Positions 1 through 64,000 of a DNA stretch of 64,000 nt are shown piece by piece (position 1 is the stretch's first letter; each line of letters begins with the position of its first letter). The DNA comes from Salicibibacter cibi. Its GTDB lineage: Bacteria > Bacillota > Bacilli > Bacillales > Marinococcaceae. Location: assembly GCF_016495865.1 (NCBI RefSeq), contig NZ_CP054706.1:2976001-3040000 (forward strand). The letters are read 5' to 3'. Below the pieces are notes generated by a model. That model was not told the DNA's origin. It did not search any database and saw only the letters and a program-made list of their open reading frames with translations. The position numbers were made by a program, and so were the translations under genes.

Positions 1-2
1 TG

Positions 3-161
3 GTAGGTGCCTTAGCTGGAATTTCCATTGGAGCAAGCATTCATCAGCTTAAAAAGCTAGGTTGGAGAATGATTATTATAGCTTTGGCCGTAATGGCAAG
101 TACGTTCATAGGATCTGTGATCATTGCCCAAATTGTATTGAGTATTACCGGTGCCATTTAA
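3..161 (+). CDS. C-terminal fragment of an integral membrane protein (cut by window edge)
   Basis: An open frame enters from the left edge and stops at TAA 159-161, giving 52 residues. It contains a short positively charged loop (HQLKKLGWR) followed by one long hydrophobic segment of about 25 residues, so it ends in a membrane helix. The sequence resembles the end of DUF3100/small-permease type proteins, but too little is present to name the family. It lies 71 bases before the amidohydrolase gene on the same strand, so it may be the transporter partner of that enzyme. Family assignment is a guess; the membrane character is directly visible. Confidence 0.55.
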   Translation, partial: VGALAGISIGASIHQLKKLGWRMIIIALAVMASTFIGSVIIAQIVLSITGAI

Positions 162-232
162 ATATATTATCACCACTAGAATAAGCGATGCTGTCGATTA
201 ATTATTTTGGAAAATTAAAGGAGGTCAATATT

Positions 233-1579
233 ATGAACAACTTACATACCAGTGATATGATCATAAGAAATTGTTCCATTTTAACACCAGAATTTAGGAT
301 CAAAAGTGATCAATCTATCGTTATAAAAGAAAAAAATATATTAGCGATTAATGACACATCCATTATTGATGAACAATACACGACCTCAACGACAATAAAA
401 GGCAAAGGGAAACTTTTTATGCCGGGGTTAATAGATGCGCACATGCATACATGCCAGCAATTTTTAAAAGGGAGAATAGCCGATGAATATCCGATGATCT
501 GGACACGAATTATGGTTCCTTTTGAGAGCAATCTAACAAAAGAGGATGTTTCTATAAGTTCACAACTAAGCTGCTTGGATATGATAAAATCTGGAACAAC
601 TGCATTCGTCGATGCAGGTGGTTCTTATATGGATAAGGTAGCCGAGTCCGTCATTGACTCAGGATTAAGAGGCTCATTATCTTGTTCAACTATGGATTCA
701 GGCAGTTTTATTCCAGAAAATATGAAATCAACTGCAACAGAAGAAATTAGCAAAAATATGTCATTATATCAAGACTTTAATGGTTTAGGCGAAGGAAGAT
801 TGAACATTTGGCTTTCTCTTCGCTCCCTTATATCGTGTTCACCACATTTAATTGTACAAGTGTTTGAGAAAGCAAAAGAACTTAATACAGTCGTTCAAAC
901 TCACATGAATGAGTATACAAATGAAATCAGTTTTTGTCTGGAGAAATACAAACAAAGACCTTTTGAGTTTCTTGAGTCATTAGGTATCTTAGATGCAAAT
1001 TTTTTAAGTTCACATAGTATATTAGTTTCTGAAAATGAAATCGATATATTAAAAAATTATGATATCAAAATTGCACACTGCCCCATAAGCAATTCAGGGA
1101 AAGGGGTTACTAAAACACCGAACCTGTTGCAAAAAGGGCTTGATATTGGCCTAGGAACCGATGGTGCAGCCCATGGAGGATTGAGTATATTTGATGAAAT
1201 AAAAACGTTAAAATCGATGATGCGAGCCTACTGGGGGGCACCCATTTTTGATCCATTAATTATGCCATCAAAAAAATTATTGGAACTTGCAACATTAGGC
1301 GGTGCTAAAACAATTTTTCAAGAACAAAAGCTGGGAACTTTAGAAGCTGGAAAAAAAGCAGATATGATATCTATAAACATAGATCAGCCGCACATTCAAC
1401 CGACTCATGATATGGTAAACACTTTGGTTGAATCAGTAAACAGCAGTGACGTGGAGGATGTCATCGTCGATGGAAAGATGATCATGAAAAATCGAGAAGT
1501 TATGACATTAGACGAAGAAAAAATAATGCATGAAAGCAACTTGGCTATGAGTAACATCTCTTACAGAGCTGGAATTTAG
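233..1579 (+). CDS. Amidohydrolase-superfamily deaminase (ATZ/TRZ type)
   Basis: The product is a 448-residue metal-dependent hydrolase of the ATZ/TRZ chlorohydrolase / cytosine-guanine deaminase branch. The first metal motif HxH is in GLIDAHMHTCQ (about residue 70), followed by QTHMNE (third His), HCP with the fourth region near residue 280, and the catalytic Asp in GLGTDGAAHGG. The start is ATG 233, not the upstream in-frame ATG 188, because AAAGGAGG sits 7-8 bases before it. Members deaminate or dechlorinate N-heterocycles such as guanine, 8-oxoguanine, cytosine or S-adenosylhomocysteine. The purine genes downstream suggest a purine-like substrate, but the substrate cannot be read from sequence. 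It is 41% or so shorter of fusion domains and looks like a plain single-domain enzyme with a C-terminal composite beta-sandwich segment (KLGTLEAGKKADM). Confidence 0.8.
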   Translation: MNNLHTSDMIIRNCSILTPEFRIKSDQSIVIKEKNILAINDTSIIDEQYTTSTTIKGKGKLFMPGLIDAHMHTCQQFLKGRIADEYPMIWTRIMVPFESNLTKEDVSISSQLSCLDMIKSGTTAFVDAGGSYMDKVAESVIDSGLRGSLSCSTMDSGSFIPENMKSTATEEISKNMSLYQDFNGLGEGRLNIWLSLRSLISCSPHLIVQVFEKAKELNTVVQTHMNEYTNEISFCLEKYKQRPFEFLESLGILDANFLSSHSILVSENEIDILKNYDIKIAHCPISNSGKGVTKTPNLLQKGLDIGLGTDGAAHGGLSIFDEIKTLKSMMRAYWGAPIFDPLIMPSKKLLELATLGGAKTIFQEQKLGTLEAGKKADMISINIDQPHIQPTHDMVNTLVESVNSSDVEDVIVDGKMIMKNREVMTLDEEKIMHESNLAMSNISYRAGI

Positions 1580-1624
1580 CTGGTTAATTAAATTCCAGCA
1601 TGTTTGAAACAGACAAAAACCGTT

Positions 1625-1655
1625 AGCCACCCTCCTTCAGTTCTTAAGGGTGGCT
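1625..1655 (+). terminator. Hairpin after the first amidohydrolase gene
   Basis: A perfect 9-bp stem (AGCCACCCT 1625-1633 with AGGGTGGCT 1647-1655) lies 45 bases after the amidohydrolase stop codon. The 3' side is only moderately T-rich (TACTCTC), so it is a plausible but weak intrinsic terminator separating this gene from the TSUP permease. Confidence 0.5.
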
Positions 1656-1719
1656 TACTCTCGGTATAACCTATAAATTACACATACTTCTTGCGACACC
1701 AACAGAGGTGAAATTCAAC

Positions 1720-2484
1720 ATGGCAACATATTTATTTTTTTTAATACTACTTATCAATCTTGGAGTAGGAATCCCATTAGGAATGTCTGGTATTGCAGGA
1801 TTTCTTCTTCCTTTGCTTTACGTTGGTTTTCTACAGTTACCGCTAAGAGATTCACTTGCATTAAGTTTTTTTTCTTTTGCAGTAGCTGGAATTATAGGCG
1901 CATATTCTTATTGGAAATCAAAAAACATGGATTTAAGACTCGCTCTTTTCATTAGTATAGGGAGTATACCCGGCGCTCTATTTGGAGTGCAATTGAACGT
2001 TTTGATCCCCGAGCACATCGCCGAACTTATACTATATATTTTTATATTTCTATCAGGGCTGTCCCTTTTATTAAAAAAAGATACATCAAGTTTAAATCTT
2101 CAACGTTCGGTATTACTCGAAAACAAAATATTGATTTTAATAATAGGTCTCCTTACAGCTGCTATATGTTCTTTAACCGGAGCCGGAGGCCCAATTCTGT
2201 TAGTCCCATTACTCACTCTCTTAGGTTTACAAATAAGGATTGCAGTAGGGGTCAGTTTACTCAATTCTGTTGTTATAGCTTTGCCGGCCATGTTTGGTTA
2301 TTTTCAATATTCAAGCATGGAAAATCTCACATTACTCATTGTAGCTAGTCTGATAGGACAAATTATTGGAATTAACATTGGTGCTTACTTTTCCAATAAA
2401 ATTAGTACCAACCATCTGCGTATATTTATTACGTGGATTACCTTGATATCGTCCATGTATATGATTACAAGGCTATTTATGTGA
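1720..2484 (+). CDS. TSUP-family (TauE/SafE) membrane permease
   Basis: The product is a polytopic membrane protein of 254 residues with about eight hydrophobic segments and the two-fold TSUP layout, including the repeated Gly/Pro-rich signatures GMSGIAGFLLPLLY near the N-terminus and LTGAGGPILLVPLL near residue 150. The family exports or imports small organic anions and sulfur oxyanions such as sulfite, taurine or sulfoacetate. The start is taken as ATG 1720, which has AGAGGTG nine bases upstream; a GTG at 1708 is in frame but overlaps that ribosome-binding site. Its position between two amidohydrolases suggests export or uptake of an organic anion linked to them, which is inference. Confidence 0.75.
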   Translation: MATYLFFLILLINLGVGIPLGMSGIAGFLLPLLYVGFLQLPLRDSLALSFFSFAVAGIIGAYSYWKSKNMDLRLALFISIGSIPGALFGVQLNVLIPEHIAELILYIFIFLSGLSLLLKKDTSSLNLQRSVLLENKILILIIGLLTAAICSLTGAGGPILLVPLLTLLGLQIRIAVGVSLLNSVVIALPAMFGYFQYSSMENLTLLIVASLIGQIIGINIGAYFSNKISTNHLRIFITWITLISSMYMITRLFM

Positions 2485-2485
2485 G

Positions 2486-2517
2486 CCTCTCCAGCTAAAT
2501 CAAAGATTTTGCAGAGG
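2486..2517. repeat. IS200/IS605-type right-end-like hairpin
   Basis: Two bases after the permease stop there is a stem CCTCT/AGAGG (2486-2490, 2513-2517) enclosing AAATCAAAGATTTTG. The inner CAAAGATTTTG core and the outer C/G-rich clamp match the hairpin at the right end of the tnpB element at 54.1 kb and the hairpins at 50.8 and 55.7 kb. It may be a relic of a lost IS605-type insertion now serving as transcript end. No T-run follows. Confidence 0.35.
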
Positions 2518-2603
2518 ACTTCTCGGCAAAGCTGTTAAAAAACATTAGATTCAAAGATTCTTTATGACAAACATGTTGCTTAAAAACTCATTTTGTTATC
2601 ATA

Positions 2604-2632
2604 TTGACTAAGTTGTTACATTGCATTACAAT
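2604..2632 (+). promoter_or_regulatory. Sigma-A type promoter for the NCS2 permease leader
   Basis: TTGACT at 2604-2609 is followed, after exactly 17 bases, by TACAAT at 2627-2632. Both hexamers match the vegetative consensus at five of six positions. Transcription would begin near 2639 and give a leader of about 185 nt before the permease start. Confidence 0.7.
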
Positions 2633-2670
2633 TTCATTAATAATCTGAATATGAAATCGATTATTCGATT

Positions 2671-2775
2671 CATTGCCAGACCTAAATTGAAGGCGGTTGC
2701 TAAACCTCTGTTTACCGGAGGTCTTAGGAGCCGTAGATGATAGATCCTATTCTTTCATCTACGGCTCTTTTTTTT
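2671..2775 (+). promoter_or_regulatory. Two-state RNA leader (antiterminator versus terminator) of the NCS2 permease
   Basis: Two mutually exclusive RNA hairpins can be drawn. The terminator is a perfect 13-bp stem, GAGCCGTAGATGA 2728-2740 with TCATCTACGGCTC 2755-2767, followed by eight T residues. The alternative hairpin pairs CGGTTGCTAA 2694-2703 with TTAGGAGCCG 2724-2733 (nine of ten pairs, one G-G mismatch) and continues as ACCTCTG/CGGAGGT around a TTTAC loop. It takes GAGCCG away from the terminator, so it is the antiterminator. I do not recognise the consensus of any riboswitch class I know, including the purine aptamer, and a protein- or metabolite-binding element could lie in 2640-2733. 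Regulation by attenuation is strongly suggested; the signal is unknown. Confidence 0.75.
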
Positions 2776-2825
2776 GGCACATGTTTATGAATATCAGAAA
2801 AATTTATGAGGGGGTATGTTAAAAA

Positions 2826-4328
2826 ATGGATCAAAAAGCTTTTCATTACCCATGGTACAAGAAAGAGGACACGGATGCTTTTTTCGCTTTATTTCAAAAC
2901 AACCTTGCCAATTTTGTTATAATTGCGATCACAATGCTTGGGATGGGTTTTTCAACGAGCATTGTTTTTGGACAGGTGATCCCGGGAGCGGCCGTAGCAG
3001 TATTGTTCGGTAACCTCTACTACGCCTACACGGCGAGTCGTTTGGCAAAAAGGGAACAAAGAGTTGATGTAACAGCATTATCTTACGGGATAAGTACACC
3101 CGTTATGTTCATCTTCTTATTCGGTGTTTTATTGCCTGCCATGACGCTCACCGATGACCCGGAGTTAGCTTGGCGAATAGGGGTGGCTGCCGCCTTTATA
3201 AGTGGGCTGGTTGAGGTATTGGTTAGCCTTATCGGAAGATGGATTCAAAGAAATTTACCGCGAGCAGCAATGCTGGGTGCTATCAGTGGCGTCGCTTTAA
3301 CATTTATCGCAGGTGAAATGTTATTTATGACTATGGAGATACCGGTAGCGGGACTTATAGCGTTGGCTATTATTATCGTTGGTGTTATCGGAAAGGTAAC
3401 CATGCCATTTAAGATCCCGGCTTCCCTATTTGCCATTATTATCGGCACAATTTTGGCCTATGCGTTTGGGCCAGCCAATATTGGTCAGATTACGGAAGGT
3501 TTGGCTTATGTGGGCTTTTATCCATTTATACCCACTTTAGCACCGTTTGAAGGGATGACTTATCTTTTCGGAGCCATGATTGGCATATTCGCGGTCGTTC
3601 TGCCTATCACCATCTATAATGCGATCGAAACAATGAATAATGTGGAGGCAATGGAAGCAATCGGTGATAAGTATGATGTCCGAGAGTGTCAGGCTGTTGA
3701 TGGCGCAGGAACAATGTTGGGGTCTTGCTTTGGAGGGGCCTTCCCTACTACCGTTTATCTTGCCACAGTCGGGGCTAAACATATGGGGGCGGGTCGAGGC
3801 TATAGCATTTTAAACGCAATTGTATACACACTTACAGCCGTGTTCGGTTTAATCGCTGCCGTCTCGGAAATTATCCCTGTAGCCGTCATAGCACCCGTTC
3901 TTGTTTATGTGGGAGCTTCCATGGTATCAACGGCATTTGAAACGAATGCGACGAAATACTATCCTGCTGTCATTATCGCCATGCTCCCTTATTTCTCCAA
4001 TTACTTAATGACTCGTTTTGATGGCGATGCACCAGAGGTCGTACAAGATATATCGACAGGGATTGTGCCACTTGGGGACGGAGCCATGTTCACTGCCCTC
4101 ATTTTAGGTGCCATTACTGTTTTTATCATTGACGGAGACTATCTGAAAGCAACCGCATTTTCCTTGATCGGTGCTGGCTTTTCCTTCTTTGGCTTAATGC
4201 ATGCACCGGAACTATCATTAAATGCCTCGCCGGATTTTGCATTAGGATATATCGTTATAGGTGTATTCTTTCTATATCAGCACTTTAGAACGATGCAAAC
4301 TGAAAAGAAACATACATTGGACATTTGA
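2826..4328 (+). CDS. NCS2-family nucleobase permease
   Basis: The product is a 500-residue membrane protein with about 12-14 hydrophobic segments typical of the nucleobase-ascorbate/NCS2 transporters that import xanthine, uracil or related bases with protons. The central region holds acidic positions seen in this fold (NAIETMNNVEAMEAIGDKYD near residue 270 and the following GGAFPTTVYLATVG). It starts at ATG 2826 behind GAGGGGG. A promoter and an attenuation leader precede it and an amidohydrolase follows 30 bases downstream, so the pair is probably co-transcribed for import and deamination of a purine. Exact substrate is not predictable here. Confidence 0.8.
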   Translation: MDQKAFHYPWYKKEDTDAFFALFQNNLANFVIIAITMLGMGFSTSIVFGQVIPGAAVAVLFGNLYYAYTASRLAKREQRVDVTALSYGISTPVMFIFLFGVLLPAMTLTDDPELAWRIGVAAAFISGLVEVLVSLIGRWIQRNLPRAAMLGAISGVALTFIAGEMLFMTMEIPVAGLIALAIIIVGVIGKVTMPFKIPASLFAIIIGTILAYAFGPANIGQITEGLAYVGFYPFIPTLAPFEGMTYLFGAMIGIFAVVLPITIYNAIETMNNVEAMEAIGDKYDVRECQAVDGAGTMLGSCFGGAFPTTVYLATVGAKHMGAGRGYSILNAIVYTLTAVFGLIAAVSEIIPVAVIAPVLVYVGASMVSTAFETNATKYYPAVIIAMLPYFSNYLMTRFDGDAPEVVQDISTGIVPLGDGAMFTALILGAITVFIIDGDYLKATAFSLIGAGFSFFGLMHAPELSLNASPDFALGYIVIGVFFLYQHFRTMQTEKKHTLDI

Positions 4329-4358
4329 AAAATTTATAGTTAAGGATGCGTGAAAATA

Positions 4359-5702
4359 ATGTCAAAAACACTTATTAAAAATGCTGAAATTGTAACGGTT
4401 AATGAAAAAAACGAGATTATATACGGCGATTTATTGATTGAAAATGATCGCATTGCCCAAATTGATTCTCATATTGATGCGACAGGGATAGACAATGTGA
4501 TTGATGCCCATAACAGAACGATTATCCCGGGATTTATTCATACCCATATTCATTTGTGTCAGACGCTTTTCCGGGGCCAGGGCGACGATTTAGAGTTACT
4601 CGATTGGCTTCAAAAAAGAATATGGCCTCTTGAAGCAGCCCATGATGAAGAATCAAGTTATTATTCAGCGATGCTGGGCATCGGGGAACTTATCCGAAGC
4701 GGAACTACGACGGTCGTTGATATGGAGACGGTTCATCATACCGGCTCTGCTTTAGAAGCCATTGCTGAAAGCGGGATCCGGGCAGTGAGCGGAAAATGCA
4801 TGATGGATTATGGGGATGATGTTCCCCTGTTACTGCAAGAAAATACAGACGCGTCCATTCAGGAAAGCGTCGATTTATTGGAGAAATGGCATAATCACGA
4901 TAATGGCAGAATACAATACGCCTTTTCACCCCGATTTGTCGTGTCGTGCTCGAAAGACTTGTTGACACAAGTGCGGGATCTATCCGCCAATTATGATGTT
5001 CATGTTCACTCTCATGCAGCAGAAAACAGAGGAGAAATTGAAATCGTTGAACAACAAACCGGCATGCGCAACGTTACTTATCTCGATCACATTGGCTTAG
5101 CCAACGAGCGATTAATTCTTGCGCATTGTGTTTGGTTGGATGATGAAGAAAAATCCATTATTAAAAACAAAGGTGTTAACGTGAGCCATTGTCCCGGATC
5201 TAACCTGAAATTGGCATCCGGTGTAGCCGAAGTACCCGATATGTTGGATAATGACATACGCGTAAGTTTAGGTGCAGACGGCGCTCCCTGCAATAACAAT
5301 TTAGACATGTTGAATGAAATAAGATTGGCAGCAACGATCCATAAACCGGCCCACGGTCCAACGACGATGAAAGCTCAATCAGTTCTTCGCATGGCTACCA
5401 TCGAAGGAGCAAGAGCTTTAGGGTTGGAAAATGAAATTGGCAGCCTAGAGGTTGGCAAGAAAGCAGATCTATCGATTTTGAATTTAAATGACTTCCATGT
5501 TTACCCATCATTCGGTGTTGATCCTATTTCCCGTGTCGTGTATTCAGCTACAAGAGCTGACATCGAAACAACGATGATTAACGGTCAGCCTGTGATGGAA
5601 AACGGAGCAATGAAAACGATGGATAAGGATATTATCTTAAAAGAATCCAATAAATCGATTGACCGACTTTTAAAACGCATGCCTACTATTCAATACAGTT
5701 AG
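4359..5702 (+). CDS. Amidohydrolase-superfamily deaminase, probable purine deaminase
   Basis: This 447-residue enzyme carries PGFIHTHIHLCQ (HxH, about residue 65), HSHAAE, HCVWLDDEE and LGADGAPCNNNLDM with the catalytic Asp. The architecture and length fit the ATZ/TRZ branch that contains guanine deaminase-like, 8-oxoguanine deaminase and 5'-deoxyadenosine deaminase enzymes. ATG 4359 is preferred because AAGGA precedes it at a usable distance; an upstream in-frame GTG at 4350 is too close to it. Co-transcription with the NCS2 permease and proximity to xanthine dehydrogenase make conversion of guanine (or 8-oxoguanine) to xanthine (or urate) the most economical role. That role is inference. 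It is a distant paralogue of the gene at 233. Confidence 0.8.
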   Translation: MSKTLIKNAEIVTVNEKNEIIYGDLLIENDRIAQIDSHIDATGIDNVIDAHNRTIIPGFIHTHIHLCQTLFRGQGDDLELLDWLQKRIWPLEAAHDEESSYYSAMLGIGELIRSGTTTVVDMETVHHTGSALEAIAESGIRAVSGKCMMDYGDDVPLLLQENTDASIQESVDLLEKWHNHDNGRIQYAFSPRFVVSCSKDLLTQVRDLSANYDVHVHSHAAENRGEIEIVEQQTGMRNVTYLDHIGLANERLILAHCVWLDDEEKSIIKNKGVNVSHCPGSNLKLASGVAEVPDMLDNDIRVSLGADGAPCNNNLDMLNEIRLAATIHKPAHGPTTMKAQSVLRMATIEGARALGLENEIGSLEVGKKADLSILNLNDFHVYPSFGVDPISRVVYSATRADIETTMINGQPVMENGAMKTMDKDIILKESNKSIDRLLKRMPTIQYS

Positions 5703-5727
5703 AGCGCCGGAAATATAAAAATAATTA

Positions 5728-5756
5728 TTGACAATATAAAAATCTTTCGGTAAACT
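5728..5756 (+). promoter_or_regulatory. Candidate sigma-A promoter of the xanthine dehydrogenase operon
   Basis: TTGACA at 5728-5733, a 17-base spacer and TAAACT at 5751-5756 form a plausible vegetative promoter just after the amidohydrolase gene. It would put about 180 nt in front of the riboswitch aptamer, which is long, so a closer unrecognised promoter is possible. Confidence 0.5.
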
Positions 5757-5943
5757 TTATGTTAACTTTATAAATGTTGTGAGTTTAAATGTGTTATGTA
5801 AGCGCTTTTTACTCATGTGCATGCGCTGGTTTCGTATTTTTTCTGTTCACGGGACAAATATGGGTCGCAGCTTTAGATAATCTTATTCTGAGATTAACAT
5901 CTATTGTTGCGGTCTTTTTTTGTTAAAAAACACTTATTTTCCT

Positions 5944-6042
5944 TTTTTCGTATAACCTCAATGATTGGGTTGAGGGTCTCTACGGGAAACCGTAAATTTC
6001 CCAAGCTACGAAAAAGATTTCTTCCCATTGGAAATCTTTTTT
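5944..6042 (+). promoter_or_regulatory. Purine-class riboswitch with terminator, ON-switch geometry
   Basis: The element has the full purine aptamer layout. P1 is TTTTTCGTA 5944-5952 with TACGAAAAA 6007-6015, J1/2 begins TAA, P2 is CCTCAA/TTGAGG, J2/3 is GTCTCTAC 5976-5983, and P3 is GGGAAA/TTTCCC with the hallmark loop CCGTAAA. The base just before the P1 3' strand (6006, equivalent to position 74) is C, as in guanine-type aptamers. L2 (TGATTGGG) and J3/1 (AAGC, one base longer) depart from the usual sequence. The terminator stem AAAAAGATTTC 6011-6021 with GAAATCTTTTT 6031-6041 shares five A residues with the P1 3' strand, so a stabilised P1 would weaken the terminator. This predicts activation of the operon by ligand, as in pbuE rather than xpt. 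Confidence 0.8.
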
Positions 6043-6093
6043 GTGGCTTTTTTAGTGTCAAATTAAACATTTACATTCTAAGGAGGCTTTTTG

Positions 6094-6582
6094 ATGAAAA
6101 CATTTCAATTTCATGTGAATGGGAAGAATGAAAAGGTTTATTGTCCACCAGCTAAAACACTGCTTGATGTCTTACGTGATGATTTAGAACTGACAGGCAG
6201 TAAGGAATGCTGTGGCAAAGGGGAATGTGGGTCATGTTCGGTCATGATCAATCATGAGGTGATTTGTTCTTGTCTCGTTTTAGTCGGCCAAATCGAAAAT
6301 GAGGACGTCATCACTGTTGAAGGCATTGGACTTGAAGAAAACATGGATATTATACAAGAAGCTTTTATAGAGGAAGGTGCGACACAATGCGGATATTGTA
6401 CACCTGGTATCATCGTTGCCACCCGATCTTTTATAAACAACATCGAGCACATACCATCCATTGATGATGTAAAAACCGCTCTTGGTGGTAATTTATGTCG
6501 GTGTACCGGTTACCAAAAAATTATCAAGGCTGTCCAATCGGCGGCCAAAAACAAATTCGCTCAACACAGTGATACACATTGA
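6094..6582 (+). CDS. pucE: Xanthine dehydrogenase, [2Fe-2S] subunit
   Basis: The product is the 162-residue small subunit of a molybdenum hydroxylase. A plant-type ferredoxin domain at the N-terminus has the cysteine pattern C40, C45, C48, C60, and a four-helix domain follows with CGYCTPG and GNLCRCTGY supplying the second cluster. It passes electrons from the molybdenum centre to the FAD subunit. ATG 6094 is preceded by AAGGAGG. It is the first gene after the riboswitch, and its stop overlaps the next start. The gene symbol follows B. subtilis pucE by analogy; substrates other than xanthine are possible for this family. Confidence 0.88.
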   Translation: MKTFQFHVNGKNEKVYCPPAKTLLDVLRDDLELTGSKECCGKGECGSCSVMINHEVICSCLVLVGQIENEDVITVEGIGLEENMDIIQEAFIEEGATQCGYCTPGIIVATRSFINNIEHIPSIDDVKTALGGNLCRCTGYQKIIKAVQSAAKNKFAQHSDTH

Positions 6583-7193
6583 GGAAAAATAACAATCATT
6601 ACGTAGCTCTATTACTTGCCGCCGGTCGCTCCGAACGTATGGGGACCGTGAAAGCTCTGCTTCCCTGGGGCGAGGAAAGTTTGATCACATACCAAATCAA
6701 TCAACTTAAAAATATCGGGATTGGCAAAATCATCGTTGTGACAGGCTATAAGTCTGAACGAATAACCGAAGCTATTAAACGATATGGCGTACATATTGTA
6801 TGGAACGACCGTTTTGATGAAGGCAAATGTTCATCGATCAGAAAAGGCGTTAAGGCCATTCGTGGCAACCCAAAAGGCATTTTAATCAGCACTGTCGACC
6901 AACCCGTTTCACATGTGACCTTAAGTCTGATTGTGGATCAATTCAATAAAACGAACCCTTCCATTATTGTTCCGTTATATCAACAAAAACGAGGGCATCC
7001 TGTACTTTTCCACGGCAGTCTAAGGCAAGAGTTGTTAAACGTTAATGAAGAAACGAAAGGGCTACGAAACATTTTACAAAAATTCAGCCATCAAATATCC
7101 TATTTGGACGTTAACGACCCTGATATTTTGTTTAACTTTAACACTCCTGCCGACTATTTACCACAGACCACAAAGGCGAAAGGAGAATCATAA
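6579..7193 (+). CDS. pucB: MobA-like nucleotidyltransferase (Mo-cofactor cytidylyltransferase type)
   Basis: The 204-residue protein opens with the nucleotidyltransferase signature LLLAAGRSERMGTVKALLPWG and has the Asp of the metal site in STVDQP near residue 108. Relatives such as MocA and B. subtilis PucB prepare the molybdopterin cofactor (cytidylation) for xanthine-dehydrogenase-type enzymes. The frame begins at TTG 6579, which overlaps the TGA of the preceding gene, implying translational coupling; no better start lies upstream. It overlaps the FAD-subunit gene by one base at its end. Function is inferred from family and from its place inside the operon. Confidence 0.8.
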   Translation: MRKNNNHYVALLLAAGRSERMGTVKALLPWGEESLITYQINQLKNIGIGKIIVVTGYKSERITEAIKRYGVHIVWNDRFDEGKCSSIRKGVKAIRGNPKGILISTVDQPVSHVTLSLIVDQFNKTNPSIIVPLYQQKRGHPVLFHGSLRQELLNVNEETKGLRNILQKFSHQISYLDVNDPDILFNFNTPADYLPQTTKAKGES

Positions 7194-8068
7194 TGAAGGT
7201 ATCCGATATGGAAATGATTTCGCCAACATCCGTCAATGAATGTTTGCAAGTGCTTTCCAACCGTCAAAACGAAAGTCGATTGATCGCCGGGGGAACAGAT
7301 GCTGTTGTTCGTATGAAGGAAAAAAAGTGGATGCCCAATATATGGATCAATATCAGAAACTTGAATAAGCTTCGTTATATCTATGAAGATGAGAACGGCA
7401 TACACATTGGCCCAATGACAACACATACCGATATTGTGCAATCCGATCTGCTTCTAAACAAAGCAGATGTATTAACACATGCAGCGAAAGAAGTTGGAGC
7501 AACCCAAATGCAAAATATGGGTACATTAGGCGGCAATATTGGCACTGCTTCTCCTGCAGGCGACACAATCCCTGCCCTCTACGTATTGGATGCCAAAATT
7601 GAACTACGCTCACTTCATGATACAAGAATTGTTCCGATTCAAGATTTCTTTGTTGGTCCGGGGAAAACCGTCATACATTCTGACGAGATCATTTCTGATA
7701 TCATCGTTCGCCCTCAAGAAAAATATGAAATCGGCATATTTGAAAAACTTGGGCCACGTAAAGCGCAATCTATTTCGATTGTCAATTTTGCTACATCGTT
7801 AACATTGGATTCAAAAAAGCGCCATTGTACCGCCGGGAAATTGGCTTTTGGTTCAGTAGGCCCAACCATTATCCGCGCAAAGAAATGTGAATCCATGCTT
7901 TTATTGGATCGTCTGGACGAAAACTTGATTCAAAACATGGCAAAACTTGCTTGGAAAGAAGTTGCCCCCATTTCTGATGTGCGTGCGTCTGCTAATTACA
8001 GAAAAGATATGGCTAGTGCTTTGTTAGAAAGAGGGTTATATAGGCTAATGAAAAGGTGGGGAGAATAA
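7193..8068 (+). CDS. pucC: Xanthine dehydrogenase, FAD-binding subunit
   Basis: The 291-residue protein is the CoxM/XdhB-type flavin subunit. The FAD pyrophosphate loop is visible as RLIAGGTDAVVRMK near residue 30 and as TLGGNIGTASPAGDTIPAL near residue 110. It carries electrons from the iron-sulfur clusters to the final acceptor. It begins at ATG 7193 with AAAGGAG upstream, overlapping the preceding stop as TAATG, and ends directly against the start of the molybdenum subunit gene. Confidence 0.88.
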   Translation: MKVSDMEMISPTSVNECLQVLSNRQNESRLIAGGTDAVVRMKEKKWMPNIWINIRNLNKLRYIYEDENGIHIGPMTTHTDIVQSDLLLNKADVLTHAAKEVGATQMQNMGTLGGNIGTASPAGDTIPALYVLDAKIELRSLHDTRIVPIQDFFVGPGKTVIHSDEIISDIIVRPQEKYEIGIFEKLGPRKAQSISIVNFATSLTLDSKKRHCTAGKLAFGSVGPTIIRAKKCESMLLLDRLDENLIQNMAKLAWKEVAPISDVRASANYRKDMASALLERGLYRLMKRWGE

Positions 8069-10390
8069 ATGAATCGCATCGCCGAGCATAAAAATGACAC
8101 AAAAAACCGATATCACTGGATTGGCAAACGGGTTCCACGTATCGATGGGCCCGAGAAAGTGACAGGCAAACTCCAATATATGACGGACAGACATTACCCT
8201 GACATGGTATGGGGGAAGGTGCTCAGATCAAAGTATCCCCATGCTCAAATTACAAATATAGATACGACTCAAGCAGAAGCATTACCGGGGGTTATCTGTA
8301 TATTAACATATGAGGATATTCCAGGCTTTAATGGGTTTGGTATTGTCACGCCCGATCAGCCTGTTCTTTGTGAAGACGTTGTTCGCTGTACGGCAGATGC
8401 TGTTGCACTTGTTGCCGCTGAAACAAACGAAATCGCCGAAGAAGCCCTTCGTCTCATTCAAGTGGATTATCATCCGTTGGGGGTCGTAGACGATGCAGAA
8501 TACGCTATGACCGAGCAAGCCCCACCTCTACACCCGGACGGAAATATTCATGGCCACTTCAAAATACAAAACGGTGATATCAACCACGCATTCGAAGAAG
8601 CCGACTACATTTTTGAAAACACCTATTATTCACCTCGTCAAATGCATGCTTTCATAGAGACTGAAGGCGGTTGGGGCAAACTTGAAGAAGACGGTACGTT
8701 AACCATTCAATGTCCTGCTCAATACGCCTACAGAGATCGGCTGCAGATTTCACGTGCCCTCGGCATAAACCCGGAGAGCATCCATGTGATATCGAGCCCT
8801 AACGGTGGGGGGTTCGGGGGCAAAGATGAAATTACTGTACAAATTTACCTTGCATTGCTCGCCCTTCATAGTGGTGGACGTCCCGTGAAAATTCATTTGA
8901 ATCGAGAGGAATCCGTCCAAGCAAGTCTAAAAAGGCACCCTTTTAAGGTACACGTTAAAACCGGTGTAAACAAGGACGGACGAATTATTGCCAACCAAGT
9001 AAGAGCTGTTGCTGATACAGGTGCCTACGCCTCACTGGGGCCGGCTGTTACATCACTGGCCGTCGAGCATGCTTGCGGACCATACACAATCCCCAATGTT
9101 GACATTGAAGGGTTTTGCGTGTATACCAATAACGGTATCGCAGGCGCTTTCAGGGGTTTTGGTGTTAATCAGGTTTGTGTCGGCATTGAAACACATATAG
9201 ACATGACCGCCGAAAAGATCGGTATGGATCCGATTGAGATCAGAAAGAAAAATGCCTATCGTCAAGGCGACATTTCTAGTGTCGGACATGTGGTTAAGTC
9301 CAGTGTCGGTACTCACCAGACGTTATATAAAGCTCAACATTGTGATCTGTGGGTCAATCGGGAAACTTACAAAAAACAAACGACTGAACCATGGAAAAAA
9401 AGAGGCGTCGCTGTCGCAACCTCCTTCCACGGTGTTGGTATGGGGATTGATACACCCGATTACGGCGCAGCGTCCATCGAATTGTTGCCTGACGGTCACA
9501 TGAAAGTAGCGGTTGGGTGTGAAGAAATCGGCACCGGTAATGGCACTGTCTACGCCCAAGTTTGTGCAGAGCTACTCCACTGTGACATTTCCCACATATC
9601 AGTCGTTCAGGGGGATACGGCTGAAACGTTGGATGGGGGAACGATTTCCGCTTCCAGATCCACGTATACGGGTACAAGAGCGATTGCGACCGTCGCTCCC
9701 CAGATGATTCAACGGCTGATTGAAGCTGCAGGACATATACTCGATGTCCCTACAAAAAATATGGAAATCGAAAATGGGTCTATAATTAACAAAAATAATC
9801 AATCCATTTTACTTTCTTTTCGTCAAATTTATGATTACTTAGTGAAGAACCAAATTTCTACGACAGTGCAAGGGCACTTTTATTTACCGAAAGAAAAGAA
9901 CGAAATTCAAGGTTCCGGCGGAGCACCTCATCATATTTACGGGTACTTGACGCATGTCGTTATGGTTGAAGTGGACACATTGACCGGCGAAACGGATGTT
10001 TTACGTGTTGTCTCGATACCAGACTGTGGGAAAGTGATGAATCTACAAGGTCTTGAAGGGCAAGCTGAAGGGGGAGCCGTCATGGGGATTGGCTATACAT
10101 TGTTCGAAGATGTCATCATCGAAGATGGGCATAATAAAACCAACAATTTATCTGATTATATCATCCCGACCATTCTGGAAACACCTGAAATTGAAACGAT
10201 ACCGGTTGAAGACCCTGAACCTTCTAACCCTTTCGGCGCCAAAGGGATCGGCGAAGTAGTGATGATCCCAATTATTCCCGCTATTATGTCCGCCATCTAC
10301 GATGCCACCGGTGCAAAGGTAAGACATCTGCCTGCAACGCCGGAACGTATTTACGAAGCAATGAAACCCATTCAGATGTCATCGGGGTGA
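8069..10390 (+). CDS. pucD: Xanthine dehydrogenase, molybdenum-binding subunit
   Basis: The 773-residue catalytic subunit has the usual a/b hammerhead N-terminus and the two molybdopterin-binding halves. The molybdenum-site glycine loop GGGFGGK is near residue 250, and AFRGFGVNQ near residue 360 includes the Arg/Phe region of the active site. The catalytic glutamate lies in FGAKGIGEVVMIP near residue 727. It hydroxylates purines (hypoxanthine, xanthine) at the molybdenum centre. The gene starts immediately after the FAD subunit gene, with GGTGGGGAGA as ribosome-binding site. Length is normal and no frameshift is seen. Confidence 0.88.
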   Translation: MNRIAEHKNDTKNRYHWIGKRVPRIDGPEKVTGKLQYMTDRHYPDMVWGKVLRSKYPHAQITNIDTTQAEALPGVICILTYEDIPGFNGFGIVTPDQPVLCEDVVRCTADAVALVAAETNEIAEEALRLIQVDYHPLGVVDDAEYAMTEQAPPLHPDGNIHGHFKIQNGDINHAFEEADYIFENTYYSPRQMHAFIETEGGWGKLEEDGTLTIQCPAQYAYRDRLQISRALGINPESIHVISSPNGGGFGGKDEITVQIYLALLALHSGGRPVKIHLNREESVQASLKRHPFKVHVKTGVNKDGRIIANQVRAVADTGAYASLGPAVTSLAVEHACGPYTIPNVDIEGFCVYTNNGIAGAFRGFGVNQVCVGIETHIDMTAEKIGMDPIEIRKKNAYRQGDISSVGHVVKSSVGTHQTLYKAQHCDLWVNRETYKKQTTEPWKKRGVAVATSFHGVGMGIDTPDYGAASIELLPDGHMKVAVGCEEIGTGNGTVYAQVCAELLHCDISHISVVQGDTAETLDGGTISASRSTYTGTRAIATVAPQMIQRLIEAAGHILDVPTKNMEIENGSIINKNNQSILLSFRQIYDYLVKNQISTTVQGHFYLPKEKNEIQGSGGAPHHIYGYLTHVVMVEVDTLTGETDVLRVVSIPDCGKVMNLQGLEGQAEGGAVMGIGYTLFEDVIIEDGHNKTNNLSDYIIPTILETPEIETIPVEDPEPSNPFGAKGIGEVVMIPIIPAIMSAIYDATGAKVRHLPATPERIYEAMKPIQMSSG

Positions 10391-10396
10391 TGGCAC

Positions 10397-11230
10397 ATGT
10401 TTAACCCAAAATTATTTGAATTGTTATCTGATTCACTGAAAAAACAACATGAAATCGCGTTAATCACCATAACGTCTCACTCTACGGAAAATTTAGTTGG
10501 AGCGAAATTATTACTTTGGCCTGATGGCAGTATGTATAGCGACAGAGACTATTCTAAATTTTTTTCAGAACAACTCATTGAACACTGTCTACCACTATTA
10601 CTGGAACAAAAAACGAAAAGTATCACGTTTGAATGGCGAGAGGGAAACGTGGAATGTTACGTTGAATCATTTACCCCTCCCTCTCGTTTAATTGTAGCAG
10701 GAGCCGGGCATGTATCTGAACCCGTTGAGAAAATGGGACGTATGCTCGGTTTCTCCGTCACGGTTATCGATGATCGGAAATCATTCGCCAATCGGGATAA
10801 CTTCCCTGTAGCCGACGAAATTATCTGTATGCCTTATCTTGATTTTTTCAAGGACGTCCATATTACACCTAAAACGTACATTTTACTCCTTACACGTGGG
10901 CATAAATTCGATGTCATTAGTTTACAACAATTACTTAAACGAGAAGAAAAGCTCGACGCACGTGAACGAACGGCTTATATCGGAATGATTGGAAGCAGAC
11001 GACGCATAGCCGGTGTTTTTGAACAATTAAAAAGTGAATTTACCAATCACCATTTCAAAAACATCTACTCACCTGTTGGATTAGATATTGGCGCCCAGTC
11101 CCCTGCCGAGATTGCCGTAAGCATTTTCGCTGAACTCCTGAAAGTCCAAAATAAATCTACCGGCCATTCAAAACGAGAAAAGATTAAAGACTATGAAAAA
11201 CTAAAATTTTATGAAAGGAATCGATCATGA
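10397..11230 (+). CDS. XdhC-type maturation protein, Rossmann-domain half
   Basis: This 277-residue protein contains the XdhC C-terminal Rossmann domain: RLIVAGAGHVSEPVEKMG near residue 97, then TVIDDR, LLTRGHKFD and the terminal signature YIGMIGSRRR with GLDIGAQSPAEIAVSIFAE. XdhC proteins bind the molybdenum cofactor, take part in its sulfuration and insert it into xanthine dehydrogenase. In B. subtilis PucA and most relatives the short XdhC_CoxI domain comes first in the same polypeptide. Here that domain is encoded by the next gene, which overlaps by ATGA. The first 90 residues are a separate, poorly conserved N-terminal segment. Confidence 0.8.
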   Translation: MFNPKLFELLSDSLKKQHEIALITITSHSTENLVGAKLLLWPDGSMYSDRDYSKFFSEQLIEHCLPLLLEQKTKSITFEWREGNVECYVESFTPPSRLIVAGAGHVSEPVEKMGRMLGFSVTVIDDRKSFANRDNFPVADEIICMPYLDFFKDVHITPKTYILLLTRGHKFDVISLQQLLKREEKLDARERTAYIGMIGSRRRIAGVFEQLKSEFTNHHFKNIYSPVGLDIGAQSPAEIAVSIFAELLKVQNKSTGHSKREKIKDYEKLKFYERNRS

Positions 11231-11544
11231 ACCATCTAGCCTTTTTTGATCAGGTTATATCTATTCGCAAGAACAAACAAAAAGCAGCTTTGGCTACTGT
11301 CATACGTACAAAAGGGTCCACTCCCAGAAAAACCGGAACTAAAATGATTATTTATTCCGACTATACACTAGAGGGAACGATTGGAGGTGGTTGCGGTGAA
11401 GGTGAAGTGATTGAAAAAGCGCTTATCGTTATGGACACGGGCAGACCCCAACACCATCACGTCGATTTAACAGATGGCCTCTTTTACGAAGATGGCGGAA
11501 TTTGCGGGGGGATTCTGGATGTGTTTATTGAACCGATCATTTGA
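11227..11544 (+). CDS. XdhC/CoxI N-terminal domain protein
   Basis: The 105-residue protein is the free XdhC_CoxI domain, with ALATVIRTKGSTPRKTG and GTIGGGCGEGEVIE, and ends with EDGGICGGILDVFIEP. The latter motif contains the conserved Cys of the family, which is thought to take part in sulfur transfer to the molybdenum cofactor. It is translationally coupled to the Rossmann-half gene upstream through an ATGA overlap. Together the two genes rebuild one XdhC but with the domains in reversed order and on separate chains. Confidence 0.82.
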   Translation: MNHLAFFDQVISIRKNKQKAALATVIRTKGSTPRKTGTKMIIYSDYTLEGTIGGGCGEGEVIEKALIVMDTGRPQHHHVDLTDGLFYEDGGICGGILDVFIEPII

Positions 11545-11579
11545 TTTTTTCTGAAATTCATTAAAAGGGGGAGCAACAT

Positions 11580-12926
11580 ATGAGTTCAAACCTGGAGCCA
11601 GAAACGAATAAAAGGTTGAGGAACAATAAAATTGAGCAGTACTTTGGATTCAGCGAGAAAAATACGAATTTTAAAAAAGAATCAATCGGTGGTATCACCA
11701 CTTTTATGGCGATGTCGTATATATTGTTTGTGAATGCTGCGATTTTAAGCGATGCAGGAATGGATGAAGGCGCTGTATTCGTGGCTACCGGTCTTACGGC
11801 AGCTATTTCTTGTATTATTATGGCTTTGTGGGCAAACTATCCGATCGGTTTAGCCCCCGGGATGGGATTGAATGCGTTTTTTGCCTATACAGTCGTCATA
11901 GGTATGGAGATACCATGGGAAACAGCGCTTGCCGGATTTCTTGTAGCCGGTGTAATCTTCCTTCTTATGACCTTAACAGGACTAAGGGAAAAAGTGATCG
12001 ATGCCATTCCGCCTCAATTAAAGGATGCCACTGTCGCAGGGATCGGATTATTCATCGCCTTTATCGGGCTGCAAAATGCGGGGGTTGTCGCTGGCGATGA
12101 AGAAACATTATTAACGCTTAGTAATATTACGTCGCCCTCCACCATGTTGGCACTGTTCGGCCTTATTGTAACTGCTATAATGCTTGTGCGAGGTGTTAAT
12201 GCCGCCATTTTTTTCGGCATGATCATCACAGCTGTAGCCGGCGTTATTACTGGTTTGATCCCATTCCCATCGCAAGTCGTTTCTACTCTACCGAGTTTAG
12301 CACCCACTTTTGGTGTTGCGATTACTGAATTGCCAAGCATTTTACAACCGGAAATATTCACCGTGGTCTTTACCGTACTCTTCGTGAACTTCTTTGATGC
12401 CACCGGTACAATTATCGCCGTTGCTAAAAAAGCTGGATTTTTACAAGAGGATAAATTACCTAGAGCTAAACAAGCATTGGGTGCTGATGCGATTGCTTCT
12501 GTCGTTGGTTCAATCTTAGGCACATCGAATACGAATTCTTACATTGAATCGGCATCGGGCGTTGCCGCGGGTGCACGGACAGGTTTTGCTTCATTAGTTA
12601 CGGCTGGTTGCTTCCTCTTATTCTTATTCTTATCGCCGCTTCTGGAGGTAGTCACTGATGCCGTAACGGCTCCGGCATTAATTATTGTTGGTGTTTTAAT
12701 GGCTTCTTCATTGGGGTCAATAAAGTGGGATAAAATGGAATATGCTATACCTGCTTTTATCACTGTTATTGCTATGCCTTTAACTTATAGTATTGCCAAT
12801 GGACTGGCCTTAGGGTTTATCGCTTATCCGATTTTAAAAATTGTAAAAGGCGAATACAAGGATATTCACCCGATCATGTATTTACTGCTCGTTATTTTTA
12901 TTGCTTACTTCATTTGGTTAGCTTAA
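11580..12926 (+). CDS. AzgA-type (NCS2) purine permease
   Basis: The 448-residue membrane protein belongs to the AzgA/PbuG branch of purine permeases that import hypoxanthine, guanine or adenine. Typical landmarks are FKKESIGGITTFMAMSYILF at the N-terminus, GLAPGMGLNAFFAY near residue 97, LFVNFFDATGTI near residue 267 and GTSNTNSYIESASGV near residue 315. ATG 11580 follows AAAAGGGGGAG. It is the last intact gene of the riboswitch-controlled operon, 35 bases after the XdhC domain gene, so purine uptake and oxidation would be induced together. Confidence 0.85.
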   Translation: MSSNLEPETNKRLRNNKIEQYFGFSEKNTNFKKESIGGITTFMAMSYILFVNAAILSDAGMDEGAVFVATGLTAAISCIIMALWANYPIGLAPGMGLNAFFAYTVVIGMEIPWETALAGFLVAGVIFLLMTLTGLREKVIDAIPPQLKDATVAGIGLFIAFIGLQNAGVVAGDEETLLTLSNITSPSTMLALFGLIVTAIMLVRGVNAAIFFGMIITAVAGVITGLIPFPSQVVSTLPSLAPTFGVAITELPSILQPEIFTVVFTVLFVNFFDATGTIIAVAKKAGFLQEDKLPRAKQALGADAIASVVGSILGTSNTNSYIESASGVAAGARTGFASLVTAGCFLLFLFLSPLLEVVTDAVTAPALIIVGVLMASSLGSIKWDKMEYAIPAFITVIAMPLTYSIANGLALGFIAYPILKIVKGEYKDIHPIMYLLLVIFIAYFIWLA

Positions 12927-12958
12927 ACTTTAATTACGACTAGTTAAGAAGTTTTATA

Positions 12959-13380
12959 ATGTCAAAAATCTGGTTATAAAAAATGCGAAACTCGTGAACG
13001 TCACCTCAAATGAAATTTTGGCCAACACAGATATTACCGTAAAAGATTCTCGGATTGCTTACGTTGAAAAAATGCAGATCGTACGATCGGTGAGAAAACA
13101 CAATACACACTGACGGTTATTACTTAACACCCGGTTTCCTGGACGGTCATTGCCATATTGTAAGCAGCCAAATCACGGCGATGCAGTTTGCTCGGGCTGT
13201 ATTGCCGAAAGGAACACCGGAGATTTTTTTGATGCCCATGAGATCACAAATATTCTCGAACTTGACGAGCTTAAATTCATGTTGGAAAGCGTACGGCAGA
13301 CACCAATGGCTAGCCTATATGAAAGTTGCTTCATGTTCCCGTCAACGGATGCAAATTTTGAAACAAACGGAGCATTATAG
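12959..13380 (+). pseudogene. ade: Decayed adenine deaminase (N-terminal part only)
   Basis: Three consecutive reading frames encode pieces of the adenine deaminase N-terminus in order. 12959-13113 gives LVIKNAKLVNVTSNEIL and a truncated continuation, about 13115-13215 gives YLTPGFLDGHCHIVSSQI with the metal-binding HxH, and 13215-13380 gives FFDAHEITNILELDELKFML through STDANFETNGA. At least two frameshifts and an early stop destroy it, and the C-terminal two thirds are missing. It is parallel to, but clearly diverged from, the intact ade at 34445-36265, so it is an older paralogue or an acquired copy rather than a recent duplication. Confidence 0.85.
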
Positions 13381-13527
13381 ACCCCAGCACCCACACTTCA
13401 TAGGTGAAAAAAGTAGATTGAAACTTAATGTGGCAAATAGAACACGAATCGGTAGTTTTCAGCGAAAAAATTCAAATGCTACTGAAAATCGGCAGGATTT
13501 CACCATTAAACAAAGAAAACCTCCTTA

Positions 13528-14107
13528 GGGACAACCCAAGGAGGTGATTCAGGAAATACGGTGGTCCACATCCAAATCTCTCACTATAAGGATCCACTAT
13601 GGACAAAACTACCATAACAACAACATTTATGGAAGCTATACAGCCGTTAAAGATCAAAAAGGTTTTAGAAGATTTTTTAGGGACCGATACGTCAAAAAAT
13701 TAACCTGTGAAAAATTGGTTGCTTTGATGATTTATGCACAGATCTATCAAATGCCAAGTGCAAAGCAGCTAGCTTGACCCTCAAGAATAGCGAAGAACTC
13801 CAAGGAAGCGTGGATCTTGCCTCGATTAGCGATTCGCAGATGACACGCCGGTTGCGTGACATCAACACTGATGTTAGCCAAGCCTTGTTTTCCGACATCG
13901 TTAGCCAAATGAAACGAGAGATTCATCCACCTCATCGCTTGCAGATGATGAGCCCCATCTATCTTGTGGATGCTTCAATCATTCCGCTTTGTCTCTCTCT
14001 GTCAATGGGCGACCTTTCGTCCCAAACAAGGAAAAGGTGGCTTGCCTGCCGGAGGGATTGCGCAGGAGAATGCTGTTCTCAAACCAGCCGTTCATGCCGA
14101 TCATACG
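13528..14107 (+). pseudogene. Remnant of an IS4-family transposase (DUF4372-type N-terminus)
   Basis: Fragments in different frames assemble into an IS4-like transposase: MDKTTITTTFMEAIQPLKIK (from 13599), then KLTCEKLVALMIYAQIYQMP, then DLASISDSQMTRRLRDINTD followed by the catalytic-region piece YLVDASIIPLCLSL. Frameshifts and stops interrupt it, and it ends near 14107 inside the sequence GGIAQENAVLKPAVHADHT, well before the C-terminal Glu region. It abuts a piece of an unrelated amidase gene, so the junction marks a deletion or recombination event. Confidence 0.75.
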
Positions 14108-14262
14108 ATTTGAATGAATTGAAAGATTTTGACGGTGAATCATTCGAAGAAGCGATGACTAGAGCAGGGTTTAAAAAGGGCGAAAAAGAAGCCCGGGAAG
14201 ACATAAAAGCTTTTATTGAATTACATGTTGAACAAGGAAATGTGTTGGAACAAGTGTCACCT
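14104..14262 (+). pseudogene. Internal fragment of an allantoate-amidohydrolase-like M20 enzyme
   Basis: The plus strand encodes LNELKDFDGESFEEAMTRAG through IKAFIELHVEQGNVLE, the middle part of the allantoate amidohydrolase / N-carbamoyl amino acid hydrolase family, including the metal-ligand region ELHVEQG. No start or C-terminus is present. In an intact gene this piece would directly follow the segment now found in opposite orientation at 14265-14699, showing that an inversion broke the gene. Confidence 0.75.
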
Positions 14263-14264
14263 GA

Positions 14265-14699
14265 CCGGCAATATATTTGGAGCCCCACATGCAAAAAGGA
14301 AAGCGGCTGCCTTCTTCTTCGGCCAAGTAAAAGACTTCAATATTGCGTACCGGTTGTCCATAGGTTTCTTTTAAATACTTCACGGCTAAATATCCGCCTA
14401 GTACACCTAACTGCCTGTCATAATAGCCACCGGATTTAACAGTATCCACGTGTGAGCCCGTTAAAATCGTCTCTTTCTTATTTTCTGAGCCTTTCAGACG
14501 GACAAACAAGTTACCTACCTCATTGAAATAGGTTTGAAAACCTTCAACTTCGAACAATTGCTTCATGGCTTGCTGAGCTTCAGACCATGACTCGCTGTCT
14601 AGTAATTCCTCCGTTGTAAACATCCTTGCCAAATTGACCAAGCCAATTTAGTTTTTCAAGGATTTCTCGTTCCCACTGGTCTTCGTTTCCGAAATTCAT
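14265..14699 (-). pseudogene. N-terminal fragment of an allantoate-amidohydrolase-like M20 enzyme
   Basis: The minus strand from ATG 14699 encodes an N-terminus (EILEKLNWLGQFGKD), then after a frameshift near 14610 continues in the next frame with ESWSEAQQAMKQLFEVEGFQ, the metal-site motif TGSHVDTVKSGGYYDRQLGV, and FYLAEEEGSRFPFCMWGSK. It breaks off at about 14270, where the inverted fragment begins. Allantoate amidohydrolase would act on ureide products of urate breakdown, so its loss suggests the purine degradation route in this strain stops short or uses another locus. Confidence 0.8.
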
Positions 14700-14742
14700 T
14701 GCTCCACATACTTGGAAATACTTATTTTCCGTTTAGAGATCT

Positions 14743-14879
14743 GACCGCTGCGGAGGCCCTAAGCTCAGCCTCCTCAGAAAAAATCGCTTGTTTCCTGCGG
14801 GGCTTCCCACTGCACTTTCCCACAGGCACACAGCTGGCTACGTGGAGCGTAGCCACATTGTTTCTTACCTGCCAAAAAA
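14743..14879 (-). repeat. GAGGAGGCT-type dispersed intergenic repeat, degenerate copy
   Basis: Read on the minus strand, this stretch has the order CCCCGCAGG, then CTGAGGAGGCT, preceded by GGCAGGTAAG. The same order of blocks occurs at 27215-27475 and inside 36744-37114. An internal hairpin GGCTACG/CGTAGCC lies at its centre. It is noncoding and looks like a member of a widespread Bacillaceae intergenic repeat family. Confidence 0.5.
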
Positions 14880-14900
14880 TAGCGCTGATCGAATCAGCGC
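14874..14900 (-). terminator. Intrinsic terminator downstream of the OYE-type gene
   Basis: On the minus strand GCGCTGAT (14900-14893), a three-base loop and ATCAGCGC (14889-14882) form a perfect 8-bp stem followed by TATTTTTT. It would end transcription of the minus-strand one-carbon operon about 180 bases after the stop codon at 15078. The bases between (14901-15077) hold nothing else recognisable. Confidence 0.7.
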
Positions 14901-15077
14901 ATCACCTGAATACCTTATACATTTTGCTCAACCAGTTCTTGGCTAGATCTACGAATGATTTACCAATTTAGAAGTGTACTTGTACCTCTATTTGAATTCC
15001 TTACATCCCCTACCTGAACAGTTAACTAAAATTTCACAACACACTCCCTGCACGCACTCCTTCTGCGATCGCATCAT

Positions 15078-17000
15078 TTAATCGGCGGGGGATACAGCGT
15101 CGCCAATAAGCTCGACCTCCAGATCCGGAGCAGCCGACTTTAGCTGATCAAACAAGCGATTGTCTCCTTCCTCATAACCAATTAGTACTATCATCTCATC
15201 CTTTTCAATCCTACGCTTTGTACCTGTCCACTTGTCCTCCAATACAGGTGTGCCTTCCTTTGTTTTGAATAAATTTTTATTTGGAGACATTGTCACATTC
15301 TTTTCCGACAATAATCGGTATAGTTCTGGCTTTTGCATTTCATCTAAATCTTCTGAAATTGACCACAATGGTGTGGCTATCTCAACTTGGGAAGCCCCTG
15401 CTTCTGCTGCAAAGTTAGCGATGCTTGGTCCTCGAAATTTTCCTTCGCGATCATAAACCAATAATTTACTTTTGTTATTGATCGAAACCTTGCCGTCAAG
15501 GAGCTCGACATCCGTTATATAATGGTCACTTCTGGGATTAGCTCCCGTCGCCAGCACAACGACATCAGGGTTTACATCCAATACATTACTCACCGTTCCT
15601 TTTTTATGAAGATGGACGTTTGCTCCCAATCGGTCTAATTCTTGCTCCAACCATTTAATATGCTTCCCGTAATGCGGACGTTCGGAAGCCATCGCTGCGA
15701 AATAAACTTTTCCTCCCAATTTATCCGTACATTCCAACAGATGAACCTCATGGCCACGAATAGCCGATACGCGCGCAACCTCCATTCCTGCCGGACCGCC
15801 ACCAACAATAACAACTTTGCGCTGGTGCTGAACGGGGATGAGATTATCTAAAGAATCATCAGCCATGGCAGGATTTACTGTGCAAATAACCGGCATTCCC
15901 GAGTATAATCTTCCGATACATTCACCGCATGCAATACACGGTCTTATTTGGGAAAACTCCCCTTTTTGTGCCAGCTGTGGCATATCCGGATCGGCTATAA
16001 TAGCCCTTGTCATCCCAACAAGATCACAATCTCCATTTGTCAAAGCATTTTCTGCCTGAGCGGGATCGAGATTACGGCCGGCAACTAAAACAGGGACCGA
16101 AAGCTGTTCTTTCATTTTTTTAGCTACATGATTATAGGTCCCCCTTGCAAACGTATCTCCTGGAACAACCGCAGCCTGTGCGCGATAGGTTGCACCGGTA
16201 CCACCGCTAATGCTCAACATATCAATGCTGCCTAACCCATCAAGTATCCGGGCAATTTCTAGCATATCCTCTTGGTCAAGACCGAGCGCATCGGTTTTAG
16301 GGTCTGCTGTCATTCTAAAGGCAATAATGAAATCGCTTGATACTGCCTCTCTAACGGCTTGAATGACCTCAATCGAAAAGCGCATGCGACCGGCAAAGTC
16401 CCCGCCGTATCTATCCGTGCGATCATTAAGTGCAGGACTCCAAAACTGTTCGATGAGATGTCCTGAAAAAGAAGTGATTTCAATGCCATCCCAGCCACAC
16501 CTCTCAAGACGTGCAGCGGCTTCAGCAAAGGATTCCACGATTGGTGGTATTTCCTCCGTACGCAAAACATGCGGTATCTCACGATGCACCCCTTCCGGAA
16601 TGGCGGATGGTGCTTGGATCGGCCGCCCACTTATCGAAGAATCTGCACGTCTTCCCATATGGGTGGCCTGGGACATAATTAAAGCCCCATGGGCATGAAC
16701 ACGATCGGCAAGTTCCTTCAATAAAGGTTCATTTTCCTCATTCCATAAACTCACGGATCCATAAGAAGCGGCTGATTTTTCATAGACACTGGCAGAACCA
16801 AAGGTCATAATGATCCCCGCGCCGCCGGCAGCTTTACGTTCATGATATTTGACATGACGCTCGTTTATAATGCCCGTACCGTTGTCCCACCCTACAGCAT
16901 GCGACGTTGATACAATTCGATTTTTGGCTTCTTTTGCCCCAATTTTCAACGGACTAAATAAAGTCTTCAAATCCGTCTGTACCATTTGATTATTGCCCAC
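15078..17000 (-). CDS. Old Yellow Enzyme-type iron-sulfur flavoprotein, probable N-demethylase
   Basis: The 640-residue protein has an N-terminal FMN TIM barrel of the OYE class (ITSFSGHLIEQFWSPALNDR near residue 175), a 4Fe-4S cysteine cluster CIACGECIGRLYSG...C near residue 352, and a C-terminal FAD/NAD domain with VVIVGGGPAGMEVA near residue 395. This trimethylamine-dehydrogenase-like architecture is shared by 2,4-dienoyl-CoA reductase, trimethylamine and dimethylamine dehydrogenases and N-methylproline demethylase. GTG 17000 is chosen because GGAGGG precedes it by six bases. It is followed upstream by fhs, MetF-like and DmdA-like genes in the same direction, which favours oxidative N-demethylation over fatty-acid metabolism. 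The substrate is not known. Confidence 0.78.
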   Translation of the reverse strand: MGNNQMVQTDLKTLFSPLKIGAKEAKNRIVSTSHAVGWDNGTGIINERHVKYHERKAAGGAGIIMTFGSASVYEKSAASYGSVSLWNEENEPLLKELADRVHAHGALIMSQATHMGRRADSSISGRPIQAPSAIPEGVHREIPHVLRTEEIPPIVESFAEAAARLERCGWDGIEITSFSGHLIEQFWSPALNDRTDRYGGDFAGRMRFSIEVIQAVREAVSSDFIIAFRMTADPKTDALGLDQEDMLEIARILDGLGSIDMLSISGGTGATYRAQAAVVPGDTFARGTYNHVAKKMKEQLSVPVLVAGRNLDPAQAENALTNGDCDLVGMTRAIIADPDMPQLAQKGEFSQIRPCIACGECIGRLYSGMPVICTVNPAMADDSLDNLIPVQHQRKVVIVGGGPAGMEVARVSAIRGHEVHLLECTDKLGGKVYFAAMASERPHYGKHIKWLEQELDRLGANVHLHKKGTVSNVLDVNPDVVVLATGANPRSDHYITDVELLDGKVSINNKSKLLVYDREGKFRGPSIANFAAEAGASQVEIATPLWSISEDLDEMQKPELYRLLSEKNVTMSPNKNLFKTKEGTPVLEDKWTGTKRRIEKDEMIVLIGYEEGDNRLFDQLKSAAPDLEVELIGDAVSPAD

Positions 17001-17026
17001 TGGTATCCCTCCTCAAAAGTATTTTA

Positions 17027-18697
17027 TCAAAATAAACCAACAATTCTTCCGTTATCATCAACGTCAATGGATTCGGCTGAGGGAGATTGGGGAAGTCCCG
17101 GCATTGTCATAATGTTGCCGGTCAGCATGACAATGAACCCTGCCCCGGCGGAAAGTTTCACATCCCTTATCGTAATAGTAAAATCGCTCGGCCTACCTGT
17201 TTTCGTCGGATCATCGGAAAATGAATATGGCGTTTTCGCCATACATACCGGAAGATCCCCATACCCTAATGCTTCCAGCTTTTGAATTTCTTTTTCCACG
17301 TTTCGGGTAAGTTCAATCCCTTTTCCACCGTATACCTTTTGGACAATTTTTTTCATTTTTTCAGTAATCGAATCTTTCAAATTGTACGTGAACGAGGGCA
17401 TGCTTCCGTGATCAGCCAGCCGGACAACTTCCCTAGCCAGTTCCTCACCGCCTGAGCCGCCGTTTGCCCATACATCGGAAAGCACGACTTTCACACCTTG
17501 TTCCCGGCATTTTTCTTCTATTTTTTCCAGCTCCGCTTCGCTATCAGTTGGAAATTTATTAATGGCAACAACCGTTGAGATGCCAAATGCTTCTTGCAAG
17601 ATACTTAGATGCTGCAATAAATTGGGCAACCCTTTTTCAAGTGCTTGGAGATTTTCTTTTTCCAACTCGGTTTTTGAAATGCCGCCATGCAATTTCAATG
17701 CTCTGACCGTTGCAACGACAACGGTGGCAGACGGTCTTAAGCCCGACAGACGGCATTTAATATTCATGAACTTTTCCGCTCCCAGATCGGCACCGAAGCC
17801 TGCTTCTGTCACAACATAATCCGCATAGTTCAGCGCCGTTTTTGTCGCTTGTATACTGTTGCACCCGTGAGCGATATTGGCGAAGGGACCACCGTGGACA
17901 AATGCCGGTGTATGTTCTAATGTTTGTACAAGATTTGGTTTTATAGCATCTTTCAAAAGAGCGGTCATGGCTCCGTATGCTTTCAATTGACCTGCGGTAA
18001 CAGGAGCATCGTTCGTTGTATAGCCAATGACAATATGCTTTAACTTTTCCTTCAAGTCTTCGATATTATTTGCCAAACAAAAGATCGCCATAATTTCCGA
18101 TGCCACCGTAATATCAAATCCATCTTCACGTGGCGTTCCGTTTGCGCTTCCGTTTAAACCATCCACGATTTGGCGAAGTTGCCGGTCGTTCATATCGAGC
18201 ACTCGTTTCCATTTAATTTTACGAGTGTCAATATTCAATTGATTCCCATGATGGATATGATTATCGATCATGGCAGCCAATAAATTATTCGCCGCACCGA
18301 TGGCATGAAAATCACCGGTAAAATGCAAATTGATATCTTCCATAGGCACGACCTGGGAATAACCGCCTCCCGCAGCCCCACCTTTCATGCCAAAAACAGG
18401 GCCTACGGAAGGTTCCCTTATTGCAACAGCCGCATTTTTTCCTATTTTTTGAAGGGCATCAGCCAAACCAATGGAAGTGGTTGTTTTTCCTTCCCCGGCA
18501 GGTGTTGGACTGATGCCCGTCATAAGAATTAATTTTCCGTTCCCCTCATTCTCAATCCTTATCTGCTGATCTTCGTTAATTTTTGCTTTATAGTCTCCGT
18601 ATAATTCAAGCTTGCTCCGTCCCACGCCCATTTTTTCGGCAACCTCTTCAATCGGCTTCATCTTTGCATATTGGGCAATTTCTACATCTGATTTCAT
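17027..18697 (-). CDS. fhs: Formate-tetrahydrofolate ligase
   Basis: The 556-residue protein is a full-length formate-THF ligase with the P-loop [14 protein letters not shown] near residue 64 and typical downstream blocks such as [13 protein letters not shown] and [14 protein letters not shown]. It interconverts formate, THF and ATP with 10-formyl-THF. In catabolic demethylation modules it runs toward formate and ATP. ATG 18697 follows GGAGG by seven bases. It is 26 bases from the OYE-type gene downstream and 156 bases from the MetF-like gene upstream; that gap has no clear terminator, so one operon is likely. Confidence 0.92.
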
Positions 18698-18853
18698 ATA
18701 CAAGCCTCCAAAGGTAATGTGTTGATTGGCAAAGCATATGAGACCGATTCAAACCTATTGGCGAAAATTTACGGGCTACTTCTGCTTTGCCTATATAACC
18801 GAAGCCATTGAAAAAAGAATGAAATAAATACTAAAAACGGATGAGTGTTGCAA

Positions 18854-19684
18854 TCATATAGCTATACGCCCGAAAATTTTTTTAAGGGAGTTTAGTTCGT
18901 TAAAAGAATACATATGAAAACCGGCAATCCCATAGTCCGAATCATTTAAGTGCGGAGTGTAGGCGTTCATCAAGCCGGAGGCGTCATAACCGCGCAGCAG
19001 CTTCCCCGTCAACTTCAGGTTTTTTCTAAGGAAGCGGAGCGAGTCCGTAACTCCAATACGGGTTGCAATGCGAATGAGTTTATCCGGTTTCACCGGTCCG
19101 GGAATGCCCAAGTAGAATGGCAGCTCCAGACCGGCTTCGCGCTGTCGCCGCAACCAAGCAAGGACTTTATCAGGATCGAAGCACATCTGCGTTACAGCGT
19201 AATGCGCGAGAGGCGCTTTCGCCAAAAGATCCTTGGCTAGGGTGTCATTATCAATATTCGGGTTCCCTTCGGGGTATGCCGGAATGCCAATGCGGAGCAG
19301 CCCATGCTCACGTGTCGCCAGGGATTGCAACAGATCAAGGCCATGACGATACGGGCCTGAGGCCTGCTCCTGATCGCCTCCGACGACGAAGATCTCATCC
19401 ACATCGTGAGCCTGGAGTTCATCAAGCACTGCCTCAAGGTGTTCTTCACTCCGGACCATTCGCGCTGCAATATGGGGAACGACCCGGGTAAATCGGGGGG
19501 CCAATGCAATTGCCGTTTCGATCGTAGTGTCGACACCTTTCGTCGGGGAGCAGGTAATCGTCAGCATAGCGTGAGGCGGGAGTGCCGCCGTAGCACGGTC
19601 AACGATGTCATGCGTGGGTATGAGTTCGAAGCGTGGCTCACTCATTTGTCCGAACAGTTCAATCGACGATTGTTGATTCATCAT
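18854..19684 (-). CDS. Methylenetetrahydrofolate-reductase-like protein
   Basis: About 276 residues with the MTHFR TIM-barrel layout: an N-terminal FELIPTHDIVDRATAALPPH segment, CSPTKGVDTTIETA, VVPHIAARMV and FVVGGDQEQASGPY, the last being the region that binds FAD/folate in MetF (usually GDxP). It is a divergent member, and catalytic assignment is inferred from fold and neighbours. It would oxidise 5-methyl-THF from the DmdA-like enzyme to 5,10-methylene-THF. The start at 19684 is chosen because GAGGTG lies six bases upstream; ATG 19702 is also in frame. Its base composition, and that of the next gene, looks noticeably richer in G and C than the neighbourhood, hinting at transfer. Confidence 0.65.
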   Translation of the reverse strand: MMNQQSSIELFGQMSEPRFELIPTHDIVDRATAALPPHAMLTITCSPTKGVDTTIETAIALAPRFTRVVPHIAARMVRSEEHLEAVLDELQAHDVDEIFVVGGDQEQASGPYRHGLDLLQSLATREHGLLRIGIPAYPEGNPNIDNDTLAKDLLAKAPLAHYAVTQMCFDPDKVLAWLRRQREAGLELPFYLGIPGPVKPDKLIRIATRIGVTDSLRFLRKNLKLTGKLLRGYDASGLMNAYTPHLNDSDYGIAGFHMYSFNELNSLKKIFGRIAI

Positions 19685-19719
19685 TGCCATCACCTCTTTC
19701 ATTCTGGAAGTTAGAGATT

Positions 19720-19787
19720 GGAGGTTAGAGATTGGAATGAGAAATTAGATCTTGTTGCCATCGGCTGCCGTCCAATTTCTAACCTCC
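19720..19787. repeat. 16-bp inverted repeat between MetF-like and DmdA-like genes
   Basis: GGAGGTTAGAGATTGG at 19720-19735 pairs with CCAATTTCTAACCTCC at 19772-19787 (fifteen Watson-Crick pairs and one G-T) across a 36-base loop. A direct partial copy GTTAGAGATTGG precedes the left arm. No T-run follows on either strand, so it is more likely an RNA-processing hairpin or small repeat than a terminator. Confidence 0.6.
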
Positions 19788-19794
19788 AGAAACG

Positions 19795-21090
19795 TTAAAG
19801 CTTTCGACCGGTCTGTGCCAATCCCGTGCCGGGGAATTCGGGGGCCTTGAAAGGCGTCTCTGCAACCTCTGCGGCAATACGCCCGTTGCCATACGGTTCA
19901 GGCAAGTGCACTTCAAGCTTAGTTCCGATTGTACTCAAAGCGTTGGGCAACATCGCATAGCCAATATTGCACCCTTGGGTTGGCGAATAAAAGGCTGAGG
20001 TGATATAGCCAACCGGCTTCGTCTCATTTTCTGCATAAACAAGGTAATAATCCGCGGGGTACCAGTCGATCTGATTGCCACCAAACTTCAACCCTGCCAA
20101 CTTACTCGTAACACCTTCATCCTTGATCCGTGCTAGGGCTTCTTTACCCACGAACCGGGATTTATTCAAATCCACTTGCCATTCCAATCCGACCTGGTAT
20201 GGATTAGTCTCCAAGTCCATGTCCTGACCGTGGGAGAGGATTCCCGCCTCGATCCGACGGATGTGCCCCGGAGCAATTACTTTGAGATTGTGACCTTTGC
20301 CGACCTCGAGGAGATGGTACCATAGCCGTTCCGCATTGACGCTCGCGTCATAGAGGTAGATTTCATAGCCTGCCTCACCCGAAAACCCGGTACGGGACAC
20401 GATAACAGGGCAACCGTTTACTTCACCTTCGAGTAGTCCGTAGTAGGGAACATCGTGGATACCCTCGCCAAACAGGTCCATCATGAGCGCTGTCGACTTC
20501 GGACCTTGAATCTGCACGGGGGCAACATCTATTTCGTGCACCGTGCAATCAAATTTGTTCGTGACATTCAACGCCTGCAACCACAAGGAAACGTCGGTGT
20601 CAGAGAGAGAGAACCAAAATTCATCTTCAGCCGGACGTAGGAGGACCGGGTCATTTATGATTCCACCATCTTCGTTGCACAGGATAACGTAGCGAGCCTT
20701 TCCCACCTTGAGTTTCTCGACCGGGCGCGTGATGGCCAAGTCGACCAGCTTGGCGGCATCGGGACCTTTCACTTGAATCTGTCGCTCGACTGCGACATTC
20801 CAAAGGGTGACGTGTTCGGTGAGGTATTCGTATTCTTTGAGGAGTCCACCCTCCTCCCACGGGACATAGGCACGCGGGTGGTACATATGGTTATATACCT
20901 CATAGCACCAACAGCCGGCTTCCTGGGAAAGATGCCAGAAAGGGGACTTGCGCAACCTTTGTGAGATCAGCATGCGAGAACCTTTGTCCCCGCTTTGGCG
21001 CAGGTTAACCGGGACGTTCCTGTTCACGCCCAGTACCTCTAGATCGTTAGACGTCTTGAACTCTGATATGGGTTTTACCTCAACAGACAT
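19795..21090 (-). CDS. DmdA/GcvT-like THF-dependent methyltransferase (demethylase)
   Basis: The 431-residue protein has the GcvT fold and is closest in pattern to dimethylsulfoniopropionate demethylase DmdA: VYNHMYHPRAYV, TLWNVAVERQIQVKGPDA near residue 100, EDGGIINDPVLLRPAEDEFW, VAPVQIQGPKS, and RIEAGILSHGQDM near residue 270. Such enzymes move a methyl group from a substrate to THF. ATG 21090 is preferred over the upstream in-frame ATG because AAGGAGG sits just before it. With MetF-like and Fhs proteins downstream it matches the methyl-THF oxidation trio seen in THF-dependent demethylation systems. DMSP is one candidate substrate, but betaine-like compounds are equally possible. Confidence 0.72.
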   Translation of the reverse strand: MSVEVKPISEFKTSNDLEVLGVNRNVPVNLRQSGDKGSRMLISQRLRKSPFWHLSQEAGCWCYEVYNHMYHPRAYVPWEEGGLLKEYEYLTEHVTLWNVAVERQIQVKGPDAAKLVDLAITRPVEKLKVGKARYVILCNEDGGIINDPVLLRPAEDEFWFSLSDTDVSLWLQALNVTNKFDCTVHEIDVAPVQIQGPKSTALMMDLFGEGIHDVPYYGLLEGEVNGCPVIVSRTGFSGEAGYEIYLYDASVNAERLWYHLLEVGKGHNLKVIAPGHIRRIEAGILSHGQDMDLETNPYQVGLEWQVDLNKSRFVGKEALARIKDEGVTSKLAGLKFGGNQIDWYPADYYLVYAENETKPVGYITSAFYSPTQGCNIGYAMLPNALSTIGTKLEVHLPEPYGNGRIAAEVAETPFKAPEFPGTGLAQTGRKL

Positions 21091-21293
21091 ACCAATCGCC
21101 TCCTTATTTAATGAATATTTAGATAAAAAGCAAGACAACACTGACTTCGTCTGAATGACCGATCCACTCACCCAAGCCGATTCAACATCTTCGAAAAAAC
21201 TCCGTCGGTTCTCGCTATTTTGACCGGAAGCTCTTCTTATTAACCGCTTACATTTTATTATTTGTCCTTCACAGGATGGAACCCCCCTTTTTT

Positions 21294-21335
21294 ATAATCA
21301 TGATTATTTTTTTACTTATGATTATATTATAATCA
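21294..21335. promoter_or_regulatory. Paired palindromic operators upstream of the one-carbon operon
   Basis: A perfect palindrome ATAATCATGATTAT (21294-21307) and a second dyad TGATTATATTATAATCA (21319-21335) lie about 205 bases upstream of the DmdA-like gene in very A/T-rich DNA. They share the half-site TGATTAT. The likely ligand-responsive binder is the TetR-family regulator encoded at 21930, though this is inferred only from proximity. Confidence 0.6.
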
Positions 21336-21471
21336 CCAATTTTTTAATTGTAAATGGTTTTCTAAATTTTTGTTCAAAAGATTTTTCGTGTTTTTTTGCT
21401 AGGAAACGCAGCACGAACAACTGCGCTGATGAAGAAAACCCGAATTATTTTATTCTTATTCACTCATGAAT

Positions 21472-21485
21472 ATAATCATGATTAT
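21472..21485. promoter_or_regulatory. Second copy of the ATAATCATGATTAT palindrome
   Basis: The same 14-base palindrome found at 21294 recurs exactly at 21472-21485, 178 bases away, and a further half-site (ATAATAATCAT) follows at about 21502. Identical dyads flanking a divergent region are the usual arrangement for control of both the operon and its regulator. Confidence 0.6.
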
Positions 21486-21535
21486 TATATATTCTTGTTC
21501 ATATAATAATCATCGTTGAGATAATTGTGCATCGA

Positions 21536-21852
21536 TCTCGGAAAACTTTTTTTGAACAGTAAATTAGCGCCGAATTCGTCTCATAAGATTACAAACCATT
21601 CGCGCATTTTCGATGATACGCTTGTCATTTACAACGATGCTTAGCTTTTATTATCGATGTCATCGGCAAAGAGTTTGATAATCTCGATGATATGACGACA
21701 ACATCAAATCCACTTCCGAAATATCGAACATTTAATGCTCGCTGGATGTAAACGGCACTGTCTTGGCTCGTCGGTTAACCACTTTTATTTGTGCTGTATT
21801 TAAGATAAGGGATGCTCCATCAAAATCTTCGATTTATTTGGAGAGGTTCACG
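21536..21852 (+). mobile_element. Decayed, internally deleted IS605-type tnpB element
   Basis: The stretch retains the tnpB N-terminus in pieces (SHKITNHSRIFDDTLVIYNDA, then LAFIIDVIGKEFDNLDDM, TSNPLPKYRTFNAR), a tiny internal piece GTVLAR, and then the complete right end. From about 21780 to the terminal TTCAC at 21852 it matches the right end of the tnpB element at 54.1 kb almost base for base. Most of the coding region is deleted. It lies just upstream of the TetR-type regulator gene. Confidence 0.8.
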
Positions 21853-21929
21853 AATGTTGGACAAATGTGCTAGATTAAAGGGAGAATGAATAGAAATTCA
21901 TAATTATCGAACCGAAAAGAGGTAGAAGC

Positions 21930-22613
21930 TTGGACAAAAAGGCGATTCAAACGATCCGCATGATGAGATATTTTATAGACGCCACCGTTCAAATCATTGA
22001 AGAGGAGGGCATTGAAAATGTCACCATCCGAAAAGTATCCGATTTGGCCGGCTACAATAGCGCCACCATTTACAATTACTTTAGCGAACTTTCCCACCTG
22101 ATCTTTTATTCTTCGCTGAAGATTTTAAGAAAATATACTTCATCGCTCCCTGCCTATATGGCGAAAGGGAGCAATCCGCAGGAAAGATTTTTGCTCATGT
22201 GGGAATGCTTTTGCCGATATAGCTTTGCTGAACCGCATATCTATCATGCCATTTTCTCCTCGGATGTCGGAGGCGGATCCAAGGAACTGATGGATGAGTA
22301 TTACGATCAGTTCCCGGATGATCTCGACGATTTGCCTCCCGATTTAAAACCGATGTTTTTGGAATTTGACATGACAACCAGGGAACGCATCGCAATGGAA
22401 GAGTGCATTCAAGCGGGGTATATTAAAGAGGAAAATGCAGAACACGTACAGGAAATGATAAAACTAACCTGGCAGGGAATGTTGACCCTTGTTCTGAACC
22501 GGAGATATGACTACTCCTGGGAAAAAGCAACAGAAATTACGATGACCTATATTAAGGAAATCTTAAAAAATGCCAATTCGTTTTCCTTTGAATTTACGTT
22601 AGATCACCGATAG
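21930..22613 (+). CDS. TetR/AcrR-family transcriptional regulator
   Basis: The 227-residue protein has an N-terminal TetR helix-turn-helix: IIEEEGIENVTIRKVSDLAG followed by YNSATIYNYFSELSHLIFYS around residues 30-65. The rest is the variable all-helical ligand domain. Translation probably starts at TTG 21930 with AGAGG seven bases upstream; an ATG at 21960 is possible but has no ribosome-binding site. It is transcribed away from the one-carbon operon and toward the dehydrogenase gene, with palindromic operators in between, so it probably controls methyl-compound catabolism. Confidence 0.85.
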   Translation: MDKKAIQTIRMMRYFIDATVQIIEEEGIENVTIRKVSDLAGYNSATIYNYFSELSHLIFYSSLKILRKYTSSLPAYMAKGSNPQERFLLMWECFCRYSFAEPHIYHAIFSSDVGGGSKELMDEYYDQFPDDLDDLPPDLKPMFLEFDMTTRERIAMEECIQAGYIKEENAEHVQEMIKLTWQGMLTLVLNRRYDYSWEKATEITMTYIKEILKNANSFSFEFTLDHR

Positions 22614-22630
22614 GATTAACATCATGAAAT

Positions 22631-22656
22631 GGCCTCCTTTACATGAAAAGGAGGCC
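22631..22656. terminator. Hairpin between convergent regulator and dehydrogenase genes
   Basis: A perfect 10-bp stem GGCCTCCTTT/AAAGGAGGCC with a six-base loop lies between the stop codons of the TetR gene and the minus-strand dehydrogenase gene. It could terminate from both sides; no strong T-run is present. Confidence 0.5.
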
Positions 22657-22708
22657 CTACGCTATTGTGTTAGCGGTTTAATCATCATTTCTTTCGGCAG
22701 TTGATTAT

Positions 22709-23920
22709 TTACCGAATCATCCCATGCGGATCAATCACATATTTCTTCGCAGCACCGCTGTCAAAATCAGCGTAGCCGTCCGGAGCTTCATCAATGGAGA
22801 TCAATTGCGCGTTCACCGCTTTGGCAATTTGGGCTTTGCCGGATAAAATCGATTTCATCAAGCCGCGGTTATAGTACATAGCCGGAGTTTGTCCTGTTAC
22901 AAATGTATGTGCTTTCGCCCATCCTTGTCCGAATCGTACTTTCAGTGAACCTGTCTGAGCATCTTTGTCTTGCGCACCTGGATCCTCGGTTACATACAAG
23001 CCAGGTATACCAAGCCCTCCGCCGGCCTGTGTGACGTCCATGATGGCATTCAATACAGCAGCCGGTTGTTCACCGCTTTCTCCGTGACCGGATGCCTCAA
23101 ACCCAACCGCGTCAACGGCCGCATCCACTTCCGGAACGCCGAGAATCTGTTCAATTTGTTCGCCCAATCGATCATGCTTTCTCAAATTAACCGTTTCACA
23201 GCCGAAACTTTTCGCTTGTTGCAGCCTTTCTTCGTTCAAATCACCAACGATAACAGCCGATGCGCCAAGGAGTTGAGCAGAATGCGCCGCAGCTAGTCCT
23301 ACCGGACCCGCTCCGGCAACATAAACAGTTGAACCCATTGTTACACCTGCGGAATAGGCTCCGTGAAACCCGGTTGGGAAAATATCCGTAAGCATGGTTA
23401 GGTCAAGAATCTTGTCCATTGCTTGATCCTTATCGGGAAATTTCAGAAGTTGAAAGTCTGCATAAGGGACCATTACATATTCGGATTGGCCGCCAACCCA
23501 ACCGCCCATATCCACATACCCATAGGCAGACCCGGGACGCTCTGGATTAACATTCGTACAAATATGGGTTTTTTGCTGTTGGCACATAACACAACGTCCA
23601 CAAGCGATGTTAAAAGGAACGGACACCATATCCCCTTTTTCAATAAATTCAACATCACGTCCTGTCTCAACCACTTCTCCGGTGATCTCGTGTCCGAGAA
23701 CCAGACCCTGTGGAGCCGTCGTTCTGCCGCGAACCATATGTTGGTCGCTTCCGCAAATATTCGTCGTAATCACTTTAAGGATGACCCCGTGCTCACATTT
23801 TCGGTTTACGTTTTCTTTCGGTACACCGGGGCCATCTCTTAGAATGAGTTCCGGATAACCGATATCTTCGACGGTAACTTTTCCCTTTCCTTGGTAAACG
23901 ACGCCTTTATTCGCTGCCAT
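22709..23920 (-). CDS. Zinc-dependent formaldehyde dehydrogenase-like enzyme
   Basis: The 403-residue medium-chain dehydrogenase has the catalytic zinc Cys in ITTNICGSDQHM near residue 46, a structural zinc lobe CGRCVMCQQQKTHIC, and the NAD-binding loop VAGAGPVGLAAA near residue 180. The long insertion (NPERPGSAYGYVDMGGWVGG) and length match glutathione-independent formaldehyde dehydrogenase (FdhA), which oxidises formaldehyde to formate with NAD. ATG 23920 follows GGAGGG; upstream in-frame codons have no ribosome-binding site. In this neighbourhood it would dispose of formaldehyde made by oxidative demethylases. A general alcohol dehydrogenase role cannot be excluded. Confidence 0.78.
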   Translation of the reverse strand: MAANKGVVYQGKGKVTVEDIGYPELILRDGPGVPKENVNRKCEHGVILKVITTNICGSDQHMVRGRTTAPQGLVLGHEITGEVVETGRDVEFIEKGDMVSVPFNIACGRCVMCQQQKTHICTNVNPERPGSAYGYVDMGGWVGGQSEYVMVPYADFQLLKFPDKDQAMDKILDLTMLTDIFPTGFHGAYSAGVTMGSTVYVAGAGPVGLAAAHSAQLLGASAVIVGDLNEERLQQAKSFGCETVNLRKHDRLGEQIEQILGVPEVDAAVDAVGFEASGHGESGEQPAAVLNAIMDVTQAGGGLGIPGLYVTEDPGAQDKDAQTGSLKVRFGQGWAKAHTFVTGQTPAMYYNRGLMKSILSGKAQIAKAVNAQLISIDEAPDGYADFDSGAAKKYVIDPHGMIR

Positions 23921-24118
23921 AATGATCCCTCCAAGAATAATTTTGATACCGTTTACATCTTCTGAAAAAAGGACAGTTTGAGTTTTCATATAATATAAAT
24001 TGAAAATATTATATCGTTGCCGTTCCTTGTAAATATTGTATAAAAGAGATTGAATCATGTAAAATGATTAAAAACGATAACATCTATCATTTTGAAAAAT
24101 AAGGGAGGGAAGATTAAA

Positions 24119-25009
24119 ATGGAAATCAAGGACTTAAAAATTTTCAAGTCCGTAGCTTTTCACGGAAGTGTCAGTAAAGCCGCCAATGATCTAAATTATG
24201 TTCAATCCCATGTGACGACGAGAATTCAATTGTTGGAAAAAGAATTGCATACACAATTATTTCACCGTAACAGCCGAGGCATGATTTTAAATCCCGAAGG
24301 AAAAAAGCTTTTATCGTATACAGACAATCTCTTGACCACCGTTGATGAAATGATAAAAGTTATTCAAGATTCAAACGAACCCTCAGGTGAACTTGACTTA
24401 GGGACGGTTGAAACCGTCATTCGACTCCCTTACATTTTATCCGCTTATCACCAAAATTACCCAAACGTAGACTTATCATTGGTCACAGACGTGACGGAAA
24501 ACCTCGTAGACCATGTACTCGCGCACAACTTAGACGGTGCTTTCGTCGCCGGATTTAAGGAGCATCCTAAAATCACCCAACATGAAGTGTTTCAGGAAGA
24601 ACTGGTTTTGATTTCTAACAATAAAGAAATTTCTTTGGATGAATTCGCCCATAAACCATTACTCGTATTTAAACCAGGGTGCAGCTACCGGGCCAAATTG
24701 ACGGAATGGATTCAAGCCGAAGGCATTCATCCCGCCAACATTATTGAATTCGGCACGTTGGAAACAATTTTAGGATGTGTGGTATCGGGCTTGGGTGTTA
24801 CACTTTTACCGAAGTCCACCATTTCCCATTTGGAAGAGGATGGTGTCGTTCGCTGTATGAACCTCCCGGAAAAATACAGCCATGTCACAACCGTTTTTAT
24901 ACGAAGATCCGACGCTTATCTCACCAATTCAATGAAAAAATTTATAGAGACGATTGACATGACCAAAGAAACCAGACGTGCTGCTCCACTTAGATATCAG
25001 TTTCAATGA
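24119..25009 (+). CDS. LysR-family transcriptional regulator
   Basis: The 296-residue protein has the classic N-terminal winged helix-turn-helix, MEIKDLKIFKSVAFHGSVSK with SHVTTRIQLLEKELHTQLFH, followed by a periplasmic-binding-like effector domain. ATG 24119 is preceded by AAGGGAGGG. It is divergent from the formaldehyde dehydrogenase gene across about 200 bases and lies just before the GlcG-like and oxidase genes. That is the usual LysR arrangement, so it may control either side. Confidence 0.88.
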   Translation: MEIKDLKIFKSVAFHGSVSKAANDLNYVQSHVTTRIQLLEKELHTQLFHRNSRGMILNPEGKKLLSYTDNLLTTVDEMIKVIQDSNEPSGELDLGTVETVIRLPYILSAYHQNYPNVDLSLVTDVTENLVDHVLAHNLDGAFVAGFKEHPKITQHEVFQEELVLISNNKEISLDEFAHKPLLVFKPGCSYRAKLTEWIQAEGIHPANIIEFGTLETILGCVVSGLGVTLLPKSTISHLEEDGVVRCMNLPEKYSHVTTVFIRRSDAYLTNSMKKFIETIDMTKETRRAAPLRYQFQ

Positions 25010-25112
25010 TCGATGATATCAATAACAGTCATTTTACGTGATATATGATTTCTCTTATACTATGGACAAATGCTCTGCATTTTGAAAATTCAACCACTTG
25101 GAGGGAATTATC

Positions 25113-25541
25113 ATGAGTACTTTAAACTTAAACGCGGCAAAAACGTTGATCGAGGCAGCTGAACGTGAATCACAGAACATTGGTGTATCGATGGTCATTT
25201 CGATTATGGACGAGGGCGGTAACTTGATCGCCACCCATCGGATGGATGATGCGTGGCTCGCCAGTATCGACATCGCGCAGAACAAAGCATGGACGTCCGT
25301 TGCGCTCAAAATGCCGACCTCCAATTTGGAGGAAGAGACAGTGCCCGAAGGTTCGCTTTACGGGTTAAACACGACGAACCAAGGAAAAATTGTCGTCTTC
25401 GGCGGCGGGATTCCGCTCGTTAAAGACGAGAAAGTGATCGGCGCCGTAGGAGTGAGTGGCAGCACGGTCGCTGATGATGTGCAAGTGGCTGAAGCAGCTG
25501 TTCAAAAATTCGAAAATGTGCAATTGAGTGAGATTCGGTGA
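25113..25541 (+). CDS. GlcG/HbpS-family protein (DUF336)
   Basis: The 142-residue protein has the HbpS/GlcG layout: an N-terminal helix LNLNAAKTLIEAAERE, VSMVISIMDEGGNLIATHRM, and the Gly-rich end GKIVVFGGGIPLVKDEKVIG with VGVSGSTVADD. Family members bind haem or corrinoids, or accompany flavin and glycolate oxidases; the biochemical role is poorly defined. ATG 25113 has TTGGAGGG upstream. It ends 18 bases before the flavin oxidase gene, so they form a pair. Confidence 0.78.
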   Translation: MSTLNLNAAKTLIEAAERESQNIGVSMVISIMDEGGNLIATHRMDDAWLASIDIAQNKAWTSVALKMPTSNLEEETVPEGSLYGLNTTNQGKIVVFGGGIPLVKDEKVIGAVGVSGSTVADDVQVAEAAVQKFENVQLSEIR

Positions 25542-25559
25542 CACAAGGGAGTGGCCAAC

Positions 25560-26726
25560 ATGAACACGGATTATGATGTCATCGTTGTTGGCGCCGGATC
25601 CATGGGGATGGCAGCTGGTTATTATTTATCCAGACAGGGAGCGAAAACCCTGCTCATTGATGCTTTCGATCCACCGCATGCCAATGGAAGCCATCACGGT
25701 GAGACTCGAATTATTCGCCATGCATATGGGGAAGGAAGAGAATATGTTCCTCTAGCAATAAGAGCTCAAACATTGTGGAATGAACTCCAAGAAGAATCCG
25801 GCGAAAGCCTTTTTGAAAAAACAGGCGTGCTGGGGTTCGGTCCTGAAGGATCGCCGTTTATCGATGAAGCGATCGCGAGCTCCAAAGAATATTCACTGTC
25901 TCTTGATTTGCTGGACGCTGATGAAATCAGTACGCGCTGGCCAGGGATCCAACTTCCGAAAGGATACAAAGGCTGTTTTGAACCCGATTCCGGTGTTCTA
26001 TACAGCGAGAAGTGTATCCGAGCCTATCGTCGATTGGCTGAAAAAAACGGTGTTCACATTGTACCCAATACACCTGTGAAAAATATAGAAGCTGATAAAG
26101 ATTCCGTTTCTATTGAAACTGATGATGCGACGTATACCGCAAAAAAAGGAATCATTAGCGCCGGAGCTTGGAACAAAGACGTACTAGCCCATTTGAATTT
26201 AGATATACCACTGCAACCGACGCGTCAAACAACTACTTGGTTTGAATCCGATCCATCTTTATATGAAGCTGATGTTTTTCCTGCTTTTTTCGTTGACGTG
26301 CCTTCCGGTGTCTATTATGGCTTTCCCAGCTTTGACGGTAGCGGATTGAAAATTGGACGCTTCGATATCGGGCAAAAAACGGAACCAGCTTATGTCAACC
26401 GTGAATACGGGATATATCCGGAAGATGAAGGGCATGTACGTAAATTCTTAGATACCTATATGCCCCAGGCAGCAGGTAACGTGAAGCAGGGACGTGCTTG
26501 CATTTTCACTAGAACTCCGGATGAGCACTTTGTTGTGGATCTACACCCAAAGCATTCCAATATTGCCATAGCAGCAGGCTTTTCCGGACATGGGTTTAAA
26601 TTTGCCAGCATCATCGGAGAAATTTTGAGCCAATTGGCTTTGGATGGGCATACAGAACACGATATCTCCATCTTCTCCATGACGCGGCCAGCTCTACAAC
26701 AAACAGGCGATGCTTTACCCCGATAA
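25560..26726 (+). CDS. Monomeric sarcosine / N-methyl amino acid oxidase family flavoenzyme
   Basis: The 388-residue protein starts with the FAD dinucleotide fold DVIVVGAGSMGMAAGYYLSR and continues as NGSHHGETRIIRHAYGEG, matching monomeric sarcosine oxidase and N-methyltryptophan oxidase. The Cys that covalently anchors FAD in this family is present in RACIFTRTPDEHF near residue 312. The reaction removes an N-methyl group as formaldehyde with release of hydrogen peroxide. ATG 25560 follows AAGGGAG. Its product formaldehyde would feed the dehydrogenase encoded at 22709. Length is typical. Confidence 0.82.
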   Translation: MNTDYDVIVVGAGSMGMAAGYYLSRQGAKTLLIDAFDPPHANGSHHGETRIIRHAYGEGREYVPLAIRAQTLWNELQEESGESLFEKTGVLGFGPEGSPFIDEAIASSKEYSLSLDLLDADEISTRWPGIQLPKGYKGCFEPDSGVLYSEKCIRAYRRLAEKNGVHIVPNTPVKNIEADKDSVSIETDDATYTAKKGIISAGAWNKDVLAHLNLDIPLQPTRQTTTWFESDPSLYEADVFPAFFVDVPSGVYYGFPSFDGSGLKIGRFDIGQKTEPAYVNREYGIYPEDEGHVRKFLDTYMPQAAGNVKQGRACIFTRTPDEHFVVDLHPKHSNIAIAAGFSGHGFKFASIIGEILSQLALDGHTEHDISIFSMTRPALQQTGDALPR

Positions 26727-26730
26727 TTTT

Positions 26731-26765
26731 AAAATGAACAGAGAATCTTTCTCTGTTCATTTTTT
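26731..26765 (+). terminator. Intrinsic terminator after the sarcosine-oxidase-like gene
   Basis: ATGAACAGAGAA (26734-26745) and TTCTCTGTTCAT (26749-26760) make a perfect 12-bp stem with a three-base loop, followed by TTTTT. This is a strong rho-independent terminator five bases after the stop codon. Confidence 0.9.
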
Positions 26766-27214
26766 GCCCCAATTGAGCAACCTTAATATCGCAGTGACAT
26801 ATACATCAGGCTTGAAGTGAAGTTCCATTTCATTTTCCTCGCTCGCCCATCCTTCGGATCTCACCGCCATCAAGCCAATGGATAACCACATCCATATGTG
26901 CAAAAGACTTTACTCCCCTGCCCTACTATCCTCTGCTGCTCCATGTTCGTCCTTTTGCCATTCGTCAGTCCAAACCAAGCTTGATCTCTTGGAATTTCAA
27001 CGGGCGGCCCTATGACAATTCTTCCGTATTCCAGTCGACACCCAAACCGATCACTTTCATGCAAATTAAAAGTTTAAACAGACGCCTTGGGAATGGTGAC
27101 TTGTGAACGTTGTTTAAAACGACGAATTTCGTTGCGTAAAATCAGCTTATTTCTTTATTTGTGCCACTATACATCGTCAAATAACGCGTTTGAAACACTT
27201 TTTCAGATAACACA

Positions 27215-27475
27215 CCGCTTCTGGCAACGTACGGAGGGACGGTGCTGCATTGGCGAGACTCCAGCGGAAAAACGGACGCGTCAAGCCCCCGCAGCGCCGG
27301 TTTTGCGCGAGGAGGCTTGACCGTTGAAAAGGTCGGGGAAGTTATGTCGACGTGCTCACGATGCATCGCTGAGGTATCTGATTCTAATTGCATAGTTAGG
27401 GACTGCTGAACAACTTGCAGCTATCAGCTGAAGCCGGGATGTCGCTTCCATGGCTTCGCTTTCCGCGGACGTGAA
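27215..27475 (+). repeat. GAGGAGGCTTGA-type dispersed repeat with GGACTGCTGAACAAC arm
   Basis: Blocks GGCAACGTACGGAG, CTGCATTGGCGAGA, AAAAACGGACG, CCCCGCAGCG and GAGGAGGCTTGACCGTT occur in the same order as in 36858-37043. The 3' part (27396-27472) is an inverted counterpart of 37043-37114, including TAGGGACTGCTGAACAAC. The remainder of this gap (26766-27214 and the bases to 27493) has short broken frames and no gene I can support. Confidence 0.65.
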
Positions 27476-27493
27476 CATATAAGCCTTCCGCCA

Positions 27494-27913
27494 TTACACC
27501 AATAATTTCCTCATATAGTATTGGCATTCGCCCTCGACGGGATACCCGTCCATCTGTCCGACGATCTCAAAACCGTGTTGCGCGTAGAATTTCGGTGCTT
27601 GCCAACTTAATGTTTCCAAATACATCATCCGGCATGAATGACGGAGAGCTTCCTCTTCCATTTGCTGCATCAGTTGGCTGCCGTAGCCTTGACCTTGGTA
27701 ACTGGGATGCACGGCAAACAGTGAGATGTGCATATTGTGCCAAAAGACCTCACCGTTAATGCCGGCAACAATCTCCCCTTCGTCACGAATCACAAAACAG
27801 ATCAATGTTTTTTCCCGATTGGAAAACGCGGGCCGCTTCGCTTCCGTATCAGCTTGTAAATGGTTGGTGATCGCTTTTTTCGCCGCTTCATAACCGACGC
27901 GTTCAATGGCCAT
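27494..27913 (-). CDS. GNAT-family N-acetyltransferase
   Basis: The 139-residue protein has the acetyl-CoA binding signature VHPSYQGQGYGSQLMQQMEE near residue 75 and a typical C-terminal YAQHGFEIVGQMDGYP. The acceptor is unknown; size and motif suit small-molecule or peptide acetylation. Its start codon lies three bases after the thrS stop with GAGGAAG upstream, so it is probably translated from the thrS transcript and subject to the same T-box control. Confidence 0.8.
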   Translation of the reverse strand: MAIERVGYEAAKKAITNHLQADTEAKRPAFSNREKTLICFVIRDEGEIVAGINGEVFWHNMHISLFAVHPSYQGQGYGSQLMQQMEEEALRHSCRMMYLETLSWQAPKFYAQHGFEIVGQMDGYPVEGECQYYMRKLLV

Positions 27914-27916
27914 AAG

Positions 27917-29845
27917 CTACTTCCTCTCACTGATCTCCCGAGAAAGCTGATCGACAAATGCGTCCAATGATTTGGTGTTCGTCTCTTTCTCTCCGTATTT
28001 ACGGATATTTACTTCGTTTGCTTCCATCTCTTTATCCCCGAGCACGAGCGTATACGGGATTTTTTGCGTTTGCGCTTCCCGAATTTTATAGCCAAGTTTT
28101 TCATCGCGAAGATCGGCTTCCACTCGGATGCCGGCGAATTGCAATTTTTCTTTTACCTGGTTGATATATTCGCCGTGGATATCCGGGGAGACGGGAATGA
28201 GCTGTACTTGCACGGGCGCGAGCCATGTTGGGAATGCCCCTTTGTATTCTTCGATGAGAAAAGCAACAAAACGCTCCATTGTGGAGACAACTCCGCGGTG
28301 AATGACGACCGGGCGGTGTTCTTTGCCGTCTTCGCCGATATAAGTGAGATCCATTTGCTCGGGCAAGTGAAAATCAAGCTGAACGGTAGATAAGGTTTCA
28401 TCTTTTCCGAGTGCTGTTTTCACTTGAACATCAAGCTTCGGACCATAGAAAGCTGCTTCTCCGACGGCTTCCACATACTCCGTCCCGTGTTCATCCATCG
28501 CTGCTTTTAACAGGACCTGTGCTTTTTCCCACATCTCATCGTTATCTACATATTTTTCCTTGTCCTCCGGATCACGATAGGATAGCCGGAAATAGTAGTC
28601 GTTAATCCCGAAATCTTGGTAGACATTTTGAATGAGATCAACGACACGCAAAAACTCATCTTTCATTTGATCGGGACGGCAGAAAATATGGGCGTCATTC
28701 AACGTCATGGCACGAACGCGCTGCAACCCGGCCAAGGCGCCGGACATTTCATGGCGATGCATCATCCCGAGTTCAGCAATACGAATGGGCAATTCACGGT
28801 AACTGTGCAAGTCGTTCTTATAAACCATCATATGGTGCGGGCAGTTCATTGGACGTAATACGAGATCTTCGTTATCCATCTCCATGATCGGAAACATATC
28901 ATCCTGATAGTGATCCCAATGCCCTGATGTTTTATAAAGCTCGGAGCTTCCCAGCACCGGCGTATACACATGGTCATAGCCGAGACGTTCTTCAATATCC
29001 GTGATATAGCGTTCAATCGTGCGGCGAATCGTTGCCCCTTTAGGAAGCCATAGCGGCAACCCTTGCCCGACTTTTTGGTCGACGGTAAACAAGTCCAATT
29101 CTTTTCCGAGCTTGCGGTGATCCCGTTCTTTTCGTTCTTCAAGTAAACGCAAATGTTCATCCAATTCGCCTTGCTTCGGAAAAGCAGTGCCGTAAATGCG
29201 TTGCAGCATTTGATTATTGCTATCCCCGCGCCAATAAGCCCCGGAAATGTTCATGAGCTTAAATTTTTTCAGTTTCCCTGTTTCGGGAACGTGAACACCG
29301 CGGCAAAGGTCGACGAACTCTCCTTGTTCATATAGCGAAACCGTTTCTCCCTCGGGGATGGCATCGAGCAGCTCTAATTTCAACTCATCGCCTTGAGCTT
29401 CAAAAAACCTCTTTGCTTCCTCCCGCGACACTTCTCTGCGGATAATCTCATGATTTTCATCGATAATCTTTTGCATCTCTTTTTCGATTTTCGGCAAATC
29501 GTCAGGTGAAATCGTCGATTCAGTCTCGATATCATAATAGAAACCATCCTCGATCACCGGCCCCACCCCAAATTTCGCATCGGGATACAGCCGCTTCACT
29601 GCTTGCGCCAATAAGTGGGCGCTGCTGTGTCGCAAGACTTCAAGACCTTCCTCATCTTTAAACGTCAAAATTTCAACCTTTCCGTCGTTCGTAAGCGGCG
29701 TACGTAAATCAAGTGGTTGCCCGTTTAATTTTCCGGCTGCCGCCTGTTTTTTTAAACCGGGACTAATAGCTGCCGCAACGTCTTCCAACGTAACGCCTTC
29801 ATCAAATGCCTTTACTGATCCATCCGGAAACGTTAATTCTGGCAT
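27917..29845 (-). CDS. thrS: Threonine-tRNA ligase
   Basis: The 642-residue protein is a complete class II threonyl-tRNA synthetase: TGS domain at the N-terminus ([20 protein letters not shown]), editing domain with [15 protein letters not shown], catalytic core with [14 protein letters not shown] and [20 protein letters not shown], and the anticodon domain with [13 protein letters not shown]. Zinc ligands of the core are visible as the Cys of MNCPHH and the His of the IHRG block. ATG 29845 is chosen because AAGGAG lies nine bases upstream and the length then fits the family. It is under T-box control. Confidence 0.95.
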
Positions 29846-29874
29846 TTTTTTCATCTCCTTCAACTTTTTCCGCA

Positions 29875-30124
29875 CGAAAAACAAAAAAAGCCGCCCCCAA
29901 AAAGGGACGAGCTTAACCCGCGGTTCCACCCTCGTGCCTTGCCAATGTGCAAAGCGCTCGGACCGGTTAACGCCCGGGATGACGGCAACGAATACTGTTC
30001 GTTCTTCGTTGCAGCTCCGAGGTGGTAAACATCAGGACCGTCGATAAAAAGCTTTCAGCCGGCGGCTTTTCTCTCTGGGATCTTCATCCTAACGTTCGCG
30101 TCCTCTTCCGTGCCTTTAATCAAT
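29875..30124 (-). promoter_or_regulatory. T-box riboswitch (threonine) of thrS
   Basis: On the minus strand the leader contains the T-box core GAGGGTGGAACCGCG (about 29935-29920) that pairs with the tRNA acceptor end. It is followed by a G/C-rich terminator, GCTCGTCCC with GGGGGCGGC, and seven or more T residues near 29880. Upstream is a stem I region with an AGAGA-like motif and a candidate ACC specifier in TTTACCACC near 30025, fitting threonine. Uncharged tRNA-Thr would stabilise the antiterminator and switch on thrS. Confidence 0.9.
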
Positions 30125-30130
30125 GGCTTC

Positions 30131-30159
30131 ATTATAAGGAGGTTTGTCGGAAAATGCAA
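30131..30159 (-). promoter_or_regulatory. Sigma-A promoter of the thrS T-box leader
   Basis: Read on the minus strand, TTGCAT (30159-30154), a 17-base spacer and a perfect TATAAT (30136-30131) precede the T-box leader, placing the transcription start near 30124. Confidence 0.8.
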
Positions 30160-30235
30160 GTGCGGCAGATGAAAAAGCCCCAACTGATGAATCGCGTAAG
30201 CCGTTAGGTTGGCAATGGAGTAGAATGATATTTGC

Positions 30236-31825
30236 TTAAACCATCCCCAATAACGTATGCGAAATATTCACCGAGTGTTGATGAATGCGAAGCATGCTGG
30301 TCATCAAATCGGAAAACACAACACTAACAGTGCTGCTCGCACTTGCCCCTTGGTAGAAATGTTGGTAGCGCAACTCTCGTTCCAATCGCAATATTTTCGG
30401 ATTGCTGTGGATGACGCGGATGGCCACTTCTTCATCCTGATCCCGAAAGCCTTGGATGGCATCGTCAAAGCTTTTCATCACTTCTTCATAGAGCTCAGTC
30501 ACTTTGGCGCGTTCCCATTCACTTAACCGCTTCCCGCCATGATCCAACTTCGCGATCGTTCGTGTCATGTCCTTTACCGTATTGGCCATTCGTTCCATAT
30601 CATTATTAAAATAAAGCAATTTGAGTGCCTCTTCCGATTCCCGGTCATTCAAATTTTGTTCCATCAATCGTTGTAAGTGGTGATAAATTGCTTTATAAAG
30701 ATGATCGATGATTTTTTCTTCAGCAACGACTGCTTCTCGGATTTTTTCATCTTGAATCATCGAAATCATATACGGAAGCATGTGGTTCCGTATTTTTCCG
30801 GCAGCTCGTTCCAATTCCTTACGCGCTTGCAATAACCCAACGGAAGGAAACTGAACGGAATCCCGGTCGATATAGTTCACATCTTTCGCCGGTTCCGGTT
30901 TCTCCGGCAAAAGTTGGACCATCCAATCGGCAAAACGGTTGCAAAAAGGCAGCAGCAAAAGCATGTTCACGATGTTAAAAATCGTATGGGCGTTTGCGAT
31001 CTGGCGCTCGACGTCGCCGCCCAGAAGCGGAAGTGCTTGCACAAACAAACTCGTGAACGGCAAGAATACGAGAACCCCGATGGCTTTAAAGATGGCATGG
31101 GCAATCGCTGCCCGCTGGGCGTCTTTCGATGCTTTCAAGCTGGCAATCATCGCCGTAACGACCGTGCCCAGATTTGCACCGTAAACCGTATACACCGCGG
31201 CTTCCAACGAAATCAAACCGCTGCTTGTGAGCGCAAGCGTAAGCGCAATCGTGGCCGCGCTGTTTTGAATAATCCCTGTAAATACGGCCGCTACAAGCAC
31301 AAAAAGCAATGGGTACTCGGCAATCAGCACCAGGGATTCCCTGAACCATTCACTCGACTGCAAAGGTTCCATTGCCCCCGTCATCAAACCCAAACCGTAA
31401 AAAACGAATCCAAAACCCAACACAATCGAGCCATACGAACGAAGGTTAGAATCAAAAAGAAAAAAGAGCATCCCGAGAATCACAAATACAAGGGCATAAT
31501 CCGTAATCGCGAAAGCGATGAGTTGCACGGTTAGCGTCGTTCCCACCGCTGACCCGAGCAAAACCCCCATCGCTCTGCGCAAACTGATCAATCCGGCGTT
31601 GACAAAGCCAATGATCATCACCGTTGCTGCCGTTGACGATTGTAAAATGGCAGCAAGCACGATGCCGGCCAAGGCGCCGTACCATTGATTTTTCGTTACT
31701 TTTTGAAGAAACAGGTTCAGTTGATAGGAAGAGGACTTTCTCAACCCCTCGCTGGCAACATGCATCCCATATAAGAAGATGGCAAGACCACCGAGGAGTT
31801 GGATGCTAACTTCGATCCAGTTCAT
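30236..31825 (-). CDS. Na+/phosphate symporter family protein with PhoU-like tail
   Basis: The 529-residue protein has the NptA/Na-Pi cotransporter layout with duplicated motifs GIVLAAILQSSTAATVMIIG near residue 55 and TGIIQNSAATIALTLALTSS near residue 190, the paired QSS/QNS re-entrant loops of the family. About nine membrane segments fill residues 1-310. The C-terminal 220 residues are helical and PhoU-like. It would import phosphate using the sodium gradient, which suits a saline habitat. It lies 20 bases after the PhoU-like gene in the same direction, so the two are an operon. Confidence 0.85.
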   Translation of the reverse strand: MNWIEVSIQLLGGLAIFLYGMHVASEGLRKSSSYQLNLFLQKVTKNQWYGALAGIVLAAILQSSTAATVMIIGFVNAGLISLRRAMGVLLGSAVGTTLTVQLIAFAITDYALVFVILGMLFFLFDSNLRSYGSIVLGFGFVFYGLGLMTGAMEPLQSSEWFRESLVLIAEYPLLFVLVAAVFTGIIQNSAATIALTLALTSSGLISLEAAVYTVYGANLGTVVTAMIASLKASKDAQRAAIAHAIFKAIGVLVFLPFTSLFVQALPLLGGDVERQIANAHTIFNIVNMLLLLPFCNRFADWMVQLLPEKPEPAKDVNYIDRDSVQFPSVGLLQARKELERAAGKIRNHMLPYMISMIQDEKIREAVVAEEKIIDHLYKAIYHHLQRLMEQNLNDRESEEALKLLYFNNDMERMANTVKDMTRTIAKLDHGGKRLSEWERAKVTELYEEVMKSFDDAIQGFRDQDEEVAIRVIHSNPKILRLERELRYQHFYQGASASSTVSVVFSDLMTSMLRIHQHSVNISHTLLGMV

Positions 31826-31845
31826 TGTTTTCGCTCAGCCTTCGG

Positions 31846-32481
31846 TTAATATTTACGACGCTGAATATTGACGACATGATCCGCCATTCGCTCTACATAA
31901 CGAATCGCCAAAAAAAGCGGCGCCAGCTTTTCGATTTGCTCCGGCGTTTCTTTCATATCCCGGATAATAAGCTGTTGCATGGAAAAGAATAATGCATCGA
32001 CGTCCTCGTCCATTTGTTCCACGCTTTTGTCTGTTTGAGACGCCCGAGCGCGCATGCCTTCCAAAGTTCTCGTTAGCATATCCGTACTTACCTGTATCAT
32101 CTCTTTATATCTATCTACAAATAACGTGCTGACATATGGACGTAAATCATCCACGTCCAATTCCTTTTTGAGTTCGGCAACATTGACCACCTGGTCCCCG
32201 ATACGTTCAAACTCCCGAGCCATCCGCATCATCGTTGTCAACGTCCTCAATTCTTCCGGCAAAGGTTGCTGAAGGCTGATTAAATGCAAGATAGACGTAT
32301 GGATTTGACGGTCGAACGCATCGATCGTTGCATCTTGTTGAATCACAACACTTGCATCTTTATTTGGAATAAAAAAAACATCTCTCATCTGCTCCATTTG
32401 ATGCAAAACTTCTTCACCCATGCTGAGGAGATCTCTTTCAATCGTTTCCACTTCATTGCTAAAGTTGGTCATTTTAAACAA
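31846..32481 (-). CDS. PhoU-family phosphate uptake regulator
   Basis: The 211-residue all-helical protein has two PhoU repeats, each with the acidic/Arg motif (MMRMAREFERIGDQVVNVAE near residue 90 and AIRYVERMADHVVNIQRRKY at the C-terminus) that binds metal clusters. PhoU proteins adjust phosphate transport and signalling. Translation begins at TTG 32481, with AGGAGGGGGG seven bases upstream. An insertion sequence ends 26 bases upstream of the start, leaving the ribosome-binding site but removing the native promoter region. Confidence 0.85.
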   Translation of the reverse strand: MFKMTNFSNEVETIERDLLSMGEEVLHQMEQMRDVFFIPNKDASVVIQQDATIDAFDRQIHTSILHLISLQQPLPEELRTLTTMMRMAREFERIGDQVVNVAELKKELDVDDLRPYVSTLFVDRYKEMIQVSTDMLTRTLEGMRARASQTDKSVEQMDEDVDALFFSMQQLIIRDMKETPEQIEKLAPLFLAIRYVERMADHVVNIQRRKY

Positions 32482-32507
32482 GATGATTCCCCCCTCCTAA
32501 AAATTCC

Positions 32508-34370
32508 ATAGCCTCTCGGCATTCGCCAAGGCTGGCGCGGCAAGGGATTCCTTGTCGCACCCATTTTGCTATCCTCCTACCTTCGGTAGGAGATTTTTAT
32601 CTTTTCAATTTTAAATCCAGTCATGTGAATCACGAAAATTTCTTTTATAATTGGGTCTGTAAGCCCTTGACTTTTTCAAATCACCCTCATAATCGCCGGT
32701 GAAGGGAATGTATTTTCCTTTACTACGATTTTTGGGGGTTTTCTTTTGAAACCAACGGTTTTTCCTCATGACACGTATCAAACCTTTGTCCTTGAACAAC
32801 TTCAGGAACACTACGGACGCTCCATTATCCATTTGAGTCAGGATTGGCCGCTCATCCTCAAATGTTGGCAAGCCGACCTTTCAGGCATTACCGGCCAACT
32901 GATGGAGCAGTATGCGGATCAAGGGCCAGAACCCCGCGATCCGGCTTCCATGTTGCGTTCCTATCTCGTCTTTTTGTTCACAAATCCCGGCATCGGGATC
33001 ACCCAATGGATCAACGAAATGAAACGCACACCTATTTACGCGATCTTGAGCGGCTTTTCTCCTGATGATATCCCCGGGGTTGGCACGTTCTATGAGTTTA
33101 TCGAGCGCCTCTGGCCCGAGGCGACCAAAAACTTAAAACCCAAGAAGCAAAAACCGAAAAAGAACAAGAAGAAGGGCCAAAAAGGAAAGAAAGGCCAAAA
33201 AGCCAATTACAAACCGGGTAAAGTCGAACGCTTCGCACGATGGTCGGAACGCCATATGGACATCGTCAAACCATTGCCCGGCGACCCACTTTTTCAGTTT
33301 TTCGAACAGAATATCTTAAAGGTTTCTGCGGACCTAGGCCTGATCGGAGATCCTGATGCGCTCAGTGTCGCCGGGGATGGTACGCCTGTTGTCACGCAAG
33401 CTTACCGGCGAAGCAAACCGACCTGTGATTGTCGCGCGAACGGGATTTATGGCTGCCATCATCATCGCATCTATTCCCAGCCGGATTGTGACGGTGGATG
33501 GGACAGCTCCCGTGAGAAGTACTTTAACGGCTATCATCTCTATATGTTAGCGGCCGCGGACAGCCCGCATGACCTGCCATTGTATCCACGTCTGCATCCG
33601 GCATCCCGGCATGATGCCGTCAGTTTGGTCGCGAGCGCGGTTGAATTCAACCAACGCTACACCTTGGGATCCGTGAATCGTATGCTTCTCGATGCCGCTC
33701 ATGACGCCGAGGCTATCTATGAGCTCTTGGATAAGCAAGGTACCGAGCCTTTCATCGATTTGAACAACAGAAGCAAAAAGAATATCGAAACGAACAGTGA
33801 TATTCAGATTTCACCCGAGGGCATTCCCATCTGCCCCAACGGTCGTGAAATGAAACCAAATGGCTTCGACAAATCCCAGAATCGCAGGAAGTGGCGCTGC
33901 ACGCCATCCTGCGGGTGTTCGGACGCGACATACGGCCGGACCTATCACACGAAATCAAGTGACAACCTGCGTTTGTTTCCCAAAACGCCACGCGATTCTC
34001 AAGCGTGGAAAGACATCTACAAACGCCGCACTTCAAGCGAACGGACAAACAAACGCGAGAAGAATGATTATCAACTGGAAGCCGGTCGACACCGATCAAC
34101 GATGATGTGGTACATGCGTATTTATGGCATTATGATCTGCCAACACATAGACGCCTGGTATGAAAGCCAAAAAGACGACTGGAACCAGCTCAAAACGACT
34201 ATCTGCCCTGCCGCTGCTTAAGTTTTAAAAAACGACATCCAAAATTCTGCACGTATGCCCTTTTTTGAAAATGGTTTTCATTTCCATATGCTTCAAACCA
34301 TTTTAGGCCTATTGTCTATCCGTTTCTTGCCTCGAACCACCCCCGTCGCCTTCTAATTCCGAGAGGCTAT
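32508..34370 (+). mobile_element. Intact insertion sequence, DDE type (IS1182-like)
   Basis: The element is 1863 bp. Its ends are near-perfect 16-bp inverted repeats, ATAGCCTCTCGG plus cATT at 32508-32523 against AATtCCGAGAGGCTAT at 34355-34370. The tetranucleotide TTCC flanks both sides (32504-32507 and 34371-34374), consistent with a target duplication. One full-length transposase gene fills it. Intact ends, duplication and frame suggest a fairly recent insertion, placed immediately upstream of the PhoU-like gene. Confidence 0.85.
32746..34221 (+). CDS. DDE transposase of the IS
   Basis: The 491-residue protein has a helical N-terminal DNA-binding part, a Lys-rich linker around residues 127-160 and a DDE catalytic domain. 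The acidic residues are D in SVAGDGTPV near residue 208, D in MLLDAAHDAEAIYE near residue 320, and E in RRTSSERTNKREKNDY near residue 441, the last being the usual ER.N.R.K block. Cysteine pairs near residues 222-232 and 375-395 may bind zinc. TTG 32746 follows GGGGG. No stop or frameshift interrupts it, so the element is probably active. Family naming as IS1182-like is by pattern only. Confidence 0.85.
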   Translation: MKPTVFPHDTYQTFVLEQLQEHYGRSIIHLSQDWPLILKCWQADLSGITGQLMEQYADQGPEPRDPASMLRSYLVFLFTNPGIGITQWINEMKRTPIYAILSGFSPDDIPGVGTFYEFIERLWPEATKNLKPKKQKPKKNKKKGQKGKKGQKANYKPGKVERFARWSERHMDIVKPLPGDPLFQFFEQNILKVSADLGLIGDPDALSVAGDGTPVVTQAYRRSKPTCDCRANGIYGCHHHRIYSQPDCDGGWDSSREKYFNGYHLYMLAAADSPHDLPLYPRLHPASRHDAVSLVASAVEFNQRYTLGSVNRMLLDAAHDAEAIYELLDKQGTEPFIDLNNRSKKNIETNSDIQISPEGIPICPNGREMKPNGFDKSQNRRKWRCTPSCGCSDATYGRTYHTKSSDNLRLFPKTPRDSQAWKDIYKRRTSSERTNKREKNDYQLEAGRHRSTMMWYMRIYGIMICQHIDAWYESQKDDWNQLKTTICPAAA

Positions 34371-34444
34371 TTCCGTCCTACCGATTTTTATTCATTCTAT
34401 TCTTCGTTTAATACGATTTCAAATAATAGAAAGGGCGCCCCGCT

Positions 34445-36265
34445 TCAATCGGAAACAATTAAAGGTACTTTTTCAAAACCGCCATCCGTAATTTTTACCA
34501 ATCCTTTATCCGATAAGCGAAGTTCTGGAATAACGACGAGGGCGAGAAGCGATAGTGTCATAAATGCATAGTTCATCGTGCAACCTGCCTCAGCCAGTGC
34601 ATGACTAATCGCCCGCGATCCTTCTGCCACTTGTTCAAAAGGGGCATTTGACATCAATCCTGCAATCGGTAAAGGCAGGGTTGTCTCCCCTTTTTCCGTT
34701 AAGACCGCGATACCTCCTTGCATCTGCCCTACTTTGTTGGCAGCCGTCGCCATCATGTCATCATCGTTACCGATCACCATGAGATTATGACTGTCATGTG
34801 CTACGGTGGAAGCCATAGCGACCTGCTTATCGAATCCGACCCCTTTCAAAATACCAAGGCCTTGGTTTCCGTTTCGTCCATGACGTTCAATGACTGCCAT
34901 TTTACAAAGATCACCATGAAGGAGAATATCTCTTTTTCCGCAAGAAAGGCTGACATGTTTTTCTTGCGTGTACACCTGATTCTCGTTCACTTCAATGGTT
35001 CGCACATTTACTTTTTCACCTTCAGGTATAGGAGGAGTAATCTGAAAATCGTCTGCAGTTATTTCTTTTCCGATATGAACCGAATGGATAGCTTTTTCGG
35101 GTAATGGTACTTCCGGAATTTCCGTTATCATCTGCCCATCCTGCGCTACGACTTGCCCGCCCGCTATTGTCATTTCAACGTTCACATCTGCCAATGTCCC
35201 TTCTAGTAAAAGGAAATCTGCAAATCTTCCGGGAGCAATCATACCGACATCATTGGAAACGCCAAAACGTTCAGCCGTATTAATCGTTGCCATTTGAATC
35301 GCGATAACCGGCGGAACTCCTTGAGCAATGGCATGACGGACGACAAAGTCCATATGCCCCTCATCAACGAGGGATTCAGGGCTGCGATCATCCGTAACCA
35401 AAAGCATGCGTCTTGTATTCAAACCGTGCTCCGTGAATGCTTTGATCGTTTCCACTACATCATGCCAAGCTGAACCTCTTCTTAATTTTGCGTACATCCC
35501 AAGACGCACTTGGGCAATAATGTCCTCGGCTGACGAATTTTCATGATCTCCGCTAACACCTGCAGCTGTATATGCAGAAAGTCTACGATCATCTTCCGGC
35601 GGCCACGTATAATGCCCATCAGCCGGCCTACCGGCACGCAACGTTTCTTCAATTTCAGCGAGCATCTTTTCATCGCCGTAAACAACCCCGGGGAAGTTCA
35701 TCACTTCTCCAAGAGCGTTGACATCGGCACCCCACGTGAACGCCTCCGCGACTTCCTTTGCACCAATGAAAGCGCCATTGGTTTCAAAATCTTCGTCTGT
35801 CGACGGAACACATGAAGGCACTTGCATATACGCGGCCAACGGTGTCTGTCTCGCTTCCTCCAACATCAGTTTCAACCCGTCAAGCCCAAGCACATTTGTG
35901 ATTTCATGGGCATCAAAAAAACCTCCGGTCGTTCCTTTCGGCATAACTGCCCGGGCAAATTGCGCCGGTCTTATCTGGCTGCTTTCAATGTGGCAGTGCC
36001 CGTCCAAAAAACCAGGTGTTAAATAGCGATTTTCAGCATCAATAACCTTCGTTTTTTTCCCGATCGCATGATCGGCGTTATTGCCAACATACGCAATTCG
36101 AGTGCCTTGAACAGCAACATCGGTTCCGGGCAAAATTTCATTTGTTACAACGTTTACCAATCTTGCGTCTTTAATTACTAACGTAGCGCTCTGATCTCCA
36201 CGAGCCGTGGCATTTAAATCTCTAATACAATCTGCTTGTGTGGGTCGCGGGAAGGGTACAGTCAT
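34445..36265 (-). CDS. ade: Adenine deaminase
   Basis: The 606-residue enzyme is a full-length adenine deaminase of the amidohydrolase superfamily: LVIKDARLVNVVTNEILPGT, YLTPGFLDGHCHIESSQI with the metal-binding HxH, FFDAHEITNVLG, DDRSPESLVDEGH, and the C-terminal domain with CGKRDILLHGDLCKMAV and VAHDSHNLMVIGND. It converts adenine to hypoxanthine and so feeds the xanthine dehydrogenase operon. The start at ATG 36265 has AAAGGAG about 11 bases upstream. A broken paralogue lies at 12959-13380. It interrupts the usual ytxC-thrS neighbourhood together with the IS and the phosphate genes. Confidence 0.92.
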   Translation of the reverse strand: MTVPFPRPTQADCIRDLNATARGDQSATLVIKDARLVNVVTNEILPGTDVAVQGTRIAYVGNNADHAIGKKTKVIDAENRYLTPGFLDGHCHIESSQIRPAQFARAVMPKGTTGGFFDAHEITNVLGLDGLKLMLEEARQTPLAAYMQVPSCVPSTDEDFETNGAFIGAKEVAEAFTWGADVNALGEVMNFPGVVYGDEKMLAEIEETLRAGRPADGHYTWPPEDDRRLSAYTAAGVSGDHENSSAEDIIAQVRLGMYAKLRRGSAWHDVVETIKAFTEHGLNTRRMLLVTDDRSPESLVDEGHMDFVVRHAIAQGVPPVIAIQMATINTAERFGVSNDVGMIAPGRFADFLLLEGTLADVNVEMTIAGGQVVAQDGQMITEIPEVPLPEKAIHSVHIGKEITADDFQITPPIPEGEKVNVRTIEVNENQVYTQEKHVSLSCGKRDILLHGDLCKMAVIERHGRNGNQGLGILKGVGFDKQVAMASTVAHDSHNLMVIGNDDDMMATAANKVGQMQGGIAVLTEKGETTLPLPIAGLMSNAPFEQVAEGSRAISHALAEAGCTMNYAFMTLSLLALVVIPELRLSDKGLVKITDGGFEKVPLIVSD

Positions 36266-36436
36266 GGCATTTTCGCTCCTTTGGATGATTTAAGTCCGAA
36301 AAACCTGTTCGGATGATTCTTTTCTCTATTTTAACAGAACATCTTGGTTTTCTCTGCAAATGTTCCTTCCGTTCCATCCCACAAGCCAATTATTTCCCGG
36401 GGAATACTTATAATCAAAAAAGTAATGAACGCTTTG

Positions 36437-36512
36437 GTTTAGAAAACTTGACTTTTCGCCAAGGACGAAAGCCTTCGCACAACGTATGCAGACAAGAAAG
36501 TTGATTTATCCT
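36437..36512 (+). repeat. TAGAAAACTTG-type dispersed repeat, copy 1
   Basis: The block TAGAAAACTTGACTTTTCGCC through GAAAGCCTT and ATGCAGACAAGAAAGTTG recurs, with small changes, at 36891-36973 inside the MITE-like element. It contains a short hairpin (CTTTTCGCCAA/GACGAAAG). Noncoding. Confidence 0.6.
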
Positions 36513-36601
36513 TTTAATATGAAACGCTCAGCGAAAAATACCGGCCTTGTCTGCTCCTCATTAAATATGTGAAAGTCGGCAAATTAGGGAAAAATACGCT
36601 C

Positions 36602-36739
36602 GAAGGGTCACTAATCATACAATTAATACCCGAACAGCCGGGGGGCGATTAAAAGGTCACTAACCGTATTAATGGTATCCGATCAGCGGTAAAAATCAAT
36701 GACACTAAGCAACGGTGATCGATAACAGTTTACTAACTG
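36602..36739 (-). repeat. Degenerate tandem array of ~50-bp GGTTAGTGACC units
   Basis: Units beginning AGGGTCACTAAT, AAGGTCACTAACC, ATGACACTAAG and AGTTTACTAACTG follow each other at roughly 49-base spacing, with CCGAACAG/CCGATCAG between them. They are the reverse complement of the cleaner array at 49131-49285. Noncoding; function unknown. Confidence 0.65.
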
Positions 36740-36743
36740 TAAC

Positions 36744-37114
36744 TAGGGACTGCTGAATAACGGAAAAAGATTGGCACATAAGGATTTTCCGTTGTTCCAC
36801 CCAAATCCGGATGCAAAGAAATCAATCCGATAAGCAGAAAAGCCTTTGCACTTCCGGCAACGTACGGAGAAATGACACTGCAATGGCGAGATTAGAAAAC
36901 TTGGCTTTTCGCCAACTTTATGGCGAAAAGCCTTAGTTGCACTTATGCAGGTAAGAAAGTTGTTTTATACTTACCTGCCAAAAAACGGACGAGCCAAGAC
37001 CCCGCAGCGTCGGTTTTACGAGAGGAGGCTTGACTGTTCGTCTGCGGAAAGCGAAGTCATGGAAGCGACCTCCCGGCTTTGGAGCTGATATCTACACGTT
37101 GTTCAGCAATCCTA
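36744..37114. mobile_element. MITE-like element with GGACTGCTGAACAAC terminal repeats
   Basis: The 371-bp noncoding segment is bounded by imperfect terminal inverted repeats, TAGGGACTGCTGAATAAC at 36744-36761 and CGTTGTTCAGCAATCCTA at 37097-37114. Inside are the GAGGAGGCTTGACTGTT block shared with 27.3 kb and a nested copy of the TAGAAAACTTG repeat at 36891-36973. No coding frame is present, so it would need a transposase in trans. Confidence 0.6.
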
Positions 37115-37135
37115 AATGAGTTGTTTTCATTATAG

Positions 37136-37164
37136 ATGATGGCGGCATACTCTGCCGCCATCAT
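37136..37164. terminator. Strong hairpin 3' of ytxC
   Basis: ATGATGGCGGCA and TGCCGCCATCAT form a perfect 12-bp stem around TACTC. A second smaller hairpin ACACCAC/GTGGTGT follows at about 37190-37214 and is followed by a T-rich stretch on the plus strand. They sit 250-300 bases beyond the ytxC stop. The orientation of termination is unclear, and 37215-37412 holds nothing else recognisable. Confidence 0.5.
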
Positions 37165-37412
37165 GGTTTCTTACCTGCTAAACAAACAACACCACCCTTA
37201 AACATGTGGTGTCATTTCTTTTTTCCTTTTTTCTACATCGGCTCTTCACCAAAACCTATCGTTCCTAAAAGTGAATACGTTAGGATAATGACCATCGCCA
37301 ACGGAGGGAAAACACGGAGACTACGGGAAAGCGCAGTGTCTTTCCGGTAACGCTGACCAAGCGTTATACATCCATTGGATTGGTACCCATAGATTTTAGT
37401 TAGCCCTTTATC

Positions 37413-38273
37413 TCATGTTGTAAATGTCCACTGAGCGAACGAGCGCGCATTTAATCGTTCCTGAAAAATGGCCCGTAAGGTTTGAATAACCCCATCGTCT
37501 TGTGAAGTATAAATGTAGAGGCGTCTGGGAGCTATGCTTGCAATCGGACTTATAATCATCTCCGTCGGTTGCAATCCCTCCTCGAATACAAGGGCTGATT
37601 CTGTGTATTTCATTCTTTGATTGGGCCCCCACTCATTTCCTTCCTTATCCACCATGCAAAAATATTCACGGTTTTCATACCACAGATGAAGTTCCTGCAT
37701 TTTAGGCGTTGCTTTCTCCACATGGGAACGAAGTTCATCGACGACCGTTTGATATTCTTGTTCCATCTGATACTCATCAATCACTACTTCGGCAAGATGT
37801 TGTAAATAACGTTCGTAATTTCCGGTGCAAAAAGTAAGAAAAGGGTTCCAATAAAAAACGGATCGATTGCTCAATTGCTCATGAATCGCTAGATATAAAA
37901 CCGTTTTTCGTTCTGCTGACCGTTTCGCTTCAGGAATTTCGGGTCGCTCCCCGGCAAGCATGTCTCTGGCCAGCTCCATCACCTGTTCGCGCTCATTCGG
38001 TTCACGAAATTGGTATCGTTCTTTGATGAGTTTTTCAATGAAGGATACTTCATATCGTTGAATAATGTCATCGGTTAAAACCGCAGCCACATAAGGACGC
38101 ACACTATGCTCCCATTCCATGTCCGAACCCTTATATCGACAATGAATCACATCGTGGTTGAAATGCATTTGAAAGGGAAGTGTTGAGAATACTGTTAATC
38201 TTGAAAGCTCACTCTTTACACGGTCATACACACGTGCACAATCATGACCATGAGTAAATTCAATTGCTAACAA
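37413..38273 (-). CDS. ytxC: Putative sporulation protein YtxC
   Basis: The 286-residue protein matches the YtxC family by length, by pattern (FYWNPFLTFCTGNYERYLQHLAE, FHLWYENREYF-like segments, PRRLYIYTSQ at the end) and by position between dnaI and thrS, where ytxC sits in Bacillus. The molecular function is not known; it is annotated as sporulation-related. ATG 38273 begins it directly. The DNA between it and mqnC (38274-38619) has broken frames only. Confidence 0.75.
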   Translation of the reverse strand: MLAIEFTHGHDCARVYDRVKSELSRLTVFSTLPFQMHFNHDVIHCRYKGSDMEWEHSVRPYVAAVLTDDIIQRYEVSFIEKLIKERYQFREPNEREQVMELARDMLAGERPEIPEAKRSAERKTVLYLAIHEQLSNRSVFYWNPFLTFCTGNYERYLQHLAEVVIDEYQMEQEYQTVVDELRSHVEKATPKMQELHLWYENREYFCMVDKEGNEWGPNQRMKYTESALVFEEGLQPTEMIISPIASIAPRRLYIYTSQDDGVIQTLRAIFQERLNARSFAQWTFTT

Positions 38274-38619
38274 ACGAAGCCCTCCTCGAACTCTGCAATA
38301 ATCAATGCCGCATCTAACACGCCATTCAGTCTGCTATCATGTGTATGGGCAGGCCTTCTGTTTCATGCCAAATTTTTGCGGAAAGCATGAATCATGACTC
38401 TTTCGGCAGTGTGGAGGAGGATCCCAAAGTCTTTTTCTTCATCAAAAGTTGTACCATGGATTCAATTCTTGCAAAACTTCACGCGTCCTCTTCTGTTTTG
38501 GCCCCGTTAAAAGCAAACTCCCTTTGTTTTTGGGTCCTTAAGGCATAAGCTGCTTCATTCGTCGCGACATTTAAAAATCCCCACGGGCAGTCACTCGCGG
38601 GGTTTTCATCGCTCTTATT
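38274..38619. other. Intergenic region without a supported gene
   Basis: Both strands carry only short frames interrupted by stops. A small G/C hairpin ACCCCGCG/CGCGGGGT-like (CCCCACGGGCAGTCACTCGCGGGG) lies at about 38579-38602, just beyond the mqnC stop, and is followed by TTTTC on the plus strand. It may be the mqnC terminator region. Decayed coding sequence is possible but I cannot identify it. Confidence 0.4.
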
Positions 38620-39735
38620 CTAGTTTTGCATCACAAAGTCTTTCTTCGCCCGTTCATCTTCCGCAAATACGTGCAGCGTATTATATTTCGTATCCCGCAC
38701 GGCCGGGGTTTTGCCTGCTTCCCGGATGATATCGAGCGCGCGGTTGTTGTTCACTTTATAGGTGGCGCCCGCGGACGAAACGACGTTTTCTTCAATCATC
38801 GTGCTTCCGAAATCGTTGCAACCGAAATGGAGGGAACGCTTGCCGGTTTCCGGTCCCATCGTTACCCATGACGATTGGAAATTCGGTACGTTATCGAGGA
38901 ATAGACGGGAGATCGCCACGTTTTTCAAATACCCGTCCGCTGAAATTCGTTCGCCTTTCATCCGGGTATTATCAGGCTGGAATGTCCAGGAAATAAAAGC
39001 TAAAAATGGGCTTACCTCATCTTGGGCATCCCGCACGCGCTGCAAGTGCAATGCCCGCTCCCGATAGGATTCGCCAAATCCGATCACCATTGTGGCCGTT
39101 CCATGCATGCCGGTTTTTTTAGCCAGTTTCATGCAGTCCATCCACTCGGTCCATGAATCTTTTAAGCGGCTCACTTTTTTGCGGTTGGATTCCGTTAAAA
39201 TTTCCGCACCGCCGCCGGGAAGGGAATCAAGACCTGCGTCTTTTAGTTCTTGGAGCACTTCTTCCAGGGACAGCCCCGATACTTCGACCATCTTGTAAAT
39301 CTCCGTCGGCGAAAATGAGTGCATCGTGATGTCCGGGAAACGTTGCTTAATTTTTCTAAGTAAATTTGTGTAGTAACTAAATGGGAGGTCGGGGTTCGTT
39401 CCTCCTTGCATCAAAATTTCCGTTCCGCCAACATCAACGGTTCCCTGGATTTTATCCATAATTTCCTCATCGGAGAGGACATATCCTTCTTCATGCCCGG
39501 GCGGGCGATAAAATGCACAAAATCTGCAATACGTATCGCAAAGATTTGTATGGTTAACGTTACGGCCGATCACGAATGTCGTAATCGGGTCCGGATGCCA
39601 TTTTTTCATAACTTCGTTGGCTGCTGCACCGATCTTTTCCAGCTCACTCTCATCACTTTCATATAATTCCACGGCATCGTCCATCGTTAGACGTTCGCCC
39701 GCGATTGCTTTTTCCAATATCGCGTCGACGCTCAT
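38620..39735 (-). CDS. mqnC: Cyclic dehypoxanthinyl futalosine synthase (radical SAM)
   Basis: The 371-residue radical SAM enzyme has the cluster motif CDTYCRFCAFYR near residue 66, preceded by FVIGRNVNHTN, and GGTEILMQGGTNPDLPFSYY, all characteristic of MqnC. MqnC cyclises dehypoxanthinyl futalosine in the futalosine route to menaquinone. It differs from MqnE and CofH by pattern and length. ATG 39735 has AAGGAGG upstream. Its presence implies this organism makes menaquinone through futalosine rather than the classical MenFDHCEB path. The other mqn genes are not in the window. Confidence 0.88.
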   Translation of the reverse strand: MSVDAILEKAIAGERLTMDDAVELYESDESELEKIGAAANEVMKKWHPDPITTFVIGRNVNHTNLCDTYCRFCAFYRPPGHEEGYVLSDEEIMDKIQGTVDVGGTEILMQGGTNPDLPFSYYTNLLRKIKQRFPDITMHSFSPTEIYKMVEVSGLSLEEVLQELKDAGLDSLPGGGAEILTESNRKKVSRLKDSWTEWMDCMKLAKKTGMHGTATMVIGFGESYRERALHLQRVRDAQDEVSPFLAFISWTFQPDNTRMKGERISADGYLKNVAISRLFLDNVPNFQSSWVTMGPETGKRSLHFGCNDFGSTMIEENVVSSAGATYKVNNNRALDIIREAGKTPAVRDTKYNTLHVFAEDERAKKDFVMQN

Positions 39736-39994
39736 GAGGCATCCTCCTTCAATCATCGTCTTCTCTCATATCCTATCATAAAATATGAACAAATGACGAA
39801 TTTCATAACTTGATAATGTCTTTCATGATACCTCTGTTTCATACTTGCTGCCCTTCAAAGGTGCCATGGCTGCTTCAAGACCAGATTATTCCTAATTTTG
39901 GTCTTCCTATCCTCGCGATGAAAAAAGCACCTTGTTTCCAGCATGATCACCTTCGATGTGCCCCTCATTTAAAGTTCTCTTAATTTCGAACAGA

Positions 39995-40936
39995 TTACGT
40001 CTCCCTGCGATTACGTCCCGATAGATAAAGTTGTTTCGTGAACGGACGAATGCGTTCCATAATGCGTTTCGCTTTCATCCTCTCTTCCCCGCCTTTGTTT
40101 GAATAGGAAAGATGGCTTTCCAACTCTTCGTAGTCCCAATTCGACGTATAAATCGTAGGCAGTTTTGCAGTCATTCGGTATTGCAAAATCGCTCCGAGAA
40201 CATCGTCGCGAATCCAATTTGACATCGTCTCCGCACCGATGTCATCGAGCATAAGCACCTGCACCCGTTTCACAGCGTCGATTTTTTCACTCACATTCCC
40301 GTCTCCGACTGCTTGGCGCATTTCGCGAAAAAATTCAGGCGCATAGACAAGCAGAGATTGGATTTTCCGCTCTGCCAGAGCATTCGCAATCGCAGCGATT
40401 AAATACGTCTTTCCGACGCCGAACATCCCGTATAAATACAAGCCTTGCCCATTTTCACCGGGGTTTGCCTCCCGTTCAAATTCAAGAGCCGTTGCCAAAG
40501 CCGTCGCCCTCGTGTCATCCGTATCATCAATTTCCATATTTTCAAAGCTTGCTTTTTTAAATTCTTCGGATACATACAAACTTTTCACAAGAGATTCTTG
40601 TTGCTTGCGACGATTCGACGCAATTTGCAACGGACAAGGATGATAGCGCATTTGAACCTGGCCATGTTCAGGGTATAATTCCGGTTGATAGCCCGGCATC
40701 GGATTCGGACAATTTGCCAACCCTGGGCAATGGTCACAATTTCGCCAAGAATTCTTGTATTCAAGCAATGCCGTCATTCCTTGGGCAACAGCATCTTCAT
40801 GTAATTCTTTGCCGTTCTCAGCCAGCCACCCATTTACACGCGTGTCATTCAGTACGGTCTGTTGCACTCGCTGCAATGCGTCTTCCCAGCCGGCATCTTG
40901 CATGTATTTTTTCAATGACGTTTGTATGGGTTCCAT
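39995..40936 (-). CDS. dnaI: Primosomal helicase loader DnaI
   Basis: The 313-residue AAA+ protein has an N-terminal zinc-binding domain (NCDHCPGLANCPN near residue 80) and the Walker A motif GLYLYGMFGVGKTYL near residue 165, Walker B VLMLDDIGAE, and sensor regions typical of DnaI. It loads the replicative helicase DnaC with DnaB and DnaD. It lies six bases after dnaB in the same direction. The 260 bases beyond its stop, up to mqnC, hold no gene. Confidence 0.92.
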   Translation of the reverse strand: MEPIQTSLKKYMQDAGWEDALQRVQQTVLNDTRVNGWLAENGKELHEDAVAQGMTALLEYKNSWRNCDHCPGLANCPNPMPGYQPELYPEHGQVQMRYHPCPLQIASNRRKQQESLVKSLYVSEEFKKASFENMEIDDTDDTRATALATALEFEREANPGENGQGLYLYGMFGVGKTYLIAAIANALAERKIQSLLVYAPEFFREMRQAVGDGNVSEKIDAVKRVQVLMLDDIGAETMSNWIRDDVLGAILQYRMTAKLPTIYTSNWDYEELESHLSYSNKGGEERMKAKRIMERIRPFTKQLYLSGRNRRET

Positions 40937-40942
40937 TTTGCG

Positions 40943-42361
40943 TCATTCCTTTCGATGCTGCTGTAAAAGCGACTGGATTTTTTCACGTTTCTCACTGACG
41001 CGTTTTCGTTTTTCTTCGTCACTTGCTTCTGCCATTTCACCGGTCAACCACTTCGGCAAACGTTCTGTGCGCTGGTTCTGCTTTTTCTGTTGCTGTGCTT
41101 TTGTATTGGTATTGGTATTGGTTCTTTTTTGTGGTTTTGCACCCTTACCTCTATACTCTTTTTTGGCAAGTTCCATCGCCTCTTCGACCGTTTTCAAGTT
41201 TTCTCTCGACCAGTGGCCCGCGATTTTCTCCACGTGATTTCTGTCGAGTTTACGGTCGTTCACTCGCATCACATAATCAATCAGCACGTTGGCCACTCCC
41301 GGGTTCAACTGGTAGTCAAAAAGCAACGATTCCGCCAAACGCGCATCCGCGGGAGGGACTTTTGCCTCCTTATCCGGGAAACTTGCAAGCAGCGTTAATG
41401 GGGGAGTTGTTTCATAGTAGCGAATAGCCGCGCTCGCTTCATCCAACGGCTCTTCTTTGGACGCGTCTCTCTTTTCCGGCATCTCGCCGGGGTCATCCGT
41501 ACGCAACCCAAGTGCCGGAGGTGCCTGTCCATAGGACATTCGATACCATTCCTGAACTTTTTTACGCAAGCGAGGAATGTCCACTTCTTCATCCCCCACA
41601 AGCGCTTGCTGAACAAGTTGGCTCATGGAAGCGGCGTCGACACGGTAAACAAATGCAAGCCGGTTTACTGCCTTTTTTACATCGGAAGTCAGAAGTGCTT
41701 CACGGTTAAAAAAGGATGGCAATCGCTGATATAAAAGGTCAAAATCAAAAAAATTCTCCTGTATAGCTACCTCAGGGCTTTCGGGACCTGCCACAAGAGG
41801 CTCATTGCTTTCTCCTGTCCATTGCTCAGCATTTGGGATAAGTTCCGAAGGGTGAAGAGAGGTAAACACATCGCTAAAGGAAGCGGTCACTTCCGACCAG
41901 TCGCCTTCCATTTCCGGGATGATAAACTGTTGACGCAAGCGGCGGTATTTGTTTTTCCCCGTGCGATTGTATAAAAAAACGCTAAGTACATCGTCGGAAA
42001 AAAATGCTTGCGGAGACATGGGCAGAAGAAGCTCATAAGAAAATTGCCGATCTTCGTCCTCGCTCACCGCCAATGCGTATGTTTTTAATAGTCCGATACC
42101 CTCGAGTTTTCGGCGGGCTTCCAAAAGCGTCGACAAGTTTTCGCCGGTGACAATCATGAGTTCACGATGTGTCGTCCCTTCACATTCATAAACCCCGCGC
42201 GTCAAACGATGGTAAAGCGTTTGATAAAGATTCACGGCTTGAGCCCCGATCAATGGCTGATAGAGTTGCGTAAGCACTTGTTTGTCTGTCGCCCTGGAAT
42301 CTTGTGTCATACGAACACGGAAACCATCCACAGGCAACACTTGCTTCCAGGAGCCTTCCAT
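40943..42361 (-). CDS. dnaB: Replication initiation and membrane attachment protein DnaB
   Basis: Using ATG 42361 (MEGSWKQVLPV) gives 472 residues, the size I recall for B. subtilis DnaB, and places the start seven bases after the nrdR stop; an in-frame ATG at 42397 would overlap nrdR and has no ribosome-binding site. The N-terminal winged-helix part (LYQPLIGAQAVNLYQTLYH) and the DnaB/DnaD C-terminal domain (NPGVANVLIDYVM and HVEKIAGHWSRENLKTVEEA) are visible. It works with DnaI in helicase loading at the origin and in replication restart. The Lys/Gln-rich tail is typical. Confidence 0.9.
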   Translation of the reverse strand: MEGSWKQVLPVDGFRVRMTQDSRATDKQVLTQLYQPLIGAQAVNLYQTLYHRLTRGVYECEGTTHRELMIVTGENLSTLLEARRKLEGIGLLKTYALAVSEDEDRQFSYELLLPMSPQAFFSDDVLSVFLYNRTGKNKYRRLRQQFIIPEMEGDWSEVTASFSDVFTSLHPSELIPNAEQWTGESNEPLVAGPESPEVAIQENFFDFDLLYQRLPSFFNREALLTSDVKKAVNRLAFVYRVDAASMSQLVQQALVGDEEVDIPRLRKKVQEWYRMSYGQAPPALGLRTDDPGEMPEKRDASKEEPLDEASAAIRYYETTPPLTLLASFPDKEAKVPPADARLAESLLFDYQLNPGVANVLIDYVMRVNDRKLDRNHVEKIAGHWSRENLKTVEEAMELAKKEYRGKGAKPQKRTNTNTNTKAQQQKKQNQRTERLPKWLTGEMAEASDEEKRKRVSEKREKIQSLLQQHRKE

Positions 42362-42368
42362 GTGTGCA

Positions 42369-42848
42369 TCATCTCTTTTCGGATCCGTTTTCCTCATTTT
42401 GATGGATCAGTTCTTCCAATTCATTAATGAAAACATTGATATCTTTAAATTGCCGATAAACAGAGGCAAAACGAACATACGCCACATCGTCAATTTTCGC
42501 CAAATGTTTCATGACCTGCTCACCTACCGTGTGACTGGACACTTCGGCCTCTCCGTCATTTCTTAACTCGGCCTCAACTTTTGTAATAATACCCTCCAGT
42601 TTTTCAAGCGCAACCGGCCGCTTTTCGCAAGCACGAATAAGTCCGCGCAACATTTTTTCACGGCTAAACTCTTCGCGATTTCCATCTTTTTTAACAATAA
42701 TGAGCGGTGTAACCTCCACAACTTCAAACGTTGTGAAACGATGGAAACATGACTCGCATTCCCTGCGACGCCGTATAGACTTATGGTCGTCGTGCGGACG
42801 CGAATCGAGGACGCGGGCACCGTTTGCTTGACAGGCCGGACAGCGCAT
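42369..42848 (-). CDS. nrdR: Transcriptional repressor NrdR
   Basis: The 159-residue protein has an N-terminal zinc ribbon ([17 protein letters not shown] and [15 protein letters not shown]) and an ATP-cone domain starting [20 protein letters not shown]. NrdR represses ribonucleotide reductase genes in response to ATP/dATP binding. TGGAGG precedes the start. Gene order nrdR-dnaB-dnaI matches Bacillus. Confidence 0.95.
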
Positions 42849-42975
42849 CGAATAACCTCCATTTCATCCACTGATTATAGTTTATCATATCATTTTCGTT
42901 CCCTGTTTTGGAAGTAAGGAGTTTGTATATGAAAAGACGCCCAACCTTCGTTGAACGCCTTTTCATGACAGTGAT

Positions 42976-44004
42976 CTATCCATTCACCGTTGAAGTTTTC
43001 GCTGCTTTTTGTGCAATAAGGCGTACGAGGTCTACGACCCGGCATGCATAGCCCCATTCATTATCGTACCAGGCAAGCACTTTTACTTGTCGACGGTTAA
43101 TGACCATCGTTGACAATGCGTCAATGATCGAAGAATGATCATCTCCGTTATAATCAACGGAAACTAAAGGCTCATCCGAATAAGCCAGAATCCCATTCAT
43201 CTCTTTGTTCGCTGCCGAACGAAATGCATCATTAACTTCTGTTTCTGTTACCTCTGTCTTCAAATCACAGACAAGGTCTACCAAAGATACATTCGGGGTC
43301 GGTACCCGTAACGAAGATCCGTTCAACTTCCCTTCAAGATGAGGCAGAACCTTTGAAATGGCTTTAGCCGCTCCGGTCGTCGTTGGAATAATGGATTGGC
43401 CGCACGCCCTTGCCCGACGCAAGTCTTTATGCGGATTGTCTATATTTTTTTGATCGTTCGTATACGAATGGACCGTTGTCATTAAACCGCTCTCGATGCC
43501 GAACGCTTCATCCAATGTTTTAACAACCGGTGCGAGGCAATTCGTTGTACATGAGGCATTGGAAAGAATATGATGGTGCTCATCGTCATAATCTTCATCA
43601 TTTACGCCAATGACGATCGTCGCGTCCTCATCTTTCCCGGGGGCTGTGATCACGACTTTTTTTGCTCCTGCTTCCAAGTGGGCACCTGCGCCCTCTCTAG
43701 TTTTAAATTTACCGGTGGATTCAATAACCACGTCAATATCCAGCTCATCCCAAGGCAACTCCAACGGATCCCGGGATTGTACGATTTTAATTTCTTTTCC
43801 ATTCACGATAATGGCTTCATCGTTGGCCTCCACCGCCGCTTCAAATCGCCCATGAACCGTATCATGCTTGAGCAAATGCGCGAGTGTTTGCGGGGGATAC
43901 GTCGCATTCACAGCAACAATGTTTAATGCATCATCAAAAAAAGCCCTGCGAAATGCCATTCTCCCTATACGGCCGAAACCATTAATCGCCACTGTTGCAC
44001 TCAT
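42976..44004 (-). CDS. gapB: Glyceraldehyde-3-phosphate dehydrogenase, gluconeogenic type
   Basis: The 342-residue enzyme starts AINGFGRIGRMAFRRAFFDD, has the catalytic SNASCTTNCLAPV near residue 150 and SYTNDQKNIDNPHKDLRRAR, all typical of GapB. The position between coaE and nrdR is that of gapB in Bacillus. In B. subtilis GapB uses NADP and runs in gluconeogenesis. GGGAGG lies upstream of ATG 44004. The speD gene that follows gapB in B. subtilis is absent here. An inverted repeat resembling CcpN boxes sits just upstream. Confidence 0.92.
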   Translation of the reverse strand: MSATVAINGFGRIGRMAFRRAFFDDALNIVAVNATYPPQTLAHLLKHDTVHGRFEAAVEANDEAIIVNGKEIKIVQSRDPLELPWDELDIDVVIESTGKFKTREGAGAHLEAGAKKVVITAPGKDEDATIVIGVNDEDYDDEHHHILSNASCTTNCLAPVVKTLDEAFGIESGLMTTVHSYTNDQKNIDNPHKDLRRARACGQSIIPTTTGAAKAISKVLPHLEGKLNGSSLRVPTPNVSLVDLVCDLKTEVTETEVNDAFRSAANKEMNGILAYSDEPLVSVDYNGDDHSSIIDALSTMVINRRQVKVLAWYDNEWGYACRVVDLVRLIAQKAAKTSTVNG

Positions 44005-44021
44005 CTTGATTGCCTCCCATT

Positions 44022-44065
44022 AATGATATACTAATTAGCTTCATTATATCGATTAGTATATCATA
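44022..44065. promoter_or_regulatory. Inverted repeat resembling paired CcpN boxes at gapB
   Basis: ATGATATACTAAT (44023-44035) and ATTAGTATATCAT (44052-44064) are a perfect 13-bp inverted repeat with a 16-base spacer, 19-60 bases upstream of gapB. On the minus strand TATGATATACT fits the CcpN box pattern TRTGHYATAYW as I recall it at all positions, and the other arm fits at ten of eleven. CcpN represses gapB and pckA under glycolytic conditions in B. subtilis. Confidence 0.65.
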
Positions 44066-44137
44066 TAACAATCGCTCGTTCGATGTTTATGGTTCAGAAA
44101 AGGCACAAACCATCGTCCCGAATGAAAGAAGGGTGAA

Positions 44138-44740
44138 TCAATCACCCTCTTTCACCCCCCATTTCGTAAGGATATGTAATAATTGGTTTTTTGATTCGGT
44201 GCGGCTGCCATTGTTATCGACAACCGCATCCGCGTAATTTTTTTTCTTCTTTAACGGCATTTGCGAACGTATCCGTTCAAGCGCCTCTTCTTTCGTACTT
44301 CCGTCCCGTTCCATCAGCCGTTTTAATTGCACACCTTCGCTGACATACGCAAGCAGCACACGATCCACAGTATTCGTTCGTCCATTCTCCACGAGCAAAG
44401 GGATGTCGAAAATAAGCGTCCGATTTCCCTCGTTCATCAGCGCTTCTTTTTTGTTCATCATTTCCTTTTGAATCGCCGGATGTGTAATCGCATTGAGACG
44501 ATTCCGTTTTTCTTTATCGGCAAAAATAATGCTGCCGAGCGCTTTGCGGTCCAACGTGCCATCATCATGAAAAACATCATCTCCGAAAAAATTTTTGATT
44601 TCCTCGTACGCCGGTTTTCCGGGCTCAACGACCTCCCGGGCAACCGTATCTGCATCGATGATTGGCAGGTCCCAGGCCCGCATGTAATCCGCAAGTAAAC
44701 TTTTCCCGCTGGCAATTCCGCCGGTAAGTCCTATGATCAT
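44138..44740 (-). CDS. coaE: Dephospho-CoA kinase
   Basis: The 200-residue kinase has the P-loop IGLTGGIASGKS at the N-terminus, ADTVAREVVEPG and IFDIPLLVENG, standard CoaE landmarks. It phosphorylates dephospho-CoA in the last step of CoA synthesis. It lies 14 bases after ytaF in the same direction, within the polA-mutM-ytaF-coaE operon. Confidence 0.94.
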   Translation of the reverse strand: MIIGLTGGIASGKSLLADYMRAWDLPIIDADTVAREVVEPGKPAYEEIKNFFGDDVFHDDGTLDRKALGSIIFADKEKRNRLNAITHPAIQKEMMNKKEALMNEGNRTLIFDIPLLVENGRTNTVDRVLLAYVSEGVQLKRLMERDGSTKEEALERIRSQMPLKKKKNYADAVVDNNGSRTESKNQLLHILTKWGVKEGD

Positions 44741-44754
44741 ATTAACCTCCCTCT

Positions 44755-45405
44755 TTAAATGAAATTAAACACCCCGATGCAAACGATAAGCAAGCCGGGC
44801 AAAAAAACCAATTTATCGATGGTTTTTCGGCCGGAAAGTTTAAAGCCGCCTTTTTTACCAAGAACCAAAAATACCGAGCACATTACGAACACGAACACTG
44901 CAAAGACAAGCACCGAATGTCCGAGCATCGCAGCGCCAAAACCGGCCCCAAAAGCATCCAAGGCGAGGGCAAAACCTAGGAGCATCGCTTCTTTAATAGA
45001 AATCGTTCCTGAACCATCCATATCAGCAGTGGTTGGCTTTCGCAACACTTGGATGACGAGTCCTAATTTCTTAATTTCCCAGTTGACCATCGTTCCTTCT
45101 GTATTTTTACGGACGGGCGGCCTTTGTGGCTGTTCATTCGATTGCGCCCCTTGATAGATCGCCCATGCCCCAATTGCGATAAGAATGGCGCCCCCCAAAT
45201 AATCCGCAAATTGAGAGGGGATATATTGAAACACAACTCCAGCGAACAACCCTGCTATTAAAGCAGATATAAATGAGCATAAACCGATAAGTACGACCGG
45301 CAACATGGAGATTTTAAGTTTGCGCATGCCGTACGTCATCCCAACACCGAATGCATCCACACTAACCGCGAAAGCAAGCACGAGTAATGCGACCCAGCCT
45401 TCCAT
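44755..45405 (-). CDS. ytaF: Sporulation membrane protein YtaF (MntP-like fold)
   Basis: The 216-residue protein has about six membrane segments with repeated Asp-containing motifs AFAVSVDAFGVGMTYG and GFALALDAFGAGFG, as in the MntP/YtaF family. A charged central loop follows residue 85 (GAQSNEQPQRPPVRKN) and contains DMDGSGTISIKEA, which looks like an EF-hand-type loop. The family is sporulation-associated in Bacillus; transport of manganese has been shown for relatives. Position between mutM and coaE is conserved. Confidence 0.88.
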   Translation of the reverse strand: MEGWVALLVLAFAVSVDAFGVGMTYGMRKLKISMLPVVLIGLCSFISALIAGLFAGVVFQYIPSQFADYLGGAILIAIGAWAIYQGAQSNEQPQRPPVRKNTEGTMVNWEIKKLGLVIQVLRKPTTADMDGSGTISIKEAMLLGFALALDAFGAGFGAAMLGHSVLVFAVFVFVMCSVFLVLGKKGGFKLSGRKTIDKLVFLPGLLIVCIGVFNFI

Positions 45406-45468
45406 CAGACATGCTCCCTCCAGCTATCTATTTAACATAGCCTATGACAGGAGCCCATCCAATGTACT

Positions 45469-46293
45469 TCATTCCGAGGGCTGGCAATTTGGGCAATGGT
45501 GCGTTCCGCGTCCGGCAACGACTGTTCGTTCGATTTTCCCTGCACATTTTTTGCATGGTTGCCCTTTACGGCCATACACATACAATTGTTGCTGAAAATA
45601 CCCCATTTCCCCATTCCCGTTCAAATACGAACGAATGGATGAACCTCCGGATTCGATGGCCGCTTCCAAGGTTGAAATCGTTTCTCGATGTACGCGTAAT
45701 ATCGTGTCATCATCAAGCGAAGCAGCCGGGCGCCCGGGAAAAATCCCGGCGCGAAACAACGCCTCATCTACATAAATGTTTCCAAGCCCGGCAACAACGG
45801 ACTGATCAAGCAACACAGCTTTTACATTGCGGGTCGTTTTCGCAAATTTCCCCCGTAGGTAAGAAAGCTTGAAGGAAGGATCCATCGGTTCCGGACCTAG
45901 CTTTGAAAGCGGTGCAACACCAAGTTCTGTGCCTTTTGGAAACAAATGCATCGTCCCAAATTTACGCACATCGTTGTAATGAAGTTCACTGTTGTCGTGA
46001 AGAAAAAAGCGTACATGCGTGTGTTTCGTTGGCGCTTCCTCACTTAGGCTGTATTTCCCTTCCATGCGTAAATGGGAGACGAGCGCATAATCATCCAAAC
46101 CAAAGATCAGAAACTTTCCTTTTCGATCAATCTGTTGAATCGTTTGTCCCGCGAGAAAAAAACGAAACGCCTCCACGTCATCCGGCTCCTTTATCATTTT
46201 CGGCCATCCGACTTCCACATCCATGATTTGCTTCTTTTGCACGAGTTTCGTTAACGTTCTCCTTACGATTTCCACTTCCGGCAACTCTGGCAT
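45469..46293 (-). CDS. mutM: Formamidopyrimidine-DNA glycosylase
   Basis: The 274-residue enzyme starts MPELPEVEIV with the catalytic Pro and Glu, contains the helix-two-turn-helix region (GLGNIYVDEALFRAGIFP) and ends in the zinc finger CKKCAGKIERTVVAGRGTHH followed by CPNC. It excises 8-oxoguanine and related lesions. It starts 16 bases after the polA stop. Confidence 0.95.
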   Translation of the reverse strand: MPELPEVEIVRRTLTKLVQKKQIMDVEVGWPKMIKEPDDVEAFRFFLAGQTIQQIDRKGKFLIFGLDDYALVSHLRMEGKYSLSEEAPTKHTHVRFFLHDNSELHYNDVRKFGTMHLFPKGTELGVAPLSKLGPEPMDPSFKLSYLRGKFAKTTRNVKAVLLDQSVVAGLGNIYVDEALFRAGIFPGRPAASLDDDTILRVHRETISTLEAAIESGGSSIRSYLNGNGEMGYFQQQLYVYGRKGQPCKKCAGKIERTVVAGRGTHHCPNCQPSE

Positions 46294-46309
46294 AACTTCT
46301 CGTTTCTCC

Positions 46310-48943
46310 TCACTTCGCTTCGTACCATGTTTGTCCGTGCGCTACATCGACAACGAGCGGCACATCGAGGGCAATTGTTTCCGTCATCGTCTCGGTAACG
46401 AAGGTTTGCATTTGTTCGATTTCTGTCGGGGGGACCTCAAAAATCAGCTCGTCATGAACTTGTAACAGTAGGCGACTTTGCAATCTTTGTCTCGTCAAAT
46501 CATCTGCTACATCAACCATCGCTTTTTTAATAATATCGGCAGCCGTTCCCTGAATGGGTGTATTCATCGCTGTTCGTTCCGAGAAACTTCTGCGGTTAAA
46601 ATTACGGTCGTTAATCTCGGGGAGATAACGGCGGCGATTTAACAGAGTCGTGACGTAGCCCTCATCCCGGGCATGGAGCACCGCTTCGTCCATGTATTTC
46701 TTCACATTCGGATAACTTTCAAAATAACGGTCGATAAATGATTGTGCTTCTTTTCTTGTGATCCCGAGATTTTGGGATAGTCCATAATCGCTAATGCCGT
46801 AGACAATTCCGAAGTTCACCGCTTTTGCCTGACGCCGCATCGTATCGGTAATTTCTTCATTTCCAACGTCAAACACATCCATCGCTGTTTTCGTATGGAT
46901 ATCTTGTCCTTCGTGAAAAGCCGCTTTTAATTTTTCATCTCCGGACATATGGGCAAGCACACGCAATTCAATTTGTGAATAATCGGCGGCTAAAATAACC
47001 CAGCCGGATTCTGAAGGAACAAAAGCTTTGCGTATTTTTCTTCCTTCTTCAAGGCGAATCGGGATGTTTTGCAAATTCGGTTCAGCAGAACTCAAACGGC
47101 CCGTTTGTGTGATCGCTTGGTTAAAACGCGTATGGATTTTGTGCGTATCTGCATGAATGACTTTGAGAAGTCCATCGATATACGTCGATTTGAGCTTCAT
47201 CACTTGCCGGTAGTGCAGCAGTTTCGGAATGATTTCATGCTCTCCCACAAGTTTTTCAAGAACATCAGCGGCAGTAGAGTACCCGGTTTTTGTTTTTTTG
47301 ATTACCGGAAGTTCAAGCTTCTCAAAAAGAATCGGTCCCAACTGTTTCGGGGAATTAATATTGAACGTTTCACCGGCAAGGGAATGAATATCTTGTTCGA
47401 GCGACTGCAGACGTTCGTCAAGCTCCTTGCCCATATCAAGCAACTGTTGTTGATCCGTCATAACTCCTTGCAGTTCCATCTGCGCAAGCACCAATGATAA
47501 AGGAAGCTCCATCGTTGAAAACAGACCGCTTTGTTCATTTTCTTCCAACTCGGAACTAAGGGCTTCCTTCACCTTCCAGAGCGTAGCCGCTTTGCGAGCC
47601 AGGTGGTCATTAAGTGCCGCAGCTTCGGGCTTCGCAAACTTCGCACCTTTCCCATACACGCTTTCATCCGCTAAAACCGTGTGTAATCCCCGTCGCTCAG
47701 CAATATCCGCTATGTCGTGCGCCGATAAAGAAGGGTCCAGGAGATATGATGCAATGAGGGCATCAAAAGAAACGGCTTTGATCGTGATGTCCTTCCATCC
47801 CAAAGCCACGATGACGCGCTTGGCGTCAAATACGTACTTTTTCTTTTTTTCATCGGATAACCAATCGCGAAAAGCATCCGTTGCGAGCGCGATCTCCGCG
47901 GGGACGGTGAACGATCCGTTCTCATTTACAATGCTGACGCCCCAAATATCGGCATTGTGGTAATTCTCTACCGGCACTTCGACAATAAGACCCGCTGGTG
48001 ACGTGAGCATTTCGTCTGTCACTTCTTCCATATGCCGAAACTCAAAATCTTCAAGTGCCGCTTCCTCTTCCTTTATGTCTTCGTCGGTTGTAATTTGGTT
48101 CATTAAAGAATTGAACCCGTATTCTTTAAAAAGCTGCCGTACGGCTTTGCTATCATATCCCTCATAGGAAAGACGTTCCAACCCAAGATCAACCGGTGCT
48201 TCCCGGTTAATGACTGCCAATTGTTTACTCATAAGGGCTTGATCCCGGTATTCTTTCAGGCGATCCCTCATTTTCGGGCCAGATACATCATCAGCATGGT
48301 CCAGAACGTCTTCAATATTGCCATATTCAGCCAATAATTTAAGTGCCGTTTTTTCACCGATTTTGGGAACCCCCGGAATGTTATCCGATGAATCCCCGCC
48401 GAGCCCTTTCATGTCAGGAATGTGTGTGGCCGGTATGCCATACCTTTCAGCGATTGCGTCAGTGTCATACCAATCAACATTCGTAATGCCCTTTTTCGTA
48501 ATCGCGACGTGTGTCCGATCGGTCACAAGCTGAAGCAAGTCCTTATCTCCGGTGTAGATGCGAACCTGCCAGTTCTCGTCTTCAGCACGTTTGGCAAGCG
48601 TCCCGATAATATCATCGGCTTCATATAACTCGACCTGAACGGCGTTAATGGTAAACGACTGTAAAACTTCCTGAATAATCGGTAGTTGTTCCGAAAGCTC
48701 CGGCGGCGTTTTCTGACGGTCACTCTTATACTCTTCAAATTGCTCATGCCTAAAAGTTGTTTTCCCGGCATCAAAAGCGATAAGCATGTGCGTCGGTTGT
48801 TCTTCTTCCAAAATTTTAAGTAGCATCGTTGTAAAACCATAGACGGCGTTAGTGTAGACCCCTTTATCGTTCGATAAGAGGGGCAGGGCATAAAAAGCGC
48901 GGTATGCCACGCTATTTCCGTCTACAAGCACGAGTTTGTTCAT
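46310..48943 (-). CDS. polA: DNA polymerase I
   Basis: The 877-residue protein has the N-terminal 5' nuclease domain (LVDGNSVAYRAFYALPLL, DMKGLGGDSSDNIPGVPKIG), a degenerate 3'-5' exonuclease domain lacking the usual acidic residues as in other Bacillus enzymes, and a full polymerase domain (AADYSQIELRVLAHMSGDE, AKAVNFGIVYG, LLQVHDELIFEVP). ATG 48943 has AAGGAG upstream and gives the normal length. It starts the polA-mutM-ytaF-coaE operon. Confidence 0.95.
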   Translation of the reverse strand: MNKLVLVDGNSVAYRAFYALPLLSNDKGVYTNAVYGFTTMLLKILEEEQPTHMLIAFDAGKTTFRHEQFEEYKSDRQKTPPELSEQLPIIQEVLQSFTINAVQVELYEADDIIGTLAKRAEDENWQVRIYTGDKDLLQLVTDRTHVAITKKGITNVDWYDTDAIAERYGIPATHIPDMKGLGGDSSDNIPGVPKIGEKTALKLLAEYGNIEDVLDHADDVSGPKMRDRLKEYRDQALMSKQLAVINREAPVDLGLERLSYEGYDSKAVRQLFKEYGFNSLMNQITTDEDIKEEEAALEDFEFRHMEEVTDEMLTSPAGLIVEVPVENYHNADIWGVSIVNENGSFTVPAEIALATDAFRDWLSDEKKKKYVFDAKRVIVALGWKDITIKAVSFDALIASYLLDPSLSAHDIADIAERRGLHTVLADESVYGKGAKFAKPEAAALNDHLARKAATLWKVKEALSSELEENEQSGLFSTMELPLSLVLAQMELQGVMTDQQQLLDMGKELDERLQSLEQDIHSLAGETFNINSPKQLGPILFEKLELPVIKKTKTGYSTAADVLEKLVGEHEIIPKLLHYRQVMKLKSTYIDGLLKVIHADTHKIHTRFNQAITQTGRLSSAEPNLQNIPIRLEEGRKIRKAFVPSESGWVILAADYSQIELRVLAHMSGDEKLKAAFHEGQDIHTKTAMDVFDVGNEEITDTMRRQAKAVNFGIVYGISDYGLSQNLGITRKEAQSFIDRYFESYPNVKKYMDEAVLHARDEGYVTTLLNRRRYLPEINDRNFNRRSFSERTAMNTPIQGTAADIIKKAMVDVADDLTRQRLQSRLLLQVHDELIFEVPPTEIEQMQTFVTETMTETIALDVPLVVDVAHGQTWYEAK

Positions 48944-49016
48944 AAGTCGCAAGGCTCCTTTCGGCCAACCTGTATATCCTGATTTTATTCTATCATAATT
49001 GCCTCTCGTGAACATA

Positions 49017-49048
49017 AATAACATCCCCCGGAGATGGGGGATGTTATT
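49017..49048. terminator. 13-bp perfect hairpin between polA and the phoR remnant
   Basis: AATAACATCCCCC (49017-49029) and GGGGGATGTTATT (49036-49048) pair perfectly around a six-base loop. It lies upstream of polA and 500 bases downstream of the phoR remnant on the minus strand, so it could end transcription arriving from that side. The T-run is weak. Confidence 0.55.
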
Positions 49049-49130
49049 GGTTTATATACTATATCTTTATTATTGATCGAGTTCTTTAATGTTATTAATG
49101 GGCAACCCTGTAACTTTTGATATATATTCA

Positions 49131-49285
49131 GGTTAGTGACCCTTTAATCGGTGTCCGCTGCCTGTTCGGGTGTTAATTGCACGGTTAGTGACCCTTCGAG
49201 CGTGGTTTTTGCCTCTGTTCGGGTGCTAATAACTCGGTTAGTGACTCTTTAACCCGATTTTTCACGACTGTTCGGGTCCTAACCC
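49131..49285 (+). repeat. Three tandem ~52-bp units GGTTAGTGACCCTT...CTGTTCGGGTGCTAAT
   Basis: Units start at 49131, 49183 and 49236 with GGTTAGTGACCCTT or close variants and each contains CTGTTCGGGT followed by a variant of GCTAAT. At each junction GGGTGTTAA and TTAGTGACCC can fold into a hairpin with one bulge. A degenerate, oppositely oriented array is at 36602-36739. Noncoding; function unknown. Confidence 0.75.
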
Positions 49286-49329
49286 CGTAAGGAATGAGCC
49301 CCAGAGCATTTATCATTGTTTGTTTAACG

Positions 49330-49520
49330 GAGTGAATCAAACGACTTTGCTATATCAACTTATTAATCAGTTCCTTGGCGGTCATGGATTCACTTTCTTT
49401 CACCGCTTCACTTCTCTTCATAACGATCAAATGCTTTCTTTTATTATAACAAAAAAGGTGGCTTGTACATGGCAGGTTCGAGGCGCCTTTCGCCGCATCG
49501 TTTATCAGCCGAAAACGCCA
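49330..49520 (-). repeat. Solo copy of the promoter/N-terminal segment of the Rpn-like nuclease gene
   Basis: On the minus strand this segment repeats 51815-51970 closely: GGCGTTTTCGGCTGATAAAC, GAACCTGCCATGTAC, a TATAAT-like box, AAGAAAGCATTTGATCG, ATGAAGAGAAGTGAAGCG, then a few codons (VKESES) before unrelated sequence. It is what remains after loss of a second copy of that gene, or a seeded fragment of its upstream region. Confidence 0.65.
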
Positions 49521-49543
49521 TTTTATGTGCCAAAACAAACGAT

Positions 49544-50555
49544 TTACCAGCCACTCCATTCTTTCGGAAAGCAAATCGTAAACATCGTGCCCACGTTCGG
49601 TTTGCTCTTTGCCTCAATCGTACCTTCATGCGCCTCCAATAAGTGTTTAACGATGGCTAAGCCTAGGCCTGTGCCGCCCAGATCGCGACTCCGTGCTTTG
49701 TCAACACGATAGAAGCGTTCGAATACGCGCGGCAGGTCCTGTTTTTCAATACCTATCCCTGTATCACTCACTCGACAGACGATGAACTCGGCCTCCTCGT
49801 AAATATTTAGCTCTACTTCCCCACCTTCTCCGGTGTATGCGATGGCGTTCGTTAGTAAGTTCAAGAGTATTTGCTTTATTCGAGCCGCATCGCCGATCAT
49901 TTCCTTGTTCCCCTCACTCGAAACGTTAAATTGTAACGATTTGTCATCTGCTTTTTTTCTTAATAAACGCTCTGTTTCCGCTCCGATTTTCGAGAGATCG
50001 ATCGGTTGTAAATTCAACTGGAAGTTGTGAGTTTCAATGCGTGACAACTCGAGCAAGTCGCCCACCAAATCTTGAAGACGATCACTTTCCTTCCAGATTA
50101 TTTCCAAAAACTGTCGTTGAACATCCTGATTCTCCATCGACTCGTTGAGCAATGTTTCAGCGAACCCTTTAAGTGACGTGACCGGTGTCTTTAATTCATG
50201 GGAAACATTGGCCACAAAATCTTTCCGTATCTCTTCCAGCCGTTTCACACCTGTGATATCATGCAAAACCACGACCACGCCATGTAATTGACTTTTGCTA
50301 TTAGTGACCGGCGTTCCGTAAGCTTCATAATGCTTTACAGACCAGCCATCGTCAAAATACAATTGCTCGTGCGCATGTGTCTCGGTTAAAAAGACATATT
50401 GAATGAATAGAACGAAATTATGATCATGAATGCAATCATAATAAAGATGTTCCAACCATTCACTTGTATCCGCTTGAAAAATGTCATCACACATACGGTT
50501 CGCGAGTGTTATATGGCCTCGACCATCAATGAACAAGAGACCGCTACCCATGAAT
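49544..50555 (-). pseudogene. phoR: Sensor histidine kinase PhoR, N-terminal half missing
   Basis: The frame retains the PAS domain (FMGSGLLFIDGRGHITLANR), the phosphoacceptor helix VSHELKTPVTSLKGF, and the ATP-binding N, G1 and G2 boxes (LLTNAIAYTGEG, VSDTGIGIEKQDLPRVF, GGTGLGLAIVKH). Its position upstream of polA is that of phoR in Bacillus. The membrane-spanning sensor part and the phoP gene that should precede it are gone. Similarity ends near 50555, where the sequence switches to an IS200 transposase fragment on the opposite strand. No credible start codon with ribosome-binding site exists, so it is probably non-functional. Confidence 0.8.
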
Positions 50556-50556
50556 T

Positions 50557-50825
50557 GCGGGATTATCGAGATGAATGGCGAAGAAGACCACATCCATATT
50601 CTTTTTGATACACCACCTCAAATAAATCTAGCAACCACCATTAACAGTTTTAAAACCGTCACTTCTCGATATATTCGCAAAGAATTTCCTCATCATTTGA
50701 GTGAATATTATTGGAAATCTTATTTTTGGAGTAGAAGTTATATGGTATTAACCACCGGCGGAGCAACAATGGACGTGATAAAAAAATATAGAGAGGAGCA
50801 AGGAGAACAGGACCTTAGCGCCTAA
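50557..50825 (+). pseudogene. tnpA: IS200/IS605-family transposase TnpA, C-terminal part
   Basis: The plus strand encodes CGIIEMNGEEDHIHILFDTP with the HUH metal motif HIH, then INSFKTVTSRYIRKEF, YYWKSYFWSRSYMVLTTGGA and a helix with VIKKYREEQGEQDLSA. The catalytic Tyr region (VIKKYREEQG) is retained but the N-terminal third is lost at the junction with phoR. It ends inside the right-end hairpin at 50815. Confidence 0.85.
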
Positions 50826-50881
50826 TCCCCTACTAACTCAGAGATTTTGAAGGGGAATGCGGCGCTAACTTTTTGTTCAAA
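50811..50881. repeat. Right-end hairpin of the tnpA element (copy shared with glpD 3' end)
   Basis: TTAGCGCC (50815-50822) pairs with GGCGCTAA (50861-50868), and within it CCCC/GGGG and TCAGA-type GATTTTGA pair around the centre. The whole 71-base block, beginning with the last tnpA codons and running to TTGTTCAAA, is repeated at 55666-55736. The remaining bases to 50978 hold no supported gene. Confidence 0.75.
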
Positions 50882-50978
50882 GAGGATCACTTTGTATTTT
50901 TGGAATAAGTCGTTTAACATAGTTTCCGTATACATTTCAGTTTTTGTATCAATTACATCGACCCATCTATACGAATGT

Positions 50979-51842
50979 TTAATCGTGGTGGGTCAATTTA
51001 TTTATTTTGTCAATGGATAATCCCGTTGCTTCTGCAATATCTTCCAAGGACATCCCCTTAACGAATAACTTTTTAGCGATTTCCTCCTTGGCTAATTCAC
51101 TACCTTCTTCTCTCCACTTCTTATCCCATTCAAACTCTTTGACGACATCATCAATCTTTTTTTGGGTATCAGGATCAAGGTCTAGCTTTTGCATCGTTTG
51201 GATCACCTCCGTAAATAATTCGGGATTGGCATGAAAAACCGCGTGAAACATAAGCAAGTACAGATCTTTCTTACTGTCTTGAAAATAGTCCATCAGAGCA
51301 CGTTGCAGTTGTTCTTTTTCCTGTAACTGATTCGTCAATAGCGTCAGGTACTCGTTCTCCTTGTTGGGAAGATCTTCTTGAATGAGAAGTTGGATAGGTA
51401 CATCCATCCCTTCGATGTAGTATACCCCTTCATTTTCAAAATAGACATGTTTTTCCCGCTTCTGTAGATGATCCAGGAGTTTCGTCGGCTTATACAGGCT
51501 AACAAGAGTTAATGTCATCTCACGGATGTCTATCGTGTCTATGCCTTTGTCGCCGGTGTTTTTATATAGATATACGTATGCTATAGCCTTATAGAAGTCA
51601 TCAATCGAAACATAATCTCTGGGTGATTTATACTCGACAACGTTGTAATGACGAAAGATTCTGCCAATATTTTTATCAATATATGCTTCCCCGTCTTTCA
51701 AAATAAGAACGTCAACTTTCAAGGGTTCACTCGTTAGCTCAAATTCCAGCTGAAACTCCAACTCATCTGCGTATGCTTGCAATTCCAACTGTAAGGCCGC
51801 CGCAAATGACGGATGCCAAGAAATCGATTCATTCTCTTTCAC
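50979..51842 (-). CDS. Rpn-like PD-(D/E)XK nuclease-fold protein
   Basis: The 287-residue protein has the PD-(D/E)XK layout of Rpn/transposase-associated nuclease-like proteins: LKVDVLILKDGEAYIDKNIG with the metal Asp, then NVVEYKSPRDYVSIDDFYKA with the E-x-K catalytic pair near residue 70. The C-terminus is helical, with KKWREEGSELAKEEIAKKLF and a short repeat-like LEDIAEATGLSIDKINKL resembling those of recombination-promoting nucleases. GTG 51842 is chosen because AGAGGTG precedes it by about six bases. A TATAAT box with TGTACA 17 bases before it lies at about 51890-51920. A partial copy of its upstream region is at 49330-49520, fitting a spreading gene family. Confidence 0.65.
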   Translation of the reverse strand: MKENESISWHPSFAAALQLELQAYADELEFQLEFELTSEPLKVDVLILKDGEAYIDKNIGRIFRHYNVVEYKSPRDYVSIDDFYKAIAYVYLYKNTGDKGIDTIDIREMTLTLVSLYKPTKLLDHLQKREKHVYFENEGVYYIEGMDVPIQLLIQEDLPNKENEYLTLLTNQLQEKEQLQRALMDYFQDSKKDLYLLMFHAVFHANPELFTEVIQTMQKLDLDPDTQKKIDDVVKEFEWDKKWREEGSELAKEEIAKKLFVKGMSLEDIAEATGLSIDKINKLTHHD

Positions 51843-52044
51843 CGCTTCACCTCTCTTCATAACGATCAAGTGTTTTCTTTTATTATAGCAAAAAAGGGGA
51901 TGACGTGTACATGGCAGGTTCGAGGCGCCCTCGACGTATCGTTTATCAGCCGAAAACGCCACTTTATCAGCCAAATTTTGCAATATACCAGCCAAAAAAA
52001 GCAGAAACGAGTGATCGCCCCGCTTCTGCGCTACGTAGACTCTG

Positions 52045-52911
52045 CTATGACGACGTATAGTCGCCACCGTTAATGTGAATCGCTTGCCCGGTCATGTAGG
52101 AAGATTCATCTGCCGCTAGCATCACATAAGGCCAAGCATGTTCGGAAGGTTGGCCCGGCCGGTTGATCAAGCCGCCTTGACCGAAATTTTCAACGCCTTC
52201 TTCGTCAAACGATGACGGAATCAGCGGCGTCCATACCGGTCCGGGCGCCACTGAATTCGCGCGAATGCCTTTATCGGCAAGGCTTTGGGCGATACTGCGG
52301 ATAAATGAAGTGACCGCGCCTTTCGTTGCCGAATAGTCCATGAAAATCGGGTTCCCGCGGTAAGCATTAATGGAAGAAGTGGCAATAATGGAATCACCTG
52401 CCTGCATGTGACGGACAGCGGCTTTTGTTAAATAGAAATGGGAAAAGAAATTAACCCGAAACACGTCCTCGAATTGCTCCGAAGAAACATCAAGGATATC
52501 ATCGCGCACATATTGAATCGCCGCATTGTTAACGAGAATATTAATCTTTCCGAACGTCGCGACGGTTTGTTCCACGAGATCCCGGCAATGGGATTCACTT
52601 TTAATGTCACCCGGAAGGAGTAAGCATCTCGTCCCTTCGGCTTCGACCATTTTTTTCGTTTCTTCGGCATCTTCATGTTCATCCAAATAAGAAATGGCAA
52701 CATCCGCGCCTTCTTTTGCATAAAGCATGGCCACGGCACGTCCAATGCCGCTGTCACCCCCGGTAATCAACGATGCCTTTCCTTTCAACTTATCCGTTCC
52801 TTTATAATCCGTCGGCTGCGCAGGCTTTGGCTGCATCTGCGACTCAATGCCCGGTTGTCTTTCTTGGCGCTGCCGTGGAGTGCTTCCGATCTGCATCTCT
52901 CGTGGATCCAT
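52045..52911 (-). CDS. Short-chain dehydrogenase/reductase (YhdF/YhxC-like)
   Basis: The 288-residue SDR has an extended polar N-terminus (about 40 residues, Gln/Pro-rich), the NAD(P) loop SLITGGDSGIGRAVAMLYAK, NNAAIQYV, and the catalytic Ser and YSATK (Tyr, Lys) triad near residue 195. This classical SDR subgroup with a long leader is common as stress-induced proteins in Bacillus; substrates are unknown. ATG 52911 follows AAGGAGGG. It is in the same direction as the membrane protein gene upstream, 75 bases away. Confidence 0.85.
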   Translation of the reverse strand: MDPREMQIGSTPRQRQERQPGIESQMQPKPAQPTDYKGTDKLKGKASLITGGDSGIGRAVAMLYAKEGADVAISYLDEHEDAEETKKMVEAEGTRCLLLPGDIKSESHCRDLVEQTVATFGKINILVNNAAIQYVRDDILDVSSEQFEDVFRVNFFSHFYLTKAAVRHMQAGDSIIATSSINAYRGNPIFMDYSATKGAVTSFIRSIAQSLADKGIRANSVAPGPVWTPLIPSSFDEEGVENFGQGGLINRPGQPSEHAWPYVMLAADESSYMTGQAIHINGGDYTSS

Positions 52912-52986
52912 TGGGTTTCCCTCCTTGAAGGCTTTGCATGTCCTCCTTGTCCATACCACTTTCACTTGGGTCTGCAAACTAAAAAC

Positions 52987-53439
52987 TTATTTCTTTTTCT
53001 TATTGGTTTTTTCAGCATCAGATTTGATATCTACGTCTGAACCAAATTCGGTTTGCAAATTTTTCACGGCGGGATTGTCAGTACTTGAATCCTCATTTGG
53101 CAAAACGTTCCTCTCCATGTATAAGTGGAAAAATCCTTCGCCGGCGGCAATAAAGAAAGCTGAAGCAATGCAATATAAAACAAGTCCTTCAAACGGGAAT
53201 AAAGCTGCACCCAATGCCCATAATCCTGCCCATACAAGGACAAAATCTACGACGGTCGCCAATGTATTTCCGAAGTTTTTCAACAAATACAAATCACCGA
53301 CGAGAAACGAAACACCAGTGAGGACAACACTGACGAGCAGTATATTCGCAAACGAAACCCCGCCGAACAACCCTAGAAAAAACCATGACACAAAAGTAAT
53401 CATAATCAATTTAATGATCAAGGCACCAACATACCTCAA
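52987..53439 (-). CDS. DUF2512-like small membrane protein
   Basis: The probable product is 150 residues, starting at TTG 53439 behind AAAGGGGG, with four hydrophobic segments (GALIIKLIMITFVSWFFLGL and three more) and a charged Lys-rich tail. This matches the DUF2512 (YndM-type) membrane family in layout. In-frame starts farther upstream add a polar segment that runs back into the glpP coding region and are unlikely. Function unknown. Confidence 0.6.
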   Translation of the reverse strand: MRYVGALIIKLIMITFVSWFFLGLFGGVSFANILLVSVVLTGVSFLVGDLYLLKNFGNTLATVVDFVLVWAGLWALGAALFPFEGLVLYCIASAFFIAAGEGFFHLYMERNVLPNEDSSTDNPAVKNLQTEFGSDVDIKSDAEKTNKKKK

Positions 53440-53530
53440 TGTAGCAACCCCCTTTTCATCTATTAGCTTGTCCTGTTTTTGGTTCATTACCCATGAACGG
53501 ACAATAATGGATGACCAAGGAGGGGAAATT

Positions 53531-54094
53531 CTACGTCCGGAAAGCTTCCCAAAGGTCTTGCCGAGATGTTGTAACCGCTCTTGCTCCGCCTTCGATAGCT
53601 TGTCTGACATCATTGTCGGTTTCGATCAGCCCGCCTGCAATAACGTCAATTTCCGTTTCCTCGTGTACTTTGCGGATGTAGGAAGGGATAATGCCCGGAA
53701 GCAGCTCAATCACATCCGGCCCAACCGTTTCGGCCAGTTGATAACTCGTGTGAAGGGCGATTGTGTCCAAAAGGAACATCCGCTGAATCGCCATGATATT
53801 ATTCTTTTTAGCGATTCGGAGCATATCGCCCCGCGTAGAAATAATACCCGCGGGTTTAATCGTTTGAGACAGAAATTCCGCCGCATACCGATCGCTTTTA
53901 AGTCCTTGTACAAGATCCGCGTGGATGATCATTTTTTTATGCGCTTCCCGTGCCGCTTTCTTCATTCTGGCAAGTTGGGAGATGTGAACTTCCAATACAA
54001 CAAAAAATGCATCCTCTCGTTTTAATACACGTTCAAAATCCTTCATCTCTTTTACAGCCGGAATGATTTTCTGTCCATCAAACACATCCATCAC
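53531..54094 (-). CDS. glpP: Glycerol-3-phosphate-responsive antiterminator GlpP
   Basis: The 187-residue TIM-barrel-like protein has the GlpP family blocks FFVVLEVHISQLARMKKAAR, IHADLVQGLKSDRYAAEFL, GIISTRGDMLRIAKKNNIMA, RMFLLDTIALHTS, and EIDVIAGGLIETDNDV. GlpP binds glycerol-3-phosphate and a leader RNA to prevent termination before glpD and glpFK. The frame starts at GTG 54094 or ATG 54091. The only good ribosome-binding site (GGAGAGG) belongs to the right end of the tnpB element inserted immediately upstream. Two paralogues lie at 58920 and 59518. Confidence 0.85.
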   Translation of the reverse strand: MMDVFDGQKIIPAVKEMKDFERVLKREDAFFVVLEVHISQLARMKKAAREAHKKMIIHADLVQGLKSDRYAAEFLSQTIKPAGIISTRGDMLRIAKKNNIMAIQRMFLLDTIALHTSYQLAETVGPDVIELLPGIIPSYIRKVHEETEIDVIAGGLIETDNDVRQAIEGGARAVTTSRQDLWEAFRT

Positions 54095-54096
54095 CT

Positions 54097-55560
54097 GTGA
54101 ACCTCTCCTCCTAAATCAAAGATTTTGATGGAGCATCCCTTATCTTAAATACGGCACAAACAAAAGCGGCTAAGACGAATTCGGCGACTCTAATGCTTTC
54201 GTAAGGCTAATTAATGAAGACAGGGTCGTATATGTCCTTTTTGCCACATCAGCTACTTTTGCCTGAAGGGACAACCATTTCGTTTCCGACATGGATTTCT
54301 GAATGCCACGAACAAAATATCGCGCGCCGATGTTATATGATGCTGATAAATCGGCATGATAGACTTTTCCACTTGAAAATGTGGCGATGTCTTTTTTCCA
54401 ATTTCGCTCGACTTCTCCGGAGCCATCAAATGCCAACTTGCTTGTATTACGAGCATTCACTCTCGACATACGCATACCGAGATAATGCGCCATCTCCGTC
54501 ACCTTGTTCTGAATCCCTTTCTTTCGCCAGTAACGGAGTTTGAAGCGAAGTTTCTTTGCGCCCCAAAACACTTTCGGTGTTTTCATTTTATCAAGGTACT
54601 CAAAAACAATAACATCACAATCATTCTCGCTCGCAAATGTAATAATTTCATGCGACGTATTATTCACGATGTGCTTTTGAAGGCCGTTGATACTACGCCA
54701 AAAATTCGGCGCAGCAATCCAACCGGACGTGCGTTGTGCTTTGCGTAGTTTGTTCGTCAACGTATATAACCGGTCTTTTTCTTTGAGCTGATTGACAAAC
54801 TTACGAGCCAAGACAGTGCCTTTTATATCCACGACTGAACAAACCGCAGAGTTGTTAATTCCGAGATCTACCGCACACACTTTTTGGTCGTTGATTTTTG
54901 TTTTATTTAATGTCACTTTTGATTGATAGCTGAAATTGAGGAAATACTTCTTACCGACTTTAACAAGCGTAGGGTTGCTTTCTTTCCAATCCCAAACGCC
55001 ACGTTTATATAAGTCTTGTTCTTTGAAGATGATATCCACCCATACCCAATCATTGTTATGAAAAATTTTGATTTGAGCTGTTGAATCTGATGTTCGTTTA
55101 AACATATTACCTCGATAAAACACCGGGAATTCCTTGTGTTTTAATTGCAACCTCGGAGGACTCTTTTTGAAATTTTTTCCTTCGGCAAGCGCAATTGCTT
55201 TCTCTTCTTCCCAGTTACATAAATTGGAGCGATAGTTTTTCACTTTCCCAAACGCCGAAGCAATCGTACTCCTGCGAAAGTACGAAGGAAATTTATAAAA
55301 TCGGGCATTAAATGCCCGGTACTTTGGAGAAGGATTTGATGTTGTCGTATGAATGAGCCTTTCCACCGCAGGAACGATGGATTTCATCGTCATCTCATCA
55401 AGGTTATCGAATTCTGTATCTATCACTTCGATAATAAAAGCCAGTGCATCGTTGTAGACATCTAGTGTTGCGTCAAATATACGAGAGTGATTCGTAATCT
55501 TGTGCGACAAGGTTTTGGCTATGTTCACCACCAAACCCTCCCTCGAAAGTTTTCCAAGGT
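54097..55560 (-). mobile_element. IS605-type element carrying only tnpB
   Basis: The right end is well defined: on the minus strand a hairpin (CTCC, ATCAAA, ATC, TTTGAT, GGAG; 54113-54140) is followed by GAGAGGTTCAC ending at 54097, and the decayed copy at 21852 ends at the same TTCAC. The element contains tnpB but no tnpA. The left end is not clear; shared GGAAAACTTT with the remnant at 21.5 kb is at about 55553, so the boundary lies at or beyond 55560. It sits between glpD and glpP, directly against the glpP start. Confidence 0.75.
54170..55534 (-). CDS. tnpB: TnpB (IS605-family RNA-guided nuclease-like protein) without zinc-ribbon cysteines
   Basis: The 454-residue protein has the TnpB layout with an N-terminal wedge/helical region and a RuvC domain. 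Catalytic acidic residues are visible as D in AVDLGINNSAVCS near residue 224, E in VIVFEYLDKMKTPK near residue 310 and D in YHADLSASYNIGARY near residue 392. The zinc ribbon that normally lies between the last two has no cysteines; the positions read KLAFDGSGEVE and TFSSGKV. The frame is intact. TnpB proteins use an RNA made from the element's right end to cut empty sites, helping the element persist. The cysteine-free ribbon is unusual but known RuvC residues are kept. Confidence 0.85.
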   Translation of the reverse strand: MVVNIAKTLSHKITNHSRIFDATLDVYNDALAFIIEVIDTEFDNLDEMTMKSIVPAVERLIHTTTSNPSPKYRAFNARFYKFPSYFRRSTIASAFGKVKNYRSNLCNWEEEKAIALAEGKNFKKSPPRLQLKHKEFPVFYRGNMFKRTSDSTAQIKIFHNNDWVWVDIIFKEQDLYKRGVWDWKESNPTLVKVGKKYFLNFSYQSKVTLNKTKINDQKVCAVDLGINNSAVCSVVDIKGTVLARKFVNQLKEKDRLYTLTNKLRKAQRTSGWIAAPNFWRSINGLQKHIVNNTSHEIITFASENDCDVIVFEYLDKMKTPKVFWGAKKLRFKLRYWRKKGIQNKVTEMAHYLGMRMSRVNARNTSKLAFDGSGEVERNWKKDIATFSSGKVYHADLSASYNIGARYFVRGIQKSMSETKWLSLQAKVADVAKRTYTTLSSLISLTKALESPNSS

Positions 55561-55665
55561 TATCTATTTATAACGGAACATTTGTTTGATCTTATTATAC
55601 CTTATACTGTATGCAAAGTCTAATTCTATACTTACCCAAAATGTTTTTAAAAATAAACAGGCCAA

Positions 55666-55736
55666 GACCTTAGCGCCTAACCCCCACTAATTCAAAGATT
55701 TTGAAGGGGAATGCGGCGCTAACTTTTTTGTTCAAA
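55666..55736. repeat. Second copy of the tnpA right-end block, overlapping the glpD stop
   Basis: The block repeats 50811-50881: last tnpA codons (GACCTTAGCGCCTAA), TTAGCGCC/GGCGCTAA stem at 55670-55677 and 55715-55722, CCCC/GGGG and TTCAAA/TTTGAA inner pairs, and TTTTTTGTTCAAA. On the minus strand the glpD stop codon (55721-55719) lies inside it, so the IS end also forms the 3' end and probable terminator of glpD. The rest of 55561-55665 holds no gene. Confidence 0.8.
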
Positions 55737-57377
55737 TGTCATGATTTCCCACATATCATTGAGTTCCGTAACACGTCTTTCTTTTTCTTCCGTTGTCCAC
55801 TGAAGCTTCACGGCCATGGCTTCGACGACTGCATCTTTATTTTCTCGCGCTGTATCGATATCAAACAAAAGATACGACGTGCGGCGAAGTAAAAAATCAA
55901 CCGGAGTAAGCATCATTTCATGTTCCAAGGCGTATCTTAAAGACGCCCAAACAGCTTTCGGAAGCTGAAACCTATCGACCTCATCATCTTCAAGATACAT
56001 GAACACTTGCGAGACGTTGGACCCGTAACGTTCCACCAACTCTCTGGCAGTTTTTTCATCTAGACCAAGTTTCATACCGGCGTTAACGAACGTTTTGTGA
56101 AAAGAAACAAATTCCTGCGAACCGCCAACATCTCCGCCCGAGAGGACAAGATTTTTCGTTTGGCAAGCCGGATAGGATTCTCCCGTTTCCTTTTCCAATT
56201 CCTCGGCGACCATCGAGACAATGGAATCAGCCATTTTACGGTAGCCGGTTAATTTTCCGCCGGCAATCGTCATTAAACCACTTTCCGAGTGAAAAATTTC
56301 GTCTTTGCGGGAAATGTCCGAAGGGTCCTTTCCTTCTTCATGAATGAGCGGGCGTAACCCCGACCAGCTCGATTCCACATCATCTGTGGCGATATGATAG
56401 CCCGGAAACATGGCATTGGTTGCTTTTATAATATAAGCAATATCCTCATCCGTCACCCCCGGTTCGCGCTCGTCCCCTTCATAATCCGTTTCCGTCGTTC
56501 CCACGTAGACTTTGTCTCCCCGCGGAATCGCGAACATCATTCTTCCGTCCTTAAAAGGCGTATCAAAATAAATCGCTTGTTGCAGAGGCAAACGCTTTTT
56601 GGAAAAGACGAGATGAACGCCTTTGGATAAATGAAGCGTTTTTCCGATTTTCGAACGATCCTGCTCTCGTAAGTGATCCACCCACGGGCCGGTCGCATTA
56701 ACAACTTTCTTCGCGTAAATTTTGGACGTCCTATCGGTGGTCACGTCACGGGCAACAACCCCGATCACTTTGCCATTGTCATAAATAAACGACTCCGCCT
56801 TTATATAACTGGCAAGATGTGCACCCTTTTCCGCCGCTGTTTTCGCAACTTCCAACGTTAAGCGAGCATCATCGGTGCGATATTCCACATACATGCCGGC
56901 GCCGCGCAACTGTTTCTCCGCTAATATCGGCTCTTGTTGCTTTGCTTCTTTTGCACCCATCATCGTGCGCCTTTCCGCTTTTTTTACCCCGGCAAGCCGA
57001 TCGTACACCGATAACCCCATCGATGTCGTAAAGGAGCCAAATGTTCCGCCTTTATAAAACGGCAACATCATGCGGATCGGCTCTGTCACATGCGGCGCAT
57101 TTTCGTAAACAATTGCGCGTTCTTTTCCCACTTCCGCCACCGTTTTAATTTCAAAATTCTTCAGGTACCGCAAACCGCCGTGAATAAGCTTCGTGGAACG
57201 GCTCGACGTACCTGCCGCAAAATCCTGCATTTCAATCAGGCCTGTTTTAACCCCCCGGGTTTGGGCATCAAGCGCCGTTCCCACACCTGTAATGCCTCCA
57301 CCGATAACCAACAGATCTAAATTCGTCTTACTCATATGTTCAATAGCCATGTCTCGTGATTGTGCAGAAAAAACCAA
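55719..57377 (-). CDS. glpD: Glycerol-3-phosphate dehydrogenase (aerobic, FAD)
   Basis: The 552-residue protein has the FAD fold LDLLVIGGGITGVGTALDAQ, then AAGTSSRSTKLIHGGLRYLK, GVHLVFSKKRLPL and GGKLTGYRKMADS, all standard GlpD motifs. It oxidises glycerol-3-phosphate to dihydroxyacetone phosphate, passing electrons to menaquinone. TTG 57377 has GGAGGG six bases upstream. The last five residues (FEQKS) and the stop are encoded by an IS200-type right-end repeat. A terminator leader for GlpP control lies upstream. glpF and glpK are not in the window. Confidence 0.93.
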   Translation of the reverse strand: MVFSAQSRDMAIEHMSKTNLDLLVIGGGITGVGTALDAQTRGVKTGLIEMQDFAAGTSSRSTKLIHGGLRYLKNFEIKTVAEVGKERAIVYENAPHVTEPIRMMLPFYKGGTFGSFTTSMGLSVYDRLAGVKKAERRTMMGAKEAKQQEPILAEKQLRGAGMYVEYRTDDARLTLEVAKTAAEKGAHLASYIKAESFIYDNGKVIGVVARDVTTDRTSKIYAKKVVNATGPWVDHLREQDRSKIGKTLHLSKGVHLVFSKKRLPLQQAIYFDTPFKDGRMMFAIPRGDKVYVGTTETDYEGDEREPGVTDEDIAYIIKATNAMFPGYHIATDDVESSWSGLRPLIHEEGKDPSDISRKDEIFHSESGLMTIAGGKLTGYRKMADSIVSMVAEELEKETGESYPACQTKNLVLSGGDVGGSQEFVSFHKTFVNAGMKLGLDEKTARELVERYGSNVSQVFMYLEDDEVDRFQLPKAVWASLRYALEHEMMLTPVDFLLRRTSYLLFDIDTARENKDAVVEAMAVKLQWTTEEKERRVTELNDMWEIMTFEQKS

Positions 57378-57424
57378 TTCAATCCCTCCGTTCGCATTTA
57401 CAACATTTGAAAACTTATCTACAT

Positions 57425-57488
57425 AAAAAAGATCACAGGCCTCTCAACAGACGTATGGTCCACCCGCCTGTTTGATAGCTGTGATCTT
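57425..57488 (-). promoter_or_regulatory. glpD leader terminator, probable GlpP antitermination target
   Basis: On the minus strand AAGATCACAG (57488-57479) pairs with CTGTGATCTT (57438-57429), with a further inner pairing of CAAACAG with CTGTTG, and is followed by a T-run at 57430-57425. This terminator, about 50 bases before the glpD start, is the arrangement at which GlpP acts in B. subtilis. Confidence 0.75.
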
Positions 57489-57600
57489 CTCATTGACTCT
57501 GATCATTGCTTATTAACTTATCTTTAGTATACGGGAAATCTTTTTTGGCGTAAAGGCAAGAATACGCAATTTAAGCGTTTATACTTCTCTAAGCATAGCC

Positions 57601-58850
57601 TCAGAGTTTTTCTTTTGCCATGGAATTAGCTTCCATAATAAGATAAGCCCTACAAGCAATATTCCACATCCAATGTAGAGTTTCATATCCGAAATGAAAA
57701 GACAGGAGAAAAAAACCAATTGCAGGTCCACACGCGGCACCGAAATCTTGCACAACAGAATAATAAGTGAAAAAACGAACCCGGTTGCCGGATGAGGATA
57801 CATCAACGGCGATGGCATCTGTTAGTGTGGTGAGCGCCGTACAAGCAACAAGTACAATGAGTACAATCAAAATCCAAACCAAAGGCAGGAAATCAAACGG
57901 AATCAATAAGAAACTTACGGTGCCTACAGATCATGACCCAATAAATATCGGTAATCTGCCATATATTCCATCAGACCAACGTCCGGTTTGCTTGGCTAAA
58001 AATGGTTCCCATCCCCATCTTAGAGCTTGCAATGCCCCTGACAATGCAGCTGCGGTGATAACTATCTCCCAATTTTGGATTTCTTCCCCATAATGATAAA
58101 CAACGAGAGATGAAAGTGTACCCATAAAAACACCCTGTACTAAAAAAGTAATTAAAAAACCGGTGCTCATGATTAAAGGATTCTTTGCCAACACGTGTAT
58201 TCCAAAAAAACCCTCCGCTCTTCTACGTTCTCCGGGTTTCTCCTTTCGTTCATTTTTAAAATAAGCTATCAATAAAATTACTCCAGCAGCTGACACTACC
58301 CCAAATGAGATTGATACCCAAGACAAACCAAATATTGGTGTCAATGCACCACCTACGAGCATTCCAACGAGACTCCCTAATCGATGAAGGCCGTTGTACA
58401 CACCCATGGCTTCTCCTTGCTTTCCCTGTCCCCCATGGATTGCTACTGCCGATAAACCTCCAATCCTCAAAAATGACCAGGCCAAACCCCATAAAGCACG
58501 TAAAATGAACCAAGCCGCAAATCCTGAAACGATCCCATATCCAGCTGTTGTCATCACACTTATAATAACTGCAAATAAAAGTCCGGTTTTCAAGGAAATT
58601 TTTTTGATAAACCCACCCGACAAACGGGTTCAAAGGCAAACGTACTAAACGATTAACAGCAAGCAATACACCTACTTGCCATAATCTATCTTACCCTGCT
58701 TCTCTCCAATAAATAGGAAGCACAATGTAAAGCATAGAATCTCCAAGTAAGCAAAATGCAGTGACCAAAGCAATGGTAGCAATGCTTCTATTCGGTTTCC
58801 TCTTCTCGTCCGAAATTTGAAAACTCTCCTATAGCAAGTCCATAAAAATG
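57601..58850 (-). pseudogene. Frameshifted MFS transporter
   Basis: Pieces in successive frames assemble into one major facilitator protein: ATIALVTAFCLLGDSMLY near 58790, VNRLVRLPLNPFVGWVY near 58640, a long second piece 58623-57931 from LLFAVIISVMTTAGYGIV to GRLPIFIGS, and the C-terminal piece 57906-57601 with LTTLTDAIAVDVSSSGNRVR. Stops or frameshifts separate them near 58690, 58615 and 57930, so it is not translated as a whole. The original substrate is unknown. It separates glpD from the GlpP paralogues. Confidence 0.8.
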
Positions 58851-58919
58851 CAAAGCCCACGAATTAATGGTAAAATACAGTAAAGAATCAATAGCATATA
58901 TATAAAGGACTTTTTACCA

Positions 58920-59495
58920 ATGAAAAAAAATCTACATTTAAATGATATTGTCCAGTCACAAGTAATCTCTGCTATCGACACTAAGGATAAAATTCCGATA
59001 GCAATTAATAGCGGGTGTAATGTAGCTTTTCTTTTAACTGGCGATATCCTTTTACTCCCTTCATATATAAAACAACTCCATGATGCAGGAATTTACGTTT
59101 TTGTTCATATGGATTTTATTGAGGGGCTTGCAAACGATAAAAGTGCTATTGATTATATCGTAAAAGAAATAAATCCAATTGGCATTATTTCCACAAAAAG
59201 CTTTGTAATTAAATTAGCAAAAAAACAAGGACTCCAAACGATTCAACGATTATTTTTGATTGATGGAAATGCAGTGAATAAAGGAATCGAAGTTACGCAA
59301 ATTTCAAAACCGAACGCTATCGAATTGCTACCCGGTATCATTCCTAAAGTTATCGATCAATTCACCAAAAAGAGCGAGCTCCCCATCATTGCCGGGGGGC
59401 TTATTGAGCATCCCGAGGAAATTCATACTGCCCTCGAAGCTGGTGCGCTCGCTGTCTCTACAGGAGCACAGACATTATGGAATCAAGGTCTCTAG
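58920..59495 (+). CDS. GlpP-like antiterminator, paralogue 2
   Basis: The 191-residue protein has every GlpP block: CNVAFLLTGDILLLPSYIKQ, VHMDFIEGLANDKSAIDYI, GIISTKSFVIKLAKKQGLQT, QRLFLIDGNAVNKG, AIELLPGIIPKVI, and PIIAGGLIEHPEEIHTALEA. ATG 58920 follows AAAGGAC. It faces paralogue 3, with the two stop codons 22 bases apart. It is nearer in sequence to paralogue 3 than to glpP at 53531. The ligand may differ from glycerol-3-phosphate; the target RNA is unknown. Confidence 0.8.
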   Translation: MKKNLHLNDIVQSQVISAIDTKDKIPIAINSGCNVAFLLTGDILLLPSYIKQLHDAGIYVFVHMDFIEGLANDKSAIDYIVKEINPIGIISTKSFVIKLAKKQGLQTIQRLFLIDGNAVNKGIEVTQISKPNAIELLPGIIPKVIDQFTKKSELPIIAGGLIEHPEEIHTALEAGALAVSTGAQTLWNQGL

Positions 59496-59517
59496 GGGCA
59501 CGTGTAATTACACCACT

Positions 59518-60096
59518 CTACAGTCCAGCATTCCAAAGATCATTCGAAGTCATTGACACTGCCAGTGCTCCAGTTTCTAATGCTACATGGATTTCTTGTT
59601 TTGTATCAATGAGTCCCCCAACTATTATCGGCAAATGACTCGCAGTCGCAAACTGATCGATCGCTTTTGGAAGAACTCCCGGCATTAACTCTATCGCATC
59701 AGGTTTTGAATCGCTAACCATTTGAAGTCCCTTAGTGATTGCATTCCTATCTATAATGAACAATCTTTGAACGGTTAATAAATTATATTTTTTCGCGATT
59801 TTAATAATGTAACTCTTCGTAGTGATAATGCCTGTTGGTTTAACTTTTTCCACGATGAACTTTATTGCACTTCTATCATTTGAAAGCCCTTCTACTAAAT
59901 CCATATGCACGAAAACACGTACATTTGATTCTTTTAGCTTTGTTACATAATGTGGCAAAGATAAAATGTTTCCCAGAAGCAAAAAGGCAACATTGCAAGA
60001 TGAATCTATCGCTTCTTGGATTTGATTTTCAGAGCTAATTGCCGCAATAACTTGTGAGTCTATAATATCATCCATTGGAAAAAATAAGCTTGTCAT
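59518..60096 (-). CDS. GlpP-like antiterminator, paralogue 3
   Basis: The 192-residue protein is again a complete GlpP homologue: CNVAFLLLGNILSLPHYVTK, VHMDLVEGLSNDRSAIKFI, GIITTKSYIIKIAKKYNLLT, RLFIIDRNAITKG, AIELMPGVLPKAI, PIIVGGLIDTKQEIHVALET. It lies 18 bases after the HAD phosphatase gene and downstream of the ABC importer genes on the same strand, so it looks like the dedicated regulator of that cluster. ATG 60085 (MDDII) is an alternative start to 60096. Confidence 0.8.
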   Translation of the reverse strand: MTSLFFPMDDIIDSQVIAAISSENQIQEAIDSSCNVAFLLLGNILSLPHYVTKLKESNVRVFVHMDLVEGLSNDRSAIKFIVEKVKPTGIITTKSYIIKIAKKYNLLTVQRLFIIDRNAITKGLQMVSDSKPDAIELMPGVLPKAIDQFATASHLPIIVGGLIDTKQEIHVALETGALAVSMTSNDLWNAGL

Positions 60097-60114
60097 AGTA
60101 GCAATCCCTTATTT

Positions 60115-60888
60115 TCAAATATTGAGCAAATCCTTTATGCTGTTTAATACATAATTGGGCTTAATCGTATGGCTATAAGCGGATTCTTCAGATGTAACTC
60201 CTGTTAAAACGAGAACGCTATTCCATCTATGGGAGTTAGCCATTGCGATGTCTGTTTCTAAACGATCGCCCACCATGTAGCAAGAAATTGGTGGTAGTTC
60301 CAATACTTCCTGTATTACATCAACCGCAATGGAAGATGGCTTTCCGGAAATATTCTTAATGCTTTCACCTGTGGCACCTTCGATTGCGCCAATTATCGCT
60401 CCAGTATCAGGCAATGGGCCTGTATCAGTGGGGCAGGTACGATCAGGGTTAGTCGCTATTAATTTTGCTCCCGATTCCCAAGCTCTAAATGCTTGGTGTA
60501 ACTTCTCATAGGTGAAATCACGATCCCAAGAAATAGCAATATAGTCAGCATCTATCGGATTATGCGTTATTGATATATTATGATTTTGCAATTCCTGAAA
60601 TAACGGCCATTCCCCTAATACCCATACCGTGTCATTAACTTTTAACTTTTTTTTGAGATAACGGGAGAGTATATAATTAGAGTTGAAAATTTCATCCAGC
60701 TTAGCATCAACTCCGAAAGCTTCTAATTTTTTTAGGAGGCCATAACGAGAGTACAAGGGATTATTAGAAAGAAATATCACCTTGTCTCCACGCTGCCTCA
60801 AAACATGAAGCGTATTTGCTGCTCCCTCTATTGCTTTTTTTCCTAAATAAATGGTTCCGTCTAAATCAAAGACATAGCCTCTCTTCAA
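60115..60888 (-). CDS. HAD-IIA family phosphatase (NagD/PGP-like)
   Basis: About 257 residues from TTG 60888, which has AGAGGAAG about nine bases upstream; an earlier GTG at 60933 is also in frame. Motif I is VFDLDGTIYLGKKAIEGA, motif II VIFLSNNP, motif III KPSSIAVDVIQE, and motif IV MVGDRLETDIAMANSHRWNS. The C2A-type cap is of normal size. HAD-IIA enzymes dephosphorylate small phosphates including glycerol phosphate, p-nitrophenyl phosphate and nucleotides. Being next to a GlpP-like regulator and an importer, glycerol phosphate or another organophosphate is a reasonable but untested substrate. Confidence 0.82.
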   Translation of the reverse strand: MKRGYVFDLDGTIYLGKKAIEGAANTLHVLRQRGDKVIFLSNNPLYSRYGLLKKLEAFGVDAKLDEIFNSNYILSRYLKKKLKVNDTVWVLGEWPLFQELQNHNISITHNPIDADYIAISWDRDFTYEKLHQAFRAWESGAKLIATNPDRTCPTDTGPLPDTGAIIGAIEGATGESIKNISGKPSSIAVDVIQEVLELPPISCYMVGDRLETDIAMANSHRWNSVLVLTGVTSEESAYSHTIKPNYVLNSIKDLLNI

Positions 60889-61039
60889 TTTTGCCACTTC
60901 CTCTATAAATAAATAGGACTTTATAACACACACTCGCTTATTCTAAAAATTTCGTGGGTGTTCGATGAAGCTGTCTGTTGCTCACCCGAGAACAATGCAT
61001 AGAAAGCTATTCTGTCATCCGGTGCCCTTAAAACGTTTA

Positions 61040-61345
61040 GAATCGTACCGATCTAGCCAATTCCCGCCATCCATTAACAGTTTTTGCAGATCTGGAGACA
61101 GCTGTTCAAATATTTTTCATGCCTTCCCGGAGTTCAGGATAGGCGCCCTTCGAGAGATTCCTACAGCATATCGTCCGTCTTTCATCATCTGAGCGATCAT
61201 GTGCGCATCTTTGACCGATAAACTGTCAGCGAATTCTTTGGTTTTTCCTTGACGCACACCGAATTCACGACGCAATGATCTTTGATTCAAAATTAAACTA
61301 ATAGTGACCAGTGACCGGTCGGGTTCATACCCCAGGAGCATACAT
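61040..61345 (-). pseudogene. Probable IS110-type transposase remnant
   Basis: The minus strand encodes VRQGKTKEFADSLSVKDAHM with IAQMMKDGRYAVG, which resembles the K-D-A-x-x-I-A-x-x-x-x-D-G-R-Y segment of IS110-family transposases, followed by short continuation in another frame. No start, catalytic N-terminus or C-terminus is present. It lies between the permease and phosphatase genes and may have split an operon. Family assignment is tentative; the rest of 60934-61420 holds nothing else. Confidence 0.4.
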
Positions 61346-61420
61346 GTTATGACGTGCCGTATGATCCTAATGGGACCTATTTTTTGTTAATCCTCAAATT
61401 CTTTCCTGACAGAAATGCTC

Positions 61421-63172
61421 CTAATAAAGTGAGTTGTTTGATATTCGATTTCCAATTGTTTGTAATACTAAGACCAGTACAATAATGACCACAGCCATTG
61501 CCGATGCGTTGTACATATCACCACGCATAAGGTTTTGAAATACTTCCAGACTCATAGGTGACCACTGTGTGGGAGCCATTAAGATTGTTATGCTCGTTTC
61601 TCTGATGACTGTAACAAATACGAGTATTGAACCTGCAGCAATTCCCGGCAACATCAATGGTCCAACAATCGTAACAAGGGACATCAGCTTAGAAGCTCCT
61701 AAATTCACAGATGCCTCTTCAATGTCAGACCGAATAGCCATCATACTTCCCGTTGTCGATCGAATCATATAAGGCAATCGACGAATGGCATAAGCAACAA
61801 TGAGGATAAAAGCTGTTCCAGTTAGCTGCAAAGGTGCAGTGTTAAACGTTTGGATAAAAGCTATCCCTAAAGCAATTCCAGGAACAACCAATGGTATAGT
61901 AGCTAGAAAATCAAGTTTCGATGATTTTTGTCTAACCACAAAATAGGAAATGAACGTCCCGACAATCACGCATATAAGAAGGGCTCCTCCAGCCAAAACA
62001 ATACTGTTAACAATATTATCTGTCGAACGCGTGAAAATCGTTTGGTAATGATCAAACGTAAGTCCATTGGGTAATAGATCAGCCCCCCAAGTAGTTGCCA
62101 GTGACTGTAAGAATACTGATAAAATGGCTAGCGTTGGAACAAGTACAACTATGCTAGTATAAACGCTCAAAGTAATTTTCACTGCTTTATTGTTGTTTAA
62201 CTTCGTCGCCCTGGGCTTTCCAGACAACGTTCCGTAATCCATCTTTTTAGTTACCAATCGCTGAAGCCAGAAAAAGATTGCGGCTACTCCCACCATGACA
62301 ACCGTCAGAATAGCAGCACCTCCCCAATTAAAAAAACCGGATATCTCCCGATACGCCTCTACGACGATCAAATTCAAACCTTCAGGAGCTAGAATAATAG
62401 GGGTTCCAAAATCAGAAAAGCTAACTGCAAAGATCAATAAAGCACTGGAAATCATTCCTGGCAATGCTAATGGTACGGTCACGAAAAGCATTGTTGACCA
62501 GCTACGGGCACCCATATTTCGTGACGCTTCTTCCAATTGAATATCAGCGATTTTGAAGGCGGCCACCATTGGCCATAATGCTAATGGAAAAAAGAAGAAA
62601 ACTTGTACAAGCACTATGGCAGTCATAGAGTAAACATCAAATAAACCACCTTCAGTGCCAAAAATAGAATTAAATATGGTACTTGTCCAGCCGGTACGAC
62701 CAAACATGATAATGAATCCAGCTGCAGAAATGAAGGTTGGCACAACCACAGGCATTGTACATAGTGCTGCAAAAAGCCCCTTAAAGGGCATAGATGTGCG
62801 TGCGAACCCATAAGCAATTGGTAAACACATTAGTATTACAATAATCGAGACACTCACTGCTAACAGCAGACTATTATTTAATGCAGCAAAATAATTTGTT
62901 CCACCTGTAAACAATTCACGAAATTGATCTAGTGAAGCATTTGCAATCCTTCCAATATTATCAGATAATATATTAGGATCAACAAAAGAACCAAAAATGT
63001 TCACTGGTTCATTAGTGAAACTTATGATGAAAACAGATATCAAAGGAATAATAAGAAATAAAATGAAAAAACCAGTAATCAGCCATTTTATGACTTGTAA
63101 ACTATCTACTTTTTTTAAAAAATTTTTTATAGGTGTTTTCTTTTGTGATTGTGAGGTGGTATTCGGCTTCAT
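61421..63172 (-). CDS. ABC importer permease, fused double-domain (FbpB/PhnV-like)
   Basis: The 583-residue protein has about twelve membrane helices and two copies of the binding-protein-dependent permease domain. The EAA loops are EEASRNMGARSWSTMLFV near residue 225 and EEASVNLGASKLMSLVTI near residue 495. Fused permeases of this kind serve iron(III), phosphonate, putrescine-like and organophosphate importers. It overlaps the ATPase gene by ATGA (63169-63172), showing translational coupling. The neighbouring GlpP-like regulator and phosphatase argue for a phosphate ester rather than iron. Confidence 0.85.
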   Translation of the reverse strand: MKPNTTSQSQKKTPIKNFLKKVDSLQVIKWLITGFFILFLIIPLISVFIISFTNEPVNIFGSFVDPNILSDNIGRIANASLDQFRELFTGGTNYFAALNNSLLLAVSVSIIVILMCLPIAYGFARTSMPFKGLFAALCTMPVVVPTFISAAGFIIMFGRTGWTSTIFNSIFGTEGGLFDVYSMTAIVLVQVFFFFPLALWPMVAAFKIADIQLEEASRNMGARSWSTMLFVTVPLALPGMISSALLIFAVSFSDFGTPIILAPEGLNLIVVEAYREISGFFNWGGAAILTVVMVGVAAIFFWLQRLVTKKMDYGTLSGKPRATKLNNNKAVKITLSVYTSIVVLVPTLAILSVFLQSLATTWGADLLPNGLTFDHYQTIFTRSTDNIVNSIVLAGGALLICVIVGTFISYFVVRQKSSKLDFLATIPLVVPGIALGIAFIQTFNTAPLQLTGTAFILIVAYAIRRLPYMIRSTTGSMMAIRSDIEEASVNLGASKLMSLVTIVGPLMLPGIAAGSILVFVTVIRETSITILMAPTQWSPMSLEVFQNLMRGDMYNASAMAVVIIVLVLVLQTIGNRISNNSLY

Positions 63173-64000
63173 ATGAGTACCACCCTCTCTTCAGGGATGT
63201 ATAAAATTATGTTATCCCCTTCTTCATATATAGGGGTTCCTGTTGTGTAATCCTCCTCAACCGTAATACCCACTCCCCCAATATCGACATCATAGCGTAT
63301 TAAAGGTCCGAAGTAGGTACTCATCGTTACTTGGCCTTCTACAATATTATCTCCATCATTTTTTTCTTTCAGAATTTCAATTCCTTCAGGCCGAATCAAT
63401 GCCCTTTCCGAGGATTTAGTCGATGAATATCTCGTAAGCAATATAAAATTGTCATTAATTTTAATTCCCTTTTCATCTTGTGTAGAATCCGCTTTATAGA
63501 TATTAGAAGAACCAACAAAATCAGCTACGAATGGGGTCTTTGGTTTGCTATACAATTCCGTAGGTGAGGCTTCTTGGATAATTTCACCATCCTTCATTAC
63601 AGCGATTCGATCCGCCATACTCATCGCTTCCTCTTGATCATGTGTAACAAAAATGGTTGTGATTCCGAGTTCTTGTTGCATTCTACGTATAGTCGCTCTC
63701 ATTGTATTACGTAATTTTTTATCAAGATTTGATAACGGTTCATCTAATAACAACACAGAAGGTTCCATTACAAGAGCTCTTGCAAGTGCAACACGTTGTT
63801 GTTGCCCACCTGATAATTCGCTGACTCCTCGATCTGCGAAATGATCAAGTTCCACATATTCCAAAATGCTCATGACCTTCTTATATATAGCATCTGTAGG
63901 TTTTCCAAGTCTACGACTCATGAGACGAGCGAAACTCTTTATCCTTTGCCCAGGAGAAGAACCATATAAATCACGAATAGTCAAACTGTAAGCAACGTTT
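63169..64000 (-). CDS. ABC importer ATPase, N-terminus beyond the window
   Basis: The visible part contains the signature VSELSGGQQQRVALARALV, Walker B SVLLLDEPLSNLDKKLRN, the H-loop TIFVTHDQEEAMSMAD, and a C-terminal TOBE-type domain (ALIRPEGIEIL and onward). The Walker A motif must lie just past position 64000, because the frame is open to the right edge (ENVAYSL-like sequence). It belongs to the FbpC/PotA group of importer ATPases and energises the fused permease encoded next to it. The substrate-binding protein is not in the window. Confidence 0.88.
   Translation of the reverse strand, partial: NVAYSLTIRDLYGSSPGQRIKSFARLMSRRLGKPTDAIYKKVMSILEYVELDHFADRGVSELSGGQQQRVALARALVMEPSVLLLDEPLSNLDKKLRNTMRATIRRMQQELGITTIFVTHDQEEAMSMADRIAVMKDGEIIQEASPTELYSKPKTPFVADFVGSSNIYKADSTQDEKGIKINDNFILLTRYSSTKSSERALIRPEGIEILKEKNDGDNIVEGQVTMSTYFGPLIRYDVDIGGVGITVEEDYTTGTPIYEEGDNIILYIPEERVVLI

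Follow-up and report, generated by a model that had tools for sequence, protein, structure and literature searches.

The leader of the xanthine dehydrogenase (xdh) operon, about 330 nt long, carries two transcription attenuators in series. The first is a compact RNA element, here called element II (5825–5921), in which an intrinsic terminator and a hairpin with the loop UGUU..ACG compete, and the second, downstream of it, is a purine riboswitch with the appearance of an ON switch. The window, i.e., the 64,000-nt stretch of the Salicibibacter cibi genome that was analyzed, covers positions 2,976,001 to 3,040,000 of contig NZ_CP054706.1; the positions below refer to it, and features lie on its + strand unless stated otherwise. 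The initial annotation had described this leader as a single switch, which corresponds to the second of the two attenuators, the first having been overlooked. Both elements, their mutually exclusive folds, their conservation and their links to genes were computed, and on balance we favor the view that an element II held by a small DUF2294 (PF10057) protein and a guanine-class ON aptamer together gate the xdh operon.

The leader likely starts at a sigma-A-like promoter, TTGACA-N17-TAAACT (5728–5756), with 10 of 12 consensus matches; the call is weak when taken alone, with two sites found against 1.4 in shuffled sequences, and a TTGACA-type promoter was recognized by eye upstream of element II in three relatives too. 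Between promoter and element II lies TGTAAGCGCTTTTT (5797–5810), which resembles a catabolite-responsive (cre) site. In its antiterminator form, element II is a hairpin (5825–5871; −15.9 kcal/mol, z = −3.80, none of 200 shuffles reaching this stability) with the loop UGUUCACG; the base of the hairpin is paired with the first terminator's 5′ arm. The terminator form (5863–5921) consists of a stem at 5863–5914 and a U tract at 5915–5921. In the four xdh leaders that contain element II, 99 alignment columns have a mean identity of 80%. Fourteen full-length copies favored the terminator, and the antiterminator fold was obtained in 14/14 copies truncated before the terminator 3′ arm, six of the 14 folded copies being close Cytobacillus-type sequences. 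Eight hairpins folded alone gave z-scores from −2.38 to −5.63, and in each case 0 to 6 of 200 shuffles were equally stable. When 11 sequences were aligned in the terminator form, 8 of 20 pairs had changed on both sides (a value reached by none of 500 shuffles, and slides clearly worse), a count flattered by the relatedness of the sequences and by the derivation of the structure from this very alignment; in the antiterminator alignment, 5 of 15 pairs had changed on both sides and several pairs were broken in some sequences.

No Rfam 15 family reached its gathering score over element II, all E-value-mode Rfam matches touching 5825–5921 had E above 1, and the one sub-gathering overlap concerned the terminator stem of a single copy, L145, with RF04344, a plastid 3′ UTR family (32.6 bits vs. 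48.4, E 0.016). The open-access literature held nothing matching such an RNA element. ANTAR targets are alike in that a hairpin overlaps an intrinsic terminator; according to the accessible text of PMC3369931, however, they consist of two hairpins with hexaloops carrying A1 and G4, whereas element II shows a single hairpin, with UGUU..ACG as its loop, and it was rejected as an ANTAR antitermination site of the kind described there. A search for ANTAR proteins gave no match in the host genome and likewise none in the control genomes.

Two home-made models, R1 (4 sequences) and R2 (11 sequences), were used to follow the distribution of element II. R1 had matches in 5 of 299 genomes of the host order and R2, at E 0.01, in 24 of 397, at least five of the latter being doubtful by eye; E-values of such models are rough and lists at E 0.01 contain chance matches. 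Six of the 24 genomes contain model sequences (the host itself, G020, G132, G227, G269, and G343, the copy in G343 being identical to L126). The genomes are samples of a larger group, RNA searches over more than 40 genomes used stricter filters, and near relatives inflate the counts for both element II and DUF2294, which are not counts of independent events. The host genome has four R2 matches within 9 kb: one on the − strand of the contig at 2972967, the weakest of the four (E 0.004), and three on the + strand, at 2974541, 2978685 and 2981818. The match at 2978685 is window 2685–2772 (40.3 bits; hairpin z = −4.02) and precedes the gene of a 500-aa protein that matches no Pfam family (2826–4328), and that at 2981818 is the copy in the xdh leader (window 5818–5920).

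The genes behind element II copies are mostly those for a permease, amidohydrolase, oxygenase or xdh, and include xdh, NCS2 permeases, Rieske oxygenases, an allantoinase-like amidohydrolase, a DUF3100 gene and one of the creatininase family. For the Rieske and DUF3100 genes, a part in purine breakdown is putative. Cytobacillus and its relatives hold just the purine switch in their xdh leader, and there element II precedes a permease gene divergent from xdh; the tandem of element II and purine switch before xdh was found in one clade of four genomes. A second leader combining a hairpin-terminator with a purine aptamer was seen at L202:1245–1347 (− strand), with a DUF2294 gene, a hairpin-terminator, a purine aptamer and the gene of an ABC solute-binding protein in a row, where the R2 match is weak (E = 0.25).

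A DUF2294 gene lies directly upstream (same strand, within 500 nt) of 21 of the 32 element II copies tested, about eleven of these 21 being close Cytobacillus-type loci, and 11 copies, both window copies included, have no such gene directly upstream. The first eight adjoining proteins, 114–136 aa long, match PF10057: six reach its cut-off of 23 bits (one at exactly 23) and the other two score 22.6 and 22.2. Seen from the protein side, a DUF2294 profile of 16 sequences had matches in 27 of 299 genomes, from which 30 loci were taken. In eighteen of these, R2 found a downstream match on the same strand with an E-value of about 0.01 or lower (13 of the 18 apparently used in neither model, with four of the thirteen, L194–L197, from one genus), and 12 had none at that E-value. 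The loop hairpin itself stands behind 14 of the 30 loci, against a mean of 0.54 and a maximum of 4 in 200 shuffles. In the host genome there is one DUF2294 gene of the profile type, at contig positions 2973155–2973505 and about 8.3 kb from element II in the same cluster, and the presence of one such gene along with several attenuators suits a factor acting in trans.

The hut operon offers a matching layout: hutP is followed by an attenuator and then by the hut genes, and HutP is the antiterminator. The likeness is in the order of small regulator gene, attenuator and catabolic genes; the difference is that the RNA site is another one and that the structural model of DUF2294 (pLDDT 91.1) has no clear relative of known structure in the PDB that would point to RNA binding. 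By analogy, DUF2294 is best read as a putative HutP-like antiterminator of element II; the genes may also merely travel with purine genes. In the open-access literature, DUF2294 was mentioned only in a fungal secretome study. For mpsC of S. aureus, a PF10057 member by Pfam name, the accessible text of PMC6689103 gives no phenotype upon deletion and describes the gene as dispensable for MpsAB function.

It is also conceivable, if rather doubtful, that element II is a small-molecule riboswitch (e.g., for urate, xanthine or allantoin) and DUF2294 an unrelated neighbor, a reading that agrees with the compact conserved hairpin and its near-invariant loop, with the purine-catabolism genes behind the copies, and with the fact that no protein partner of element II is known. 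It does not account well for the fact that, at those 21 of 32 copies, the DUF2294 gene immediately precedes the attenuator and stands ahead of the regulated genes, nor for what is found elsewhere in the family. Of 200 genomes sampled from the host class, 113 contain PF10057, and among 30 classic loci taken from these the UGUU..ACG loop hairpin occurs at only two, while another hairpin-plus-terminator, chosen after looking, is common to eight. Two downstream genes were tested at loci with this other hairpin (L224 and L231 among them), and both encode Sbt_1 bicarbonate transporters. That some classic DUF2294 genes are followed by a different hairpin, ahead of bicarbonate-transporter genes, is what one would expect of a protein family whose RNA sites vary.

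The second attenuator contains a genuine purine riboswitch aptamer, as the initial annotation had claimed: the RF00167 covariance model gave a match at 5928–6028 (+ strand) with 67.8 bits, above the gathering score of 37, and the host genome has three RF00167 matches, this one among them. As read from the sequence, the guanine-class aptamer extends from P1 to P1′ over 5943–6015, with P1 (5943–5952/6007–6015), J1/2 UAA (5953–5955), P2 (5956–5962/5969–5975), L2 GAUUGG (5963–5968), J2/3 GUCUCUAC of 8 nt (5976–5983), P3 in a 6-pair reading (5984–5989/5997–6002), L3 CCGUAAA (5990–5996), and J3/1 AAGC (6003–6006). The three stems, the CCGUAAA loop and the C at the specificity position (C74 = 6006) that had been proposed could thus all be located, and L2 is unusual in having 6 nt instead of 7. 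J3/1 is indeed longer, with the amount depending on the register: Infernal places one inserted base next to one deleted P3 base, from which the earlier "one base longer" derives, and the 6-pair P3 leaves four nucleotides instead of the usual two (AC), i.e., two bases more. U47, a ligand contact in guanine riboswitches, is found at 5977. The letters for the predicted kissing-loop contact are present as well (GG of L2 at 5967–5968, CC of L3 at 5990–5991). The pocket has U22 (5953), U51 (5981), and C74, which the accessible text of PMC9295807 names as ligand contacts of guanine riboswitches, and all guanine-I class letters are present.

Folding of 5943–6058 (−41 kcal/mol, z = −5.48, 0 of 200 shuffles equally stable) revealed a second intrinsic terminator at 6003–6053 (+ strand), with a 20-pair stem (6003–6022/6030–6049) followed by U residues. 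The complete J3/1, C74 included, and the entire P1 3′ strand make up its 5′ arm. In the window, the terminator thus excludes P1, as expected of an ON transcription riboswitch: ligand-held P1 and terminator are mutually exclusive, and the ligand should open the operon. The ON geometry and the overlap were recognized before; the five A residues then given were too few, and the span given, 5944–6042, ends inside the terminator, which runs to about 6053. The same geometry, counted when a downstream stem takes up at least 7 of the 9 nt that begin with C74, was obtained in 17 of 19 related leaders, with the script choosing the T-run most favorable to it and about ten of the 19 being near-identical Cytobacillus-type leaders; in the other two of the 19 folded, L131 and L100, the ON terminator was not seen. 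C74, found by the script via the string CUACG, is present in all 19, and 18 were seen before the xdh Fe-S gene.

RF00167 occurs in 29 of 29 genomes of the host family, with 102 matches in all, at least 62 of which were inspected, and the same operon lies behind the same aptamer type in three other genomes of the family (G001, G010, and G020). A pattern drawn from these and related xdh aptamers, in which U51 is fixed by the pattern itself, retrieved 16 records from genome contigs, including Cytobacillus, Neobacillus, Pseudalkalibacillus, Ornithinibacillus, Geomicrobium, and Natribacillus. The xdh Fe-S gene comes next in 15 of them, and the sixteenth record (L124) ends 322 nt later. Read by eye, J3/1 is AAGC in the window and Natribacillus, UGC in Geomicrobium, CAC in G001, GGC in Neobacillus, and UC, AC, or CC elsewhere, i.e., 2, 3, or 4 nt long among orthologous xdh leaders, with C74 retained.

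The pbuE adenine riboswitch is also of the ON type and follows the same platform logic, its terminator taking the P1 3′ strand; it has U74, whereas the window aptamer has C74, which points to a guanine-type pocket. The P2 arms of the window aptamer nearly match those of adenine-type ON switches of the same family (L041, L042, L045, and L077), so descent from a pbuE-like switch via U74 to C is possible. Other purine switches were observed alongside these. One group with an ordinary J3/1 stands directly before an amidohydrolase gene homologous to window 4350–5702 (L049, L051, L052, L054, and L074, with L049 being the one for which the ON fold was computed), and an ON-shaped switch at L056:573–4767 precedes xerD-deoB and two purine nucleoside phosphorylase genes. 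Another group, with J3/1 ending in GC, precedes a second, more distant NCS2-type permease (L048, L055, L060, L064, L065, L066, and L072); in the folds of this group the terminator takes J3/1 and P1′, the sequence of L055 being too short at its 3′ end to show this.

The ligand is predicted to be a 6-oxopurine, with guanine as the likeliest candidate and hypoxanthine or xanthine as possible ones. The initial annotation had suggested that the altered junction shifts preference toward xanthine, hypoxanthine or urate, which would make this a new ligand class. We regard this as unlikely, despite the AAGC in place of AC, the xdh context, and the J3/1 insertions that the published xanthine-II and guanine-II variants also carry (PMC9295807, accessible text). 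U51 and C74 are those of the guanine class, the by-eye length of J3/1 varies from 2 to 4 nt while the operon stays the same, and the extra bases are paired inside the terminator, which explains them without a change of ligand; a ligand change through J3/1 would therefore seem unlikely.

Membership in one of these two published classes has slightly less in its favor still. In the accessible text of PMC9295807, xanthine-II is an ON class with U51G and a two-base J2/3 insertion, found beside dioxygenase, allantoinase and xanthine dehydrogenase genes, and guanine-II keeps U51, has a one-base J2/3 insertion, acts as an ON switch in Paenibacillus and is most commonly associated with PRT genes. The window aptamer resembles xanthine-II in being an ON switch near xanthine dehydrogenase genes, and guanine-II in its ON geometry, its retained U51 and C74 and its J3/1 insertion; the G001 ortholog, which has an A–A mismatch at the foot of P3, could also be read as having one extra J2/3 base. 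However, the window has U at 5981 and a J2/3 of 8 nt as in guanine-I, without the U51G and two-base J2/3 insertion of xanthine-II or, compared with the published description of the class, the one-base insertion of guanine-II. With guanine-I (RF00167), the accessible text of the same source indicates a shared three-stem junction, CCGUAAA loop, U22, U51, and C74; guanine-I commonly lowers expression when guanine is plentiful, whereas in the window switch the terminator is of the ON type, L2 has 6 nt and J3/1 is longer. The geometry of an ON catabolic switch stands and its novelty is reduced: ON control of purine breakdown by the purine-riboswitch fold is already precedented, with ON variants published there, one of them beside xanthine dehydrogenase genes.

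The operon behind the leader was outlined earlier as one of purine oxidation, cofactor maturation and uptake, and protein family matches bear this out. It encodes a xanthine dehydrogenase family Fe-S subunit (PucE/XdhC-like, 6094–6582), a MocA-like molybdenum cofactor nucleotidyltransferase (6579–7193), an FAD-binding subunit (XdhB-like, 7193–8068), a molybdopterin-binding subunit (PucD-like, 8069–10390), an XdhC maturation factor in two ORFs (10397–11544), and a permease of the NCS2 xanthine/uracil family (11580–12926, PF00860). Pfam matches are above their cut-offs and the best NCBIfam matches of the xdh genes are below theirs, so the name xanthine dehydrogenase is a prediction from family and context. 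The XdhC ORFs overlap, with the C-terminal half first (10397–11230) and the N-terminal half second (11227–11544), and this order is kept in relatives. Upstream of the leader lies an amidohydrolase gene (4350–5702; best NCBIfam match 5′-deoxyadenosine deaminase, above cut-off). That element II is a mere terminator of this gene, without regulation, would fit its position between the stop at 5702 and the xdh operon, and is improbable given the promoter-like site between the two and the conservation of the loop and competing antiterminator before other genes too.

Further genes were observed in the surroundings. A single ORF at 13774–14439 joins an IS4-transposase-like piece to an allantoate-deiminase-like piece, so a ureide gene here looks broken. 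About 3–15 kb before the window, the same cluster (L178:1557–12845) contains a bacterial-microcompartment shell protein with UbiD, a UbiX-like ORF (N-terminus only), an isochorismatase-type hydrolase, an allantoinase-like amidohydrolase, and an adenine-deaminase-like protein.

For the ligand, the direction of control in the cell, the role of DUF2294 and the AND behavior, we infer the following scheme. At the first stage, element II left alone would form the terminator at 5863–5921; if its upstream UGUU..ACG hairpin were held, presumably by the small DUF2294/PF10057 protein encoded about 8.3 kb away and in the manner of HutP, the antiterminator would form and the polymerase would continue. At the second stage, the P1 3′ strand and J3/1 would enter the 20-pair terminator when no ligand is present, and with a 6-oxopurine bound, P1 would be held and the operon read. 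Since both gates would have to be open (an AND gate), the operon would be induced by purine abundance. More tentatively, and with somewhat less than even confidence, DUF2294/PF10057 could be a family of RNA-binding antiterminators, each reading a hairpin attenuator behind its own gene, namely the UGUU..ACG hairpin for purine transport and catabolism in Bacillales and another for the Na+/bicarbonate transporter Sbt_1; in the clade of the window, the former would be placed in series with an ON purine riboswitch to give a two-input xdh gate. If true, this would provide a function for a widespread family that has none, element II would be an additional compact RNA element outside the Rfam 15 families, and a riboswitch and a candidate protein-read attenuator would be joined in one leader, controlling the breakdown of purines rather than their synthesis.
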